Assembly: GCA_030248295.1 (NCBI GenBank)
Contig: JASANH010001367.1
Coordinates: 186,001 to 250,000 of the forward strand
Origin: Mesodorylaimus sp. YZB2_4
Taxonomy: Eukaryota > Nematoda > Enoplea > Dorylaimida > Dorylaimidae
Direction of reading: 5' to 3'
DNA length: 64,000 nt
Notes under the pieces: model-generated
What the model saw: only the letters and a program-made list of their open reading frames with translations
What the model was told of the DNA's origin: nothing
The model's database searches: none
Shown here: piece by piece, positions 1 through 64,000 of the stretch
How the letters are laid out: each line of letters opens with the position of its first letter
Position numbering within the stretch: position 1 is the stretch's first letter
Translations under genes and position numbers: made by a program

Positions 1-603
1 CATTATGAGATGCAGTGGACAGCCCAAGGGGAGCTAGTTATTCTTCAGCGAGCTGAAACAAAGCTAGGATAATGAAAACAAAAGGATCCGAGCTGCGGCA
101 AATAAAACACTGTCATCGAAGAGGTTGTAGGGGGATTACCATTATGTGACTCAATTTAGACCTTTTCGCATCGGATCTATACCACATGATTTCAGTGCGC
201 TCTAGCATTTTCATGTGGAGTAGAAATAGTGAACGATGAAAAAACATGACAGGAAAAGACACCCAATCACAATTGGCTCCCCCGCTACTCGGCCAGCCAG
301 AATCTCAAGTTAAGACATCTCCTTACGTACGTAGGATCAAGGGCTCAACAGCTAGACATATGATTAAGTCGCACGCGTTGGTCGGTCGGACTTTATTTAA
401 CCCCGAACCCATAAAAATCGTAGTTACTATCTTGTATTTCACATAATGTATGATAAGGTAAGACATAGCTATAGCATACAAGGAACAAGCTATACTGTGG
501 ATACGACAGTGCACATAAAAACACTATACCCAAAACCCGTTGACGGAACTTTATGTCCATACGTCTCATATAGCATTACCAAACCAACTCAGTAAAAATG
601 CGA
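1..603. other. Intergenic, nothing recognised
   Basis: No open frame here resembles a known family, and the short frames lack splice-compatible partners. The stretch lies downstream of the minus-strand DEG/ENaC gene that stops at 604, so it presumably holds its 3' untranslated region. Confidence 0.5.
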
Positions 604-2343
604 TCACTTGGCATCTTGATTTTCATCTTTCCTCTTCCACGCTAACTTCTTGACGCTCTTCTTGCAGCATCCACCGCAAATAGCGACCAACAATAAAGGC
701 ATTTGAAGGAAGGTCAGCATGCCAGCTCCCAGCCATAATCCTGCCTCGCCTCCGATGTCTGCGATCATCTGATCGGGTGTCTTGGAATCATCTTGTTGGA
801 ACTCGGTGTATTCCATTTGAGAGAACGACACCAAGATGAAGATCAGATCGTGAACGGGTATGCCAGCGTCGAAACCGTACTTGTACAAATCCATGGATGT
901 GGCTCGGATCGAATAGCGCCAGTCTTCGCAAGGTCGTTGGCACTTTTCGCGGCAGGATTTTAGGTTGCTAACGATGGATGAATCAGATGCAATGCCGCGA
1001 ACGCATTTTAGATCCTTGACTTTGCAGAATCCCTTGGTCTCGTTCAGGACTTTGTCAAAATACAGACTCCTATCGGCTGGAGGAAGACAATGGCAAGCTT
1101 CTTTCATTGCTTGGGCGGCACAATCGTACAGGCACGATTGTTGGGTATAATTTACGTTGAAGATTTTGAATTCAGGATAAGATTCGTTGTCGACGCACAA
1201 TTGTTGATAGGGATGTTGGAAACTTTCAAAAACTTGATGTTGGGCTGCCAGATCGACTCGATAATATGTGCCGGGCGACAAAACGATGCTCTCTCCGCTT
1301 TGATCGACGTTGTACTTGCGTTGAATCCTCAGATGAACCCCGTTGAACAATGGTGATAGGTCGGGCGACTTGGGATACCACATAGAGCGTACGTTGAACG
1401 TCAGGACCAAAGCTTGCGATTGAACTGTCTGCTGTCGGCCATTCACATCGACGACGTAACACTTGCCTAAAATGAGTTATTGTACAGATTCACATAGCAA
1501 AGGGCAGTGGGAAAGTGAAAAGCCAAGGTTCAGTCCAAACCCAGTGCAGCTATTTGCTCTGCCTCTAAACACACTCACATGCCTAGATTTCGGAAGCCCA
1601 AAAGATATTCAGCACATGTGGCTTGGGCACTTACCATGTTCAGGGTCGAGTACCTCTCTGGTGATATTTTTGCACGGCAACTTTTCGCTCATGAAAACAC
1701 GAAATTCGCAATAACGAACATGGTTGTCAAGATCGACCGTTGCCTTCTTGAAAAACTCCTCGGCGTCTTGGCTGCTTTCCATTATTCCACCCGTTTCATT
1801 GTACCTACGCGATTTGGACCGCATGTTTCTCAAAGCCGACGGATCGACGTGAGCCGTTGGATCGGATGATTGCTCGGGTAACGGACCGGTCAAGTTGCCA
1901 GTGGCAAAGAAATCTGTGTAATCCCAGAGGATGCCCATTTCTTCTTTTAGAGCGATAGCATCATTTTCGGCCGATGGTGTCTTATTCAAGTATAAGCTGC
2001 TGACGAAAGCGGTCGGGCAGATGTAGACAATCGGAAAGTCCATGGCTGGCACGGTAGTGATGGTGTAGGTGGACACGATTGGACTATTGACGTAATTGCT
2101 GATCGTCTTGTACAACTGCCAAATGAAGAGGACCGTACATAGGATAAGTAGTACCAACCAAAACACTTTTGCCGATTTCGATTTGGCATCCGTAAAAGCT
2201 TTGAAACCGTAAATATCCACAGTACGAATAGTTTCATCTTTCTCTTTCTTCTTCCTTTCTTCTTCTGCCCTCTCTTTTTCTTCCTTGGCAGCAGCCGCAT
2301 TAGCTGCAGCTTCTTGGTCTCGTTTTTGAATAAAATTTATCAT
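604..2343 (-). CDS. DEG/ENaC-family cation channel, copy A
   Basis: Predicted amiloride-sensitive-type sodium channel subunit of the plasma membrane. Two exons, 1635-2343 and 604-1466, give 523 residues. The ATG at 2343 was chosen because the longer frame would start at a TTG, and this start gives an N-terminus like copy B. TM1 (VFWLVLLILCTVLFIWQLY) is followed by the post-TM1 segment FPIVYICP, a large cysteine-rich ectodomain (CLYDCAAQA, CHCLPP, CREKCQRPCEDWRY) and a second helix starting at GLWLGAGM, the pore and filter region. The short C-tail is lysine-rich. The HG gating motif before TM1 reads YG, and the filter ends in Gly rather than Ser. The gene is divergently paired with copy B. Copy A lacks the intron that copy B has just before TM2. 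Ion selectivity and partners cannot be told from sequence. Confidence 0.92.
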
Positions 2344-3727
2344 TTTTCTTTTTCTTTTCGACCCAACTCTACAGTAGACAAAGTTTCGTCGAGTAAGTGT
2401 CTCGAGTGTAGGCAATTGACTACCCGTTTATGGTTCAAACAAAACCGACCTAAACGGGCTGCAGGCTAGAATTTCGCAAACTGGCAGCACTTCATGCGAT
2501 TCGCCAATATGTCATTCATTTTTAGGAGTTGAGGAAACTTAAATTATCCGCCTTCTCCAATGTGACGGACGAGAAAAAGGTGAAATGAAAGAACCGGTTG
2601 CTAATAAACCAACTAAACGCACTTGCTCAATCCCTCTGCTCTAAACATGTACGCCGACTTACAGATTGGCTTATTTGACTTGTCACTTTTTTTGATATCA
2701 GGTGCTGATCGTGTGCAAATTGTATTTAAACGAGTGCATCATTCAGACATAAGATCAAAGCGACCGCGGCTGCCCTTATTTCAATGGCGTCTATCTAATT
2801 GTGAATTAGGCTTTAGCATATTTTTTGCATATGGAATCTCCTCGGCAGTACAGTAGAGTATACTGTTCGAACAGTTCAGCAAGTCTTTGCTGCTAGCACT
2901 GGATCGGCATTGTACGTGTCATCGGCATGTTATCAGGGAAGGACGGCCATCAGAATACGCAGACATTCAAGTTTCGCAGTGCTCAATGAGCACGAACTGC
3001 ACTTTTCAGACATGCCTAAAACATAAGAAAAAACTTCCATTTGAGCAAATTAGTAATGGAAAACAGTTTGCGTCATTCGTTTTTTCCAGGTTTGAAGGCA
3101 CACCTTGTTGAGAGCCTAATGGAGCGTAGTCTTTTTGTCGGATTCCATGCACGGGCAAGACTTGACACGAATAAACTATTGTCACAACTGATCGCCCGAG
3201 CAGCAACTAAAGTATTGTTCCATAATGAAGTCAAAACATCTCCTGACACCAGCCATTAAGAAACAGGATGCGTGGGCGACGTCCCCGTCCTCTCGCCTAT
3301 GATTCGAATTAGCAGTGACGCACATAAGGTTACTGTAACCGCACTTCTGCCATGTCGACTTTTCTAAGTTAAAGAAAAATCTAAAAGTCGTTTTATCAAG
3401 GAATGTTAGGACGTCCTGAAAACACTCCAAATGGTAAGATGGGGGTGAATGCATTAGAGCGCGGTGAACAGTTCTCGCCACTGTCGTCATTCCGACTTTC
3501 GAAAAGGCCCGAGGCAAGTTTCCGACGACCAATCTAGTTTGAAAAGTGTGTTCGTACAGTTTGTACACTAGGTTCGAGAAAGAGAGGCACAAACGTTTCC
3601 GTTCTCTCATTTATGCCCGGTCTAACGATAAGAGGGAGCATTGTATTGGTTCAGTGATCGAGCTATTGCCCAGTAAAGAATTCTGCTTAAGGTCATACTG
3701 ATCGCAAAAAAGAAAAAACTATAAAAA
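2344..3727. promoter_or_regulatory. Divergent intergenic region between two DEG/ENaC genes
   Basis: The region of about 1.4 kb separates two head-to-head paralogues, so it must hold both 5' regions. I could not single out a TATA box or known motif with confidence. A minus-strand open frame at 3182-3610 resembles nothing and was not called. Confidence 0.4.
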
Positions 3728-5340
3728 ATGTCGACCAACGGAGCTTACAAATCTGATAGCTATTTCGATACGGTTGACAAAAACGAGCGTAAGCTGGAAT
3801 CGAAAAATAAAAAAGATATTGATGAGACCATCAGAACGATCGAATTGGATGGATTCAAATCGTTCTTCTCAGCGACCACTTTTTGTGGCAAGATGTTCTG
3901 GATAAGTTTACTCGTATTTTCACTCAGTATCCTTCTTTATCAGTTGGTCTACACCATCAGCGACTATATAAACAGCCCGACTATTTCCACCTTCACCATC
4001 AAGACCAACGATACGCTCGACTTTCCGACTTTGTATGTGTGCCCTGCTAGCTTGGTCAGTCAAGCTTTCTTGAATCGAACACCAACAGCGGAAAACGATG
4101 CCATCATGCTCAAGTCGGAAATGTCGGCCGTATGGGATTATACGGAATATTTGGCCACTGGTAATCTAAGTTCTGCTTTCGAATCGAGCCATGAACAGGA
4201 TTTGAAGAAGGGATACACAAGCAATTTGGATGAAGTGGATGTGCAGCAGTTTTGGCTCAATGCTACAGAACCCATGGACATGCATCTGCAACACTGCGAA
4301 TTCCGCTCCTTTGTCTTCCATCAGCTCGAATGCTCTGCCATAGCTAGCGAAGTGTTGGACCCGGAGTATGGCAAATGTTACGTGATCGACTTGGGCGATA
4401 TGCAACAAACTGTGGAAGGACAAGGTCTGCAGCTCGTATTCAACGTCCAATCCAATACCTACCCGACCTCCCCAAAGCTGGCCCCCGTTTTCAATGGAAT
4501 TTACGTCAGTATCGTCAATGATTTTAACCCATCTGCTGGTGACTCCATCCTGCTAACACCGAATACATTCACCCGAGTCGACTTGGCCGTCCAACATCAA
4601 GTCTTCATGCACCAACCGTCGCAAGGGCAACCGTGCGTCAAGACCGAGGACGCTGGCGATTCTGGATCGGAGGATGACGATGATGACAATGATGACGCAC
4701 CCGAGTTCGAGTTCCAAGTCTTCAATACCAGCTATTCTCAACCGTCCTGCAAGTACGACTGCGTGGCTCGAGAATTCGCAGAAATCTGCAAGTGCTTGCC
4801 ACCCATCGATCAAAGTCTGTACAAGGAGGACGCGTTCAACAATACCGATGGTTTCTGTCGATACAAGCACCTGGACTGCATCAAGAACAAAGTGCACAAT
4901 GACCAAGAAGTGGCTGATCGAATCAGTGCATGCCGAGATCAGTGCTTCGTTCCCTGCAAGGACTGGCGTTACGATGTCCGCACTACGAGCATGAACTTGT
5001 ACCAAGCCGGCTTCGACCCATCACAGCCCGTAAAAGACATCATCTACGTCACGGTGGCCTATTCGCACATGGAGTACTCCAAGTACACTCAAGCCAATTC
5101 TATGGAGCCGGTAAGTAGCATAGATGGGCTTACACTTCCACCGAATAAGTTCACTTTCTCTCTTTTCAGGACGATTTAGTGGCCAACTTGGGCGGTCAGA
5201 TTGGTCTTTGGCTCGGAGGCAGTATGCTTACTTTGATCCAAATTCCGCTTTTCCTCTTCGCCTTCTGTAGCGTTTCGTGCTTCCGAAAGACCAAGAAGGT
5301 TGCTGTAAAACGAGGACAAACGGTCACTCCCAGCAAGTAG
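3728..5340 (+). CDS. DEG/ENaC-family cation channel, copy B
   Basis: Paralogue of the divergent copy A. Exons 3728-5110 and 5170-5340 give 517 residues. The intracellular N-terminus contains DETIRTIELDGFKSF, matching copy A. TM1 is MFWISLLVFSLSILLYQLVY. The ectodomain shows the family cysteines (CKYDCVAREF, CKCLPP, CRDQCFVPCKDWRY) and NFT/NTS-type glycosylation sites. The second exon encodes the pore helix GLWLGGSMLTLIQ and a short basic tail. The G-G-S filter is close to the canonical G/S-x-S. The HG motif reads DG. An acidic run (EDDDDDNDD) sits in the ectodomain where copy A has none. Family membership is clear; the physiological role (mechanosensory, acid- or peptide-gated) cannot be inferred. 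Confidence 0.93.
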
Positions 5341-5799
5341 ACGTGGAAAGGGTAGAGAGAAAAGGGTCAGGAATGGACGTGTTGTCTCTTAGACAATATC
5401 TTATGTACGATGATAAACCGGTGCCTTATGTGTCAATCTGCGGGTTGGTGTTGGTGTTTATGTGCATTGCAACGGGTTAGGATACAGTGATTATTTGTGC
5501 TTGGTACCGTACATACGTATGTTATGTCAGCTACAGAATGGTATTCAACATAACATATATTCTAGTACCTGTACCTATTTGGGATATAAGAGTCGATTGA
5601 TAGAGGAAGAAAGTGCCAAGTACTTTCGAAAAGAAAGTGCGAGCACTGAACCACCAGCACAACTGAAGGGTAGGCGAAACGATGGAAACTACAGCTAATT
5701 TAGAATAATGGAAGACTCTACTTTTGTGCGTACTTCGAAGCACTTGACAGGATGACCAGACACTTCAAAAGAGGGCTCTACGAACACGCCCCCATTAGA
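5341..5799. other. Convergent 3' intergenic region
   Basis: This lies between the stop of the plus-strand DEG/ENaC gene and the stop of the minus-strand CARD-kinase gene, so it should contain both 3' untranslated regions. No coding signal was recognised. Confidence 0.4.
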
Positions 5800-7411
5800 T
5801 CAGTAGGCGGCTTTCAGTAAGTCTTCTGTCATGTCTTTCAATTCGCTCGCTGTCCTCCGTTCGTGATAGTCGGGATTGATAGCACCTTTCAACATGGGCT
5901 TGACCAGTTCGGGTACATCTGACCAACAGTCTGGCTCGCATGGCACCAAGTTAGCATCTAGACTTTCTCGTTGTTGAAGTAGTTTGCAACACACCTGAAA
6001 TGAGAATACAGTGAGAGCATTCACAGATGATGCAAAAAATAGTACTTGAATAGACGCCCGAGGGCGACCCTCGATATGCCAGAACCACTGTTGACTGAAA
6101 AGTTCACACAGACTGGCGCCCATTGAATAGACGTCACTTTTGGTAGGATGCCTGAGTGGACCATTGGCGCAGGCGAATTCGGGTGGCTGGTACATGGCAG
6201 TACCTTTAATATTTGTCACAGCTGTAACCATCAGTGCTTTGAATTCGGACAAGCCAAAATCGGCGATTTTCACTTGAGCCAAATCTGTCGAAACCTGAAT
6301 GCGGGCATGTCAAAACATGGACTCATAAAATGCACTTTCCTGTACCAGAATGTTGTTTGGACTTATGTCCTTGTGACAACACTTCCGGCTGTGCAGGTAG
6401 GCCAGTCCTTGCCAGCATCCGATGGCAATCTTTAACTTTTCTCCGAGCGATAGGGCGGGATCGCCTTGGCAAAACCGTCTCATGGCACCACCAGCAACGT
6501 ATTCGGTCAGCAACCATAATCGCTTCTCGTCAGCGGCACCTCTAACGTATCCGACGAACTTTACTAGGTTCGGGTGGTTTAATTTTCTGAAAATAAAAGT
6601 CGACTTTTCAGTCTGATTCACAATCAAAGGCTAATATACTCTCACTTCATGATATTCACTTCGGCCATGAACATTGTCAAGGCGAAGCTATCATAGCTGG
6701 TAAACTTTTTCACGGCTACTTGCTGACCCGAGTACGTGCCAACATGAACCACAGCGAAGGCTCCGTTTCCAATGATCTTCCCAATCTCGATTTCGGATGG
6801 ATTGATCCGGCTTTCTGAAACAATATACGTTAGTAGCTCTCTCTTCAAGTAAAAATGGAGTATGCGCGTCTTACCATCCGATGCAAGCTCAGGTGCTTCT
6901 AATCCCTCTGGCGTGACAACTTGATCGCCAGCGGATCCTAACCCGGACTCAACCGTCAGTTCTGCCACATGTTGTTGAACAAACTTCTCCTCCACTTCGT
7001 CTTCTCCAGCAGACGTGAAGCAGTAAAACTGCTCTTTTTCAACAACAGAGTCCAATGACGACAATATGGTGTTGCCGAATGAAATCGCCTCATTCTGATC
7101 AGAGCTTTGCAAAATATTCGCTACTTTCGCCAACTGCTCAACACTTTTTGATGGTAATATTTGGAGGGAGAAGACCTGATATGTGTTTAATATGAACATG
7201 GTCGCAAGCAGGCCTGTCATTCTTAACTTACGTATTGTCTGTGTGTCAAACTCGGTTGAGCTTCGATCACCTCCACATCGTCCTCATCGACTGCTCCATT
7301 TTCTAATAATGCGGTCAAATAAACCTCGGGGTCGAAACTTTGACCAAGTTTGGTGTTAAGAAATTTTCGGCATGCGCCAAGAACATTTTCTTTCCCACCC
7401 TCAAAGGCCAT
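5800..7411 (-). CDS. CARD-containing TKL-type protein kinase, copy 1
   Basis: Six exons (7232-7411, 6875-7175, 6646-6814, 6346-6586, 6046-6294, 5800-5994) give 444 residues. The first about 85 residues look like a CARD: a helical stretch with YLTALLENGAVDEDDVEVI, then a hydrophobic helix around VFSLQILP. A linker leads to a kinase domain from about residue 165 with glycine loop GNGAFAVV, VAVKKF lysine, catalytic loop HKDISPNNIL, DFGLS, and PPE in place of APE. The catalytic Lys and both Asp residues are present, so activity is plausible. HRD is changed to HKD. The start at 7411 is the first true ATG; the frame upstream opens with GTG. Copy 2 lies just upstream with matching intron positions, so this is a tandem duplication. 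The family suggests a death-fold signalling adaptor kinase (RIP/IRAK-like role), which is inference. Confidence 0.85.
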
Positions 7412-8311
7412 CACTCTTTGGCTTTACGTCGAGCGAAATACTACAAGTGAGCTGGAAGAGCTGACGCAACTGCTACCCAAAAGAGGCAACAGAACCAGCC
7501 GCCTGGTTCAAAACACGGAGAAAAACCAATCTAGGAACGGTTGCGTAGGCATTGCATAGTGCCATCCGGATCGATACAGCTTTGCTGGAAGGGACGCGTG
7601 TAATCAATGCTCCGCCGCCTTTCAAACTGCATTTTATATTGTCACTTCTTTGGCCAACGACTCGAGGCGTAATACAAGTCACGGCCTGATAACAAGAAAA
7701 AGGCTAGTTCCAACGAAATAATGAGGCTGCAAACACTACTTTTGTTGCTGACTATGAGCTGTCTCCATCCTCTGTTCACCCAGCAGGTACGTGGCTCAGC
7801 CACTGCATTGAATCTTGTTGAACGACAGCTTTGCAAGCTAGTTTTCTATGGCGGCATTGAATAGTGCAGGTGGGCGTTAATGAAAGCCCGTAGGGACGAT
7901 AGTAAGCAAAGTGGCAGGGAGAAGTTCAGGCCAATGTCAACTCGAGCTATGCTCTGACTGCATAAGAGCTCACCAAACATTGATTATGCAACTCATGAGT
8001 CATCAGCCGGAATGAGCGAAGCAAACGGAACAAATTTTACATGCTGTATCAGCTGACACACCTACACTGGCACTTTTTTCCGAAATCAGAGAAATGGAAA
8101 ACCGATTACTCGCCTTGAACAAATCAAACATAAGACACAACTCTGGCTTAGCATCACCAGGACCTCGCAGATACCTCTGCAGGAGTACCTGCTAGCAATC
8201 TGTACAGAGCGAGTAATCGAGCACGTTTCTAAGGACAAGAGCACAAGTTTTTATGCATGAGCATCGCAGGCAGGGACTGCTACTGAAACGGTAATAACGT
8301 TACCGAATCTT
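7412..8311. other. Intergenic region between tandem CARD-kinase genes
   Basis: About 0.9 kb upstream of copy 1 and downstream of copy 2. Several short frames exist, but none has a family match or consistent splice partners. It presumably holds the copy 1 promoter. Confidence 0.4.
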
Positions 8312-10336
8312 TTAGAATTTCAGGCATTTGGGATTATAGGAGAGAATATGCACTTTTTGGTCGGGCGAAATAGTTTTCCCTTTTAGCAGCTGCTCCGTCA
8401 AATCGTACATTTCAGCAGCAGTCTTCCGATTCTCAAAATCGGGTTTGATTGCGTGGGACAGCAACTCCTGCACATCTTTGGGAATGGCCTCCCAACAATC
8501 CGGGTACGTCACAATCCTTTTCGTTTTAAAGATAGAGATTTGATTCAATAGGGCCTGGGTGACCTAAAATGTGGCAATGAATAAATCGAATCAAATTTGA
8601 AACATGAATACTTACAGCGGGGTACAGTCGAGGTTCGCCATTCTTGTTCCTCCACAAAAATTGCCCGCTAAACAGTTCACATAGGCTCGCTGCCATGGAA
8701 TAAACATCGCTCTTGCTGACGTGTCTCTTGAGCTGGATCACTTCTGGTGGATAGTACATGTAGGTGCCTGCCCCGCTAGTCCTCATCGTTGACATTACAG
8801 CCTTGAACTTCGACAGCCCAAAATCAGTTATCTTAACTTCCAGTACTTCGGATTTATCAGATACTGAAACCTAAAACGGCTTCAGCTTGCGGTGCGGTAA
8901 CGTGAAGCCATCAGTAAGGATTGCTGTTAAACCTAATTGCTAATTGCCCTAATTGCTCTAATTGCTGTTAAAAAGTGGTTCTGTTTATTATTTAGGGTGA
9001 TCTTTCTGCGCAAGGAAACCACTTTGAATTGGGTGAAAAAGACCTGGAAGAGGTGCAATGTAGGATTGGACGATCGTGTGCTGGGACTCACCAGAATGTT
9101 ATCAGGGCTAATATCTTTGTGGCAGAGCTTCTTTTCGTGCAGATACGCCAGCCCACTCCAGCATTTTGAAGATAATACAACCTTTTCCCTATTGTTCAAA
9201 GCCACTGAACCCTGACGAGAAGGTGGAGTGCAGAAACGACGCATTGAACCAGCAACGTATTCCATAACCAACCACAGATTCCGATCCTCGGGTTCGTAAA
9301 CGAAAGCATAAAATGTGACCACGTTTGGATTCTGTAGGCTTCTGAAAGGTTTGAATCTACAGCATGAGCTTGAAGACGTGGACAATATGTCCATGGAAGG
9401 GATGCACCAGCAGGCCTGGTAAAGTATTCCCCCCCCCCCCCCCAGTGATAGGTCTGAACCGATGGTCTGACCCATGTCTCATCGAGGTCACCTACTTCAT
9501 CGTCTTGACCTCAGAGAAAAATGTAGCCACCGCGAATTCATCGAAATTGTAAAATTTCTTGACAGCTACCTTCTCGTTTTGGTATGTGGCTAAATAGACT
9601 TCTGCAAAGCCACCACGAGCAATTTGTCTATCCATGGTGACGTCACACGATCTAATCCGGCATGCAGGATGTTCCACGTGGTCAAGAATCGATACAGCAT
9701 CTGGCTCCTGTCCCACTCGTCTGTCCAAAGCTTGGTCATCAGATGTTTCACTAGTCAGACTCGCCCTGCTGTCTCGGGATCGCATTCGTGATTTCGGTTG
9801 TGGTGTACTCATACAACCAAAAAACAAGGATTTGAAAATGTAGAGCGGATTTAAACTCGCGAAGTCTTTTGTTTGGCATTCTTCCAACCTGGCTGTGAGG
9901 CTGGGGTCGAAATAGGAGATATAATCATGTGGAACACAAAAACACAGTTCGTCAGCAGCATGTTCCTCTTCGCGTAGTATCAATTCCAACGTCTGGAATC
10001 CATTCAGTCCTTTCTCTGGCAGGAAAATAATAAAGAGGAACTGCAAAACAGAAAAAAGTGCGATTAGTTGTATCCCCCAACGTAGCCGCGCCTTACCTGA
10101 AGTTTTGACAAGTAATCCTCTTCATTTTGGATAGTTTCTACCTCTTCTCTGTTCAATACACCCTTTTCTTGTAATTTTTCTAGAACTTTTTCCAAAACCA
10201 ATTGATGGCAAGCCAGAGTGTTTAGAAATTTGCGATATACGATTGACAGTATGTCCACTGGATTTGAGAATGGGAGAGATTTATAAGTTTGTTCTTCTCC
10301 CTCAATATCCTCAAAATCTGAATTAGGCTCGCTCAT
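8312..10336 (-). CDS. CARD-containing TKL-type protein kinase, copy 2
   Basis: Five exons (10097-10336, 9496-10040, 9092-9341, 8616-8870, 8312-8563) give 513 residues. The N-terminal CARD is clearer than in copy 1: VLEKVLEKLQEKGVLNREEV followed, after an intron, by FLPEKGLNGFQTLELIL, the typical last CARD helices. A Ser/Arg-rich linker of about 100 residues (STPQPKSRMRSRDSR) precedes the kinase domain near residue 213: GRGG-type loop ARGGFAEVY, VAVKKF, HKDISPDNIL, DFGLS, and PPE. Introns at the end of the CARD exon, after the TMK codon, after NIL and before VTQ correspond to those of copy 1. A 15-C run and a short TAATTGC repeat sit in its introns. The role is inferred as death-fold signalling; no substrate is suggested. 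Confidence 0.87.
8934..8965. repeat. TAATTGC short tandem repeat
   Basis: Four copies of TAATTGC, two adjacent and two separated by two to three bases, lie inside the third-to-fourth exon intron of CARD-kinase copy 2. TTGCTGTTAA flanks the array on both sides. Confidence 0.7.
9429..9443. repeat. Poly-C tract, 15 bases
   Basis: Uninterrupted C run inside an intron of CARD-kinase copy 2. Similar runs occur at 21430, 44058 and 60268. Confidence 0.85.
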
Positions 10337-10737
10337 CTTGTTTATTGTTTGAACTATCGATTTTGAGGAAGGTTCCCATGCAGCATAGCATGGGTACTAG
10401 GCTAGACGACACGATGGCGAGAAATGGCAGAGTCGAGAGTGCCCCAGTAGAAGCGAGCGCACCCCTTCTCTCTTTACTGCTCCGCTAGTGTGCACAGGCC
10501 GATTCTAGTTCCATGGGGAAAATAAAAACTGCGCAACTTCGGCAGTCACAGCGAACACAATTTTCCTGCCGAGTGAAGTCTGCATCGATATGCAGCGACA
10601 AACGAAAAGTTAAAAACTTGATTTCCATTCGTCGCTTGAATCAATTTACACTCAACATGCTCACTGGCACCGGCACAGGTACAAGATGACTAGTAACTAG
10701 GCATCACAATCTTGTCGCCAATCGAGTCATTCTTCGT
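10337..10737. other. Intergenic, upstream of CARD-kinase copy 2
   Basis: Between the start of CARD-kinase copy 2 and the stop of the SMYD-type gene, both on the minus strand. It should contain the promoter of the former and the 3' end of the latter. No motif was recognised. Confidence 0.35.
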
Positions 10738-12499
10738 TCAGCAGACATGCATGCAGCTGTCGCCCAGTTTCTTGGCTTCCTGCTCCCACGACTGGCGCAA
10801 TTGGGAAACGATGCTTTGGTTCTTGTCTCCTTGCATTTCCCAAATAGCATTGGCGTGTGTGTACCACGAGCGAGCACTCTCAGCGTGTTGCGGCATCGAG
10901 TTGATAATGGCCGAGATGACGTAGAGGCGACCCAAGCGGTAGGCGTAGGCAGCCACGATGGACACGTACGAACCGTTCATGGGATGAGTGTTGCAATACT
11001 TGAGGACACCTTCGCCAGTGTCCAAAGCCATTTTGAGGTTGTGATGATTGACGGCCTCTGAATCATGGCTGAGCTAAGGGTACTGGGGGCAAGAATAACG
11101 CACTCACTGTTAGCCCTCCATTCGGCCATGACCAAGCTTCCATAGGCGACGAACGAGCGTTCGTTCAGTTGGGCCAACCTCAGATTGCCTGAACGGTGCC
11201 AGAAGTATCGAGCCTTCATCAGAACTGGCTCGCACACATTTACAATCTCCTGGGCTTCGGTCAAGTGGATGCGAGGTTTCATGGCCAGGCGGAACTGAAA
11301 CAAATACTGTAGTCTTGGATTGCGCTTGCTTAGGCTTACCTCCTCTTCCAGCGTCTTCATTTCAACCCCGGGATTGAGGCTTCGGGCGTAGGTTTTGGCA
11401 TCGTCCACATCGGTGGCATCCCAGCTGCACTTGCATGATTTCTGGCAGGTATACTTGGTCTCGACGGCCGGCATGCAGCAGATGAAGGGCGGGTAGGTGA
11501 CTTTCTTCCACAAACACGGTTCAGCGCACTGCGAACACTCCAGGGCCGCGGCGTGTTCTTCCAAACTGGCTTGACGCTCGTCACCGCAGACCACGCACGA
11601 ACAAGTGAAGTAGTAGCCGTGGTTCAAGGAAGCACGCCTTTGGCTTCGCAATGGGAAGAAGCTGTCGGTGGTGAAAGAGCTCGAGTAACCGTAGTTGATC
11701 GTGAGACGGTTGAATTTTTGAGCCGATTTTGTTATACTTATCCTTTCTTCAGCCGCCTCCTGCTCGGTTTTGGCCTCAGTTGGGAATTCGACGAACAGGC
11801 GAGCCCCTGAGAAACAGACGAAGAGATCGGGGCGACAGCTGTGGTTGAAACGGGATGTGTTCAGATAGAAGCCCAGGCCGAGGGATGCTTCGTGCCCTTT
11901 CTTTAGGCTCGGTGCTCCAGACACCGAGAAGCAGTTGATCAGGGCAACGCAGTACATGCGTGACACATTCTCGAACGTGTCCATAATTGGCGTCCCATTG
12001 AACAAGTCGCTAAACAGGGTCCACGCTGCCACCATCGTCGCATGTCGTTCCCGACTGTTTCCGATATCGCGACGATGCGACATCAGATCGGTCAAGCAGC
12101 GATCCTGGAAATGCCAAACTTCTGACCTATGAACATTGGCCATCAAATGATCCTGTACCCCTCGCCCTCAACACACACATCTCATACCAAAATGTTCTTC
12201 GGGAAGTTCTCAGCCAAGTGGACGACTCCTTGGTCGACTTGACGTCGAGTCAAGATACGAGCGAGCAGACGGACGAAGGAACTGATTTGAGCCTTCTTCT
12301 TGAGAGCTTCGCACTCGTATTTGTGATTGCTGTGGTCATTTTCTCGACACTGCTCGTTGCAGTAGACCAACGTGTTGCACCCACCCAAACACGGCGTCTG
12401 GGCGTCGGCGGCGAAGCAGAATGAACAACGGAGTTTCATGAGGTCTTGGTACAAGGCAGCCGCGTAGGGCATCTCGCTGAACAGCTCGATCAAACGCAT
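10738..12499 (-). CDS. SMYD-type SET/MYND protein (putative lysine methyltransferase)
   Basis: Four exons (12188-12499, 11340-12152, 11108-11294, 10738-11057) give 543 residues. A MYND zinc finger occupies about residues 24-63 (CSFCFA, CLGGCNTLVYCNEQC, HKYEC). The SET core follows: NHSCRPDLFVCF (NHS motif), LTINYGY, and post-SET cysteines CSCVVC. A cysteine-rich insert (CMPAVETKYTCQKSCKC) and a TPR-like helical C-terminus (EGVLKYCNTHP, WEMQGDKNQS) complete the SMYD pattern. These enzymes use S-adenosylmethionine to methylate lysines of histones or cytosolic proteins. Only about 23 residues precede the MYND finger, so the usual N-lobe of the split SET domain is short or lies in an exon I could not find. 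One 45-base intron (11295-11339) is open in frame. Head-to-head with the condensin gene. Confidence 0.87.
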
Positions 12500-12854
12500 T
12501 TTTATGATCCAATCTTCTGACGATGGTCACACACACCAAGAACTAAAACGAAGCGGCCACTCCGCACAATGTTCGAATGAAGACTAATGCATTTGCGCCC
12601 TTTTGAGGCTACATTTGTGTGCCAACTGTACACTCCCAGCAGTACTCAAGGTCACCACTTGAATTTGAAATTCCCGCAAAATTTGCAGCTGATGGTAGTT
12701 GTACCTGCGCAGCAGTGTGCGATTTTGCATTTTTGGCTGGTAAATGCCGCCAAACTGTCCAAAATATTACGATGAGTTTTAGGAATTTTGTCGCATTTAT
12801 CCCGTTCACGAATTATAGTTTTCTCAAAAAAATAACACCGGCTTCCGTTTTATC
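12500..12854. promoter_or_regulatory. Putative bidirectional promoter, SMYD gene / NCAPD2
   Basis: Only 355 bases separate the ATG of the minus-strand SMYD-type gene from the first likely ATG of the plus-strand condensin gene. Both promoters must overlap here unless an unseen SMYD 5' exon lies within. No specific factor site was recognised. Confidence 0.4.
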
Positions 12855-15800
12855 ATGGATGATGAAGAATTCACGCTTACTTATGGTAAGTTCTGTTTAA
12901 AATAAAACCAGTAGTAACGTAAGTACGTAGATAGCCATTTATGCGTTTAAGGCAAGTAGATAATACCTTTTATCAAGCCCCTCCATATTCAGATAAAGTT
13001 TGTCTCTGTCCTAATTTTCGACCTGCTGAGCTATAGGTAGGCAATGTAAAAATAGGCCTGTCCTCGCGAAATGCTTGTTCCGCTTTTAGGTACTTAGGCC
13101 CACCTCTGTACTGTAGCTATCTAGGCCTATAAAAGGGGCGAAAGGACTTTGTGTATCGGCCTACCCTAGGAGTTCTAAGGCGCTGCGCTGACCTAACCAA
13201 GAATTTTGGCTTTAGCGGATCGAGAAAAAATAGCTCAGTTACTTCAACGCTATCAAAATCTTTCGTCTGATGCTCCCCTATCGTCGGCTACGCGGTGTTT
13301 TTCAATTGAAACCACGTCACCGACTATTGTCTCGGATCTTTTTCAGTGAGTGCTTTTTGTTTTCTACATAATGGGTTGTATCCAGCCACCAACCGATCCG
13401 ACCTTAGGCCTTAATCACGATCTCGATCCTCATCCGGCCCAGGTCGTGATCGATCCGACCAATCCGCTTCAAGAAATTATTAAAGGGAAGGACGAGTTTA
13501 GTTGTACCTCGCCCTACCAACCTGCTCTGTTTCCTCGCTAATCGATCACTCTAAAAAGAACAGAATTAACCAACGCCTAAAGCGAGATTTCATACCAGTT
13601 TAGGAAGAAAAAGTGGCTTTTCGTTACAGTATGCCACACATTATCGCTTCCCAGCAGATAAACCGCTGAAAATTTTAATTGCTGATCGGATCGGCGGATC
13701 AGTTTAACCGTATCGATGAATCTGTCGATGTTGGGGCTGTAGGGTTTTGACCTTTTCATGGGCTCTTTATCGCATTGTTTTAAACTTAAAGTTTTTCTTT
13801 AGAGAGCTCGAAAACGTAGACGTTGATGATTTGACCAAAGAAGGCAGCGCTAAAAATTTCGCGAACTTTTTGATCGAGTTATCTGAACTGGTTCCATTGA
13901 TCGTGTTAGATAATATTAATCATTTGTTAATCCATTTAGATGGGGAAGTAAGCTCAGTCGTGTCCCACCTACAATGTGAGCTAATGAATCATTTTCTTTT
14001 CAGTGCTACACATTGCGCAATGCCGTCTTGACTGTGTTGGCTGAGTTGGTCGAACGTCATCTGAAAGGCGAACAACTGGATGACGACCAAAAGCAAACAC
14101 GCGATAAATTTTTGCATCACTTGGAAGTATGTATCACCTATACGTTTCTGGTTGACCTTTTGAGGGTGGGTTCGGGCTTTGGTCTGAAGTATGCCTCCAG
14201 GATCCATACTTCATTAGTAATCGGCAAGAGCGTGGGAAAAAACTGAGCGCAGGATTATGCATCGAGGTTTTTTACGCTTTCTGAGACTAAAATTGACTCC
14301 TTCTAGGAGCATCTTCACGACAAAAATGCATTTGTTCGGTCAAAGGCTTTGCAGCTGTGGGTCAAGTTGGCAGAATCTAAAACCTTACCGTTGTCTCGGT
14401 TAAGAACTTTATTGCCGTTGATTGTTGGTCGGCTAGTGGACAAGGCATCGACGGTTCGAAAGGCAGCTGTTCATTTCCTCACTGCCATTTTGAAGGGCAA
14501 TCCGTTTATGGCAGAGGTTCGTTCAGTGCTGCTAATGTTTGGCGTTGTGTTTGACTGAACCCTTTTATTTAGTTCAAATTGGACGATGTAAAAGCGAAAT
14601 ACGAAGCGGAGAATGCAAAGTTAGAAGAAATGCTAGCAGATAAATCTGGACAGCGAGGTTTGTCTCGACGCAATTTATTTATAAGTGATAAACTAAATGT
14701 AGGTACTTGTTTTTTAGCTATGGAAGACGATCGGCGGTTAGTATCACATGCAGATGCTTGTTGGACAAAAGTGGAAAGACGTTTAAAACCCCACCTAGAT
14801 AAGTGGTTGGATGAGAATTTTAATGAGGGCGAGTGCGCTGTCAATGCTGATCTCGATGGAACGACTCCTGTTGATCTGTAATATGTAGATGAGCAAACGT
14901 AGGAAAAGTCTTGTTCATACTTCTGCTTTTAGTGTATTAAGAACCATTTTCCAAATGTTATGCGATTCGAACTTCATGGAGGCCTGCTCTTTCGTTGTAA
15001 GCGCTCAGTTGCAATTTGGGAGCCATCGCGTATTTGCCGACTGGGAAGCCACATGCGATGAGTAAGTTCATTTCAGTACGTATTACCATTCTTTTTTGTC
15101 AGTTTATTGGACCCTTTTCTTCTAGCATCAGTGTGGACACCATGAGATCGTCGATGTTGGAATCGTTAAAAACAATTTATCTTGGTGAGAAGTAGCGGTT
15201 TTCTGCTCGAATGCACACTCGATCGTTGTCGTTTTAGAGCATAAAGTGGCGCTAGGAATTCTTACTGGCGATATAGGCGACGACGACATGAATGAATCGA
15301 TTGCTAGTGGCAGCGATGATTATGATTACTCGCAGTCATTGCAAACTCAAGTTGATCCCGCATTGCAGGAAAAGGAGAAAACCGCTATAGCACGCCAACG
15401 TCATCTTGTGAATTACTTGAAGGTGGGTGATAGGTGACGTAAGTCTTAAAATTTTGAATGCTTTCTAGCGTTCCGTTATAGAATGCTCATGCATTCGCTG
15501 AGCAACTATTGGCTGTTCTGCCGCAAGTTTCTTCGATGCTTCGTCAGCAACAGACGAGCGATGTTCTAGAAGCGGTCGACTTCGTGATCACCTGCCACGA
15601 ATTTGGTATTACTGGTTCGAAAGATGCATTCTGGGAATGTTGCCGTTTGATTTGGTCGAAAGAACAAGTCGTTAAAGATTCAGTCATTCGCGCATTCCAG
15701 CGTCTTTTCTTATCATCGAGCGGGGGCGACCAGAGGTAAGCTGCTATGTTTGATGTCAATCGTTCTTTGCATGAATTCTGTATGTTTCAGAGCCAAAGAC

Positions 15801-18567
15801 GCTGTTATTGCCAAGAGTATGATCTCACTTACTCTGCAAGCCGATTTGAGCCAGCTGACTTCGTTGGAGGAAATTGTAAGTTTTCTTTTCTGTTACATGC
15901 CAATAAGAGAAAACTCGCTTGATTTAGATCTGCGAATTAACGAAACGTCAATTGATTTCAAAAGCTGTCCGTCAAATTTTTTGGGAATATTTTTCCATGC
16001 GATATGCTGGAGGAAACACTTACGAAGAAAGTAAGGCGGCGTTGAAATTGATTGGAATGATGGCGAAGTAAGAGATAAGTTACTGCGTTGTGTGCAAAGT
16101 AGTGCATGTCCCCTTTACTTAGGGCTGAGAAATCGATTATTAGCGAAAATATCGATCTTTTGGTTGAATTTGGCTTGGGCGAACAAGCCTTAAAAGATTT
16201 TGAATTAGCGGCGGACGCTTGTTATGCATTGCAAAAGCTATCAATAATGCCGAAGGTAGTAACTGAACCTGCTTGTCATTGCTGGTTGATTCGATTTGTG
16301 AACAATGTTATGTCTGTCTAGGCCAAGGCAGAGGAAGCCCTCAAATTTCAGCCATATCGGTTGGCGGACGACCACAATCTATTTCGTCGGATTCACTCGT
16401 TAATCGTGGACGGATTTCTTTGCTTGGAGGATCCAATGTGGACGCCGATGACGGAGCGAGCGATGCATGTTTTGTTCTCTGTGGCGGATCATCCAAATGA
16501 GATGGCGGCTGAAATTTTAAAGGACGTTGTGGAGAAGTTCAAAACGGGAAAGGAATCAGGTATGGTACTAGTTCCTCGTCTGGATGGCCGGCCCGTGAGT
16601 GTATTGATTTTCTACGCGTAGGATCGGTGGATGGGCCGTTATTACGCTTATTGGTACTGATTGGGCAAATGGCGTTACAGGCATTCATTAACTTGGATGT
16701 CGCTGTGGTATGTACACTTCGCAGCACGCTATCTCGTTGCGTGCTGCGATGCTCGTCGCTGTTTATGCTCGTTTATGTTTTAGTGTCGAGAGCTGAAACG
16801 TCGTAATTTGCTAAACGAAGAAACGCGGATAAAGCTAGCGACCAATGCTCGGCGAGCGAGACAGGAATATTCGCCTTCGAAAACTCCACGTACTTTAAAT
16901 CACAAGAAACTACCAGTCAAGACGCCTCGTTCAAAGGTTTCTACAGTCGCTCCAACTGTGACTCCTACGGTTGATCTTAGAGATGACGAGCTGAGCGCAA
17001 TGGTGGGCGCAATGGCTGATGATCAAGAGTACGAATTCGTTAGTCGACTGTGCGAGGAGGAACTTCTCTCAGGTTGGTGAAACTTTTCTTTGACAATTTT
17101 GCTCATGTACTTAACGCTTGTGTATTCCGTTTAGATAAATCAGTCCTGGGACAATTGTCAAAGATTGTTTTGGCCGTGTGTCAGAACCCGTTGAAGTATC
17201 GAAACGAAAGTATCCAAACGGCTGCCTCTTTAGCTTTAAGCAAGCTAATGCTTGTCAGGTAAGCCGTAGATACAGTGTATTCAGTGGCTTATTCCTAAAG
17301 GACAATGCCATCTTTTTAGTTCGAAGTTTTCTGACGCCAATATGCAATTGTTTTTCACGCTTATGGACCGTAGTGAATCGGCCGCTGTTCGAGCAAATTT
17401 GGTAATTGCCGTTGGCGATTTATCGCATCGATTTCCGAATCAGGTTGAACCATGGACAGCAACCATTTATCAGCGGTACGTGTAACGCTGTATGTCTGTT
17501 CAGCGAATGAGAAGCAAAATATTTTAAATTCTGCTAGAAATCTCCGTAGAGGTCTTGGATGTAAAAAACTGCTTTTCCAGATTGCATGATCGAGATTTAA
17601 ATGTTCGGCTGAACTGTTTAATGATTCTCAATCATTTGATCCTAAACGATATGATCAAGCCAAAAGGTTTTGTCGCTGACATCGTCCTATGTACATTGGA
17701 TGGAAATAACCACGTAGCAAATCTGGCTAAAAAATTTTTCATCGAGTACGCCGAAAAAGTAAGAGCGCACAGTGCGATTATATTTTGCTTCCTAATTATT
17801 GTATTGTGGGTCGGTTTAGGGCAACGCTTTGTACAATGTATTACCCGATGTCATTGGGCGATTATCAGATCCGGAATCGAAAGTGGAATTCGATGATTTC
17901 AAAAGTATCTTGAAGTAAGTTTGATTGATGATGGTGTCTGCTGAATGCGCATTGGTGACTTGTTTCAGATTCCTGTTTTCGTTGATTCACAAGGAACGTC
18001 AGTACGAGAGCCTGATCGATAAACTATGCCATCGATTTGTCATCACCAAGTGAGTCTTGTCTTGTTTGCCTCCTAGGTTTAAGTCGTAAATTTCCTGATT
18101 TTTCTTTGCAGTTCGTTGGATCAATGGCGACGCATATCGTATTGCTTGACACTTCCGCCATACAATGAAAGATGTTTGAGAAAGTTGCAAGAGAACGTGA
18201 CCACCTATGCTATGAAACTCGGCGATGGTGAAATATACACGGATTTTATGACGATCTTAAATGCGGCCAGAAAAGCTTGCAAACAGGAATCGAAAGTAAG
18301 GATGCTTTGGTCACTAGTTTTTGGGTTAGTTGTTTTCACATCTTCATATCATAGGATCTGTTGGACGAGTTTGAGGAGAAGGTAATGACTCTGCATAAGA
18401 AATACGATGAAGGCGGCGGTCGGAACAACTACGACAGGGATGTGGACACCATTGTGCTCAAACGAGAACCCAAGACACCCAGGCGACGGCGATGTGTGAG
18501 TGATGCATCGGACTCTTTTGTCGGCTCTCCGCCTCGTTCGACTCGAGGACGAAAGAGCGATGAATAA
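12855..18567 (+). CDS. NCAPD2: Condensin complex subunit 1 (CAP-D2)
   Basis: HEAT-repeat subunit of condensin I, which compacts mitotic chromosomes. Model exons: 12855-12885, 13216-13345, 13803-13947, 14004-14126, 14307-14516, 14573-14877, 14933-15061, 15126-15184, 15238-15422, 15482-15735, 15791-15875, 15928-16067, 16123-16255, 16322-16559, 16622-16707, 16784-17072, 17135-17258, 17320-17475, 17581-17758, 17820-17914, 17969-18049, 18112-18295, 18355-18567; 1190 residues. Family landmarks in order: FANFLIELSELVPLI, DKNAFVRSKALQLW, VGRLVDKASTVRKAA, LIWSKEQVVKDSV, AASLALSKLMLV, the C-terminal Cnd1 core (NCLMILNHLILNDMIKPKG, AKKFFIEYAEKGNALYN, IGRLSDPESKVEFDDF), and a basic, serine-rich tail. Vertebrate CAP-D2 has about 280 more N-terminal residues; the first two exons here are uncertain and that segment was not found. 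Inside 14573-14877 a further in-frame intron is possible. Confidence 0.93.
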
Positions 18568-19047
18568 TCTGCGGTTTGGATCTTTGGAATGTGAGTACTG
18601 TGCTATATTCCCTACAATTCTTTGATTCGGCATTCTACTTTTTATTGAAGTTTGTTCGGGTTTCGTATTTTCTTCCGTTTTAAAGGACTGCACGTGCGAA
18701 TAATCAAGATGACATACTCCTATGCACAGTTTATGTTTTGGTGTAAGGAAAGAGAATACAGGTCAGCGGACATAACATTTTTACTAGAGCACATAGGATA
18801 ACCCGAATAACACCAGAGTGGAATAGATATACTAGTGGGGAGGAGGCGGCGAGTAGCGCGCAGTGAGACATGGCTGGTTAGCTGTACATACATACTGCAT
18901 CGATTAGGTCAGTAGAAAACGCTGTTCGTATTCCCAGAGATTCTCTAAGTGAGTGCACGGCTGCCGCATACAGTATCCTAGGTCATATATGCTCTTAGCT
19001 TGCACTCAGTACACTTTGGTCACCTGCTACATTGGCCATGGCTGAAT
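18568..19047. other. Convergent 3' intergenic region, NCAPD2 / ZP gene 1
   Basis: Lies between two facing stop codons and should hold both 3' untranslated regions. No coding signal or RNA gene was recognised. Confidence 0.4.
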
Positions 19048-21177
19048 TCAGTCGACGTAGTATTTGGCGCCGCGCCGCCTGAGACAAAGGAATAAAGCCA
19101 CGACTATAGAAGCTAAGAAGGACAGGAGAGTGACACCGAGCACCAGACCTATAAGCAGTGTAGGCACGCAGTAGACTTGATCGAGGGCAGTGTCCGTCGA
19201 AAGGGCTTGGCTCCTGGGGGCTGACAGTTCAAGGCTGGAGGTCAACTCATTGTCGAAGTCCTCGTAGGTGCTGAGAGGCGGCGCGCGGACATCCCATGTG
19301 CCAACGAAATTCACGTCGTGGGCTGCTCGGACACGGCGAAGGCGGAAGGGGAATGTAGACTCGAAGTCGAAACGAGCACTGGGTTGATTGGGATCGGATG
19401 GTCGAGAGATATCGGGGGTTGGGCGGGAACTGGGGGGACGGCCAGTCGGGTTTGTGCCCGTGGTTGTAATGGGAGAGGGTTGCTGTAAGTTTGTAGACGA
19501 TGGTTGGCTATTTGGTTGGATTGGGGGTCCTTGTGGTTGAGCCTGAGGCAGGGGCTGCAGTGGCCCTTGGTTCGAGACACTTGACGCTGCGGGCAGATTG
19601 AATGAGTTGATGACTGGTGCTGGCGAATTCGGGGTAGGGGCCGGTGGAGCTGGGGGCGACGGCGGAGCGATGCTAGATGGGGAGGTGGTGGATGTGGTAA
19701 TGTGGGACTGACTTTCCGTCTGCTGCCTGGTTGATGACCTGCTTGACAAAGTATGTATTGGACGCGAGGTGGTGAGAATGTGAGGCGTGGTTTGCAAGCG
19801 GGAAGTTTGAGGCGGTGAATGTGTGCGCGTGGTGGTGACGTGTCTTGACGAAAGCGTCGATGTAGATAATGGGCGCGTGGGGCGAGTGGATGGGCGTGGC
19901 GAGGATGACCTGACGGATTGGCCCGACGATAACGAAAGCAATGATCCAACGGCTTGAACTGGTCTACCAGCATCGACTAAGACGGGCAATGCACCAGCAA
20001 TTGTTGGTTTGGGCGGGGAGGCGCTGGGGGGCTGGGCGCTGGGCGAAGACTTGACCCGAGAAGTACCAGAGGGTGGTGTGCTTGCGGGTGGTGGTGTGCG
20101 TGGCGGGGTAGACGCTCTGCCTGCGGCCGATCCGATTAGCGGGGCTGGAGCAATGGTTGCTGAAGAGCCACCGCCGAGTCCACTGGGTTCAGAGCATTGT
20201 GGTCTGGGACAGTCTTCTCCAGGTTCTTTGATGGAGATGGAAATTTGGCATTGGAAAAAGAGGGCTGCTCTGTCAGCGAATTTGAAAATGTGTGCTTCTT
20301 TCCCTAGAGGACCAGCTTACATGGACTGGGTGCACATTCCTCTCACCACACCTCGGCTTACCTGCCATCAAGTCGGATATGTACTCCAGATTGTTCAGCA
20401 CGTACTTGTCCAAGGCGCATCCTTGTTCATTGACCACCTGTATCCTCGACGTAGAACCATCATCAACAAAACAGGAATGGACCAGCATGCAAAATATATC
20501 GATCGATTCCGTCTCGCATGTCCATTTGTGATAGACCTGTTGACCGATCACACCAAACTTGATCGGTTCTCCATTCGGCCCTCCATCCAGAATGTCGTAT
20601 CGGCACACAGGCATGGGAACATTCTGGGTCTGGAAGGCAGTCGTGATCTCGGATACTTCCACCTCCTGACTGACCGTTTTGTCGGCCTCCATGTAGAAGC
20701 ACTGGACACTGTAGGCTCTGTCCACCTTGGTCAAGAACTGAAAGAGGAGCAGTCACAGCCTGGGAAAAGTTTTCTCAAGGAGACGTGATCAGCCGTATGC
20801 TGTAGGATAGATGCAGACTGATCGAGCAAGCCCGTCATGAGTATTACCTGAGGATGGAACGTAATCACAACTGAGACACCAATAAAGATTCCTTTCGGAT
20901 TCAACGATCGCTGCCTGTCCACACCGCACGTGGCAAATGGTAAGGATATGCTGGCAACTTTCTTTCCACTCTGATCAGTCCTACATCCTGGCTCATTGTA
21001 TCGACCTTTCACGAAAACGTGCCCCTCGAAATTGTTGCGAGTGTTGAAATTGACCGTGATGGTGTTGGGTCCGCATTCTATTTCGGGATCGCCTTCAACT
21101 CCATTATCGATTGGGATGGCAGAAATGAGAGAACATTGCGCAAGAATGATTGCACACAAGCACTTAGTACTCAACAT
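19048..21177 (-). CDS. Cuticlin-like ZP-domain transmembrane protein 1
   Basis: Three exons (20848-21177, 20362-20737, 19048-20303) give 653 residues. A signal peptide (CLCAIILAQCSLISA) leads to the mature start IPIDNGVEG. The ZP domain follows the nematode CUT/CUTL pattern: ITVNFNTRNNFEGHVFVKG, CRTDQSG, FYMEADKTVS, TTAFQTQNVPMP, VYHKWTCETES, GCALDKYVLNNLEY, FFQCQISISIKEPG. A long proline/serine/threonine-rich linker of about 250 residues, likely O-glycosylated, separates it from a furin-like site (RLRRVR), the motif GTWDV, one transmembrane helix (LLIGLVLGVTLLSFLASIVVALFL) and a short basic tail. Such proteins are cleaved at the cell surface and polymerise in cuticle or apical matrix. It is the longest of the three paralogues here because of its linker. 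Function in a specific cuticle zone is not inferable. Confidence 0.93.
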
Positions 21178-21244
21178 TTCTGTACGTCAGCTCAGCCCTG
21201 AACGCTCGCAGGAACTTCTAAGGCAGGGAATTCATTTTACAACG

Positions 21245-21252
21245 CTTATATG
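21245..21252 (-). promoter_or_regulatory. Candidate TATA box of ZP gene 1
   Basis: On the minus strand this reads CATATAAG, about 68 bases upstream of the ATG at 21177. The other two ZP genes carry similar TTATA-containing octamers 115-123 bases upstream, which supports but does not prove the call. Confidence 0.4.
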
Positions 21253-22345
21253 TTGGTGGATAGACGACCCAGAAAAACGAAGATAAGTCAAGGGTCGAAC
21301 TACTGGGGCTGTTCCGAATATCTATGGCGCCCTTGTTTCCCACTCGTACCGTAAATGGAAATTTGCCGTTTCGCAACAACCCACACGTGTCACCCTAAAC
21401 TTGACATTCTTCTTCCCTTCTTCGACATTCCCCCCCCCCCCCCATTACTTTGATCGTATCGTTTAGAGGTCGGACAGGAGAAACTACCAACCTCCTTCGA
21501 GGTCCCCGCTCATGCACCGCCTGCTCCAAAAAAGGGTCTTCCCAGTCTCGCGTTTATTACATCTAAATGAGGTCATTATTTTTTCAAGGCTGCCAATCGG
21601 ACAGATTTACGTAAAATAGTGTTTTTCAATCATTGACAACACGATTTCGACGAAACAGTGCATAAAATGACAGGCACTCGTCTGCAGCTTTGCTTTCGGC
21701 CCATCTCTTTTGCTCCCCTCCACTGTACTCCTAACTTGCGCCCCTGCTTGCCTAGCTGATGCTGCTTATCCGAAAGCACCAGTGTAAGCGAGCGATTTCC
21801 GTTTTAGAACCAAGATACAGTCTCGCAATCAGTGCACAGATGCCCATGTGAGTGAGTGCTGAGTGAGTACTCCTAAGTCAACTGACCGATTGGAACAAGT
21901 TTGCTCCGAAATAAAGGATACAAACTGGAATAAGGTCACTTCTGAAATATTTTGATTCCAACCAAGTTCTTGGTGACATAAGCGTCACAAATCCGTTCTG
22001 CGTATCAAGGTTACCCGAAGAATTAGGTTCAGGTAGCGGCCAAGGGCGACGAGATGATGAATTCGACTACCGAAATGAACGAACTATTTGCTGATCGTGG
22101 ATGGCACGTCCAGCAGATATGTGATGTCAGTCACTTGTCACGCAGTTTTAAATGACCTACATTCCTCTGTTCGAAAAGATGGTTTGCATTTATGATTACA
22201 CGGTATCTGGAACTAACTAGGTAGTATGACATCATGGCGGTCCGTAGGTGTCTCAGATAATTGCCCTGATATGGAAGATGTATGCACACCTGCCATCCAC
22301 CTGGGTGGTTTTTCTAGGGTCAATGGCAATATTGAAAAGTTAGTC
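21253..22345. other. Upstream intergenic region of ZP gene 1
   Basis: No gene was recognised. A run of 14 C lies at 21430-21443. The rest shows no open frame with a family match. Confidence 0.35.
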
Positions 22346-22705
22346 TTAGGTTAACGAAGTCTTGATTTTGTGATAAGGAATCAGCAGTAACAGAGACGGG
22401 TCACGATAATAGAATTCCATGAAGCTAGTCAGCGCAACCACCGCCATGGTGACCAGAATAGCTGATCCCAAGAAAGTTAGCCATACAACATGATTGTTCA
22501 AAATTAGAGTATAAGCTTGCAAAGAATTGTAGGACTTGATTGACAAGGATGCAGTGTTTGGGAGCAGAATGAGGGAATGACTGTCACGTGGCAAACCTTG
22601 GGTATCGTGGGTAATGGTAAACATAGTCAAGCTTATTCGCAATCCTCGGAATATCCTGTGGTCAGTCACTGCCCACTTGCATCGTAACGATAACACGATC
22701 CGCAA
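22346..22705 (-). CDS. Possible membrane-protein exon, unrecognised
   Basis: An open frame of up to 119 codons. It begins with TTG, so an ATG further in or an upstream exon would be needed. It contains one strong hydrophobic helix (WLTFLGSAILVTMAVVALTSF) followed by FYYRDPSLLLLIPY and a short tail, as in a C-terminal transmembrane exon. No family is recognised and no splice partner was found before the transposable element at 22788. It may be a remnant or spurious. Confidence 0.2.
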   Translation of the reverse strand: MRIVLSLRCKWAVTDHRIFRGLRISLTMFTITHDTQGLPRDSHSLILLPNTASLSIKSYNSLQAYTLILNNHVVWLTFLGSAILVTMAVVALTSFMEFYYRDPSLLLLIPYHKIKTSLT

Positions 22706-22787
22706 ATGCCTTTCTATGACCGATTTGACTGATTTCTCGTTCGATTCTTCGTTCTATGACTGATTTGGGTCACGCGCCACGCCAAGA

Positions 22788-24383
22788 GGCCATCCATAAA
22801 GGTCGACCGCAGCCTAGGGGAGGGGGGGAGGGGGTTGGCAAAAAGTGGTCAGCTGCGGGAGGGGGAGGGGGAGGGTTAGCGGCCAATGGTCGACCGCAGC
22901 AAATTTTTAGACTTTTGATGACAAAAAAAACACCTTTTATCTTCACCAGTAGTGCGCGTTCAAAACTTTAAAATTCTCTGTCTTCTCTTCTCCTTGGTCG
23001 TTCATTCTCGATAATGCAATTTCGAATTCATCAAGACTCTTATTCCCAACTGGAATGGCATCTGATCCGAAAGGGAAAAATTGGGAGGCGATGGCTCAGC
23101 TGATTTAGGCGTTGATCCGCTTTTCTGGCCCGCAACCCTGACTGGGAGGCCGAGGTTCTATTCCGACGGAGGACGGCAGTTTAGGAGCTTGTCGTTGGCT
23201 TTGGACACCTGGCTCCGGGTGACACCACGTTACTGTCAAACGGCGGACGCGCCTTCCAAGGGGCAGAGAATTGGGAAACTGTCTTCAAACACCAGTCGAG
23301 ATGGTTCCTAAGCTAACGATAAGCCTAAGCCCCTTCTCACCCAGTATGCCCTCGTGTTGAGGTGCTCCCAGTGAAGACACAGGGAACCTGCCATGAGAGC
23401 TGGTCACCTCTAGGGATAGGTCGGTATCACCTTTTTCCAGGATCGAGATCAGGGCAAGCCCGATCGGGATCAGGATTTTTTGTTTGTGGTCGAACAGTTT
23501 GCACGCACGAAGGAGATGAGTCTATTTTCCAGACCAAAGCACACTTTAGTCATCCAGGTTTTTTATCAGGTCGAGTTTCAGTCATTATAAATAAGCTGAA
23601 ATTGATGAGTACCGTATTTCCTCGAAATTCTCCCCGAGGGAGAAATTTTTTCAAATGCGTCCCAGACGGGGGGAGAATCACCAGAGGGGGGGGGAGGATT
23701 TCCAGAGAGGGTAGAATAAAGTTCAATCGGGGTCAAGACAGGGGAGAATAACCAGAGGGGGGAGGATTTCGAAGAAATACGGTACATTCGCAGTTTCGAT
23801 ACTTGTCCAGCAAGGTCAGCCTAGGCTAAGTAAAATTAGTGTTGCTATCATTATCGATTTGAGCCGATGTTGCTGGTTGCCTCTTCATCGCTACTGCTTC
23901 ATGCCAGATATGATGGATCAGAGTGTGCCTGCCATGCTTATGCATATCATAATTATTAGCAGAATCCCGATGCCTCAATGTCAGGATCAGGATTGGGATC
24001 CCAACCTATCCCTCACAGTCGCGCTCATCATCTCATGACTGCTTGCCAGCTAATATGATTGGAAGTCCCGTAGAGAACTGAGCCGGCGCGGCCGAACCCG
24101 CAAAACTTGTACAAAATATGGGGAAAAGTTTGTGGAGGCTTTTACAGAATAGAAATCCGCTCCATAAATCAAAAACGATTTGTCTTCGAAGGAGATGGTA
24201 TCTTATGGAGCTCGAGAAAGCATAAGACGTAACTTTTTACAAAACTGCGTTTGGAAGGGGTAGGGGGTCTGGCTGAAGTGGTCGACCATTTTTGAGGGGG
24301 GGTTCGCGATAAGTGGTCGGCATGCGGTCAGGGGGGGGGGTCAAAAAATCGAGATTTTGTGCGGTCGACCTTTATGGATGGCC
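22788..24383. mobile_element. 1.6 kb DNA transposon-like element with terminal inverted repeats
   Basis: The ends are a 24-base perfect inverted repeat, GGCCATCCATAAAGG... at 22788-22811 and its reverse complement at 24360-24383. Subterminal copies of GGTCGACCGCAGC-like sequence and G-rich runs (around 22815-22880 and 24245-24345) lie just inside both ends. No transposase frame is evident inside, so it is probably non-autonomous. I could not identify a clear target-site duplication in the flanks, so its superfamily is unassigned. A second element is nested at 23609-23785. Confidence 0.7.
23609..23785. mobile_element. Nested MITE-like element with TA target duplication
   Basis: Left end TACCGTATTTCCTCGAAAT and right end ATTTCGAAGAAATACGGTA form a 27-base inverted repeat with few mismatches. 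It is flanked by TA on each side, as in TA-targeting MITEs. Inside, a unit like GGGGAGAATMACCAGAGGGG followed by GAGGATTT occurs twice. It is 177 bases long, non-coding and inserted within the larger element. Confidence 0.65.
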
Positions 24384-24712
24384 CCAAAGCGAGTGTCATT
24401 TCCAGGTACATGCGCACGTACATACATACTAGAATGGCTAATTCCGTATCCTTAGCGAGCATCCAAGCGAGAGACAGACACCAAGCTAGGCCATTTCCGA
24501 GTTGACGGCACTGGCTCGGCTAACTAGCACCTAAGTTTGGCCTTATCGGTCATAAAACGAGAATTGAGTCTAGTGTTCAGTCTCTTGAGAGCTAGCCATT
24601 CGTGGAAGAGGTAAACGTCGCTTTTCATCTACTCTCGCCGTTTTTATACAGACTTTCAATCCGATTGGTTGCCCGAATTATTCGAGCGTATAGTCCATGG
24701 CGCGAAAAGGCG
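24384..24712. other. Intergenic, nothing recognised
   Basis: Flank between the transposable element and an unrecognised open frame. It contains no identified motif. Confidence 0.3.
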
Positions 24713-25120
24713 ATGGCGTTTAGGAAATATTTATCGTTGGCTGATTCTCTAAAGGCACCGGCTTTCAGTTTTTGGTCGTTGCTACTCGTCATTTTCTTAT
24801 TGGGGTATCCCGACAGCGGCCACAGACGTCGCTTCACGGCCTTTATCTCTCCGGGTGGGCGCTGTGCAAAAAAAGACACTTTAGAGTTGGGCCATCGCCA
24901 TGCCTCGAATTGGACAGAATCGTTTTGGCCTAAGTGTCCGGTACGAATCGAGAGAAAGCCGGAAGCCGTTATAAATTGGATTTTCGAATTACGGAAACGT
25001 TCATTAAGGGTCTTTGTTTCTTGGAACGACAAAGCAGATGTTGCATGCTCGTACCAACGTGCTCTTTCATCCTACACTGATTTGACTTCACGAAAATCAG
25101 GTCAACTCCGACGCAAGTGA
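24713..25120 (+). CDS. Hypothetical open frame, unrecognised
   Basis: From the ATG at 24713 the frame runs 135 residues. It has a hydrophobic segment near the N-terminus (FSFWSLLLVIFLLGYP) that could be a signal anchor, and a basic C-terminus. The opposite strand is also open over much of the same span, which weakens either call. No family resemblance and no splice partners were found. It could be an unrelated small gene, an upstream exon or chance. Confidence 0.2.
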   Translation: MAFRKYLSLADSLKAPAFSFWSLLLVIFLLGYPDSGHRRRFTAFISPGGRCAKKDTLELGHRHASNWTESFWPKCPVRIERKPEAVINWIFELRKRSLRVFVSWNDKADVACSYQRALSSYTDLTSRKSGQLRRK

Positions 25121-25317
25121 CTCGGACTCGTAGTCGCAACGCTAAACTCAGTTCCTTTTCTGAGCTTCTGATTCGATTTGCGAGAAAAACGCAAAAAAGT
25201 AGCTTTCCCTCGGAGTTTATTCCAGACCGATTGGTCTACTTTTAGTCTGCGCGGTCATTAGCACCACGGCAAGGAAGCTATAGATAGTGTCTGGTCTAGC
25301 GTTATTTGGTCGTGGCC

Positions 25318-27566
25318 ATGTGGCATCGTGGTCTGGTAGTTCTTGTGCTACTACTGGAGCTGTACATTGACAAGAAAGCCATAAGTGGCAAATATGTGGA
25401 TCACTTTAAAGAAGCCGAGGAGTAAGCCACAACAAATTGGGGGAGGTTGGACACTGACGAAAAAGTTGTGCGCTTCCAGGATGTATAATAGAATAAATGA
25501 CGAACTGAAGAACAAGTACGACAGGAGGATTCGCCCTTTTATAGGAGGTAATTATGGGTAGTCATATGAATGCTGCTTCACCGTGTGGCGGTAGGTTAGA
25601 GCTTGCACTATACTGCTTTACCGTGAGGTTCTCATAGTCAGATACCAATACCTTGACGCCGGGACAGGCTCTGACATCAGTCTATCATGCCATTTCAGTG
25701 AAGCCGGTGGAAGTGGATGTGTTCCTTTACGTCAGCAGTTTGCGGAGTATCTCCGAAGCAACGATGGTTAGCTCATTTCTCGCTGAGTTACCTGCCACTT
25801 GCATGCTCTATTTTCAGGACTACAAATTAGAGCTTTATTTCCGCGAGTATTGGCAGGACCCTCGCATGGCTTACAATCCTAAACAGTTTAATAATATGAC
25901 AAGGATTAGCTTACACGAGTCGTACGCTGATTTGATTTGGTAAGATCGATAAAACCCCTCAACCATTCCATATATAACTTTGTAAAGCGGTTGATTTAGG
26001 GTGCCAGACACGTTCTTGCCCAATGCTGTCCACTCGGAGAATCCTGATCATCGATCCATCACACATAGAGCTCTACTTCGATTGGAACCAGATGGTCATT
26101 TGTTGTACAGTAGAAGGTCGGTTAGGTCAGGATATGCGGACCGAATTTGCCATTTCACCAATCCGTTTCAGGTTATCAGTCACTGCTGAATGTCCCATGG
26201 ATTTATCGTTATACCCGTTCGATGAGCAAGTGTGCATTCTGTCCATCGAAAGCTGTGAGTATCAGACCCGCAGTAGGATCAATCTCACTCGTTTTCTGAC
26301 CTCCTTATCTTTTCAGATGGTTTCGGTATTGACGACATTGTGTACAGATGGGTCGAAAGTGACCCAATCGTACTCAATCAAAACTTGCAACTGCCAGATT
26401 TTAAGATTAAGTCCGTTTTAACAAAAAGCCATAACGTGACCCTCGCCACAGGTACACACGGATTAATTTTGGACTCGAGCAAGCTACTAAACTCTGCTGG
26501 CGCTTACAGGCACATACAGCCGATTGGAAGCGTGCTTTTTCTTCGTACGAAGCTCGGCATTTTATTTTGTGCAGCTGTTCATTCCTGCCACAGCCATTGT
26601 GGTCACCGCTTGGCTATCACTATGGATGGAAGGCGAGAGCACGTTTTCAGACATGGTAAGCATCATCGTCCTGTTTGTGACCATTTACCGTGTGGGTTAC
26701 TGCCCTAGGTCGAAGTCATATTGGCCATTACATTCCTGTACTACAGTTACAATACGGTCATGCCTCGTGTGTCTTATATCAAAGCGATGGACATATTCCT
26801 GGGAGCATGTTTCATATTCGTCTTCTTCGCATTGATCAAACTGGCCATACTGAAAATGATGCGGCTCCATGGCGAGCATCGAGAATGGAAGAGTCAAGCC
26901 AGTCAACGCAGGTCCATGCACAGGCCAGCGCTAGGTTCTACTCGACGTCGCTTTCGAGATCGATACGACCACTTTGACAGGGACGAGTTCAGCCAAAGAA
27001 ATCATTGGGCTAATAACGAAGCTGAGATCGAGGACGATGAGGACCCGCTCGAAATTATGAACAAAGCATATGTCAGAACGAAGAGCCCAGCTCCACCCTG
27101 CCCCCTCGATATCACCCCGTCCACCGCTGCCTCTACACCCACTGCGACCATGTTATCCAATGATCAAAAAGGTGTGATCCCGACGACTACACTATCGACG
27201 CCTCGACTCGGAAAGGGTGTTTCACGAACTGCACTTTTGTATAGTCAACTTTCGCTAGACTCGAGCGAGCGATACAGAAAGCCCGCACTGTCGCCGAAGA
27301 AACAGAAACAGTATTATTCAAGTAGTAACGGGGTGTCGATGGGTGGTTGGACGGGTCGCTTTGCTGATCTATTTGCCATTAACGTCAGTTCAAAAAGATT
27401 TATGACCCCTGAAACTCTAACAAGCGGCAGGGCAAGATTTAGAAAACTGTACAAGAAAGTCTGGGTTATTCTGTTTCCTTTATCATTTGTGGGATTTTGT
27501 ATATTTTATTTCATTTCTTATTTTTTACTAGCTGAAGATAAGAGTTTGACAAAGTGCCAGTTTTAA
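25318..27566 (+). CDS. Cys-loop ligand-gated ion channel subunit, divergent pore
   Basis: Nine exons (25318-25421, 25480-25547, 25642-25766, 25818-25939, 26000-26116, 26172-26254, 26317-26451, 26510-26655, 26709-27566) give 585 residues. A signal peptide ([13 protein letters not shown]) precedes a ligand-binding domain with [31 protein letters not shown] and the Cys loop [15 protein letters not shown] (about residues 186-200). TM1 is [19 protein letters not shown]. The TM2 region is [19 protein letters not shown]3 starts after VSYIKAMD. A long cytoplasmic loop of about 190 residues leads to TM4 ([18 protein letters not shown]). The overall pattern is that of the GABA/glycine/pHCl anion-channel side, but the PAR triplet before TM2 is missing and TM2 is unlike LGVTTLLTMTT. 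Transmitter and ion are unknown. The next gene in the same orientation starts 247 bases downstream. Confidence 0.9.
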
Positions 27567-27813
27567 ATTTTTTGTAAATGCTAGGTATTGTACAGGAAGA
27601 AACTGTGCCCTGTCTAATATGTGATTGTTGGAATGCCAGTCTGATATGCATGGAGCTCCTCGCGGAGAGGCTAGACCACACTTAGGGGTGAAGACTGTTT
27701 GAGTCAAAAGTGAGCACATCACACTGCTTGCACATATTTACTGTATCAGAATCACGTTTGAAGCATTTGCATGCGGTGGTCTCGAGTGTGCAGTCCAGCT
27801 TGCACCCCGTTCC

Positions 27814-29539
27814 ATGAAGTCACGCCGAGTGGGAAATGAAGCGAGCGTGGCCGCTTCGATCAGCGAACGTGTGCCGTACGAATCGAAGAAAAGCATCCTT
27901 AGCGAACATACAGAAACGAACGGGGTGGTTTCTCAAGTGATATGGGAGAATCCGTCGTCGAAACAAGGTTCCACCAGCGTGGCCGCATCGTTGACAACGA
28001 AGACTGTGAGGAGGACGTCGATATCGATTGAAGAATCCACCATCGAAAAGAAACGCCCGACGAATACGTCTGATTACTTCATAAGCCCAGGTAGCACTCT
28101 CATCAAGCTATCGTCAGTCGCATCGACCACTGCGTCAAGATCGGGTAATTCCACTCTCAGCAAGACTCCGAAAACTGCTGCTTCAGTCAGAAGCGAAAAG
28201 CCCAAATCGAAAAAATCATTTTTCTCTTTTCGGAAATACGATCCTGAGCCGGGCTCTTCAGACTTGCCTAGCGTAGCTGTCGTGACCAGATGCATGGACT
28301 CCAGCGATTCGCTCTCGCTCTCAAAACCGATGCCAGTATTACTGCCTCAAGCGATCAGCTCCCGCGCTCCAATCACTGACGACGACGATCACGACCCCGG
28401 TGCATATGAGAAAATGGGATGGGAAATTGGAGAAGCCAAAATGCCTGTCGTGTTGTCCAAGGCGGAGAAAAAGAAAAGGCGCGCTCATAAACAACGTCGC
28501 AAGTATATTATCATCGGTGGCATTATTGCACTCGCAATCCTGGCATTTGTCATCATCGGAATCGCGATCTATGTCAGTCTGTCCATAAGAAGTTCAAGTA
28601 ATGCAGTAGCGACGACCGTACTCCCGCCCTACGTGGGCAAGGCGAGTCTGCTCTACGATCAGGTATGTCTGCCAAACCTTACCTTGAGAAGCAGCAAGTC
28701 ATCGACGAAACCGGAATGCGTGGTTGGATCGCCTCCCAGCGTGGATTCGTGTCGACAAGGCGTGTGCGCTAAGTACCAATACGAAGTGATGGTCAGGGAC
28801 GACAAAATTCGACTCGAAGACAAGAGCACAATCGTGATGCAAGAGGGCAAACGAGGAAAATCGAGCGATGACAAAGCGCTGTGTCGATTTCAACATGAGA
28901 ACGTGGAACGATTGGGTGTGTGCTCGATGGAAGGCAACTGCGATCAAGCCTACGTCGAGGGGCATGACGATCCATCGTGGTACGAGGAAGCCTCTTGGAG
29001 CGATGGGTGCGACGAGCTGAATCCGTGTTGGAATGGGAGCGGGCTTGGACATCTTCTGGACGACATAAAGAACGGAGTAACGCGAGAGAACTGTTTGGCA
29101 AAAACAAATACGGCTTGTGAGCAGCCTGGAGTGAGCGCCGTTGTCTGGATGCAGCATCTCAGGTGCAAGCATGGAAAGAATCAGACCACGGAGGGTCGAT
29201 GCGAGGGTATGCGCTTTCGGACAATTCTCTTTTGCACTCCTCATTCCATTCATTTTAGGCTTACCGTTCAAATTATGGTTGTGCGTCCAATGCGTATCAC
29301 AAAGACCGCTCATCTGCGAGAACGGCACCAGTTCGGTCGGCCAGACTGCTTGCACTTATACATGTCCCGGAAACAAATCCAAGTTGAGAATGCCAAATGG
29401 AGCCAAATGCACGACACGGCTGGGCGACCAGGGTCATTGCTATTTTGGAATCTGCTTCAAAGTCGATGGGGTGATAGATGAAACGACTCGAGGGATGATA
29501 GTAGATGGGTGCCCAAAAAAAAGTGACGTGATGCTCTAA
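27814..29539 (+). CDS. Type II membrane protein with cysteine-rich ectodomain, copy 1
   Basis: Two exons (27814-29206, 29259-29539) give 557 residues. I do not recognise the family. A Ser/Thr/Lys-rich cytoplasmic N-tail of about 229 residues precedes one transmembrane helix (about residues 230-258, IIIGGIIALAILAFVIIGIAIYV). The ectodomain is rich in cysteine: CVVGSPPSVDSC, CAKYQYEV, CRFQHENVERLGVCS, DGCDELNPCWN, VVWMQHLRCKHGKN, then GLPFKLWLCVQC and a terminal block NGAKC...GHCYFGICF. That last pattern is loosely like the cysteine-rich blocks of ADAMTS proteins or tick salivary proteins, which may be coincidence. The convergent gene downstream is a paralogue with the same intron position. A surface or shed extracellular role is inferred only from topology. 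Confidence 0.8.
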
Positions 29540-29766
29540 TTACTGTTGCGACTGACATTCTGCTACACGCCTTGCTTGTTTGGTAGTCATGTTTTCGAAT
29601 AGTGTATAAGTACATGGAGGGACGTCCGATCGCATTCGACTGATTTAAATCACGTTCATCCATGATAAATAGAGGGAACACACCGTAAAAAACGATGATA
29701 TAGACTCTCCTATCATATTCGATCAAACTAAACCTTTCCACGATTAGTAAGCATAGACACGTAGAA

Positions 29767-29772
29767 AATAAA
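29767..29772 (+). terminator. Candidate polyadenylation signal
   Basis: AATAAA lies 228 bases after the stop of the plus-strand type II membrane gene. It sits just before the stop codon of the convergent paralogue at 29785, so the two transcripts may overlap at their 3' ends. Confidence 0.3.
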
Positions 29773-29784
29773 GATATGCCAGTG

Positions 29785-31381
29785 TCACTCGAAATCTTCG
29801 TCTTCCTTCCTTCTTTGACATTCGGCCATTGATGGTATGCCACCAGCAGTCTCATCGAGCAGGAAGCACTGACCACCAAAACAGTAAGCTTCTTTGGTTC
29901 CGGTTTCGTCACCTTGGTATTTGCACTTCGCCCCGTCTTTCAATTTTTGAACTTGCTGCTTCGCGTCGTTTGAGCATTTTATAGCGCATTCGCTTTCGTA
30001 AATCGCAGTGCCATTCCCGTTGCAATAACCTTCTTCTAAGGAATAATTGCATCGTTGACACAACCACATCCGCAAAGGCAAACCTGAGAAGAAACAGTCG
30101 AGTACAGTCCGTGCAGAAGAGTGTCGATAAGCAAAGCTTTTTACCTCGACAAATTCCAGATATGGTCCTGTTTTTGCCAACCTTGCATCGCAAATGTTGC
30201 ATCCAAATTACGGCCTGTTGCTGCATACTGCATGGTTCGGTTTTAGCTTGACATTGTTCTCGGCTCGGCATTTTCCATTCAGTTTTCAAAGCATTCTTTT
30301 CATCATTCCAGCATGGATTCGGTTCATCGCAATTGTCCTCCCATCGGCCTGTCGAGTCCCAACTCGCTCGGACTTTGTCATCAATATCACCGTCGTATGC
30401 CAGAATGCATTTGCCGTCATTTGAGCACACGCCGATTTGATCTCCATCAATACGACACAGCGTACGAGGCCCATCCTCGGCAGTTGGTGGGTTAGGCGTG
30501 ATCTGGTATATTCGACTGTTGTCCAAATATGCTGTGTCTGCCATTTCTTTGCGAATAATGTAGTCGAATTTCGCACACCAACTCGTCGTGCACGAATTGA
30601 TACCTGGCGCAGAACCAACGAGGCACGACCGTTTGGTATTGTGCAGATGTTCTAAGCAAACGATTTCGAAGACTGTTTTCACCGCTCTCTTATAAGGGTG
30701 CAACGCAGACGTTTCCATCGAGGCCGTGTGCTTTTCTTGCGGCGAACTGCTGCGTAATCGGGGCTGTTTGGTCCGCAGACTAAGAGGTTTTCTTAGTATT
30801 AGTCGTGACTTGAAGTATCCAAAGTAGACGCCCAATCCGACTGCAACGAGAACCAACACGACTACTATGATTGCCGCAGTAATACAGCAGCACTTTTTAT
30901 TGCGCGTACACTTCTTCGACATCGGTGTCTTTTTGGACTCGCGTTCACTTGGTCCGGCTTCTTCATAACTGGGGTATGGGATGGTCGAAACTAAGCTTTT
31001 CTGAGAAGCTTGCTTGGCTTTAACCGCAGCTTTCATCCTTTCACCTCCATCGGACGAATTAGATTGCCCAGTGATTGAAGACGATGTCGTCCAAGCATGT
31101 TTTTCATATGTGCCAGGGGGATCTTGAATGACGCTTGGCTTTCGGGACGCTGACAACTCGCCGAAATCAAGAAATCTATCTTTCGTCAGCTTGATATTAG
31201 AGCCAACTGACCCTCGGCTGCTCGTACTTTTTGGCAATTTCTCAGGCTGATCGGCGAGATAGAGACCTTGTGTACCAGCTTTCTTCGTCATAGGTTGCAT
31301 CGATTCCGATTGGACGTTGTCTTTTCCTCGGATCGAACTGCTCTGAATCTCGCCTTTCGAGTCTTTTTGTTCGTTGACCAT
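29785..31381 (-). CDS. Type II membrane protein with cysteine-rich ectodomain, copy 2
   Basis: Paralogue of the convergent gene. Exons 30145-31381 and 29785-30083 give 511 residues. The ATG at 31381 was chosen because the longer frame begins with TTG. A charged cytoplasmic tail of about 164 residues precedes a helix (CCCITAAIIVVVLVLVAVGL, about residues 165-190). Shared ectodomain landmarks with copy 1: CLVGSAPGINSC, CAKFDYI, CRIDGDQIGVCS, DNCDEPNPCWN, VIWMQHLRCKVGKN, GLPLRMWLCQRC and DGAKC...AYCFGGQCF. The splice site between the CRG codons and GLP is at the same place and phase in both copies. Cytoplasmic tails differ, so selection seems to act on the ectodomain. Function unknown; the acidic C-terminus (KEDEDFE) is specific to this copy. 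Confidence 0.8.
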
Positions 31382-32275
31382 GTTTTGAGATTTCACGTTC
31401 AATAATCATACAGATCGCGAGATTAAGAAAATAGCTAGGAGCCACTATAAACACTACAAGCACTTATGAAGAAGTCTGGAGAAACAGTGAGGCATGTCCG
31501 TGCAATATCCGACCTTGCCCACTGTACAGTACACTGCAGCAAAGAATGCCAATCAAATAAGCCTTGCTGTAACGCGCCTGGTGTGCTTTCTCGAAATCAA
31601 CAATCAGTGAAAGAGCAGAGTACGCAGTGTGCACCTTGCCAATGTTGCCCCCTTCCCACCATCTTCCCAGCATTATCAAGCTTGCCTTAATTTACAAAGT
31701 CTGAGGACGCCTTGCGCACGGCAGACAAATGAAATGTCTTCTTCTTTGCTCAACTTGGCCCTTTGCAAAGGTATCATGCATCAATGTGTCATGCCTGAAA
31801 TCCGTGTTAATAGACTCGAAGTCGTGTCTTGTTTTACGTCACGATGTGAAATTCTTGGGCCCTTGCGCATTGCCGACCCTTATTATTCGAACACTACCCG
31901 GTACCGCCTAGTTTCTACTGGTCGACCATGCACCAAATACTTGGGTCATCTCTTTTCGTCATTTCGCAACTGGCTGCAATGTAACGCCCGTTCCGTAATG
32001 CGAACTGGGCGTCCGTTTTGGACGATAGAACAATGGGGTCCATGCCAAATGCGCAGGATTGGCATACGCGCAGACCATCTTGACGGTCTCGGACGATAAT
32101 AGGGCATGTGGAAGACACCTAGGCCAAAAATGAGGCCGAATGTCATGCCCGGCGGCCTAACGCAAATCTAGGTTCTCCTTGCCGGAAATAATTTAGAACG
32201 GAAGACACAGAACGATGAGTCGGCCACGAGTGACGACCGGATGCAATGTCTAGAAGCGGTTCCGTTTGGGTCCCC
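31382..32275. other. Divergent intergenic region, type II protein copy 2 / ZP gene 2
   Basis: Roughly 0.9 kb with no recognised gene. Plus-strand open frames near 31629-32099 have no family resemblance. It should contain the promoters of both flanking genes. Confidence 0.35.
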
Positions 32276-32283
32276 CTTATAAG
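32276..32283 (+). promoter_or_regulatory. Candidate TATA box of ZP gene 2
   Basis: CTTATAAG lies 123 bases upstream of the ATG at 32406. It resembles the octamers upstream of the other two ZP genes, which supports a shared TATA-type promoter. Confidence 0.45.
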
Positions 32284-32405
32284 TCCTGACCAGCAGGGAC
32301 ACAGGCATCAGTCGACACAGACACCACTCGAAGAACACTCCAGTGAATCTGATTTAATTGCTATTTCTACTCTTCTCGTTCGAACTGTTACCGAATCTGC
32401 CGACG

Positions 32406-33848
32406 ATGCGCACGATCGCGGCCCTCTTCTTGCTAGTCACGTTGGCCAACTGGGTTCGATCGATCCCAATCGATAACGGTGTGGAAGGCGAGCCAGAGAT
32501 CGAATGTGCCGCCGACAGCATCACTGTCAATTTCAATACAAGAAACGATTTTCAAGGACACGTTTATGTCAAGGGGCGATTCGCTGAGCAAGAATGCCGA
32601 AGCGATGAGGGCGGTCGAAGAGTGGCTGGTATCAAACTACCTTTCACCTCTTGCGGCACTAAGCGAGAGCGTTCGCTGAGTCCGAAGGGCGTATTCGTAT
32701 CGAACACTGTCGTCATCACTTTCCACCCTCAGTTTTTGACCAAAGTCGATAGGGCCTACACTGTTCAGTGCTTCTACATGGAGGCCGACAAGACGGTCAG
32801 TCAAGACTTGGAAGTGTCTGAAATTACGACCGCTTTCCAAACTCAAACCGTGCCCATGCCTTTGTGCCGATACGAGATCCTAGATGGTGGCCCGACTGGC
32901 GAGCCTGTCAAGTTCGCCACCATCGGTCAACAAGTTTATCACAAGTGGACGTGCGAGACCGAGACAGTGGACATCTTCTGCGCTGTGATCCATTCATGCT
33001 TCGTCGACGATGGGGCGGGCAACAATGTGCAGCTGCTGGACGAACAAGGATGCGCACGGGACAAGTTCTTGCTCAACAACCTGGAATACCAGACTGACCT
33101 TATGGCAGGTAAGGGCACCGCGCAGATTCAAATTCGTAGGCCGCTAACTCACTTTTATCCTGTTTAAGGCCACGAAGCTCACGTTTTCAAGTACGCCGAC
33201 AAGCCAGCCCTCTTCTTCCAGTGTCAGATTTCCATTTCGATCAAGGAACCAGGCGAGCAGTGCCCGCGTCCCCAATGTCCCGAACCTGGTGGTCTTGCTG
33301 GCAGCTCAGGAGGCTCTGTCGCTCCCGCTCCCCCAGGATCGAGGCCACCACCGAGAGCGTCCAGTGCTCCACCGGTCAGGGCGAGTACACCCGCCGCAGC
33401 TCGTGTTGCCACCACGCCCCATGCTGGATCAACACCCTTGGCTCCCGCACCCGTGGCTGTCGCTGGCAACGAACGAGCCGCTCGTCGTGATTTTGCTCAA
33501 TTCCCATTCCGATTTAGGTACGCTCGTGCGGTGGCCGATGCTGAAGCTAAGCAAGCTGCGGCCAGAAGGCGGGCGGCAGCAATTGCCTCCGAGCCAATTG
33601 GAACGTGGGACGTGGCGGCCCAAGCCATTACCACCTTGGAAATCGACGATGACCAAACCGCGCTGCCAGATTCGCTCAAGAGGCTGCAAACTCAACAGGC
33701 CTACGCCCGTCAAGAACGACTACGAGATGGCAATTACTGCTTCTCGCCCATTTCGTTCGGAGTGCTCATAGCTTTTATGGCCATTTCGGCCCTAGCGGGC
33801 ATGCTCGTCGTCCTCGTCTGCTGCTTCAGGAGAACAAGGAAGTACTAA
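32406..33848 (+). CDS. Cuticlin-like ZP-domain transmembrane protein 2
   Basis: Two exons (32406-33108, 33169-33848) give 460 residues. The signal peptide is RTIAALFLLVTLANWVRS and the mature start is IPIDNGVEG. The ZP domain is complete (ITVNFNTRNDFQGHVYVKG, CRSDEGGRRVAGI, FYMEADKTVS, TTAFQTQTVPMP, VYHKWTCET, FLLNNLEY, FFQCQISISIKEPG). A short Ala/Pro-rich linker leads to a dibasic-type region (RFRYARAV), the GTWDV motif followed by ITTLEI, a transmembrane helix (SFGVLIAFMAISALAGMLVVLVCC) and a very short basic tail. It retains only the intron at the MAG codon; paralogues 1 and 3 have one or two more. Expected role: secreted or shed apical matrix component of cuticle. It converges on ZP gene 3. 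Confidence 0.94.
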
Positions 33849-35138
33849 GCGTTTCATCCTGCCTTTCCCCTCCATTCCGCATGTATAAAGCCTATTTATT
33901 TGCCACCGTTCGTGCTAGTTTTGTCATAATGCCCTCCCCTATCCTCGGCCTGTCTTTTATTCTCGTCATTTCCAGACGAGCAAAAACAGGCCCACTCACC
34001 TTTCTGATCCCTTTGAGCTTCTTGTCCATCCTGAACAAAACTAGCGCAACGGGTACGCTTTATCCTTATTTATTCACCATCGTACGTAAATCGGCGGGAT
34101 TGGGACTCTTCTATTCTTGTGGTATTGTGTCTGTTGACAGTCTGCTCAGTAGCAGTTTGTGTATGTGAGCGCCTTTTTCGGCGTCATTTCTTTGTATGGC
34201 ACAGGTGCCACTGCCGCAGAGGGACTGCTCAAGGCCTTTTCTACCATGAAAGAATCATCTCGCCGATCATACGTCTCGCCATCTATACACATATATACTT
34301 GGCTATATATTGTTATAAATTATTGATGTTCGAGCAAACAAATCTATTCGGGTATGAAGAAAGATTTGTCTTGCATTGACTCGTTTCGTGTGCGTGCATA
34401 CAGTATTGCGTTGTTACTTGTTAGAGTGACTAGTGATAAAGTATATTCTCATTGCGATCTGTGCGTTCAGGGATGTGGGGGGCACAGAATATAGAGCAGG
34501 GTCTACTACTGTAATAGACCTACCTCCACATACACCACCACAGGCCAAGCACACCTACTACACTACGAATATAACAACCCATTTTCATCCCACAGGCCAC
34601 TCATAGTGTTGTGTAGACGGCAAATAGGCCAGACCAGGCCACTGCCATCATGCTGAACTGTCCCACCTCCAACCACTGCTGCTCATTATTGCCGATCATT
34701 CAGGTTCCTAATCACCCCATCAGATCTTGTACAGAACGCTCATAGTTTTTGCAATCTACAGTATGAATCGAATGTAGGGTCATCTACCAGTGAAAGGCAC
34801 ATATGATTTTGTTTTATAGACGAGCAAAAACATTGCTGCTACTAATGGCAGATCAGACACAAACATTGGTCAAGCCCGAACTCTTTTAATCTTTTCAGCC
34901 TCATAAGCAGTTTTAAGTACATAATACGCACTCAATCTTCACTGGGTTTCACATGGTCACAGTGGACGATATGACACGTTACATACCTATTACTTCCTCT
35001 TTCTGCAATTATTATCAGATGTAGAAAGACGAAAGCAGATCATTGGACCCGTTGCGTATGGTTCCTACATTGTTATCTCATATGGATCAAGAATGCATTG
35101 TGAACCAACGCTAACGGCACTCCTGTACAGCGGACTGC
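33849..35138. other. Convergent 3' intergenic region between ZP genes 2 and 3
   Basis: 1.3 kb between facing stop codons. No gene or RNA was recognised. The sequence is fairly AT-rich and should hold the two 3' untranslated regions. Confidence 0.35.
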
Positions 35139-37077
35139 TTATTTCCTAATGGCACTTGATCGCCTCATCCGACAGAGCAGCATAGTTGAGACCATGCCGC
35201 CCAGGAATGCCACGGCTGAGACGATGATAAGGAAAGCTAAGGAGAAAGTGGATAGGCAATAGGAATTAGGCACGGCTAGGTTCGAGTGGTCGGGTGATTT
35301 GATATCGTTCAGTGTGCGCAGTACTTCGGAGTTGTCACTTCCAGTATCAATGTCTAAAGTGGTGATTTGCTGTGAGCTGACATCCCACGTTCCCAGAGTG
35401 TCCACGTCCCCATGCTCCTCGAATGGCACATCGTCCGGCGCGGATCGAACACGACGAAGAAGGCGAGAAGCCAAGGCGGAGAAGTCGCGTTTGATTTGGA
35501 TAGGCCTGGGGTCACGTCTTGTTCCGTTACTGGGTGGTGGCGAGAGTGGTGTCGTGGGTGATGTCGGCGTCGAAGAATCGATCACAGGGGAGCTCCCAAC
35601 GGTTCCGGGAGGTGAGGTTGGTCTGGAGGTTTGCGCTGGTGTTGATGCAGTACCCACAGAAGCCACCACATCCAAAAGGATCCTTGTGGCTGGAGGTGCA
35701 GGAAGTGGATTTGAAAGAATACCACTTCCTTGGCCAGCCCCACCGGGTTCTGGGCATTGGGGTCTGGGGCATGGCTGGTTTGGTTCTTTGACAAGAATGG
35801 TGATTTGACATTGGAAGACTAGGGCTGGCTTATCGGCGTACTTGAAAACGTGCGATTCGTGTCCTAGAAGCCAAGCGAGATTAGGTTAGTGCAGATATAA
35901 ATTTCTGGGAACTTCTTTCACGAACAAAGGTTATGGCTACAAACTGGTTCCGCGAGGCCATTACGTCTTGCAGCCGGTCAAGTCGTTCTACCTTGGCTCA
36001 AGGTTGGCAGGTCTCATCACTGTAAAGGACCAGTCCCCAAAGATAGCCCAGTCCCTCTCCGTTTATCAGTAAGCAAGTGATGTAGTCTAGTCTGTAAGCA
36101 TGACTTACCCGCCATCAAATCACTCTGATACTCCAGGTTGTTCAACAAGAACTTATCCAATGCGCAACCTTGCTCATTCAGTAACTGGACATGATTTCCA
36201 GCACCGTCATCAACGTAGCATGAGTGTACCAAAGAGCAGAATATATCCGCAGTCTCCGACTCGCACGTCCATTTGTGATAGACCTGTTGACCAATGGTTG
36301 CGAATCTTACTGGCTGGCCGGTCGGACCTCCCTCCAGGATTTCGTATCGACAAATGGGCATTGGAACGTTTTGAGTTTGAAATGCGGTCGTGATCTCGGA
36401 CACTTCCAAGTCTTGGCTAACGGTCTTGTCTGCTTCCATGTAAAAGCATTGCACCGTGTACGCGCGATCGACTTTGGTTAGAAACTGCGAAAAAAGTTAA
36501 TGACACTGACTCGACGTTATCTTAGATACAAAGTGCGGGCAAGTACCTCATGTTGCTGTGTGCTGAGGGTATGTACATTTAAAACTGACCAGGCAGCATA
36601 ATGGTACAATGACTCAGCAACCTTACCTGGGGATGGAAAGTGATGACGACTGTGCTCGACACATAGACACCCCTCGGACTGAGCGACCTCTCCCGCCTCG
36701 TACCACACGAAGAGAAGCTGAGTTTGATTCCAGCCACACGCCTTCCTACTTCATCGCTTCTACAGCCGGCTTCATTGAATCGACCTTTGACGTAGACGTG
36801 GCCTTGGAACTCGTTGCGTGTATTGAAATTGATTGTGATGCTATCTGATGAGCATCTAAAGTGGACGAGATCACAATCATCTGACACTTGAGACAATATC
36901 TTGGGGCCCTTCTTGGGCTCACGCTCCCATCTTCCCTGCAGCACCGGCCTCAAATCTGACCATAGGAAGAACACACACTCACTCGATTTCCGGCTCTCCC
37001 TCCACGGCATTGTCGATGGGGATAGCCCTGAGTGCGGGCAGGAGCAGCAGGACACACAGGCAGGACGGAAGTTGCAT
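35139..37077 (-). CDS. Cuticlin-like ZP-domain transmembrane protein 3
   Basis: Four exons (36983-37077, 36627-36855, 36109-36484, 35139-35863) give 474 residues. Exon 1 encodes the signal peptide (LPSCLCVLLLLPALRA) and IPIDNAVEGEPEI. The ZP domain continues with ITINFNTRNEFQGHVYVKG, CRSDEVGRRVAGI, FYMEADKTVS, TTAFQTQNVPMP, VYHKWTCESET and FLLNNLEY. The linker is Thr/Pro-rich, followed by a furin-like site (RLLRRVR), LGTWDV with ITTLDI, a transmembrane helix (FSLAFLIIVSAVAFLGGMV) and a basic tail. It has the most introns of the three paralogues; the third exon is 376 bases, exactly as in ZP gene 1. Expected to be shed and to polymerise in apical extracellular matrix or cuticle. Confidence 0.94.
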
Positions 37078-37191
37078 GTTGACTGGTTGGGCGACGGGCC
37101 ACCTCGACGTCAAATAACCCGTCTAAGTGTGGTGCCTAAGTTTTCGGCGATGACCGACTAGACTAGTCCGAGTAGTGGAGGCCAATCTGGA

Positions 37192-37198
37192 CTTATAT
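37192..37198 (-). promoter_or_regulatory. Candidate TATA box of ZP gene 3
   Basis: On the minus strand this reads ATATAAG, 115 bases upstream of the ATG at 37077. Comparable motifs precede ZP genes 1 and 2. Confidence 0.4.
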
Positions 37199-38004
37199 TA
37201 CTGCCCTTCTCCCCGTAATTCGCGCATGGTCCTAGGTAAAAGCTGACCGAGTTGAAGGAGGGTGCGCTTCTTAAGAAACGGGCACGTTCAATCGTCCTGG
37301 TATGGGGGCGTGATGTCCATCTTTGTCATAATTTTCCTAATTGTTTCCCCACACGGGGCGCCAAATTGCTATTTTAGTCGTCATGTGCGCAAAAGTAAGT
37401 CTAACCTATGGCCAGGTGGTCGTGTCGGAAGAGCAATTTTGTGCCTTTTCGGCGCCTTCAACCACTTTCAAGCACTCGGCCAAAAAAAAGGTCAAACGAT
37501 GGCCCGGATTTTTCTTTACTTGGGCGTACGCAGCGTGAGAAAACTTACTTTTCTTATTCGGCATGACAACACAATGAAGACTAACGGGCATCTCCATTCG
37601 CTCATTCCATGCCACTCGCCCTAAGAAAAATTGTGCCATACGTAATCGTGAATAACAATATCTTTCAATAAATTTACGCTGCGTAATGAGCTAGGTTTAA
37701 CCGTAATTCGGTGTTTCTCAAGTGTGGGGTCGAAAAAGATTTTTCCCCCGAGACACTCAACCAAGACCTACAGCGAAGTCCGGGGTCTAAACTTGAATTC
37801 CCGCGGTTTTTAAAAAAGCTTGAGAGTCAGATGAGAAGTGCGTGGATACTGTAGTGCAATGGTATTGTCTTGCGGTCTTGCGCGATTCGGAACCATCGCG
37901 CGAATTTTGCTTCGCTCGCTTTTACACTTTATTACGATATAAAAAGCTTGCTGAGCACGGATCGTCCGTCATAATTTCGCGCGAAGAAGTGATCAAGACC
38001 GGCA
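37199..38004. other. Divergent intergenic region, ZP gene 3 / Argonaute
   Basis: No gene was recognised. The region must contain the promoter and 5' untranslated region of the plus-strand Argonaute gene. Open frames around 37262-37639 occur on both strands and match nothing. Confidence 0.35.
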
Positions 38005-41000
38005 ATGTCCGATTCGGGGAAAGGCAAAGGACGCGGTCGAGGCGGAAAAAGAGGCCAAGGCGACGATGGCAGTCATCCTGGTTCTCCAGGTTCTTCATCA
38101 TCAGCGACGTCCGGAAAAGGAAAGGGTCGAGGCCGTGGAGGTGGTGCTGGCGATCGCCATCGATCACCACCCGGTGGAGCTCAGCAAGGTAAGCTTTGAT
38201 TCCATGGAGGCTGCGATTTTGTGATTTGGTCCCCCAACCTTTTTTTCGGGCTGTGCTTCCAGCTTTTGGGGGCGTCTGCGCCACCCTGCGCCCGCGGGGG
38301 CTTCACACCCTCTGGACCCCCTTAGCCGAAGAGAGAATATAAAGGCAAATCACACAACAGCAAGCATCTATATCTAGTCAGGCTAAAATCTATGGCACCA
38401 AGGTAGTTAGTTAGTGTATAAACACGTACAGTACAGGAAAAAATCTAACATTGAACGCTTAGTCGTTGCCCATAAATAACGCCTCGAAATAGAAGAGAAA
38501 ACATGTAAAATTTGGTATGAGCATACCTTAAGTAATCAATAGTTAGAATAAACCAGCTCCAGCGCGCCAAGGTAGGTAAGAAAGCAATGAAATCCATTTT
38601 TTAAAAATAAGTCTTACGTTAAAAGTTAGATACCAGAATCTAACTTTTAACACCCCCTTTAAATCAACGCATAATTCACTAGACAAGGCTCAGACCGAGT
38701 CAGAAAACAACCGAGAATGGTCACCAAGGAATCGAAAAACAAGAATCGACAAGAAAATCAACTTTATATTAGCACGCCGGAGCTGATTATACATCACTGA
38801 TATATTACCTAAAATTTTCCTGAATATTTGATCACTTTCTTCGATTTGGTCATTTTAAAAAACTTAGAATGGCCATAAGCGACGTAGCTAAACTCGCACT
38901 AGGTGTAGACATGGCCCAGATGCCCTGTCCAAGGCAGTTTTTTGAATCAACGCGCTGGGAGTGCGCCAAACACGAAAGTCGTTATACGTTCAATTTGACC
39001 TGGCGTTTAATGTTAGATTTTTTCCTGTACCTACAACGTCTGTATCCACGCAGGTCTATGATGGTGTGAGAGACAGGCAGACAGAAGTGCTGTCGGTATA
39101 CGCAATGACCGAAGCTTGCATGTAGTAAGGCCTTTTCAGTATTTCAATGTCATTAGGTGCACTGGGTCGTCAACATGGTGTAGATTTAGCCTATTCGGTA
39201 TCACGATATATATATAGGTCTATCGAAATTGGTAGCTTTTATACGCTAGTTGCGCTAAAAGGAAGTGCAGCACGAATTGTGAACCTAATAACATTCTAAA
39301 ATGAGAATTGGGGTGTTACGCAGGTAAGTTGTGCATGCAACTGGGTCTGCATGCTAGCTGCCAATGCGAACTGATAGTGAGAATGCTTAGAAAAACAGAG
39401 TGCAGGCCAGACAGACTAAGCCTGTTACTTTGGTTGGGACGTGTAAGGGTCTCGTCAGCCTTGCCCAGTGAAAGTTTGCCAATCGAACTGAGGATAGACT
39501 TTATCTTTCTATTGCACCTGGGTTAGGGGCTTTAGGGAACGGCTTTAAGCGAAGGCTATCCGAACTGGATGTGTCTGTTGCGTTATGTCAGTCCTCAAAG
39601 AAAAATCGCTAGGATTCCGATGGAAGACACCCATCAACAGATGAACGAAGTAGGCAGTGAGAATAAAGCAAGCAACCAGTATCGATGGCGTATCAATCGC
39701 GCAATTTTAGTCCCATGAGACAGCATGAGGCAATGTCTGGCATGTCGTATTTTCAGGAGCGGCGGCATCAGCTTTGGAAGAACCATTGGGACAGCTGTCG
39801 TTGCAAGTAAATAATGCTATTTCGAAAACATTTGGATGTGGTGTTTAATATTTGTGTTCGTTATGTTCAGGCATCCGGCGATGTGCAATCACAGAAACCG
39901 AGCACCCAACCTAAACCGCAACCGAGAGGACAAGACTTAAAAGAAGCCATGAAGCGTCCTGGCGTTGGCAAGGAAGGACGACAGATTCAGCTCTACGCGA
40001 ATCATTTCCCTTTGAAGCTGCCGCCCGAAATGAAAGTTCATCATTACGACTTTGCCATCGCCCGGCGTTTCAAACGTAAGAAAGGCACTGCACCGAAGAA
40101 ACCAAAGGTGGTCATGCGTCGACGTGACGAAGACGACGATGATGCTGGGTCGATTGAAGAAGTAATCGGAGATGACGGCAATTATGAAATCGTCCTTAGA
40201 CGACGTCAAAAATGGCCCAAGTAAGCCCTTCTCAGCTGTTTTGGAACTAACTAATGCGCGTTTATTAATCTTAGATGGCTTTCTCTCGCTATTTATTCGA
40301 AGCTCGTCAACGATCCAGCGTTTGGTTTGTTCAACTACCGTCATAGAATGGCCTTTGATGGCGCAAAGAATATTTTCGCTCAGTGCCCATTACCAGTGCC
40401 GACCGGAGATGTTGTAAGTCTCATCAATTTGCTTCACTTAAGCCCTCATTCTGTTTCTGCGCTCTGATACAATGATTTTGTTACAGTACGAAATGGAACT
40501 ACAAATTCCAGACGAGGACAGGAAAGATACGTTTGTGGTCACGGTCAATCGTGTAGCCGAAGTGAATATCGATTTGCGTGAAGTATTTAATCGCAGTTTA
40601 ATTGACCGTCGTTCGACCAGCACTCTAGTGCTCGATGTCATTTTGCGTCAATCGAAAATGTTCAGGTGAGAGATTGTACAAATATTGCTTGTGCTGTCTC
40701 CGAACAACAAATTCAATTTTAGTAACGTATTCTTTTCGTGCGGACCGCGGGCGTTCTATCATCCGCAAAATCCATCCGATTTGACTGGCGGAGTATGGCA
40801 TTATCCTGGAATTTGGGAAAGTGTTCGACCCGTGTCTGGTTGGAAATCGACTATAAACTTGGATTGTAAGAAGTTTTTTTCGGCTAGAATTAATCCTTAC
40901 GTTTTATCTATTTCTGATGTCAGTGGCGAATACGGCTTTCGTGAAATCGGGACCAATAATTAACTTACTTGGCGACATTTCCAGAGATTGGCAAAGACGG

Positions 41001-43978
41001 CCTTTGAATGATCGTGAGACCAAAGCTCTCGAGAAACTGGTTAAAGGTAAGTTTCGATTTTGATTTGGTTTTTCTGCTATTACAATGATTGTTTTTTAAT
41101 TTTAGGATTGAAAGTGAATTTGACTCATCGTCCGGGGAAACGATCTATGCGATGCGTTGGTGTGTCTCGTGAAGGCGCTAGTACTCTAACGTGAGTGTAG
41201 AAAACTGGAATTTCATTTCTTCTTTATTTATATATACCTGTAATTTTTAGGTTTCCATGTGAAATTCAAGGCGGTGGGATGAAGCCATTAGCGGTTGCCA
41301 AGTATTTCCAAATTATGCACCAAAAAGGAGAGTTCATTCGTCCGATTCAATATCCTAATTTGCCTTGCTTGCATGTCGGCAACAGGGATAAGAAGAACTA
41401 CGTGCCGCTGGAGGTAAGTTCACGGGCTTGTCATATAAGGCTCAGGACAAAGTCATTTGCCATTGCAGTTTTGCGAGTTGAAGGATGGTCAGCGATATAA
41501 TCATAAGCTAAATGATCAGCAGACGTCAAAAATGTTGAAGGTAACTAACCTATTTAACTAACCCAGATGGTATTTGTTGTATCCCGTTGTATTTGTAGTC
41601 AGCATCGCAATCGGCTCCGGATCGCAAACGATTTATCGAACAAGAGGTATAATTATATTTAAATGATGGGCTCCAATGAGTCTAGAAGTGCGGAATCTTC
41701 TGTTTTAGGCTCATCATTTTGGCATACATCAAGATCCTTTTTTGCAAGGGTTTGGATTGACCGTGGAAATGAAGATGATGAATTTGAGCGGAAGGGTCTT
41801 GGCAGCTCCGACGATTGAGTATGACAGGCAGGTCAGTGGTCGGTAATTGGATGATTAGACAGGAGTTGGAGCTGTTGTATGACATAGTTTTATAGGCTAC
41901 TATTGTACCAGAGAAAGGTGAATGGAATTTGAAAGATGTTCGTGTTATTCGTGGAGCGACGATCCGAAATTGGGCTGTGATCAATACGGATCGCAATATC
42001 AGTGGTCCTAACATGGAGTAAGAACACTGGAAATGTAAAGCAAGTAGGTACTTGGTATAGTGGTGCATCTTTTAGGAATTTCTGCATGCGACTGATCGCT
42101 GAAGCAAAACGGTTGGGCATCAGTTTCTTATCGCAAGCTCCAGTCGGCGTCATAAACGAGGGCCTTGCGGACAATATCGAAAAGAAATTAAAGGAGCTGA
42201 AAGATCGAGCTGTGAACCCTCAGACGAAGCAAAATACACTTGATTTAGTATTCGTTATTTTGGAAAAGAAGAATACAATTTTTTATGGCAAGCGATTCTA
42301 GGAGCATAGCGTAATAATGGATTGAAGGGCGAGCATTTTAGCGTCAACTAAATCTGCTGGAGACGTCGTGTTGGGTGTTAATACTCAATGCGTTCTTGGA
42401 AAGAATGTATACGAAGCGAAGACACCGTTATTAGTCAATTTGCTGCTAAAAATAAACGCGAAGATGGGCGGTGTCAATAATAAGCTGGTGGACGGATCCA
42501 AAAAGTACAGTAATGGGCAGTTTTTTAGTGACACAGTTTTTGTGCTCATACTGTATGGTTGGTTTATTTTAGAAAAATCAAGCAGCTCCTTGAACCGATT
42601 TTGATTATTGGGGCTGATGTGAATCATCCTGCGCCAACTGATGGCGAGTCTGCGCCTTCTGTCGCTGCTGTATGTACAAGGTATTTCCCGCAGTGATTAT
42701 CATGGGACAAGTTAATTTTGTAGGTGGTCGCAAACGTGGATTGTTTGCCGGCTCAATATTTAGCGAAAATTATGGTACAGACACGTAGACAAGAATCGAT
42801 AGCAGAGTTGGAACAGGCGGTTTGTGAAATGATATACAATTTCCGAAAGAGGAACGGATGCCTGCCGAAACGGATCGTGATGTATCGAGACGGTGTCGGA
42901 GAATCGATGTTTTTGAAGGTAAGGGAGTTGCTAGTAAGCAATCAGATATGAAGGGGCATAGCGTTTTAGGTTCTAACGGATGAACTGCATTCGATGAGAC
43001 GAGCATGCGAGAAAATGGGAACACATTTCAAAGTGGAGAAATATGAGCCGCCAATAACGTTCATTGTGGTTCAAAAGCGCCATCATACGCGCTTGTTCTG
43101 CGCCAATGCAAAGGTAAGGTTTTTTGTGGCTTCGGCATACAGTATGTATTAGGGGTGCGAGGCTAGGGAATGTGTGGACTGGTTGGAACTGAGGCTAATG
43201 TAGCAGGCTCGATGCATTGGACGAGATAGCGCAGGTGAGTGTCTGAAAACACTGCCGACAGGCCTCCTAGTTGTATGATTCAGAGACATGGTCCGCCTCG
43301 CCTGGAGGTGTATATCTAACTTCAGACAAGGCAGTCGTACTCTGCCTTCTCCACAGGCCAAACACACACACCACACCTGTCACATTAGCCATCAGTTTGA
43401 TTGGAGTCACTTTGTGCTGATGATCCGACTTGTTTCAGGATGAGACTGGACGAGGACGCAATATTCCACCAGGCACCACTGTCGACACTGCAATCGTACA
43501 CCCCGAGGAATTTGATTTTTATTTGTGTAGTCACCTTGGGTTGCAGGTAACAATCGATGTCAATTGTACATGTTGGCGGCACGCAATGCTTGTGCACATT
43601 TCAGGGCACGAGTCGACCAACTCATTATCACGTACTTTGGGACGACAGCGAATTTAGTGCTGACGAATTGCAGATGCTGACTTATTACTTGTGCTATACG
43701 TACGTGCGAGCCATGAAGTCGGTCTCGATCCCGCCGCCCTGTTACTACGCCGATCTTTGCGCCTATCGTGCACGTCAGTATTTGTCGTGGAGTTGGCAGA
43801 AGTAAGCATTTGCGTGTTGGGATGTGCTCACTTTGGGTCGTAAACGTCTATTATTTGTTTCAGCTTGAGCGAAACCGGATCGACCGTGAGTACAGCATCC
43901 ACTGTCAGTGTATCCGAATTACAGCGATACGTGGCAGTGAAGGAAAATGTAGCCGAGAAGGGAATGTATTTTGTATAA
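38005..43978 (+). CDS. Argonaute protein, AGO clade
   Basis: Small-RNA-guided effector. Model exons: 38005-38188, 39757-39806, 39871-40220, 40275-40413, 40487-40665, 40723-40865, 40924-41046, 41106-41190, 41251-41413, 41469-41540, 41599-41646, 41709-41831, 41896-42017, 42076-42287, 42342-42504, 42573-42669, 42724-42918, 42970-43113, 43439-43546, 43605-43801, 43864-43978; 1003 residues. The N-terminus is Gly/Lys/Arg-rich ([10 protein letters not shown]). The N domain has [18 protein letters not shown]; the PAZ region has [22 protein letters not shown]. The PIWI domain shows slicer positions GADVNHP, a candidate Glu in [17 protein letters not shown], and [11 protein letters not shown], so the DEDH tetrad appears intact. 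It ends MYFV. The AGO rather than PIWI clade is suggested by overall wording; miRNA versus siRNA role is not resolved. The intron after 42287 uses a GC donor. The first intron is 1.6 kb. Confidence 0.95.
38189..39756 (+). other. Long first intron of the Argonaute gene
   Basis: 1568 bases, more than twenty times the usual intron length here. It carries a perfect 14-base inverted repeat with a 6-base loop at 38618-38651 and no recognised coding region. It could hold regulatory elements or a small RNA; neither is shown. Confidence 0.55.
38618..38651. repeat. Perfect 14-base hairpin in Argonaute intron 1
   Basis: GTTAAAAGTTAGAT, a six-base loop ACCAGA, then the exact reverse complement ATCTAACTTTTAAC. 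The stem is AT-rich and too short for a typical miRNA precursor. Confidence 0.7.
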
Positions 43979-44361
43979 ATAGGATCAAGGAAGACTTGTG
44001 CGAATTCGGTTTTCAATTTTGACAGGTTTGAAGTGATTTTTATGGATTGTTCAGTTTGGGGGGGGGGGGGTGAAATAGGTTGACAGGATTGGTTGATGAC
44101 AAGGTTCTCTTTTGGTTTCTTGGGTGTGAATTCGGGAGTTGTGGTTTTACCGTATGTCTAATTGTGTGATTGGTAAATGTAATCAAGCTTGTACATACGC
44201 ACAGTATGTGAGACGGTGGGGTTGGAACTTGTGCAGTCCAAACAGCTGTCTGTCGAGTGCTTCAGGTTCACATGCAGAATATAGTGATGCAAACGACCTC
44301 AGGTCCGCCTTGGTGACAAAAAGATAGTACCGAGCATAACACACTTATTTATCAAGTTTTA
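43979..44361. other. Convergent 3' intergenic region, Argonaute / TIGAR-like
   Basis: Contains a run of 13 G at 44058-44070 and presumably both 3' untranslated regions. No coding region was seen. Confidence 0.4.
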
Positions 44362-46236
44362 TCAGTTTGCACTGCTCCCACTCGTCCCAGAATTCGGCCC
44401 TTTTGGCATTGTCGAAATTGCACTCGTGCTCGTCTCGATCGTATCTTCATTGGGATCGGTAAAGAAATCGCTTACGTCGCAAGGCGGTGTGTGAGGTCGC
44501 TTGCTGAACCAGCTGTCCTCATCCGAGTCTTGTTCGAAACTATTCGAGTGCGGTATTGGCCAAGGTGTCAAATGTTCTTTCGAGTGCAATCCTAAGCAAA
44601 TAACGGAAATGTTCTTGGGATCTAGTCCGCCCATGTAATTGGCCGACCTAGAATCATGCATTTGGACGAGTTCGTTATCCAAATCGACATTGACCATAAA
44701 ACTTGAGACACCCGTATTCGGACAAGGGCGTAACGCGGCTCCCTTCCCACCGATCATCAAACAACCAAGCTCGTCGACGAAGTATCGGAACAATTCTCGA
44801 ATCGCGCCGCCGTGTGTCACCACCAGGACCTGCGCATCCAAATCGGGGAAATTTGCATCGTCCGACGCTATGCTTTGCACGGACACCTTGCGTGCGCCAA
44901 CTGTTCGGCTTGCGCTTCCGTAAAGGTACGCCCAGCTATTGGTCACGGGGATCGAAGGGGGTGCTGACTTGTCCAACGCATCGTCTCCGCAAGTTACGTC
45001 CGACGACTCGCAAGGGCTCGCTGTGCACGTTGAGAATCCGGGACTACTGCAGGCGCTATACGAACGTTTCGATGATCGATCGCAAGCGAGTGGTTCGACC
45101 AATTGTGTATCGACGCTCAAAGACTGAAAAGGTAGCGTGGTCAGTACAGAGCACGAGTAAAAAGCGGGAACGCTTACCCCGTCAGAAACTGCCGAAATGC
45201 CGCTATCCCGACTGGAAACGAATGGCGAGCAGTCCTCGTGACTGGGAGGCCGGACAGGACGCGGCTCCTGCAAATTCACGGCCTGTGTAGAAGTAATGCC
45301 ATTGTCCTCATTTAGCGCACCGTTGCGAGATGCTTTAGTTCCAGAACTGACCACTCGACGCGGTTGTTCAATTTGCAATGATTCAGGCAGATAAAATACG
45401 GGCATTGCATTTGTCTTTGTTGCACCGGCTGACGCTGGTGGTGTATTCGTAACTGGGCTAGTTCGCTCTGGTAATGGAACCAGTGAATTCGCGCGCATAA
45501 CTTTGGAGCTTGGAATTTGCACTCGATTATTGCGATTTGACCCAGATCCATTTTGCAGCGATGATTGATAATCTCCTCTGACTTTGGGCGACGGCGGCGT
45601 TGTGGCAATGCTTTCGCGCGATGAAGGCGACGTAAATGTTGCATTTCGCGAACTCACTGTTATCTGTGAGCAGAGATCGCAGAAAAATTCCGACATACGA
45701 CTGTACAGATCGCTTAACGTTTCGCCTCCATCTGGAGTGTATTCGGCAGGCGATACGCTCGATTTCAGCGCAGCTTGTTTGTGCAGTGATGTCGACTTGC
45801 CTTCCAGGATACCGTATTTCTAGAAAACGACTACATGAACACACTATCATTAAAATCCTGAACCAGTCAAGCGAAGCTTACTCTTTCCCGTAATCTCGCA
45901 TCGCAAATAAGATTCAGATACTTCTCGTCGCCTTCTCGACAGCTAATCCATTTGGATCCTAGGCCGACATCGTTATCGGCAAGAGATCGAAGTATGATCT
46001 CAGCTGTTTCTCTAGCTCGAGACAGATCACTCGAAAACGAGTGCGTGAATGACGAAAATAGTTGACACTGACGAAAATGGCGACCGAGAAGAGAAGCTTG
46101 CCGTCGTCCAGCTTCATTTAGTGGATGGTCAGATTGGCCTAAAAGCTACTGCAGAGTGCACAAAGTGGCATATCGAAAGCAGAAACGAGCATGCTTACCT
46201 TGAATGATACCACGCTCATTTGCATCTGTAGCGCCA
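44362..46236 (-). CDS. TIGAR: TIGAR-like histidine phosphatase, 5' end not found
   Basis: Member of the phosphoglycerate mutase-like histidine phosphatases; TIGAR hydrolyses fructose 2,6-bisphosphate and related sugar phosphates in the cytosol. Exons seen: 46199-46236, 45882-46138, 45178-45819, 44362-45123. Landmarks: NERGIIQGQSDHPLNEAGRRQA, SSDLSRARETAEIIL, ARLRERKYGILEGKS, YTPDGGETLSDLY, VLVVTHGGAIRELFRYF and CPNTGVSSFMVNVD. The second catalytic His and the acidic Glu are present. The exon carrying the first catalytic RHG motif was not found upstream, so the model is partial. Between the two halves of the fold lies about 200 residues of Ser/Thr/Pro-rich sequence absent from vertebrate TIGAR, and a long tail follows the fold. 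A 54-base intron (45124-45177) is open in frame; a second possible intron near 45580-45660 is unresolved. Confidence 0.82.
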
Positions 46237-46979
46237 CTAAAAAGTCAAGGACATACATTATGTACCCTCCAATGCATTGTCAGGTCGTTTTATGCAAAAC
46301 TCGACACGTTTTACAGTAATTTCAAAACCTTAGGAGACTAATAGGACGTTCGGAACTGCGCAGTACTGTACTGTACTTGTAGGCCATGCCTGGATATCTG
46401 AATGAGCTAGCCAAAATAAATTTTTGCTATACTGTATATCTCTTCCCGTATTGATTTTCTGCGAGATGCACAACATACAAGACACCAAGTTAGGGCTAAT
46501 GAGTTTGCAAAGCCCAAATCCATCCTGTGTGCCTTCATGCGTATATGATGGGCCAATATGTGAACAGTGAATTAAGCCACTTACTGTCGGACAACGATCA
46601 GCGAAAATGTCACCATCGTAAGTGGCTGACTACCTTTGCATCACGTCGTCGCATTCGTCCTCAATTGTCCAAATTCTTTATCTCGCCACGCATGATAAAA
46701 TACAGATGCAATTCACACAATAAATATATCTATGTGATCTTTTTTTCGAAAGAAGACGATCAACCACACAGCCAGACGGCCAGTCGCGCACACTGGTAAA
46801 TATAGGTTTCACTTGGTGAAATCGATCCTGTCGCGATTGTTGTCTGCTGCTGGTGGGAATTAGCCTAAAACACATGCAAGCCTGCCAGCCGTGTGACACT
46901 GACTGCTGTGTGTACGTCACTCTTTTAATGAAAAAATTCGGGCTGTTATGGATTGAAAAAATTGAAAAATCAAAACAAA
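46237..46979. promoter_or_regulatory. Divergent region, TIGAR-like / M6PR-like
   Basis: Must contain the missing first exon(s) of the TIGAR-like gene and both promoters. I searched the minus strand for a codon string for RHG in a plausible context and found no convincing exon. Confidence 0.35.
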
Positions 46980-48495
46980 ATGGGAAATCGGGTTTATTTC
47001 GACCGAACAACGGGGCAACTTCTTCGAAATTTAGCTTTTGGTGTCTTTATGCTTTTATTGGCGACGATAAAATCCGATGCTAAATGTGCTGATTTGAAGA
47101 TAGACTCTTTCGTCGAGCGAACTACCGACGATGATAAATATTTGAAGACAGTTTTGGAAAAATTATCAAGTGCTACTCAGTATGTTGATTTTGTGATCTA
47201 AACTCTTTCTTGTGATCTTCAACATGTGTCTATTGTGACCCATGTTTGGTAGGCGCGCTACCATACTCGGTTTTTTTTGCAGATTCCGGTCATTAGACAG
47301 TCGTTTTATATGGAGCGTTTGCGAAAAAGCGACAGCGGATGGCATATCAGATGACAAAGCTGGACTGATCGATAAGAAAAAAAAAGTAGTACTTGGGCAT
47401 TTCGACGATGTCACTGCTGGCACTCTCGGAAGTAAGGAAACGTTGGGAGAGTGTGCATCCTGGGGTACTGCTGGAAGCACTAATAAGCGAGAGAAGCAAT
47501 CCCAAGCCATGTGTGAATAAGAACATATTTGAGGACCCAGTTGCTTTTTGGCGGTGTTTTATTTTGCTGTCACTGTTTCTTTTTAGAAAGTACTTCATCG
47601 GTATACTTTCGACTCGGGAGCGGAGCAACCTGCAAAAGCAACACAAGTTATCAAACTGTGATAACCGTCGTTTGTGATCGTGGAAAGCAATCGGTAAAGA
47701 GATGAGCTTTCTGGCGCTTTGATTTTCATTATCGAACCTTTCTAGGATTCTCTTCGATTTATTGGATCCGAAGACGCTTGTTTATATCCGTTTATTCTTG
47801 CCAGCACCTCGTTTTGCAATGTGACATGGCCGACAGCACCAGTGACAGCGGCACCAGCGCCAGCAACTGCACCCGCGCCACCGTCGACGACTGCAACTCC
47901 TAGTTCGTCAACAAGCAAGGCATCGCATATGAATCCATTTACGGGATTTATTCTGTTGTAGGTTTATGACATTGATAAAATTTCTTCCGTAAAGAAATCT
48001 TTCTTTAGCTTGCTCGTTTTGGCATTTGGGTATTGCGCGGTTGGCTTCTTGTACAAACGATATGTACTCGGTGCTCGAGGAGCTCAGCAAATACCCAATT
48101 ATCTATTCTGGATTCGAGTATCGCAGTCTATTCAGGTAGGCGTATTTCTATAAGGTTTCCACCCTACCTCTTCGAACAGGATTTTGTGCCAATTGCAGGA
48201 TTGCATATCGAATCGCTCGTCAAGCCGGTACACTAGCAGTTCATCGCGGACCGCGGAATATGACCGCGCCAATGCAGCCGATGTTCAATTAATGAATGAT
48301 GGAGAGGATTTCAAATATGATCAACCACCTTTGACCGTTGGGCCGGGCGCTGGTCAAACATCCACGTTCCGGCAGCAACAGCTAAATGTTGCGTCAACTG
48401 CGAACACGCCATCGATGAATGCCCAACGTCAGCAACAGCAGCAACCCCTTTTGCTGCCACCTGACGACGCTGACGAACGACTGCTTCAGGTGTGA
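46980..48495 (+). CDS. M6PR: Cation-dependent mannose-6-phosphate receptor homologue
   Basis: Six exons (46980-47179, 47283-47431, 47587-47693, 47746-47957, 48009-48135, 48199-48495) give 363 residues. A signal peptide (NLAFGVFMLLLATIKSDA) leads to an MRH/P-type lectin domain: KCADLKIDSF, FIWSVCEKA, KKKVVLGHFDD, SGATCKSNTSYQTVITVVCDRG, DACLYPFILASTSFC. An Ala/Pro/Thr-rich stalk precedes one transmembrane helix (GFILFLLVLAFGYCAVGFLY) and RYVLGARGAQQIPNYLFW, matching the vertebrate receptor. The cytoplasmic tail is longer than in vertebrates and ends DDADERLLQV, an acidic dileucine motif of the GGA-binding type. Expected role: sorting receptor cycling between Golgi and endosomes. The Arg of the usual GRL pocket motif is His here and the pocket Glu seems lost, so mannose-6-phosphate binding is doubtful. 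Confidence 0.85.
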
Positions 48496-49923
48496 AGCAT
48501 AAAGGGAGAAATGGTGAAAGAAAATGCACGAATATAGTAGCAGCTGCTCCTATTGGGCTTTATGTCTTCAATCTCGAGTGTGGGCGCCAAAACATATTGA
48601 AACTGGTAGGTGGGTAGGCTTCACGACTCGGATGTGTCTTCTCCTTTGTTTTCCCTGTAATCTTTGTACGGAACTTGTATGTTTGCGATACTTTGGAATA
48701 TGCCCTATGTATAGATTTGTAGCCGTGCCATGCCTTTGGGGCGGCTTTAGTGTACGTTGGACTTGGGTGTACCACAAAGGCGCCTATGCCAAATTTAGTC
48801 TGCGCATGATACGAAACTATGTTCGGTGTATATGGGACGTGTGATAGGAAATGTGTTCCTGCGGAAGGGTGGGCTGTGGTAATGTGTTGGAATTGGTTTG
48901 AGAGTGGGTGTGCAATGGACTGGGTTTCTACGTAGTGCATGTCACGTGTTTTTTGACCAGTACTTCTCGTGAGTCGTGTTTGCCTGAGCGGATGCGAGGA
49001 ATGGCGATTGCGTATTCCCTGCCCGTGTGACGCAGGCCACAATGCATTCCTATTTAGCGCTTGCCGTCACGTCCGATCATAGCGTAATCATTCAGCTAGG
49101 TATTGGCTCATGCCATTGAGGCGCTGATGGAGCGCCAAAGGAGGTGCGGAAAGTGGTCCCATTATTGACCGCCTTCCGCCTTGGCGGCTCTTTCGAATGC
49201 GAGAAGCCAATGTGGATGGGATAGGGTAAGTGTCACTGCTGGCTAGGTACGGTCGTAGGGGTGTACCTAATTAACCTTTGTCCCGGTAGTGCGTAATGGG
49301 ATTACGTGGCGATGGCAGTCCGGGCCAAACAAAGGCGTGCCACAATCTTCTCAATTAGCATACGTGTCCAGGATAATGGACGAACTGGAGGGGAGCGTGT
49401 TCAGTGTCCCCTTTCCGCCAGCGCGGCCTTATTTGCACGGTTGATGCTGATTAGGATGCTAGACTCATCGGGACGTCTCGGAGCAAGTTCCGCTCCGTGC
49501 CGTCTTATCCGCCCACCTCGAGCTCGTAGACGCTGCGAGCAAGAATCTCGACATAAATTTCATCGAGCCCGAGCCGCAGCCCCAGGGCGAGTTGGCTAGT
49601 GAAACGAGTATAATCTTGGCCAGTATGAGCATGGTCACTTTTTTTAGTTATTTATGAAACGAAATTGATCGAGTCGCATGAGTGAGCTCGGGGAAGCCTT
49701 GAAGGGAAAGGAGAATGTGGGTGTAGTCGCGAAATCGAGCAGCCTTGTCCGTCTTTGAGTCGAGTAGGCTTGAAGTAGAATAATGTAATCCCTCAGCCAT
49801 CCGCCTGTCCCTTTTGTAAAGTTGTCAGGAATGAAAGACTAACCGCCTCCTCGCCCGACCTGTCCTCAGCCAAGAAAACATCATCAACAGCCACCGCCGT
49901 CTTCAAGGTGCGCTTATTAGAGG
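48496..49923. other. Intergenic, M6PR-like to GPCR
   Basis: 1.4 kb holding the 3' end of the M6PR-like gene and the promoter of the GPCR gene. Open frames at 48560-49042 and 49306-49599 match no family. No RNA gene was recognised. Confidence 0.35.
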
Positions 49924-51284
49924 ATGAACCATACTTCTAGCCTAATCCATGTTATCTCAGCCAGGCGCACGGGCGACCGAAGTGATTGTTCGGTGGTGAT
50001 CATGTTGAAGAGCGAGGACGAGTTGGCCTATTACGTCCGCATCGACAGAGTGTTCTGCGTGATCACGGGCATACTCTTCTCGGTTGGTATCATAGCCAAC
50101 ATCTGGGTCCTGCATCGGATCGTGCGTGCACTGACGGCCAGCGCCAGATCGTCCCCCTCCTCGCCCAAACACGTCTTCGTCTACTTGGGCGCACTGGCCA
50201 TTACGGACTTGTCCCTCCTGCTGAACTGTCCATTCCTCATTCACGACGTGGCCCACATGCAATGGAACTTCGGAGGATTCTTGTGCAAGTGCTTATACGG
50301 CAATGAGTCCCTGAATAAGCTTTTGTCCGGCTTCATTTTGGCCGCGCTAAGTTTCGATCAGTTGATCACAGTTCGTAAAATATTACCGCCTTCTTGGCGA
50401 ACAGTATCGGCAGCTTGGAAATTGCTTGGAGTGTTGACATTCGTGGCCACAATACTCCTCATCCCTTTGTTCATCTACACGCGCGTCATCACTTTGGTCG
50501 ACGACCAACGCGACGAGTCGGAGAACGTGACCACGCACGCTATACAGAAATGCGTATTCGCACCTCCGCCGGACATGCTGTACATGGCCAACGGGTTCAT
50601 GCTCAGCATGTTCGTATTCGGATTCTGCATACCTACATTGTGCATAGGTATCTCATACGGTACCATCCTTTATCGATTCGTCGCTTCGGGATATTTGAAA
50701 TGGGTGATCGTCAATGAGAATAGTTCGAGCCGAGCCGACGATTCAACGGCCAGCACGAGCCGAGGACGACGACGCTCGTTTAGAAACCGTCGACTGATCA
50801 CGTGGTATATTCTGCTCTTGGTGGTCATCTATTTAGCATGGTAAGTGCTTGAGTGGTGTCCCTTCGGAAGGGTAAATGCACCTTTTTCAGCTGGACCCCA
50901 TATTGGACGTCGGCAGTGCGCGTCAGTTTTGCTCCCCAATACTTTCACGATCCTCAGCAGTACAACCACTTGGCAATCACTTACGCCCTCCTCTACATCC
51001 ACTTGCTCCCGTACCTGAACGCAGTGCTGAATGCATTCGCCTACGGATGCATGATCAGTTTCTCCACCTCGGACAAGAGGACGAGAAGGGCACGACGGTA
51101 CGAAGTGAACAGGGACACGGCTGCTACCCAAGCACCCTTGGCATCCCGCACCCAAGTGGCGACACGGTTCAGCATTGGAGAAACATGGTCATTCGACTCA
51201 GCTCTGATCAACAAGAAGAAAACAACATCGATAAGTCGAAAATGGCCTTCTTCTATAGAAGTTGGCAAAACGCCCATTCGCTGA
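49924..51284 (+). CDS. Rhodopsin-family (class A) GPCR, altered microswitches
   Basis: Two exons (49924-50840, 50891-51284) give 436 residues. Seven hydrophobic helices are visible: VFCVITGILFSVGIIANIWV, VFVYLGALAITDLSLLLNCP, LLSGFILAALSF, LLGVLTFVATILLIPLFIYT, GFMLSMFVFGFCIPTLCIGI, WYILLLVVIYLAWCWTPYW and HLAITYALLYIHLLPYLNAV. Conserved marks include the TM2 Asp in AITDLSLL, a Cys before TM3 (GGFLCKC) with a partner in KCVFAPP, and CWTP in TM6. The DRY box reads DQL and TM7 NPxxY reads NAFAY. Extracellular NES and NVT glycosylation sites are present. A peptide receptor is most likely by overall shape, but the ligand is not inferable. The methionine at codon 27 is an alternative start. Confidence 0.87.
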
Positions 51285-52316
51285 CGATGAGACGGAGTGC
51301 GGCCACAAAGGGGTCGGACCATGCATGCCTCTGTTTTGTATTTGACACTTTGCTGTGTCTCAAATGTGAAACAGCGGTGGTGCCACACAAGATGTACCGA
51401 TGGTTCGCTTGACCAGATGCATTGCATAGAGACACCTTCTTCGCGAGGGTGCAAGTGTCAAAAATAGTTCGCACAAGAATGCATTGCGCAATGCTGTAGA
51501 CATCATACATGAATGGGGGGGCACTCTGACAAACTCGGTTTACAAAGTATGGGCCGATGAGAAAACTTGGACAGCATTGACTAGTCAAAGGCTGCTCAAC
51601 ATATCTTATGGCAAGGAATGTTGCACGTATTCCCACATGCGCTTTTCCCACAACCAGCCGGTCCTTTGTTGGAATTTTTATAACATTAAGACAATTGGCA
51701 TGAGGTGAAAATGTTGTCTTTCAACAAACCTTGAACAAAACTTCGAGCAAAAACCACGTACGCTAGAAAAAAATCGGACTGGCTAGGCTGCACGAAGCCC
51801 ACGAATGAATGATTTGACTATAGTCAATTTCCCTTTTGCCGCATTCGGTTGGTAACTCTGGGTCACATCTTCTTTGTTGCGACGAATGACTCATCGACAA
51901 GTCGTTGCAGCGGACAAGAACTTTGAAAAATTCTTCAACCAAGAAGGCCATGGGCTCTTGTTAGAGAAGGGTTAGACTGTACAGAATAGCATTGGAATTG
52001 GATTAATTTTTGAAGGCTCGTTATATCGTTCATAGAGCAGCCGAAAGGTTTTCGAGCATGCTCTCGCACTAAAGGAAAAAACAGCGGCGAATCTGGAAGC
52101 CAACCATTTTAATTGATGGGCCACTAACTGACCGACAGGCCACAAATCTCACGTTCTCACGCTCACTGGTCAGACTGGCAGAGACGTATGGTTTTGCTTT
52201 GTCTGACCTTAGAATAGGCACTTTACGAAACACCCGAAAGCTTATCGTTGCTGGCAGTCAGTTTAGTTTCGGAGTCTGCGTGCGTCGAGGGTGGTCAATT
52301 CGTGTAAAGAAGTTAG
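51285..52316. other. Intergenic, GPCR to PP1-like pseudogene
   Basis: About 1 kb with no recognised gene; the open frames on both strands are short and match nothing. Confidence 0.35.
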
Positions 52317-53299
52317 ATGTCACGTGACCCAAAACCTCGCGGTCAGTCATCGCCAATCGGGCCTGTGGAACAGCTGCAGTCGATACTCGATCGTCTTGTG
52401 GAGCCGAGAAAGCTCAAAGAAAGTCCGCTGTTGGAGTCCGAGATCAAATTCCTGCTCGGTTCGGTCAAGAAGCAGCTGAAGGCGACCAAGTCGGCCTTGA
52501 TCGATGTTTCGGGCCCCATCAACATCTGCGGCGACACGCACGGCCAGTACCGAGATGTTCTGCGAATCTTCCACCTCTGCAAATGGCCACCAGTGGCGAA
52601 GTACCTGTTTCTTGGTAAGTGCGTTTTCTGTGTTTTTATGAGGAGGGAGGCCAGAGGTGGGTCTTTTTCAGGAGACTACGTGGATCGAGGACGGCGCAGT
52701 GTCGAAGTCATGTGCCTGCTGTTTGCCCTGAAGCTGACGTTCCCGCGCCACGTCTACCTGCTGCGAGGCAACCACGAGGCCCGAGAGATCAACAAGTTCT
52801 ACGGGTTCCACGAAGAAGTGAAACAGCGATACAGCGAGCAGCTCTGGCGGGACTTCAACGTAAGTTGCCACGCTCTTCTCATTCTGAGCTGATGCGAACT
52901 GACTTCAGGAGGTGTTCACGTGGATGCCATTGGTGAGAGCCTCTACATTGGGTTATGAATTCGGCGAGAAGCAAGTGGCCGACTTCCTCAAGAAACATTG
53001 TTTGAAACTGACTGTACGGGCTCATCAGGTAAAGAACGTCACGCATTGCCCCCGTTTCGCGCTTCCTCACCGCAATCTCTTTCAGGTCTTCAAGGAGGGC
53101 TACAAATTTCGGCCGAAATATGAATTGTCTGGCCGTCTTCAGTGGACCAAACTACGGAGGAAAGTTCCACAACGGCGCAGCCATCTTGGTCGTCGACCAT
53201 ATCATGTCGGTGAAGGTTCTGGCCCCGTCCAACAGGCAAGAAAACAAGGCGCCCGAAAGCAGAGTTGTGATCACCATAGCTGTATGCCTGCTCCCATGA
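52317..53299 (+). pseudogene. PP1-like Ser/Thr phosphatase, deleted and frameshifted
   Basis: Clear homology to the PP1/PPP catalytic subunit, in four pieces: 52317-52614, 52672-52859, 52909-53028, 53086-53299. Present motifs: INICGDTHGQYRDVL, GDYVDRGRRSVEV, LLRGNHEAREINKFYGF, LTVRAHQ and, in a different frame, VFSGPNYGGKFHNGAA with a complete C-terminus. About 55 residues between FTWMPL and YEFGEKQV are missing, including the metal-binding HGGLSP motif. After GYKFRPKY near base 53122 the frame shifts by one base before the C-terminal part. A phosphatase lacking that His should be inactive. Alternatives are an assembly error or an unusual gene. The remaining motifs are well preserved, so decay would be recent. 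Confidence 0.7.
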
Positions 53300-54161
53300 T
53301 GGTTCGTGATCGTTGTCGTGTGATGTGCGGGCATGAGGTAAACTACGCGCAAATCCAGGCACAACTTGATCGAAGATGGTAGGACAAGAAAGTTGCTGGT
53401 CCCCTTAATCGGTAACAGCTGCTTTGAATACGAAACAAAACATCACCTCGAAACACTTCTGATTGTTGATCATCCCGAGATCGCTCTTGCGGCTTGAGAT
53501 GCCCCCTCAAAGTTCTTGAGCAGCCTCTGGCACTATTAGTGTTCGAAGTATCAGTGCTCCCTTCTTACCTGGCATGACTTTTTACTGGCTCAAAAATGTC
53601 AAGGCCAATCACAAACACGAAAGCGCCTTCAGTCCGCCTTCAATACGATCTCACGATCAGTCCAGGATACCTGCGCACGACCAGGCACAACATGTGACCA
53701 TCTACAGTCTGCACTGTCCGTAGCCAAGTGGTCATAATCTCGAAAGCGAATATTCGAAGAACAACGCACAAAAGAACGAGGCTCGGAACACTGGTTCAAT
53801 CTTGCCTAAAACCGGAATGTGCTCCCAAAGAAATCGGAAATGGTGTGCACGCATTCACACAGTTCAGAGTGCCCATAAAAACTATGATAAACATACGCAA
53901 AACAGGGAAGACACGAACGTGTCGACCAACACAAACTCATCATGGACACCAATTCACGCAACGATCCACAGTTAAATACGAAAAATAGAACTTTCAAAAA
54001 CAAAAAACAAGTAAGTAGCGGCTCATAAGTTCAACACGGCCCACAGGAGCGTACTGAGAATAGTCTAAGCCCGCTTTTTGCTTACACGCCCTTTAAAAAA
54101 AACAAAGTGGTCCGAAATGGCCGTCGCAATAAATATGCACTCGTAACCCTCATGACATAAC
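53300..54161. other. Convergent intergenic region, PP1-like / GLG1
   Basis: Between the 3' ends of two facing genes. A plus-strand open frame at 53728-53988 has no family match. Confidence 0.35.
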
Positions 54162-57100
54162 TTATCTGTTCTTCAATTCTCGTCTGACACGACGAGTCAC
54201 ACGTCCACAACACAGGCCGATGGCGAAAATGACCAGGACGATGACAAGCAAGATCGTAGCCAGTGTGTTCCTTACGGGCGAATCGTACAGGGCTTGCACA
54301 ACGTTGCCGAGCTCGCCGGGGATGTTTATAGGGATGTTGTCCTGAAACCAGGCACCTGCTGACGTCTCTTCCCAACCCAAACATACCAAAGCACTTACCG
54401 ACTTCACATGACGCCATAATGCTTCCCGGTCCAACAGCTTTGCGTGACACTGTTGCGTCAATCGAACGTTTGTGCTCTTTGTCGCATCCAGAAGGCATTT
54501 TAGAACTGCAATGACCCTTCATTCAGCCCAGTCCCAAGTACTCAGCACACCGGCTTACGTTTTCCATCTCCCGCCTTCACATCGTCGCAATAATGCTGTA
54601 AATCCGCCGCGCATGCTGCGTTCAGTTCCGGATCCAAATGGATATCGGCCAGCTCCTCGTTGATTTTCCTGGCTAGCTCCTAAAAAGGCTAATCTGTACA
54701 CAGCCCTGAGACAAATCAATTCGGCAACGTCTTACTATTTTGCAATCGGCCTTCGCGATTGTGCCCTTCTTGTAATTCACTTTCATGCATTCCAAAATGC
54801 TTTGGTGGTCCTCCTTGGCCATCAATTGCTGACTGCACTTGCTCATAATTTCGTCCTTGCAACTTCGATAGAACGGTGGGTCCAAACTAGGATCTACTTC
54901 CGAGTCATAAATGATACGACGCACTTCGACTTGACATCCGGCTGATATGATTACCTACAAGAAATCTATATCGTACAACAGACATAACGAGATGAAGCTA
55001 TTACGCACCCCTTTCTGATGAGCCGTAACGTGACGACGAAGACACCCGACCACAACACCTTGCGCCTCTTCATCCGGAGATTTCTTGATCTGATTCATCT
55101 CGTCCTTACATACGCTCTGCAATTCCTCTGCGCAAGCCCTCGCCAACGTGGGCTGCAAGCGGATGTCTAAAACAAGCTTCCTTTCATCATTTACTAACCT
55201 TTGACTTTGAGGGCACGACACCCTCACCATAAAACTTTCAGTAAGCCCGCATAAGCATCTGCCCCATACTCACCAGCAGCTTGTTCGACCTTCCGCTTTC
55301 GTACAAGATCCAAGCATTCAAAAGATTTCTGTACTCCATCTCGTTCCAACTTCGTCTTCAAACAATGCAGCACACGTTCAGGGCGCTCGTTAGCGCAAAG
55401 AGAGCGAATTTCATCCGCGCAAACACGATTCAATGTCAGATCGAAACTATTATCTTGAAATTCCAATTTCTAAAATGAAACCAATGAGCCAGTTGTAGCA
55501 CTTAAGTAAATTCTTGGTTACCTCTTTTTTAAAAACATATTTTCGACATCTCGGTTCCAATTCTTGTTTCCTTTCGCGCAAGCACTCGAAAGCTTGAGCT
55601 GCCGTCTCCGCCTTGTCGCAGTACTGCTTGATATCGCTTTTGCAGCTGTCCACCAATTTTGGATCGCCCAGTTGAGTTTCCACCTGATAAAAACACCAGC
55701 CATCATTAAAGGTCAACATTCTAGCCAAAACATACTCACCGTTTCCAAACTAAAGTACTCGGCTCGCAATTGCTTCCGGCATTCCTTGGCTATCTGATCC
55801 CGCTCGTTCAACAGCGAATGCTTGACCACGATCTCGCTCAAGCATCCCACAATGCTCGCTCTGGAATCCCAAATGGTATTACTCTTTCCAAACCACCAAG
55901 TCAGCTTACTTGTCAGCTGCTTCATTATTTTTCAGACAATATTTTTCGATATCCGTTTTACACGCTTGCCGGAACTTGTACGTAAATTTATAGTCTTTCA
56001 ACGAAATTAACTCGTAATGATTGACGAAAGTTCGACATTTGCTGTTCATGGCTGGCACCCCCTTATTCTTCAATAAGCATTCCAAAATGTCGCCTTTATC
56101 GATTACTTTATCCAACGAGTCCTAAATACCAAATCACTCACTTTTAGATTCTATGAAAACAAGTGACTGGTCACTCCACTCACCTTGCAATGCTGTTCCA
56201 AAACAGGGCCGCACGCACGCATCAAGGCGTGATCCAAACGAGTATCCATGCTTTCTTGCTCAGTGAATTCTTGCACCGCTTTCTTGCACTCTTTTGTTAA
56301 ATCATTCAAGCTTTCTTGCAAGCATCGCATTTCCTAGAATACACAAAAAAATATCGGAACGGGAATGCACGGCTCTTGAAAACCCTTACTTCGCCGTGTC
56401 CAGTCTTTTGGGAACATTTTTCTGCCAAATCTTGTAGACACACATCCTCGATTTGGGGCAACAAGTTGACACTGATCGATCGTTCTCTCATAACTCGCTG
56501 TACTTCCTTTGAGCATTTAGGGCTCGGCTAAATAAGACTGTCACGTTGCAATACACATCCGCATTCCTTTGCACGTCACAGCGACTCACCCTGTTCGTTT
56601 CGTCATCGTCGTATAAATGTCGATACAGACACGTCATGACCAGATAACCACGCTCGGCTCCTGGTTCTAACGGCTTCGCCTGTGGTGGCTGGTTAGGGTC
56701 GACGGGCGGTGGCGGTACGACAGCTTTGTCCGCATTGACCCACGGACCACTATCGCCACATTTCGACGCTGCGTCTTCCTTGCATGCGTGGAATAATTGG
56801 GGATCCAATCTGTAATATCAATTCAAGAAAAACGGAACAGAAACTCACGATCACTCACTTGTAATCACGTGCCAAGAAATACTGCACTTCCAACAATCGA
56901 TTTTCGCAATCCTCGGTCATCAAGGGTGATTCCACGTTCATCATTAAACACGACAATACGCTGAAACATCCCAAAGTCACGTCCTCTCATATCTTTCCAA
57001 TCGTAACACAAGACTTACTCCGATTGAGATGTGGCCTGCTTTTGACAAACCGAATCGATCAATGCTCTGCAGTCCGAGTACAGGACACGATCGACCCGAT

Positions 57101-59038
57101 AATCTTGACCAACATTGGCAACTTGCATTAATCGAGTGATCTAAAAAAATACCTCGTCAAAACGTGGAAAAATAATAAAAGAATCTACAATACTTACCGC
57201 TTGCTTGCAAGGCGCGTTCATGCTTGAGCTGGATCTTCGAACATGACTCATAAGACAATGCAATGTCTTGCCCCCATCTTCCAATTTGTCACCGCAGAAC
57301 TTAGCGATGTCATCCGAGCAGGTCAACACCACTTCCGGGTCCATACGATAATCAGACATGAGCAATCGACGATGTTCGAAAATTTGAGTTTGACATTGAG
57401 GACTGAATCGATTAGTTTCTGGAAAAACGAGTCAAAAAATGAATATCTTTAAATTCAAGCCAATAGACTTACCTTTTCTGCCAGCATCTTCCAAGCATAA
57501 GATCAAGTAGGACAAGTACATGTGCTCAGGTGGTGGTGGTAATTTAGGGTCGGTCGGTTTGAAATCGCAATTGTACTGTTGCATTTCTTGTTTACACCCG
57601 TTCAATAACTGTTTCGACAGCTTGTAGTCCTTTCCCATCAGTTGCAAGCGGACGTCCAACGTGCTTTGGCACTGAAATGAAATGGCACTCTGACTGATCA
57701 TATTAGCTGGAAGCAAAATGTCTTACCTCCCTGCTCATTTCATTTTGATATCTGTGTTCCGCCAAACATTGGAATACTCGTCCTTCGCCCGCCGTCACTC
57801 CACTGCAAAATCGTTCTCGATCAGTACGACAGGCGAAAAATAAAGGTCGGTCCAAATGGAAATCATCAGCTTGCAATTCAGCGATACGAATGATTTCGTG
57901 ACGACATGTAGGATTCAATTCTTGATCGCCTTTGCCACTTTCGATCAATTTACGAATCAAGCAATCCAAGGTTGCGCCTTGCGAGTGCGGGATCTACAAA
58001 AATGGTGTGTCCTATCTATCCAATCCACAAGCACAACAAACAAGCTTACCCTGGGTGGCGGCTGCTGCGGTTGCTGCTGTTGCGGTCCTCCCTGCAGTTG
58101 CGCCTGTTGTTGCTCCGCTGCAACTGGACTGAATCGATCGTCCTCCAACTGACCACAACTGAGCTTGCGAACGTCCTCACGACAAGCCGTCACAAATGGA
58201 CCGACCAATCGGAAGTCCGTGAATATAACGGTTTGCATGCGGGTCAAGAACGATTTGCAGTGACCATTGGTCATCGATTCTTTCAGATCGCTTAGACAAC
58301 TGATCATATGGCCACTCTGGTTCGTCACTTTCCCACATTCACTGGCCTAAAATGGAAAGCTGCAGTATTGGTATTCAGCAATAGTTGCCTATGATTCCTC
58401 TCAAACCATCAATCTAACAAACACTTACATCTAAATATTCCTTGCAAAATTCTTCAGCCGCTTTTTTAAATCTTTCATCTTGCGTCAAATTGACTTTAAA
58501 CTCCCACAGAAGCTAAAAAAAACAAATTTTATTCTCAATGACGCAGCAAAAATCAATGACTCACGTGTTGGCACGGTTCATTCAACGAATCATCTCTTTC
58601 TCCAATGTCCTGCAAACATTGCAGAATGGCCACATCGCTTTGTCGTGGAATTTTCGAACAATATTTGGCAATATCTTGGGCGCATTCCAAGCGATCAGCC
58701 AAATGATCGCCAGCTGCCGATTGCGCTGGTGGACGACGTTCCCTCTGCAATGCCCCTCCTTTTAAATCCGATGATGGTGGAAGACGAGGATTGGGTTGCT
58801 GCTGGTCAACGGGATTTTGTCGTTGCTGATGACCTTGCTCCGAATCGGGCGCCCCTCGTCGATTCGATAAAACTTCATTGGCATCTTTCTGTTTCAATTC
58901 ATTATTCAAACTCAGTTTTTGTCCAACTTTTGCTGCTTTTGGTAATTCTCCAACTCCATCGTTTTGAATCACTTGGCTTTTAATTTTTGAAATTGAAAAC
59001 AAGAAAACAATTAAAATATTCCATTTCATAAACATCAT
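54162..59038 (-). CDS. GLG1: Golgi apparatus protein 1 (MG160 / ESL-1 / CFR)
   Basis: Large type I Golgi membrane protein with a chain of cysteine-rich repeats, each roughly C-x2/3-D/E-x2-x-C then a C-L pair (for example CAQDIAKYC, CREDVRKLSC, CSDDIAKFC, CKTDIEKYC, CKSDIKQYC, CADEIRSLC). Exons: 58565-59038, 58429-58512, 58050-58346, 57727-57993, 57473-57671, 57198-57418, 57019-57140, 56859-56960, 56590-56809, 56390-56527, 56184-56333, 55910-56121, 55740-55860, 55522-55683, 55274-55469, 55009-55166, 54736-54954, 54559-54679, 54399-54505, 54162-54341; 1249 residues. It has a signal peptide (ILIVFLFSISKIKS), a Gln-rich N-terminal spacer, a C-terminal membrane helix (TLATILLVIVLVIFAIGLCC) and a short basic tail RRELKNR. 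The vertebrate protein binds FGFs and TGF-beta precursor in the Golgi and is of similar size. Gln/Pro-rich inserts lie inside two repeats. Confidence 0.94.
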
Positions 59039-60035
59039 TTTCGATTTCGTTCCTTTTCATAGGAAAAAGCGAACTTCCCTTCCCCTTTTAGCCCACACTT
59101 TTCGTGCCCTTTTTGCGAGAATGGATCTCCGATAGTCGACGTACGTGGCCGACTGCTTTTTTATGCCGAATCGAAATTAGCGTAAAATGGGAAGGAAAAA
59201 AGATGAATAAATAAAACGGGATACGTATGGCTGGCGAGTGGCTGCCACGACAACACCCAGACCAATCGCCACGCCCGCTGTGCCTCGTCTCCCAGGGCAC
59301 GCGGGTCGCCAAACAATGAGGTAAGCAGTCTTCCTAGAGCGTATTCAAATGTGGACACACCCCAAGTTTCATCCTGCAGCATAAAAACATGGCTGTCCTA
59401 ACCTTAGACGCTGTGACAACCATACAGCGGGTGTGCCACGAGAATTGCTGCTTTTCTGCAGAGCGGGAAGTCTGTCACTTTACACTGCCTCTTTGGATTC
59501 TGCATTCAATTGTCATTCAAGCCACTTCCCTTCCTGTTCTTGTCTTCCCACATCAGCGCACTCGAGGCTGGAGGAGGGGCACTTTGCACTAGAAATAATT
59601 TACTGGACCGGGAGTCGACCACTCGCTGGGGCAGACGCCGAACCCATCAGGCCATGAGCCCGCAACCGAGAACCGTAGAATGCATGATACTGCATTAGGA
59701 CCACAGCTTACTCGCAGAAGGATATAACTTACAGAGCATCCTACCCGTTAGGTTTATTTATACGTCTAACGTGAACCATTTTTCTTGCACCAAGCAGATA
59801 AATACAGCGGTATATCCAATTACAGCCCAGCTAAATCCAACTTGGGTAAATCACCGTCGGAATATACAGTATAGAGTGCGAGAATGTGCCAGAAGGGCCA
59901 ATAGATCAATAGCAAACATGCAAATCGATATTCACCACGTCACCATTAAAATCAATACCAATAAATCGATAGAACTACCACTCAACATTCATGACCAGGC
60001 TGTCCTCCCTTCTGTTCATAATGCCCATCGAATGT
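59039..60035. other. Intergenic, WBP2 to GLG1
   Basis: About 1 kb containing the GLG1 promoter and the WBP2 3' untranslated region. Open frames on both strands are unremarkable. Confidence 0.35.
59753..59758 (-). terminator. Candidate polyadenylation signal of WBP2
   Basis: TTTATT on the plus strand is AATAAA on the minus strand, about 280 bases past the WBP2 stop. Confidence 0.3.
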
Positions 60036-62317
60036 TTACTGTTTGGTGACCTGATCGTAAGCCGGTGGTGGTTTCATGGCCTGAATGACAGAGATTATTT
60101 GAAAAAGATCATGACAGCATGGACAATCCGGTAGGTCGACTTACATATGGATCGCCGTTGTAATAAGCCGCAGCGGCGGCCGGTTGCGTTTGCTGACTTC
60201 CAAAAGCTTCAGCTTCTTTCGAACAAGCTAGAAAGCAACGACCACGATTTATGGACCAAGATACTGCGGGGGGGGGGGGGGGGCATGGCCACGAAACCCG
60301 TTTCCGGGTACGCATCCTCCTTGTCATGGATGTCATGGCCAAGACATCAACCCGACGGGTTCCTGCCGCGCCTGGTGGCCGCTCGATACGCATCTATCAC
60401 GCTACTATATTTCATGCAATAGAGTATTAGGTCTTCCTGTAAGACAAGTCGTCCTGGTATACCCTTCATCCCAGAATCAAGACCGCTCCACTTTTGAACG
60501 TCCCGGCTGCTTATGAAAGAGCTACCTGGTCCTAATCACTGAAAGAAATGTGCATCAGCACAAACCACAACCGCTGTGGCAGCCATGGTCTGCGAGGGTG
60601 ACAGAATATGAGGACCCAACCAAGCACCTACCATTCCCACCCTGTCCACTTCCAGGAGCCGATGCTTGCTGAGGTGGATAAGAATATTGTTGCTGCTGCG
60701 GTTGCGGGTACGGATAGGGTGGTTGTTGTTGTTGGTATGGATACGGTTGTTGTTGGGGATTCGGATTGGGCGACTGCTGTTGCGGAAACTGTCCTTGCTG
60801 CGGCTGCGGTGGCATGGGAGCGATACCCGCGTACGGAGGTGGCGCTTCGTACATGTAAACCGTTCCAGCTGAAAAAATTATGGTATAAATCACATGATTA
60901 TCGGGAGAATTATAAGACATACGGGCTGGTGTGTCCGGGAATGCGTTAGTGGGTACGTTTAGTCCGTAATAGTTTTGACCAGAAAACGAGTAATAGGATG
61001 GCGGAGCGCTGAAATAATTTCCGCTGGGAGGCGAGTACGGTGGTGGCGCCGCGTACGAAGCATGGCGACGAGCTAGAAGACGAAAGAAAATTGCATATTG
61101 CTCCTGAAGCCTCATGGAATCGTAACAGCGCTGCTCAAGGCAGAAGAAGTGAACAAAAAGGGATTTTCTCTAATATAAAGCGCGTATAAACAAGGGCTTC
61201 ATGAAACCAGAACTACCAGGTACTGTACAGCCTAATAAGGACATCCGCTGAAAAACGCTGTCTTCTACCCTAGTTTAGTTCACATCTGGGACCAGACTAT
61301 ATTCAAGAGAGCAAGCCCCGTAGCAAGTGAGATCCGCACGGTCGCCAGATGGAATTAATTGGTCTCGTACTACCCAATAAAATAGCGCCCTTACCTAAGC
61401 TGGCAGCGTTCAACAACGCTTCACCGAATTCGATGCAACCACCCGCGTAGAACGTCAGCTTGAATATGGCATCGCCCATCCAATTGCCATTCGGTTGCGC
61501 CAACACTTGGCCTTTCAAATAGTTGGCACCGAATACGGGTTGCTCTAATTTCACATCACGAACAGCGTGAAACGGAATGCTGAACGAGAGTAAGCGATCA
61601 CGGCTGTCCTTGTTGGTGAATACGATCTGAAACGATCAGAGTTAATTCACAAGTCATCAAAATTTTTTATTTACAGTCGATAATGTTTGATGGCTTTCAT
61701 TACTTTGAGCACCCAAATTAACTCATTGATTGCAAAACTGAGCCAATAAAAAGAAGGATCCCTGTCATAAAATTTCCATCACCTTTTCAGAAGTTTTATT
61801 GGTCAAGCTTCCGATTTTAAGCACATGTTTCTAAAGAATGCCTGAGTTAGCGGTTTTATGAGATTTTTTGTGAACAATGGGTTCCAAGGACCTACGTATT
61901 ATTGATTTGAGATCAGATCACTGAAAAATTACTAACCGACTTCTCCTAAATTTCCCGACACATGTCTAGAAGAGGAAACCAACGAGAATTTTCCGAGTCC
62001 TTCTGAGGGGCAGGTTGAGAACAAGCGATAAATCCCGAATCCCTCCAGCATAAGGAAATGACTACCTATGCCAACCCGTATCAGTCCCTTACTCGATGAC
62101 TGGTCAAATACAACGGGCCCTTCTTCTTGCCCTTGAACACTGGATCTCGTCCATCGAATTCCAACGTCACTTCTTTCGAGTATATCAAAATTCTACAAAG
62201 ATTTTGTCAAGCTTTTATTATATTTTCCCATGGAAATCAAAATTCTTCAACTCACACTTCGCCGTAGTACAACAGGACACCACGTCCGTCCGGAGTGTGA
62301 GCCGTATTCAACGACAT
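60036..62317 (-). CDS. WBP2: WW domain-binding protein 2
   Basis: Seven exons (62256-62317, 62093-62192, 61395-61626, 60923-61072, 60632-60868, 60145-60227, 60036-60080) give 302 residues. The N-terminal half is a GRAM/PH-like domain: LNTAHTPDGRGVLLYYGE, FKGKKKGPLYLTSHR, MKLEQ-type QPVFGANYLKGQV and FKLTFYAGGCIEFGEALL. The C-terminal half is Pro/Gln/Tyr-rich with several PPxY motifs (PPPYSPP, PPPYAG, PPAYDQV), which bind WW domains of YAP, Nedd4-type ligases and others. It ends AYDQVTKQ. In vertebrates it is a transcriptional coactivator in Hippo/Wnt signalling. The intron at 60228-60631 holds a 16-G run. The model fits the family closely, and the domain order and start match vertebrate WBP2. 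Confidence 0.93.
60268..60283. repeat. Poly-G tract, 16 bases
   Basis: Longest G run in the window, inside the 404-base WBP2 intron (60228-60631). The same intron otherwise shows no coding signal. Confidence 0.85.
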
Positions 62318-63334
62318 TTTTTGACGAAATTTCTGTTGGAATCGACTAATCGCCTCGAAAGTTCAAGCTGCTTATCGGATTTCCTCAACTCGACGAAGAC
62401 ACACGCATTTGCACACATGACAGGCAACCGTCTCCAAGTAGTTACGTAGCGGTCGCAAAATGGCGGGAATTTCAAATTTGCAAGTGGTGGGTGAAAGAAA
62501 TAGAGACAAGCTACTGTTTACGCTAGCGTGCATTTTTGATAGTGATTACAAAACCTTGAGCCTCTGAAGCGAGTAGCCGGATGTTTGACAAGGTAGGTGA
62601 CATAATGACTGAGCCTGAACCAACGCTTACCTTAGACGGCATGGCATGGCATAGCATTACCTGCGGGTAAGCATTGCCGCGAACATGGAGTGTGGTTCAT
62701 GTTCATGTTTTACCATATCACCAAACGCAGATATGGGCTCGAGGGTGAAGACTACACAAGAAATGATTCAGCCTGGCCGCGAGTCGAACACTCACCCTTA
62801 ACTGCGCACCTGGCATGACTGGCGGGCGCTTAGGTTTCTGGTGGTTTCAATGCTGACCTATACCCATAGGATATCCCATAGTTGAGAATCCCCCACCAGC
62901 CAAATCGAACGATCAAAGGGCCACGGCCACAGAAGAGGATGGACTCCAGTTGCTTATCTCTGTATCTCTGGCTACTCTGTTCTCCATCCACTTGCTTCTT
63001 TGCGCACTACTTTTAAGCAGTCCGAAAGAAACACCCATTTGTTGTGCCCGTCTGCCGGTCCTGCCTAAACCACACCATAATTTCAATGCTAAGCTACGGC
63101 CCTAATCGATTGCAATGTGAATACGGAATGATCTGTGTCTTTATGTCAGGTCAGTTTCTCTGTCTCCTTGCCTTTCTTCCAAAGGCTACATCCATGTGAT
63201 AAGGGATATGTTGGCCAGTCTCAACATGACACTGTATTCAAACACAGACACTTGTGACAATAACAGATGGTTTCGTTTCTTCCTTGAGGTAGCTCACGCA
63301 TTTTACGTCATCAACCGCCACCACAATCCTGCGC
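62318..63334. other. Intergenic, claudin-like to WBP2
   Basis: 1 kb holding the WBP2 promoter and the 3' end of the claudin-like gene. No other gene was recognised. Confidence 0.35.
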
Positions 63335-63990
63335 TCAAGGCAGGAAAGATCTAGCCTCGTATTTAGTACACGTAATTGCCATCAGAGCCACAAATACTGC
63401 CAGAAGAAGAATGATATCGGCTGCTATGGCACACAATAGCGAATAGCCCACAAACTGATTTCGCTCCATGTTCACTCCCCACACGATCAGAGCTGTCAAA
63501 ACAGCAGCACATGCCAACGCAGCGAAGAGAGGTAGAGCTGGGGCAGCCAAAGGTCGACCCCGCTTGAAACAACCAATTATGGCCATGATGAAACCAGTGA
63601 TGCATAGCAAGACGGCTATGATCAAAAAGGCCACCGTGAATTTTTGGATGGTGGTGGCATTCTGAAAAAATGTGATTCTGCTACTGCCCGCACATTGATT
63701 ACCGGGAGCTCAACACTGGGGTGTCAGTATTTCTTACCATCCAGTTATAGACGCATCCAGCTTGAAACATTTGATTCCATGCGAAGCAATACCACATCAG
63801 ACCTAACGACTGCTGCCATCCTGACCAGTCGATCCAGTAAACCCATACCTGAACCACAGAAAAACTATGTAAAAGGCAAACTTGCAAGGCTTGTCTGTGG
63901 GATTACCGGTGTCAGCATAGCAACCACGAGCAACACTGCCGATGTGGCCATTTGGACAATATACAATGCAAGCAAGGGATGATAGCACAT
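63335..63990 (-). CDS. Claudin/PMP22-like four-transmembrane protein
   Basis: Three exons (63907-63990, 63738-63848, 63335-63661) give 173 residues. TM1 is LYIVQMATSAVLLVVAML. The first extracellular loop contains the claudin-type signature W...LGLMWYC...C (SGWQQSLGLMWYCF, AGCVYNW). TM2 (FTVAFLIIAVLLCITGFIMAIIG), TM3 (LPLFAALACAAVLTALIVWGV) and TM4 (LLCAIAADIILLLAVFVALMAI) follow, then a short tail. Members form cell junctions or act as channel or receptor partners. The ATG at 63990 is only ten bases from the window end, so an earlier start or 5' exon cannot be excluded. The nematode clc-like group is the best guess; the gene-level assignment is open. Confidence 0.75.
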
Positions 63991-64000
63991 TTTGGTATTC

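What the first reader, a model, noticed from the sequence alone, without database searches (positions are those of the whole stretch)
5800..10336. Tandem CARD-kinase genes with N-terminal CARD
Two adjacent genes each encode a CARD-like fold followed by a TKL-type kinase. RIPK2 has the reverse order (kinase then CARD). Nematode CARDs are known to me mainly from the CED-3/CED-4 apoptosis pathway, so a duplicated CARD-kinase module would suggest an undescribed death-fold signalling branch.
Basis: partly seen in the sequence, partly recalled or inferred. Interest (0 to 1): 0.75.

Follow-up and report, generated by a model that had tools for sequence, protein, structure and literature searches.

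The report
Nematode kinases with front CARD domain
A nematode genome carries a small family of at least four intact genes that join an immune and cell-death adaptor domain (CARD) to the front of a protein kinase, a candidate link between nematode CARD sensors and kinase signalling.

Summary
Window 5800-7411 (gene A, 444 aa, six exons) and 8312-10336 (gene B, 513 aa, five exons), both minus strand, are intact and 38% identical. Each has an N-terminal CARD-type region and a C-terminal kinase domain. B passes the Pfam CARD cut-off (28.3 bits; cut-off 23.9). A does not, but its N-terminus is homologous to B's (E 3e-6). The same nematode genome (133 cuticle-collagen and 27 TTR-52 places) holds a second pair, C and D, with the same layout. 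All four genes share four introns at identical positions and phases, one inside the CARD, so CARD and kinase belong to one ancestral gene. Of 25 PDB hits (E<=10) of a profile of the four N-termini, 23 are CARD proteins, one below E 0.001. The kinase is broadly tyrosine-kinase-like but not placed in RIP, IRAK or MLK; the catalytic-loop lysine is serine in all four. Likely role (inferred): CARD-driven clustering on a CARD-bearing sensor; candidates in the genome are CED-4-like, caspase and RIG-I-like genes. No fold prediction ran; spread across nematodes was not testable.

The parts
5800..7411 (-). Gene A coding span, 444 aa; exons 7411-7232, 7175-6875, 6814-6646, 6586-6346, 6294-6046, 5994-5800 (stop TGA 5802-5800)
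   Evidence: Gene model from open frames and GT-AG sites; stop and ATG; four introns shared with B, C and D
7232..7369 (-). Gene A CARD, first part (residues 15-60, exon 1)
   Evidence: BLASTP with B N-terminus E 3e-6; leave-one-out profile E 1.3e-8; no direct Pfam CARD match
7095..7175 (-). Gene A CARD, second part (residues 61-87, start of exon 2)
   Evidence: Aligned with B, C and D; weak on its own (leave-one-out E 8.8)
5833..6788 (-). Gene A protein kinase domain (residues 170-434, exons 3-6)
   Evidence: Pfam Pkinase 139.7 bits; VAVK lysine 196, HKD 288, DFG 309
6352..6375 (-). Gene A catalytic loop HKDISPNN: usual lysine after HxD is serine
   Evidence: Sequence and motif table
8312..10336 (-). 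Gene B coding span, 513 aa; exons 10336-10097, 10040-9496, 9341-9092, 8870-8616, 8563-8312 (stop TAA 8314-8312)
   Evidence: Gene model, ATG and stop
10097..10207 (-). Gene B CARD, first part (residues 44-80, exon 1)
   Evidence: Pfam PF00619 31.4 bits over residues 44-104
9969..10040 (-). Gene B CARD, second part (residues 81-104, start of exon 2)
   Evidence: Same Pfam match; not found by the leave-one-out profile
8405..9635 (-). Gene B protein kinase domain (residues 216-483, exons 2-5)
   Evidence: Pfam Pkinase 152 bits; VAVK lysine 241, HKD 336, DFG 361
9098..9121 (-). Gene B catalytic loop HKDISPDN: usual lysine is serine
10041..10096 (-). Phase-0 intron inside the CARD of B; its counterpart in A is 7176-7231 (56 bases each)
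   Evidence: same alignment column in A, B, C and D

Best explanation
A and B belong to a nematode gene family (at least four members in this genome, in two neighbouring pairs) that encodes proteins with an N-terminal CARD, a linker and a C-terminal tyrosine-kinase-like protein kinase. Most likely mechanism (inferred): the CARD recruits the protein to an activated, oligomerised CARD-bearing sensor or adaptor, or to a CARD filament. This brings kinase domains together so that they phosphorylate each other or a downstream substrate. It is RIPK2 logic with the domain order of IRAK/Pelle. Shown here: gene structure, CARD homology, kinase homology, protein-level constraint, common origin of the four genes, and presence of candidate CARD partners in the same genome. 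Inferred: the CARD-CARD partner, kinase activity, and the pathway served (defence or cell death).
For: Intact spliced models. Pfam CARD in B (31.4 bits) and C (28.0 bits) above the cut-off of 23.9, and D at 21.2 bits, E 3e-4. A four-sequence profile against the PDB: 23 of 25 hits at E<=10 are chains of CARD proteins (RAIDD 3.6e-4; the others 0.041 to 0.69: APAF1, CARD9, ICEBERG, CARD8, CARD11, caspase-1, CED-4, ASC), the other 2 glutaredoxin. Leave-one-out profiles recover each first CARD exon at E 5e-12 to 6.3e-6, while the best non-family frame over the four runs has E 0.45. Four introns at identical columns and phases in all four genes. Kinase domains with G-loop, VAVK, HxD and DFG. Candidate partners: one NB-ARC place with a CARD-like exon, caspases, two RIG-I_C-RD places. 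DRH-1 CARDs signal in C. elegans and the downstream factor is unknown (passages of PMC11260149).
Against: No fold prediction (queue full at 15 of 15 attempts). A alone has no Pfam CARD match. The second CARD half is weak. Single-sequence and two-sequence searches of the PDB gave no or marginal support (B alone best E 0.13, a MOAP1 chain; A+B profile 3 hits, RAIDD 0.0089, MTA9 0.54, BCL10 0.64). The catalytic-loop lysine (HRDxK) is serine in all four (HKDISPxN), so phosphotransfer may be weak or absent and the domain could act as a scaffold. Candidate partner CARDs score below the Pfam cut-off (CED-4-like 18.8 bits, caspase 14.8) or not at all (both RIG-I-like fragments). No RNA, expression or interaction data.
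Confidence: 0.62

Rival explanations
1. Divergent IRAK/Pelle-type kinases whose N-terminal domain is a death domain rather than a CARD, working in a Toll/IL-1-like cascade.
For: Same domain order (N-terminal death-fold, C-terminal TKL kinase; recalled for IRAK/Pelle). IRAK4 chains align over most of the kinase, profile positions 10-275 or 10-276, about 101-103 bits.
Against: Pfam at E<=10 returns CARD for three of four N-termini and Death, DED or PYRIN for none (the filters drop most matches above E 0.1). The PDB profile hits are mostly CARD proteins (23 of 25). IRAK4 is not the best kinase match; CTR1 (130.5 bits), a JAK chain, NEK7, TNNI3K and one B-raf chain score higher.
Confidence: 0.1
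2. The kinase part is a pseudokinase scaffold: the protein is a CARD adaptor that brings others together without phosphotransfer.
For: Serine replaces the catalytic-loop lysine in all four CARD members, whereas the related kinases E and F keep lysine (HKDIKPEN).
Against: VAVK lysine, HxD aspartate, following asparagine and DFG are all retained in four of four. Tyrosine kinases also lack lysine at that place (the JAK and Trk-like rows have alanine), so its loss is not proof of inactivity.
Confidence: 0.25
3. The CARD exon belongs to another transcript and the kinase starts later; the fusion is an annotation artefact.
For: In C the first intron is 1252 bases (exon 1 ends at L031 1601, exon 2 starts at 2854), longer than the 56 bases of A and B. 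No RNA data are available here.
Against: Same order, strand, intron position and phase in four genes on two contigs. In B and C one exon carries both the second CARD half and the kinase N-lobe.
Confidence: 0.03
4. An orthologue of RIPK2 whose domains were swapped in order.
For: CARD plus TKL-like kinase in one protein.
Against: Order reversed. No RIPK chain among the best 60 of 2062 PDB matches of the kinase profile. In the survey in PMC9573974 a CARD was found only in vertebrate RIPK2 (passages).
Confidence: 0.05

Closest known systems
RIPK2 (RIP2/RICK)
   Same: CARD and a TKL-type kinase in one protein; CARD-driven recruitment to NOD1/NOD2 (passages of PMC9573974) is the logic proposed here
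   Different: Kinase first and CARD last in RIPK2, the reverse here; no RIPK chain among the best 60 of 2062 PDB kinase matches
IRAK/Pelle family
   Same: N-terminal death-fold domain followed by a TKL kinase (recalled)
   Different: CARD instead of death domain; IRAK4 is not the nearest kinase
DRH-1/DRH-3 and MAVS-type CARD signalling
   Same: CARDs in nematode immune signalling; this genome has two places with the RIG-I C-terminal domain
   Different: DRH proteins are helicases with no kinase (recalled); C. elegans lacks known MAVS, TBK1 and IRF3 homologues (passages of PMC11260149)
CED-4/APAF-1 and CED-3 apoptosis module
   Same: Nematode CARDs; an NB-ARC gene with a CARD-like exon and caspase genes are present in this genome
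   Different: No kinase in that module (recalled)
MOS-like kinases of Trichinella with an MLKL-like N-terminal bundle (PMC5015942)
   Same: Nematode kinase with a cell-death-type helical N-terminal domain that family searches did not name (passages)
   Different: MLKL-type helical bundle by modelling rather than CARD; MOS-like kinase

Membership tests
CARD domain (PF00619) | Profile score over the curated cut-off | tested here: met
   B 28.3/31.4 and C 28.0 bits against 23.9; D 21.2 (below); A no match: 2 of 4 members over the cut-off, 3 of 4 matched at E<=3e-4
CARD domain (PF00619) | Six-helix death fold | not tested
Death domain (PF00531) | Profile match of the N-terminus | tested here: not met
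   No Death, DED or PYRIN match listed at E<=10 for the A, B, C or D N-termini
RIPK2 | N-terminal kinase, C-terminal CARD | tested here: not met
   CARD first and kinase second in A, B, C and D
RIPK2 | Kinase domain groups with RIPK1-3 | tested here: inconclusive
   No RIPK in the best 60 of 2062 PDB matches; no RIPK row was available for the tree
IRAK/Pelle | N-terminal death domain | tested here: not met
   CARD instead
Tyrosine-kinase-like (TKL) group | Kinase domain groups with TKL kinases | tested here: inconclusive
   Best match CTR1 (TKL by recall); A-F fall on the CTR1/TK side at 93/94 (drawn open) in a 15-row tree
Active protein kinase | VAVK lysine, HxD, DFG | tested here: met
   All present in 4 of 4
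Active protein kinase | Catalytic-loop lysine of serine/threonine kinases (HRDxKxxN; recalled) | tested here: not met
   Serine in 4 of 4 (HKDISPxN)

The most novel reading that the evidence does not exclude
The CARD-kinases are the missing relay of nematode RIG-I-like receptor signalling: the tandem CARDs of DRH-type receptors nucleate CARD-kinase assemblies, which take the place of both MAVS and TBK1 in a lineage that lacks them.
Probability: 0.12. Interest if true: 0.88.

Novelty: new variant of a known kind. Interest (0 to 1): 0.6.

Why it matters
How nematode CARD sensors pass on their signal is open: DRH-1 signals through two CARDs, yet MAVS, TBK1 and IRF3 homologues are unknown in C. 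elegans (passages of PMC11260149). A CARD fused directly to a kinase is an obvious candidate relay and can be tested by binding and knockout. It would also mean that CARD-kinase fusions are not confined to the RIPK2 order. No title or abstract start listed by my searches describes such a fusion in nematodes (capped listings of an open-licence library).

Tried and rejected
Pfam CARD against the whole genome gave 0 matches at E<=0.001 in 1 of 1 genome and rang in 0 of 14 control genomes. It missed even the CARD of B, because exons are searched apart, so it says nothing about absence.

E (contig 54) and F (contig 487), the nearest other kinases, were checked for a CARD: in the listing (cut at 40 rows) no frame of L033 appears and the best of L034 has E 20. 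They are relatives without a detectable CARD in the roughly 5 kb held upstream of each kinase.

A query with the CARD of D against the genome found 4 places at E<=1: both exons of D and the first exons of C and A. It missed B, so its sensitivity is limited.

A spliced-leader check (SL1 plus GTAA, up to 2 mismatches) gave 0 matches, so SL1 could not be used to place the worm. The phylum rests on 133 Col_cuticle_N and 27 TTR-52 places (that these families are nematode families is recalled). The species stays unknown; the small-subunit rRNA search did not complete.

NACHT gave one weak place (29.4 bits) of unknown gene, so no NOD-like partner is claimed.

Broad kinase classification: the 15-row tree used A-F, three PDB segments and 6 of the 8 other kinase frames translated (the PKD-like L015 and second ERK-like L023 frames were left out). 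It is too small to assign a TKL family. Names such as LKB1-like, ERK-like and Trk-like are mine from reading the sequences, not from a call. Of the 20 stretches fetched, four (L031-L034) were read; the other 16 entered only the open-frame scans. In one search frames of eight loci (L001-L006, L008, L021) were dropped before naming the best non-family frame; these loci lie inside the window or L031, whose frames were kept. The 9490 frames include such overlaps.

The linker intron of D (L032 3780-3906) is the least certain splice choice; it is not one of the four shared introns.

Literature: nine listing searches. Passages only were read of PMC11260149, PMC9573974, PMC7456325, PMC2575513, PMC11747288, PMC5015942 and PMC4883820. 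Absence from print is not established.
Full report
What is there. Window 5800-10336 holds two minus-strand genes. Gene B (10336-8312, five exons, 513 aa) lies upstream of gene A (7411-5800, six exons, 444 aa), with 900 bases between the stop of B and the start of A. All modelled introns are GT-AG (51-221 bases), both frames are intact, and the proteins are 38% identical over an alignment of 463 columns (BLASTP E about 1e-89). The window is contig 26, 186001-250000, of an unnamed 145-Mb assembly of 1067 contigs. The organism is a nematode: 133 places match Col_cuticle_N and 27 match TTR-52, and the window has a cuticlin gene (CUT_N and CUT_C). The species is not known to me.

Is the N-terminal domain a CARD? 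For B yes by curated threshold: Pfam PF00619 28.3 bits in the whole protein and 31.4 in the N-terminus alone (cut-off 23.9). A has no direct Pfam match, but its N-terminus is homologous to that of B (E 3e-6). A search of the genome with B gave 55 matches at E<=0.001, of which 19 lie in A, B and four other genes here called C, D, E and F; 84 of 135 candidates were scored, so family size is a lower bound. I modelled C and D, neighbours on contig 12, from loci L031 and L032 (574 and 534 aa). They also carry a CARD: C 28.0 bits, D 21.2 bits with E 3e-4, below the cut-off. Against all PDB sequences, B alone gave nothing significant (7 hits at E<=10, best 0.13), a profile of A and B gave 3 hits (RAIDD 0.0089, MTA9 0.54, BCL10 0.64), and a profile of all four gave 25 hits at E<=10: 23 chains of CARD proteins (RAIDD 3.6e-4; APAF1, CARD9, ICEBERG, CARD8, CARD11, caspase-1, CED-4 and ASC between 0.041 and 0.69) and 2 glutaredoxin chains. 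Pfam listed no Death, DED or PYRIN match at E<=10.

Guard against circularity. Profiles built with one gene left out still recovered the first CARD exon of the omitted gene, at E 5e-12 (D), 3.5e-10 (C), 1.3e-8 (A) and 6.3e-6 (B), among 9490 open frames of the held DNA; the best frame outside the family over the four runs had E 0.45. The second CARD exon was not recovered with significance (D 0.31, A 8.8, C 21, B none), so helices 4-6 are the weaker half of the case. Within the CARD the three codon positions agree at 0.467, 0.587 and 0.322 over 450 codon pairs, the pattern of protein-level constraint.

Do CARD and kinase belong to one gene? In the four-protein alignment every gene has introns at the same four columns and phases (column 80 phase 0, inside the CARD; 386 phase 2; 474 phase 0; 562 phase 0). 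A and D each have one further phase-1 intron in the linker. In B and C a single exon runs from the second CARD half into the kinase N-lobe. This is hard to reconcile with separate transcripts, though RNA data were not available.

The kinase. The window proteins match Pkinase at E 1.5e-40 (A) and 2.7e-44 (B). A profile of the four kinase domains finds 2062 PDB sequences at E<=1e-10. The best 60 are led by plant CTR1 (6.2e-37), then a JAK chain, NEK7, TNNI3K, B-raf, IRAK4 and others; no RIPK chain is among those 60, the only ones shown. In a tree of 15 rows A-D group with E and F (98/94), A-D alone at 92/89, on the side of CTR1 and the tyrosine kinases, on an open branch. So 'TKL-like' is fair, but RIP, IRAK or MLK membership is not shown. 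The VAVK lysine, HxD and DFG are kept in four of four, but the loop reads HKDISPxN: the lysine typical of serine/threonine kinases (recalled) is serine in all four CARD members, whereas E and F have HKDIKPEN. Activity is therefore open.

Relatives without a CARD. E (contig 54) and F (contig 487) show no CARD in the DNA held, about 5 kb upstream of each kinase. A query with the CARD of D found only exons of D, C and A (4 places at E<=1) and missed B, so the genome may hold more such CARDs than an exon-by-exon search can see.

Possible partners. The genome has one NB-ARC place with an upstream exon that looks like half a CARD (Pfam 18.8 bits, below the cut-off). It has six caspase-domain places; the gene on contig 30 has a CARD-like exon at 14.8 bits, also below the cut-off. 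Two places match the RIG-I C-terminal domain; N-terminal fragments upstream of them looked CARD-like to me by eye but the two pieces tested gave no Pfam match. There are six Death-domain places and one weak NACHT place. These are candidates only, and the names CED-4-like, CED-3-like and DRH-like are mine from the family matches.

How it most likely works. By analogy with CARD proteins in general (recalled), an activated sensor with exposed CARDs would nucleate CARD-kinase assemblies, and the crowded kinase domains would transmit the signal by phosphorylation or by scaffolding. In C. elegans, DRH-1 signals through two CARDs to induce an immune programme while MAVS, TBK1 and IRF3 homologues are unknown (passages of PMC11260149). 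A CARD-kinase would fill that gap, but I have no binding or genetic evidence, and could not ask whether C. elegans has an orthologue.

Compared with the known. RIPK2 has kinase then CARD (passages of PMC9573974), the reverse of this, and the same survey found a CARD only in vertebrate RIPK2. IRAK/Pelle has the same order but a death domain (recalled). Trichinella has another kinase with a cell-death-type N-terminal bundle, MLKL-like by modelling (passages of PMC5015942). Nine listing searches showed no title or abstract start on N-terminal CARD-kinases of nematodes, within capped listings of an open-licence library.

What could not be done. No nematode proteomes other than this genome were on hand.

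Noticed in passing
window 7721-7786, + strand: Between A and B, on the other strand, a short frame beginning with a signal-peptide-like sequence (MRLQTLLLLLTMSCLHPLFTQQ) ends at a possible splice donor (CAG|GTACGT): maybe the first exon of a small secreted protein.
   Followed up: partly
window 27703-29481 (+) and 29909-31405 (-): Two tail-to-tail frames encode related proteins (35% identical over a 244-column alignment, E 2e-33) with conserved cysteines; the + strand one has no Pfam match at 0.001, the other was not tested.
   Followed up: partly
window 604-2427 (-) and 3725-5340 (+): Two neighbouring DEG/ENaC-type channel genes (Pfam ASC for the frames 604-1476 and 3725-5179; the rest by eye) beside the CARD-kinase pair.
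   Followed up: no
window 19048-20316 (-), 32358-33848 (+), 35139-37109 (-): Three cuticlin-like genes by eye, with similar low-complexity tails; one frame (32358-33167) tested, with CUT_N and CUT_C matches.
   Followed up: no
L033 and L034 (contigs 54 and 487 of the genome): Related kinases E and F keep the catalytic-loop lysine (HKDIKPEN) that is serine in the four CARD-kinases, and have no detectable CARD.
   Followed up: partly
L060 (about 2727-3335) and L061 (about 2886-3070): Frames upstream of the two RIG-I-like helicase regions look by eye like CARD helices, but the two pieces tested gave no Pfam match.
   Followed up: partly
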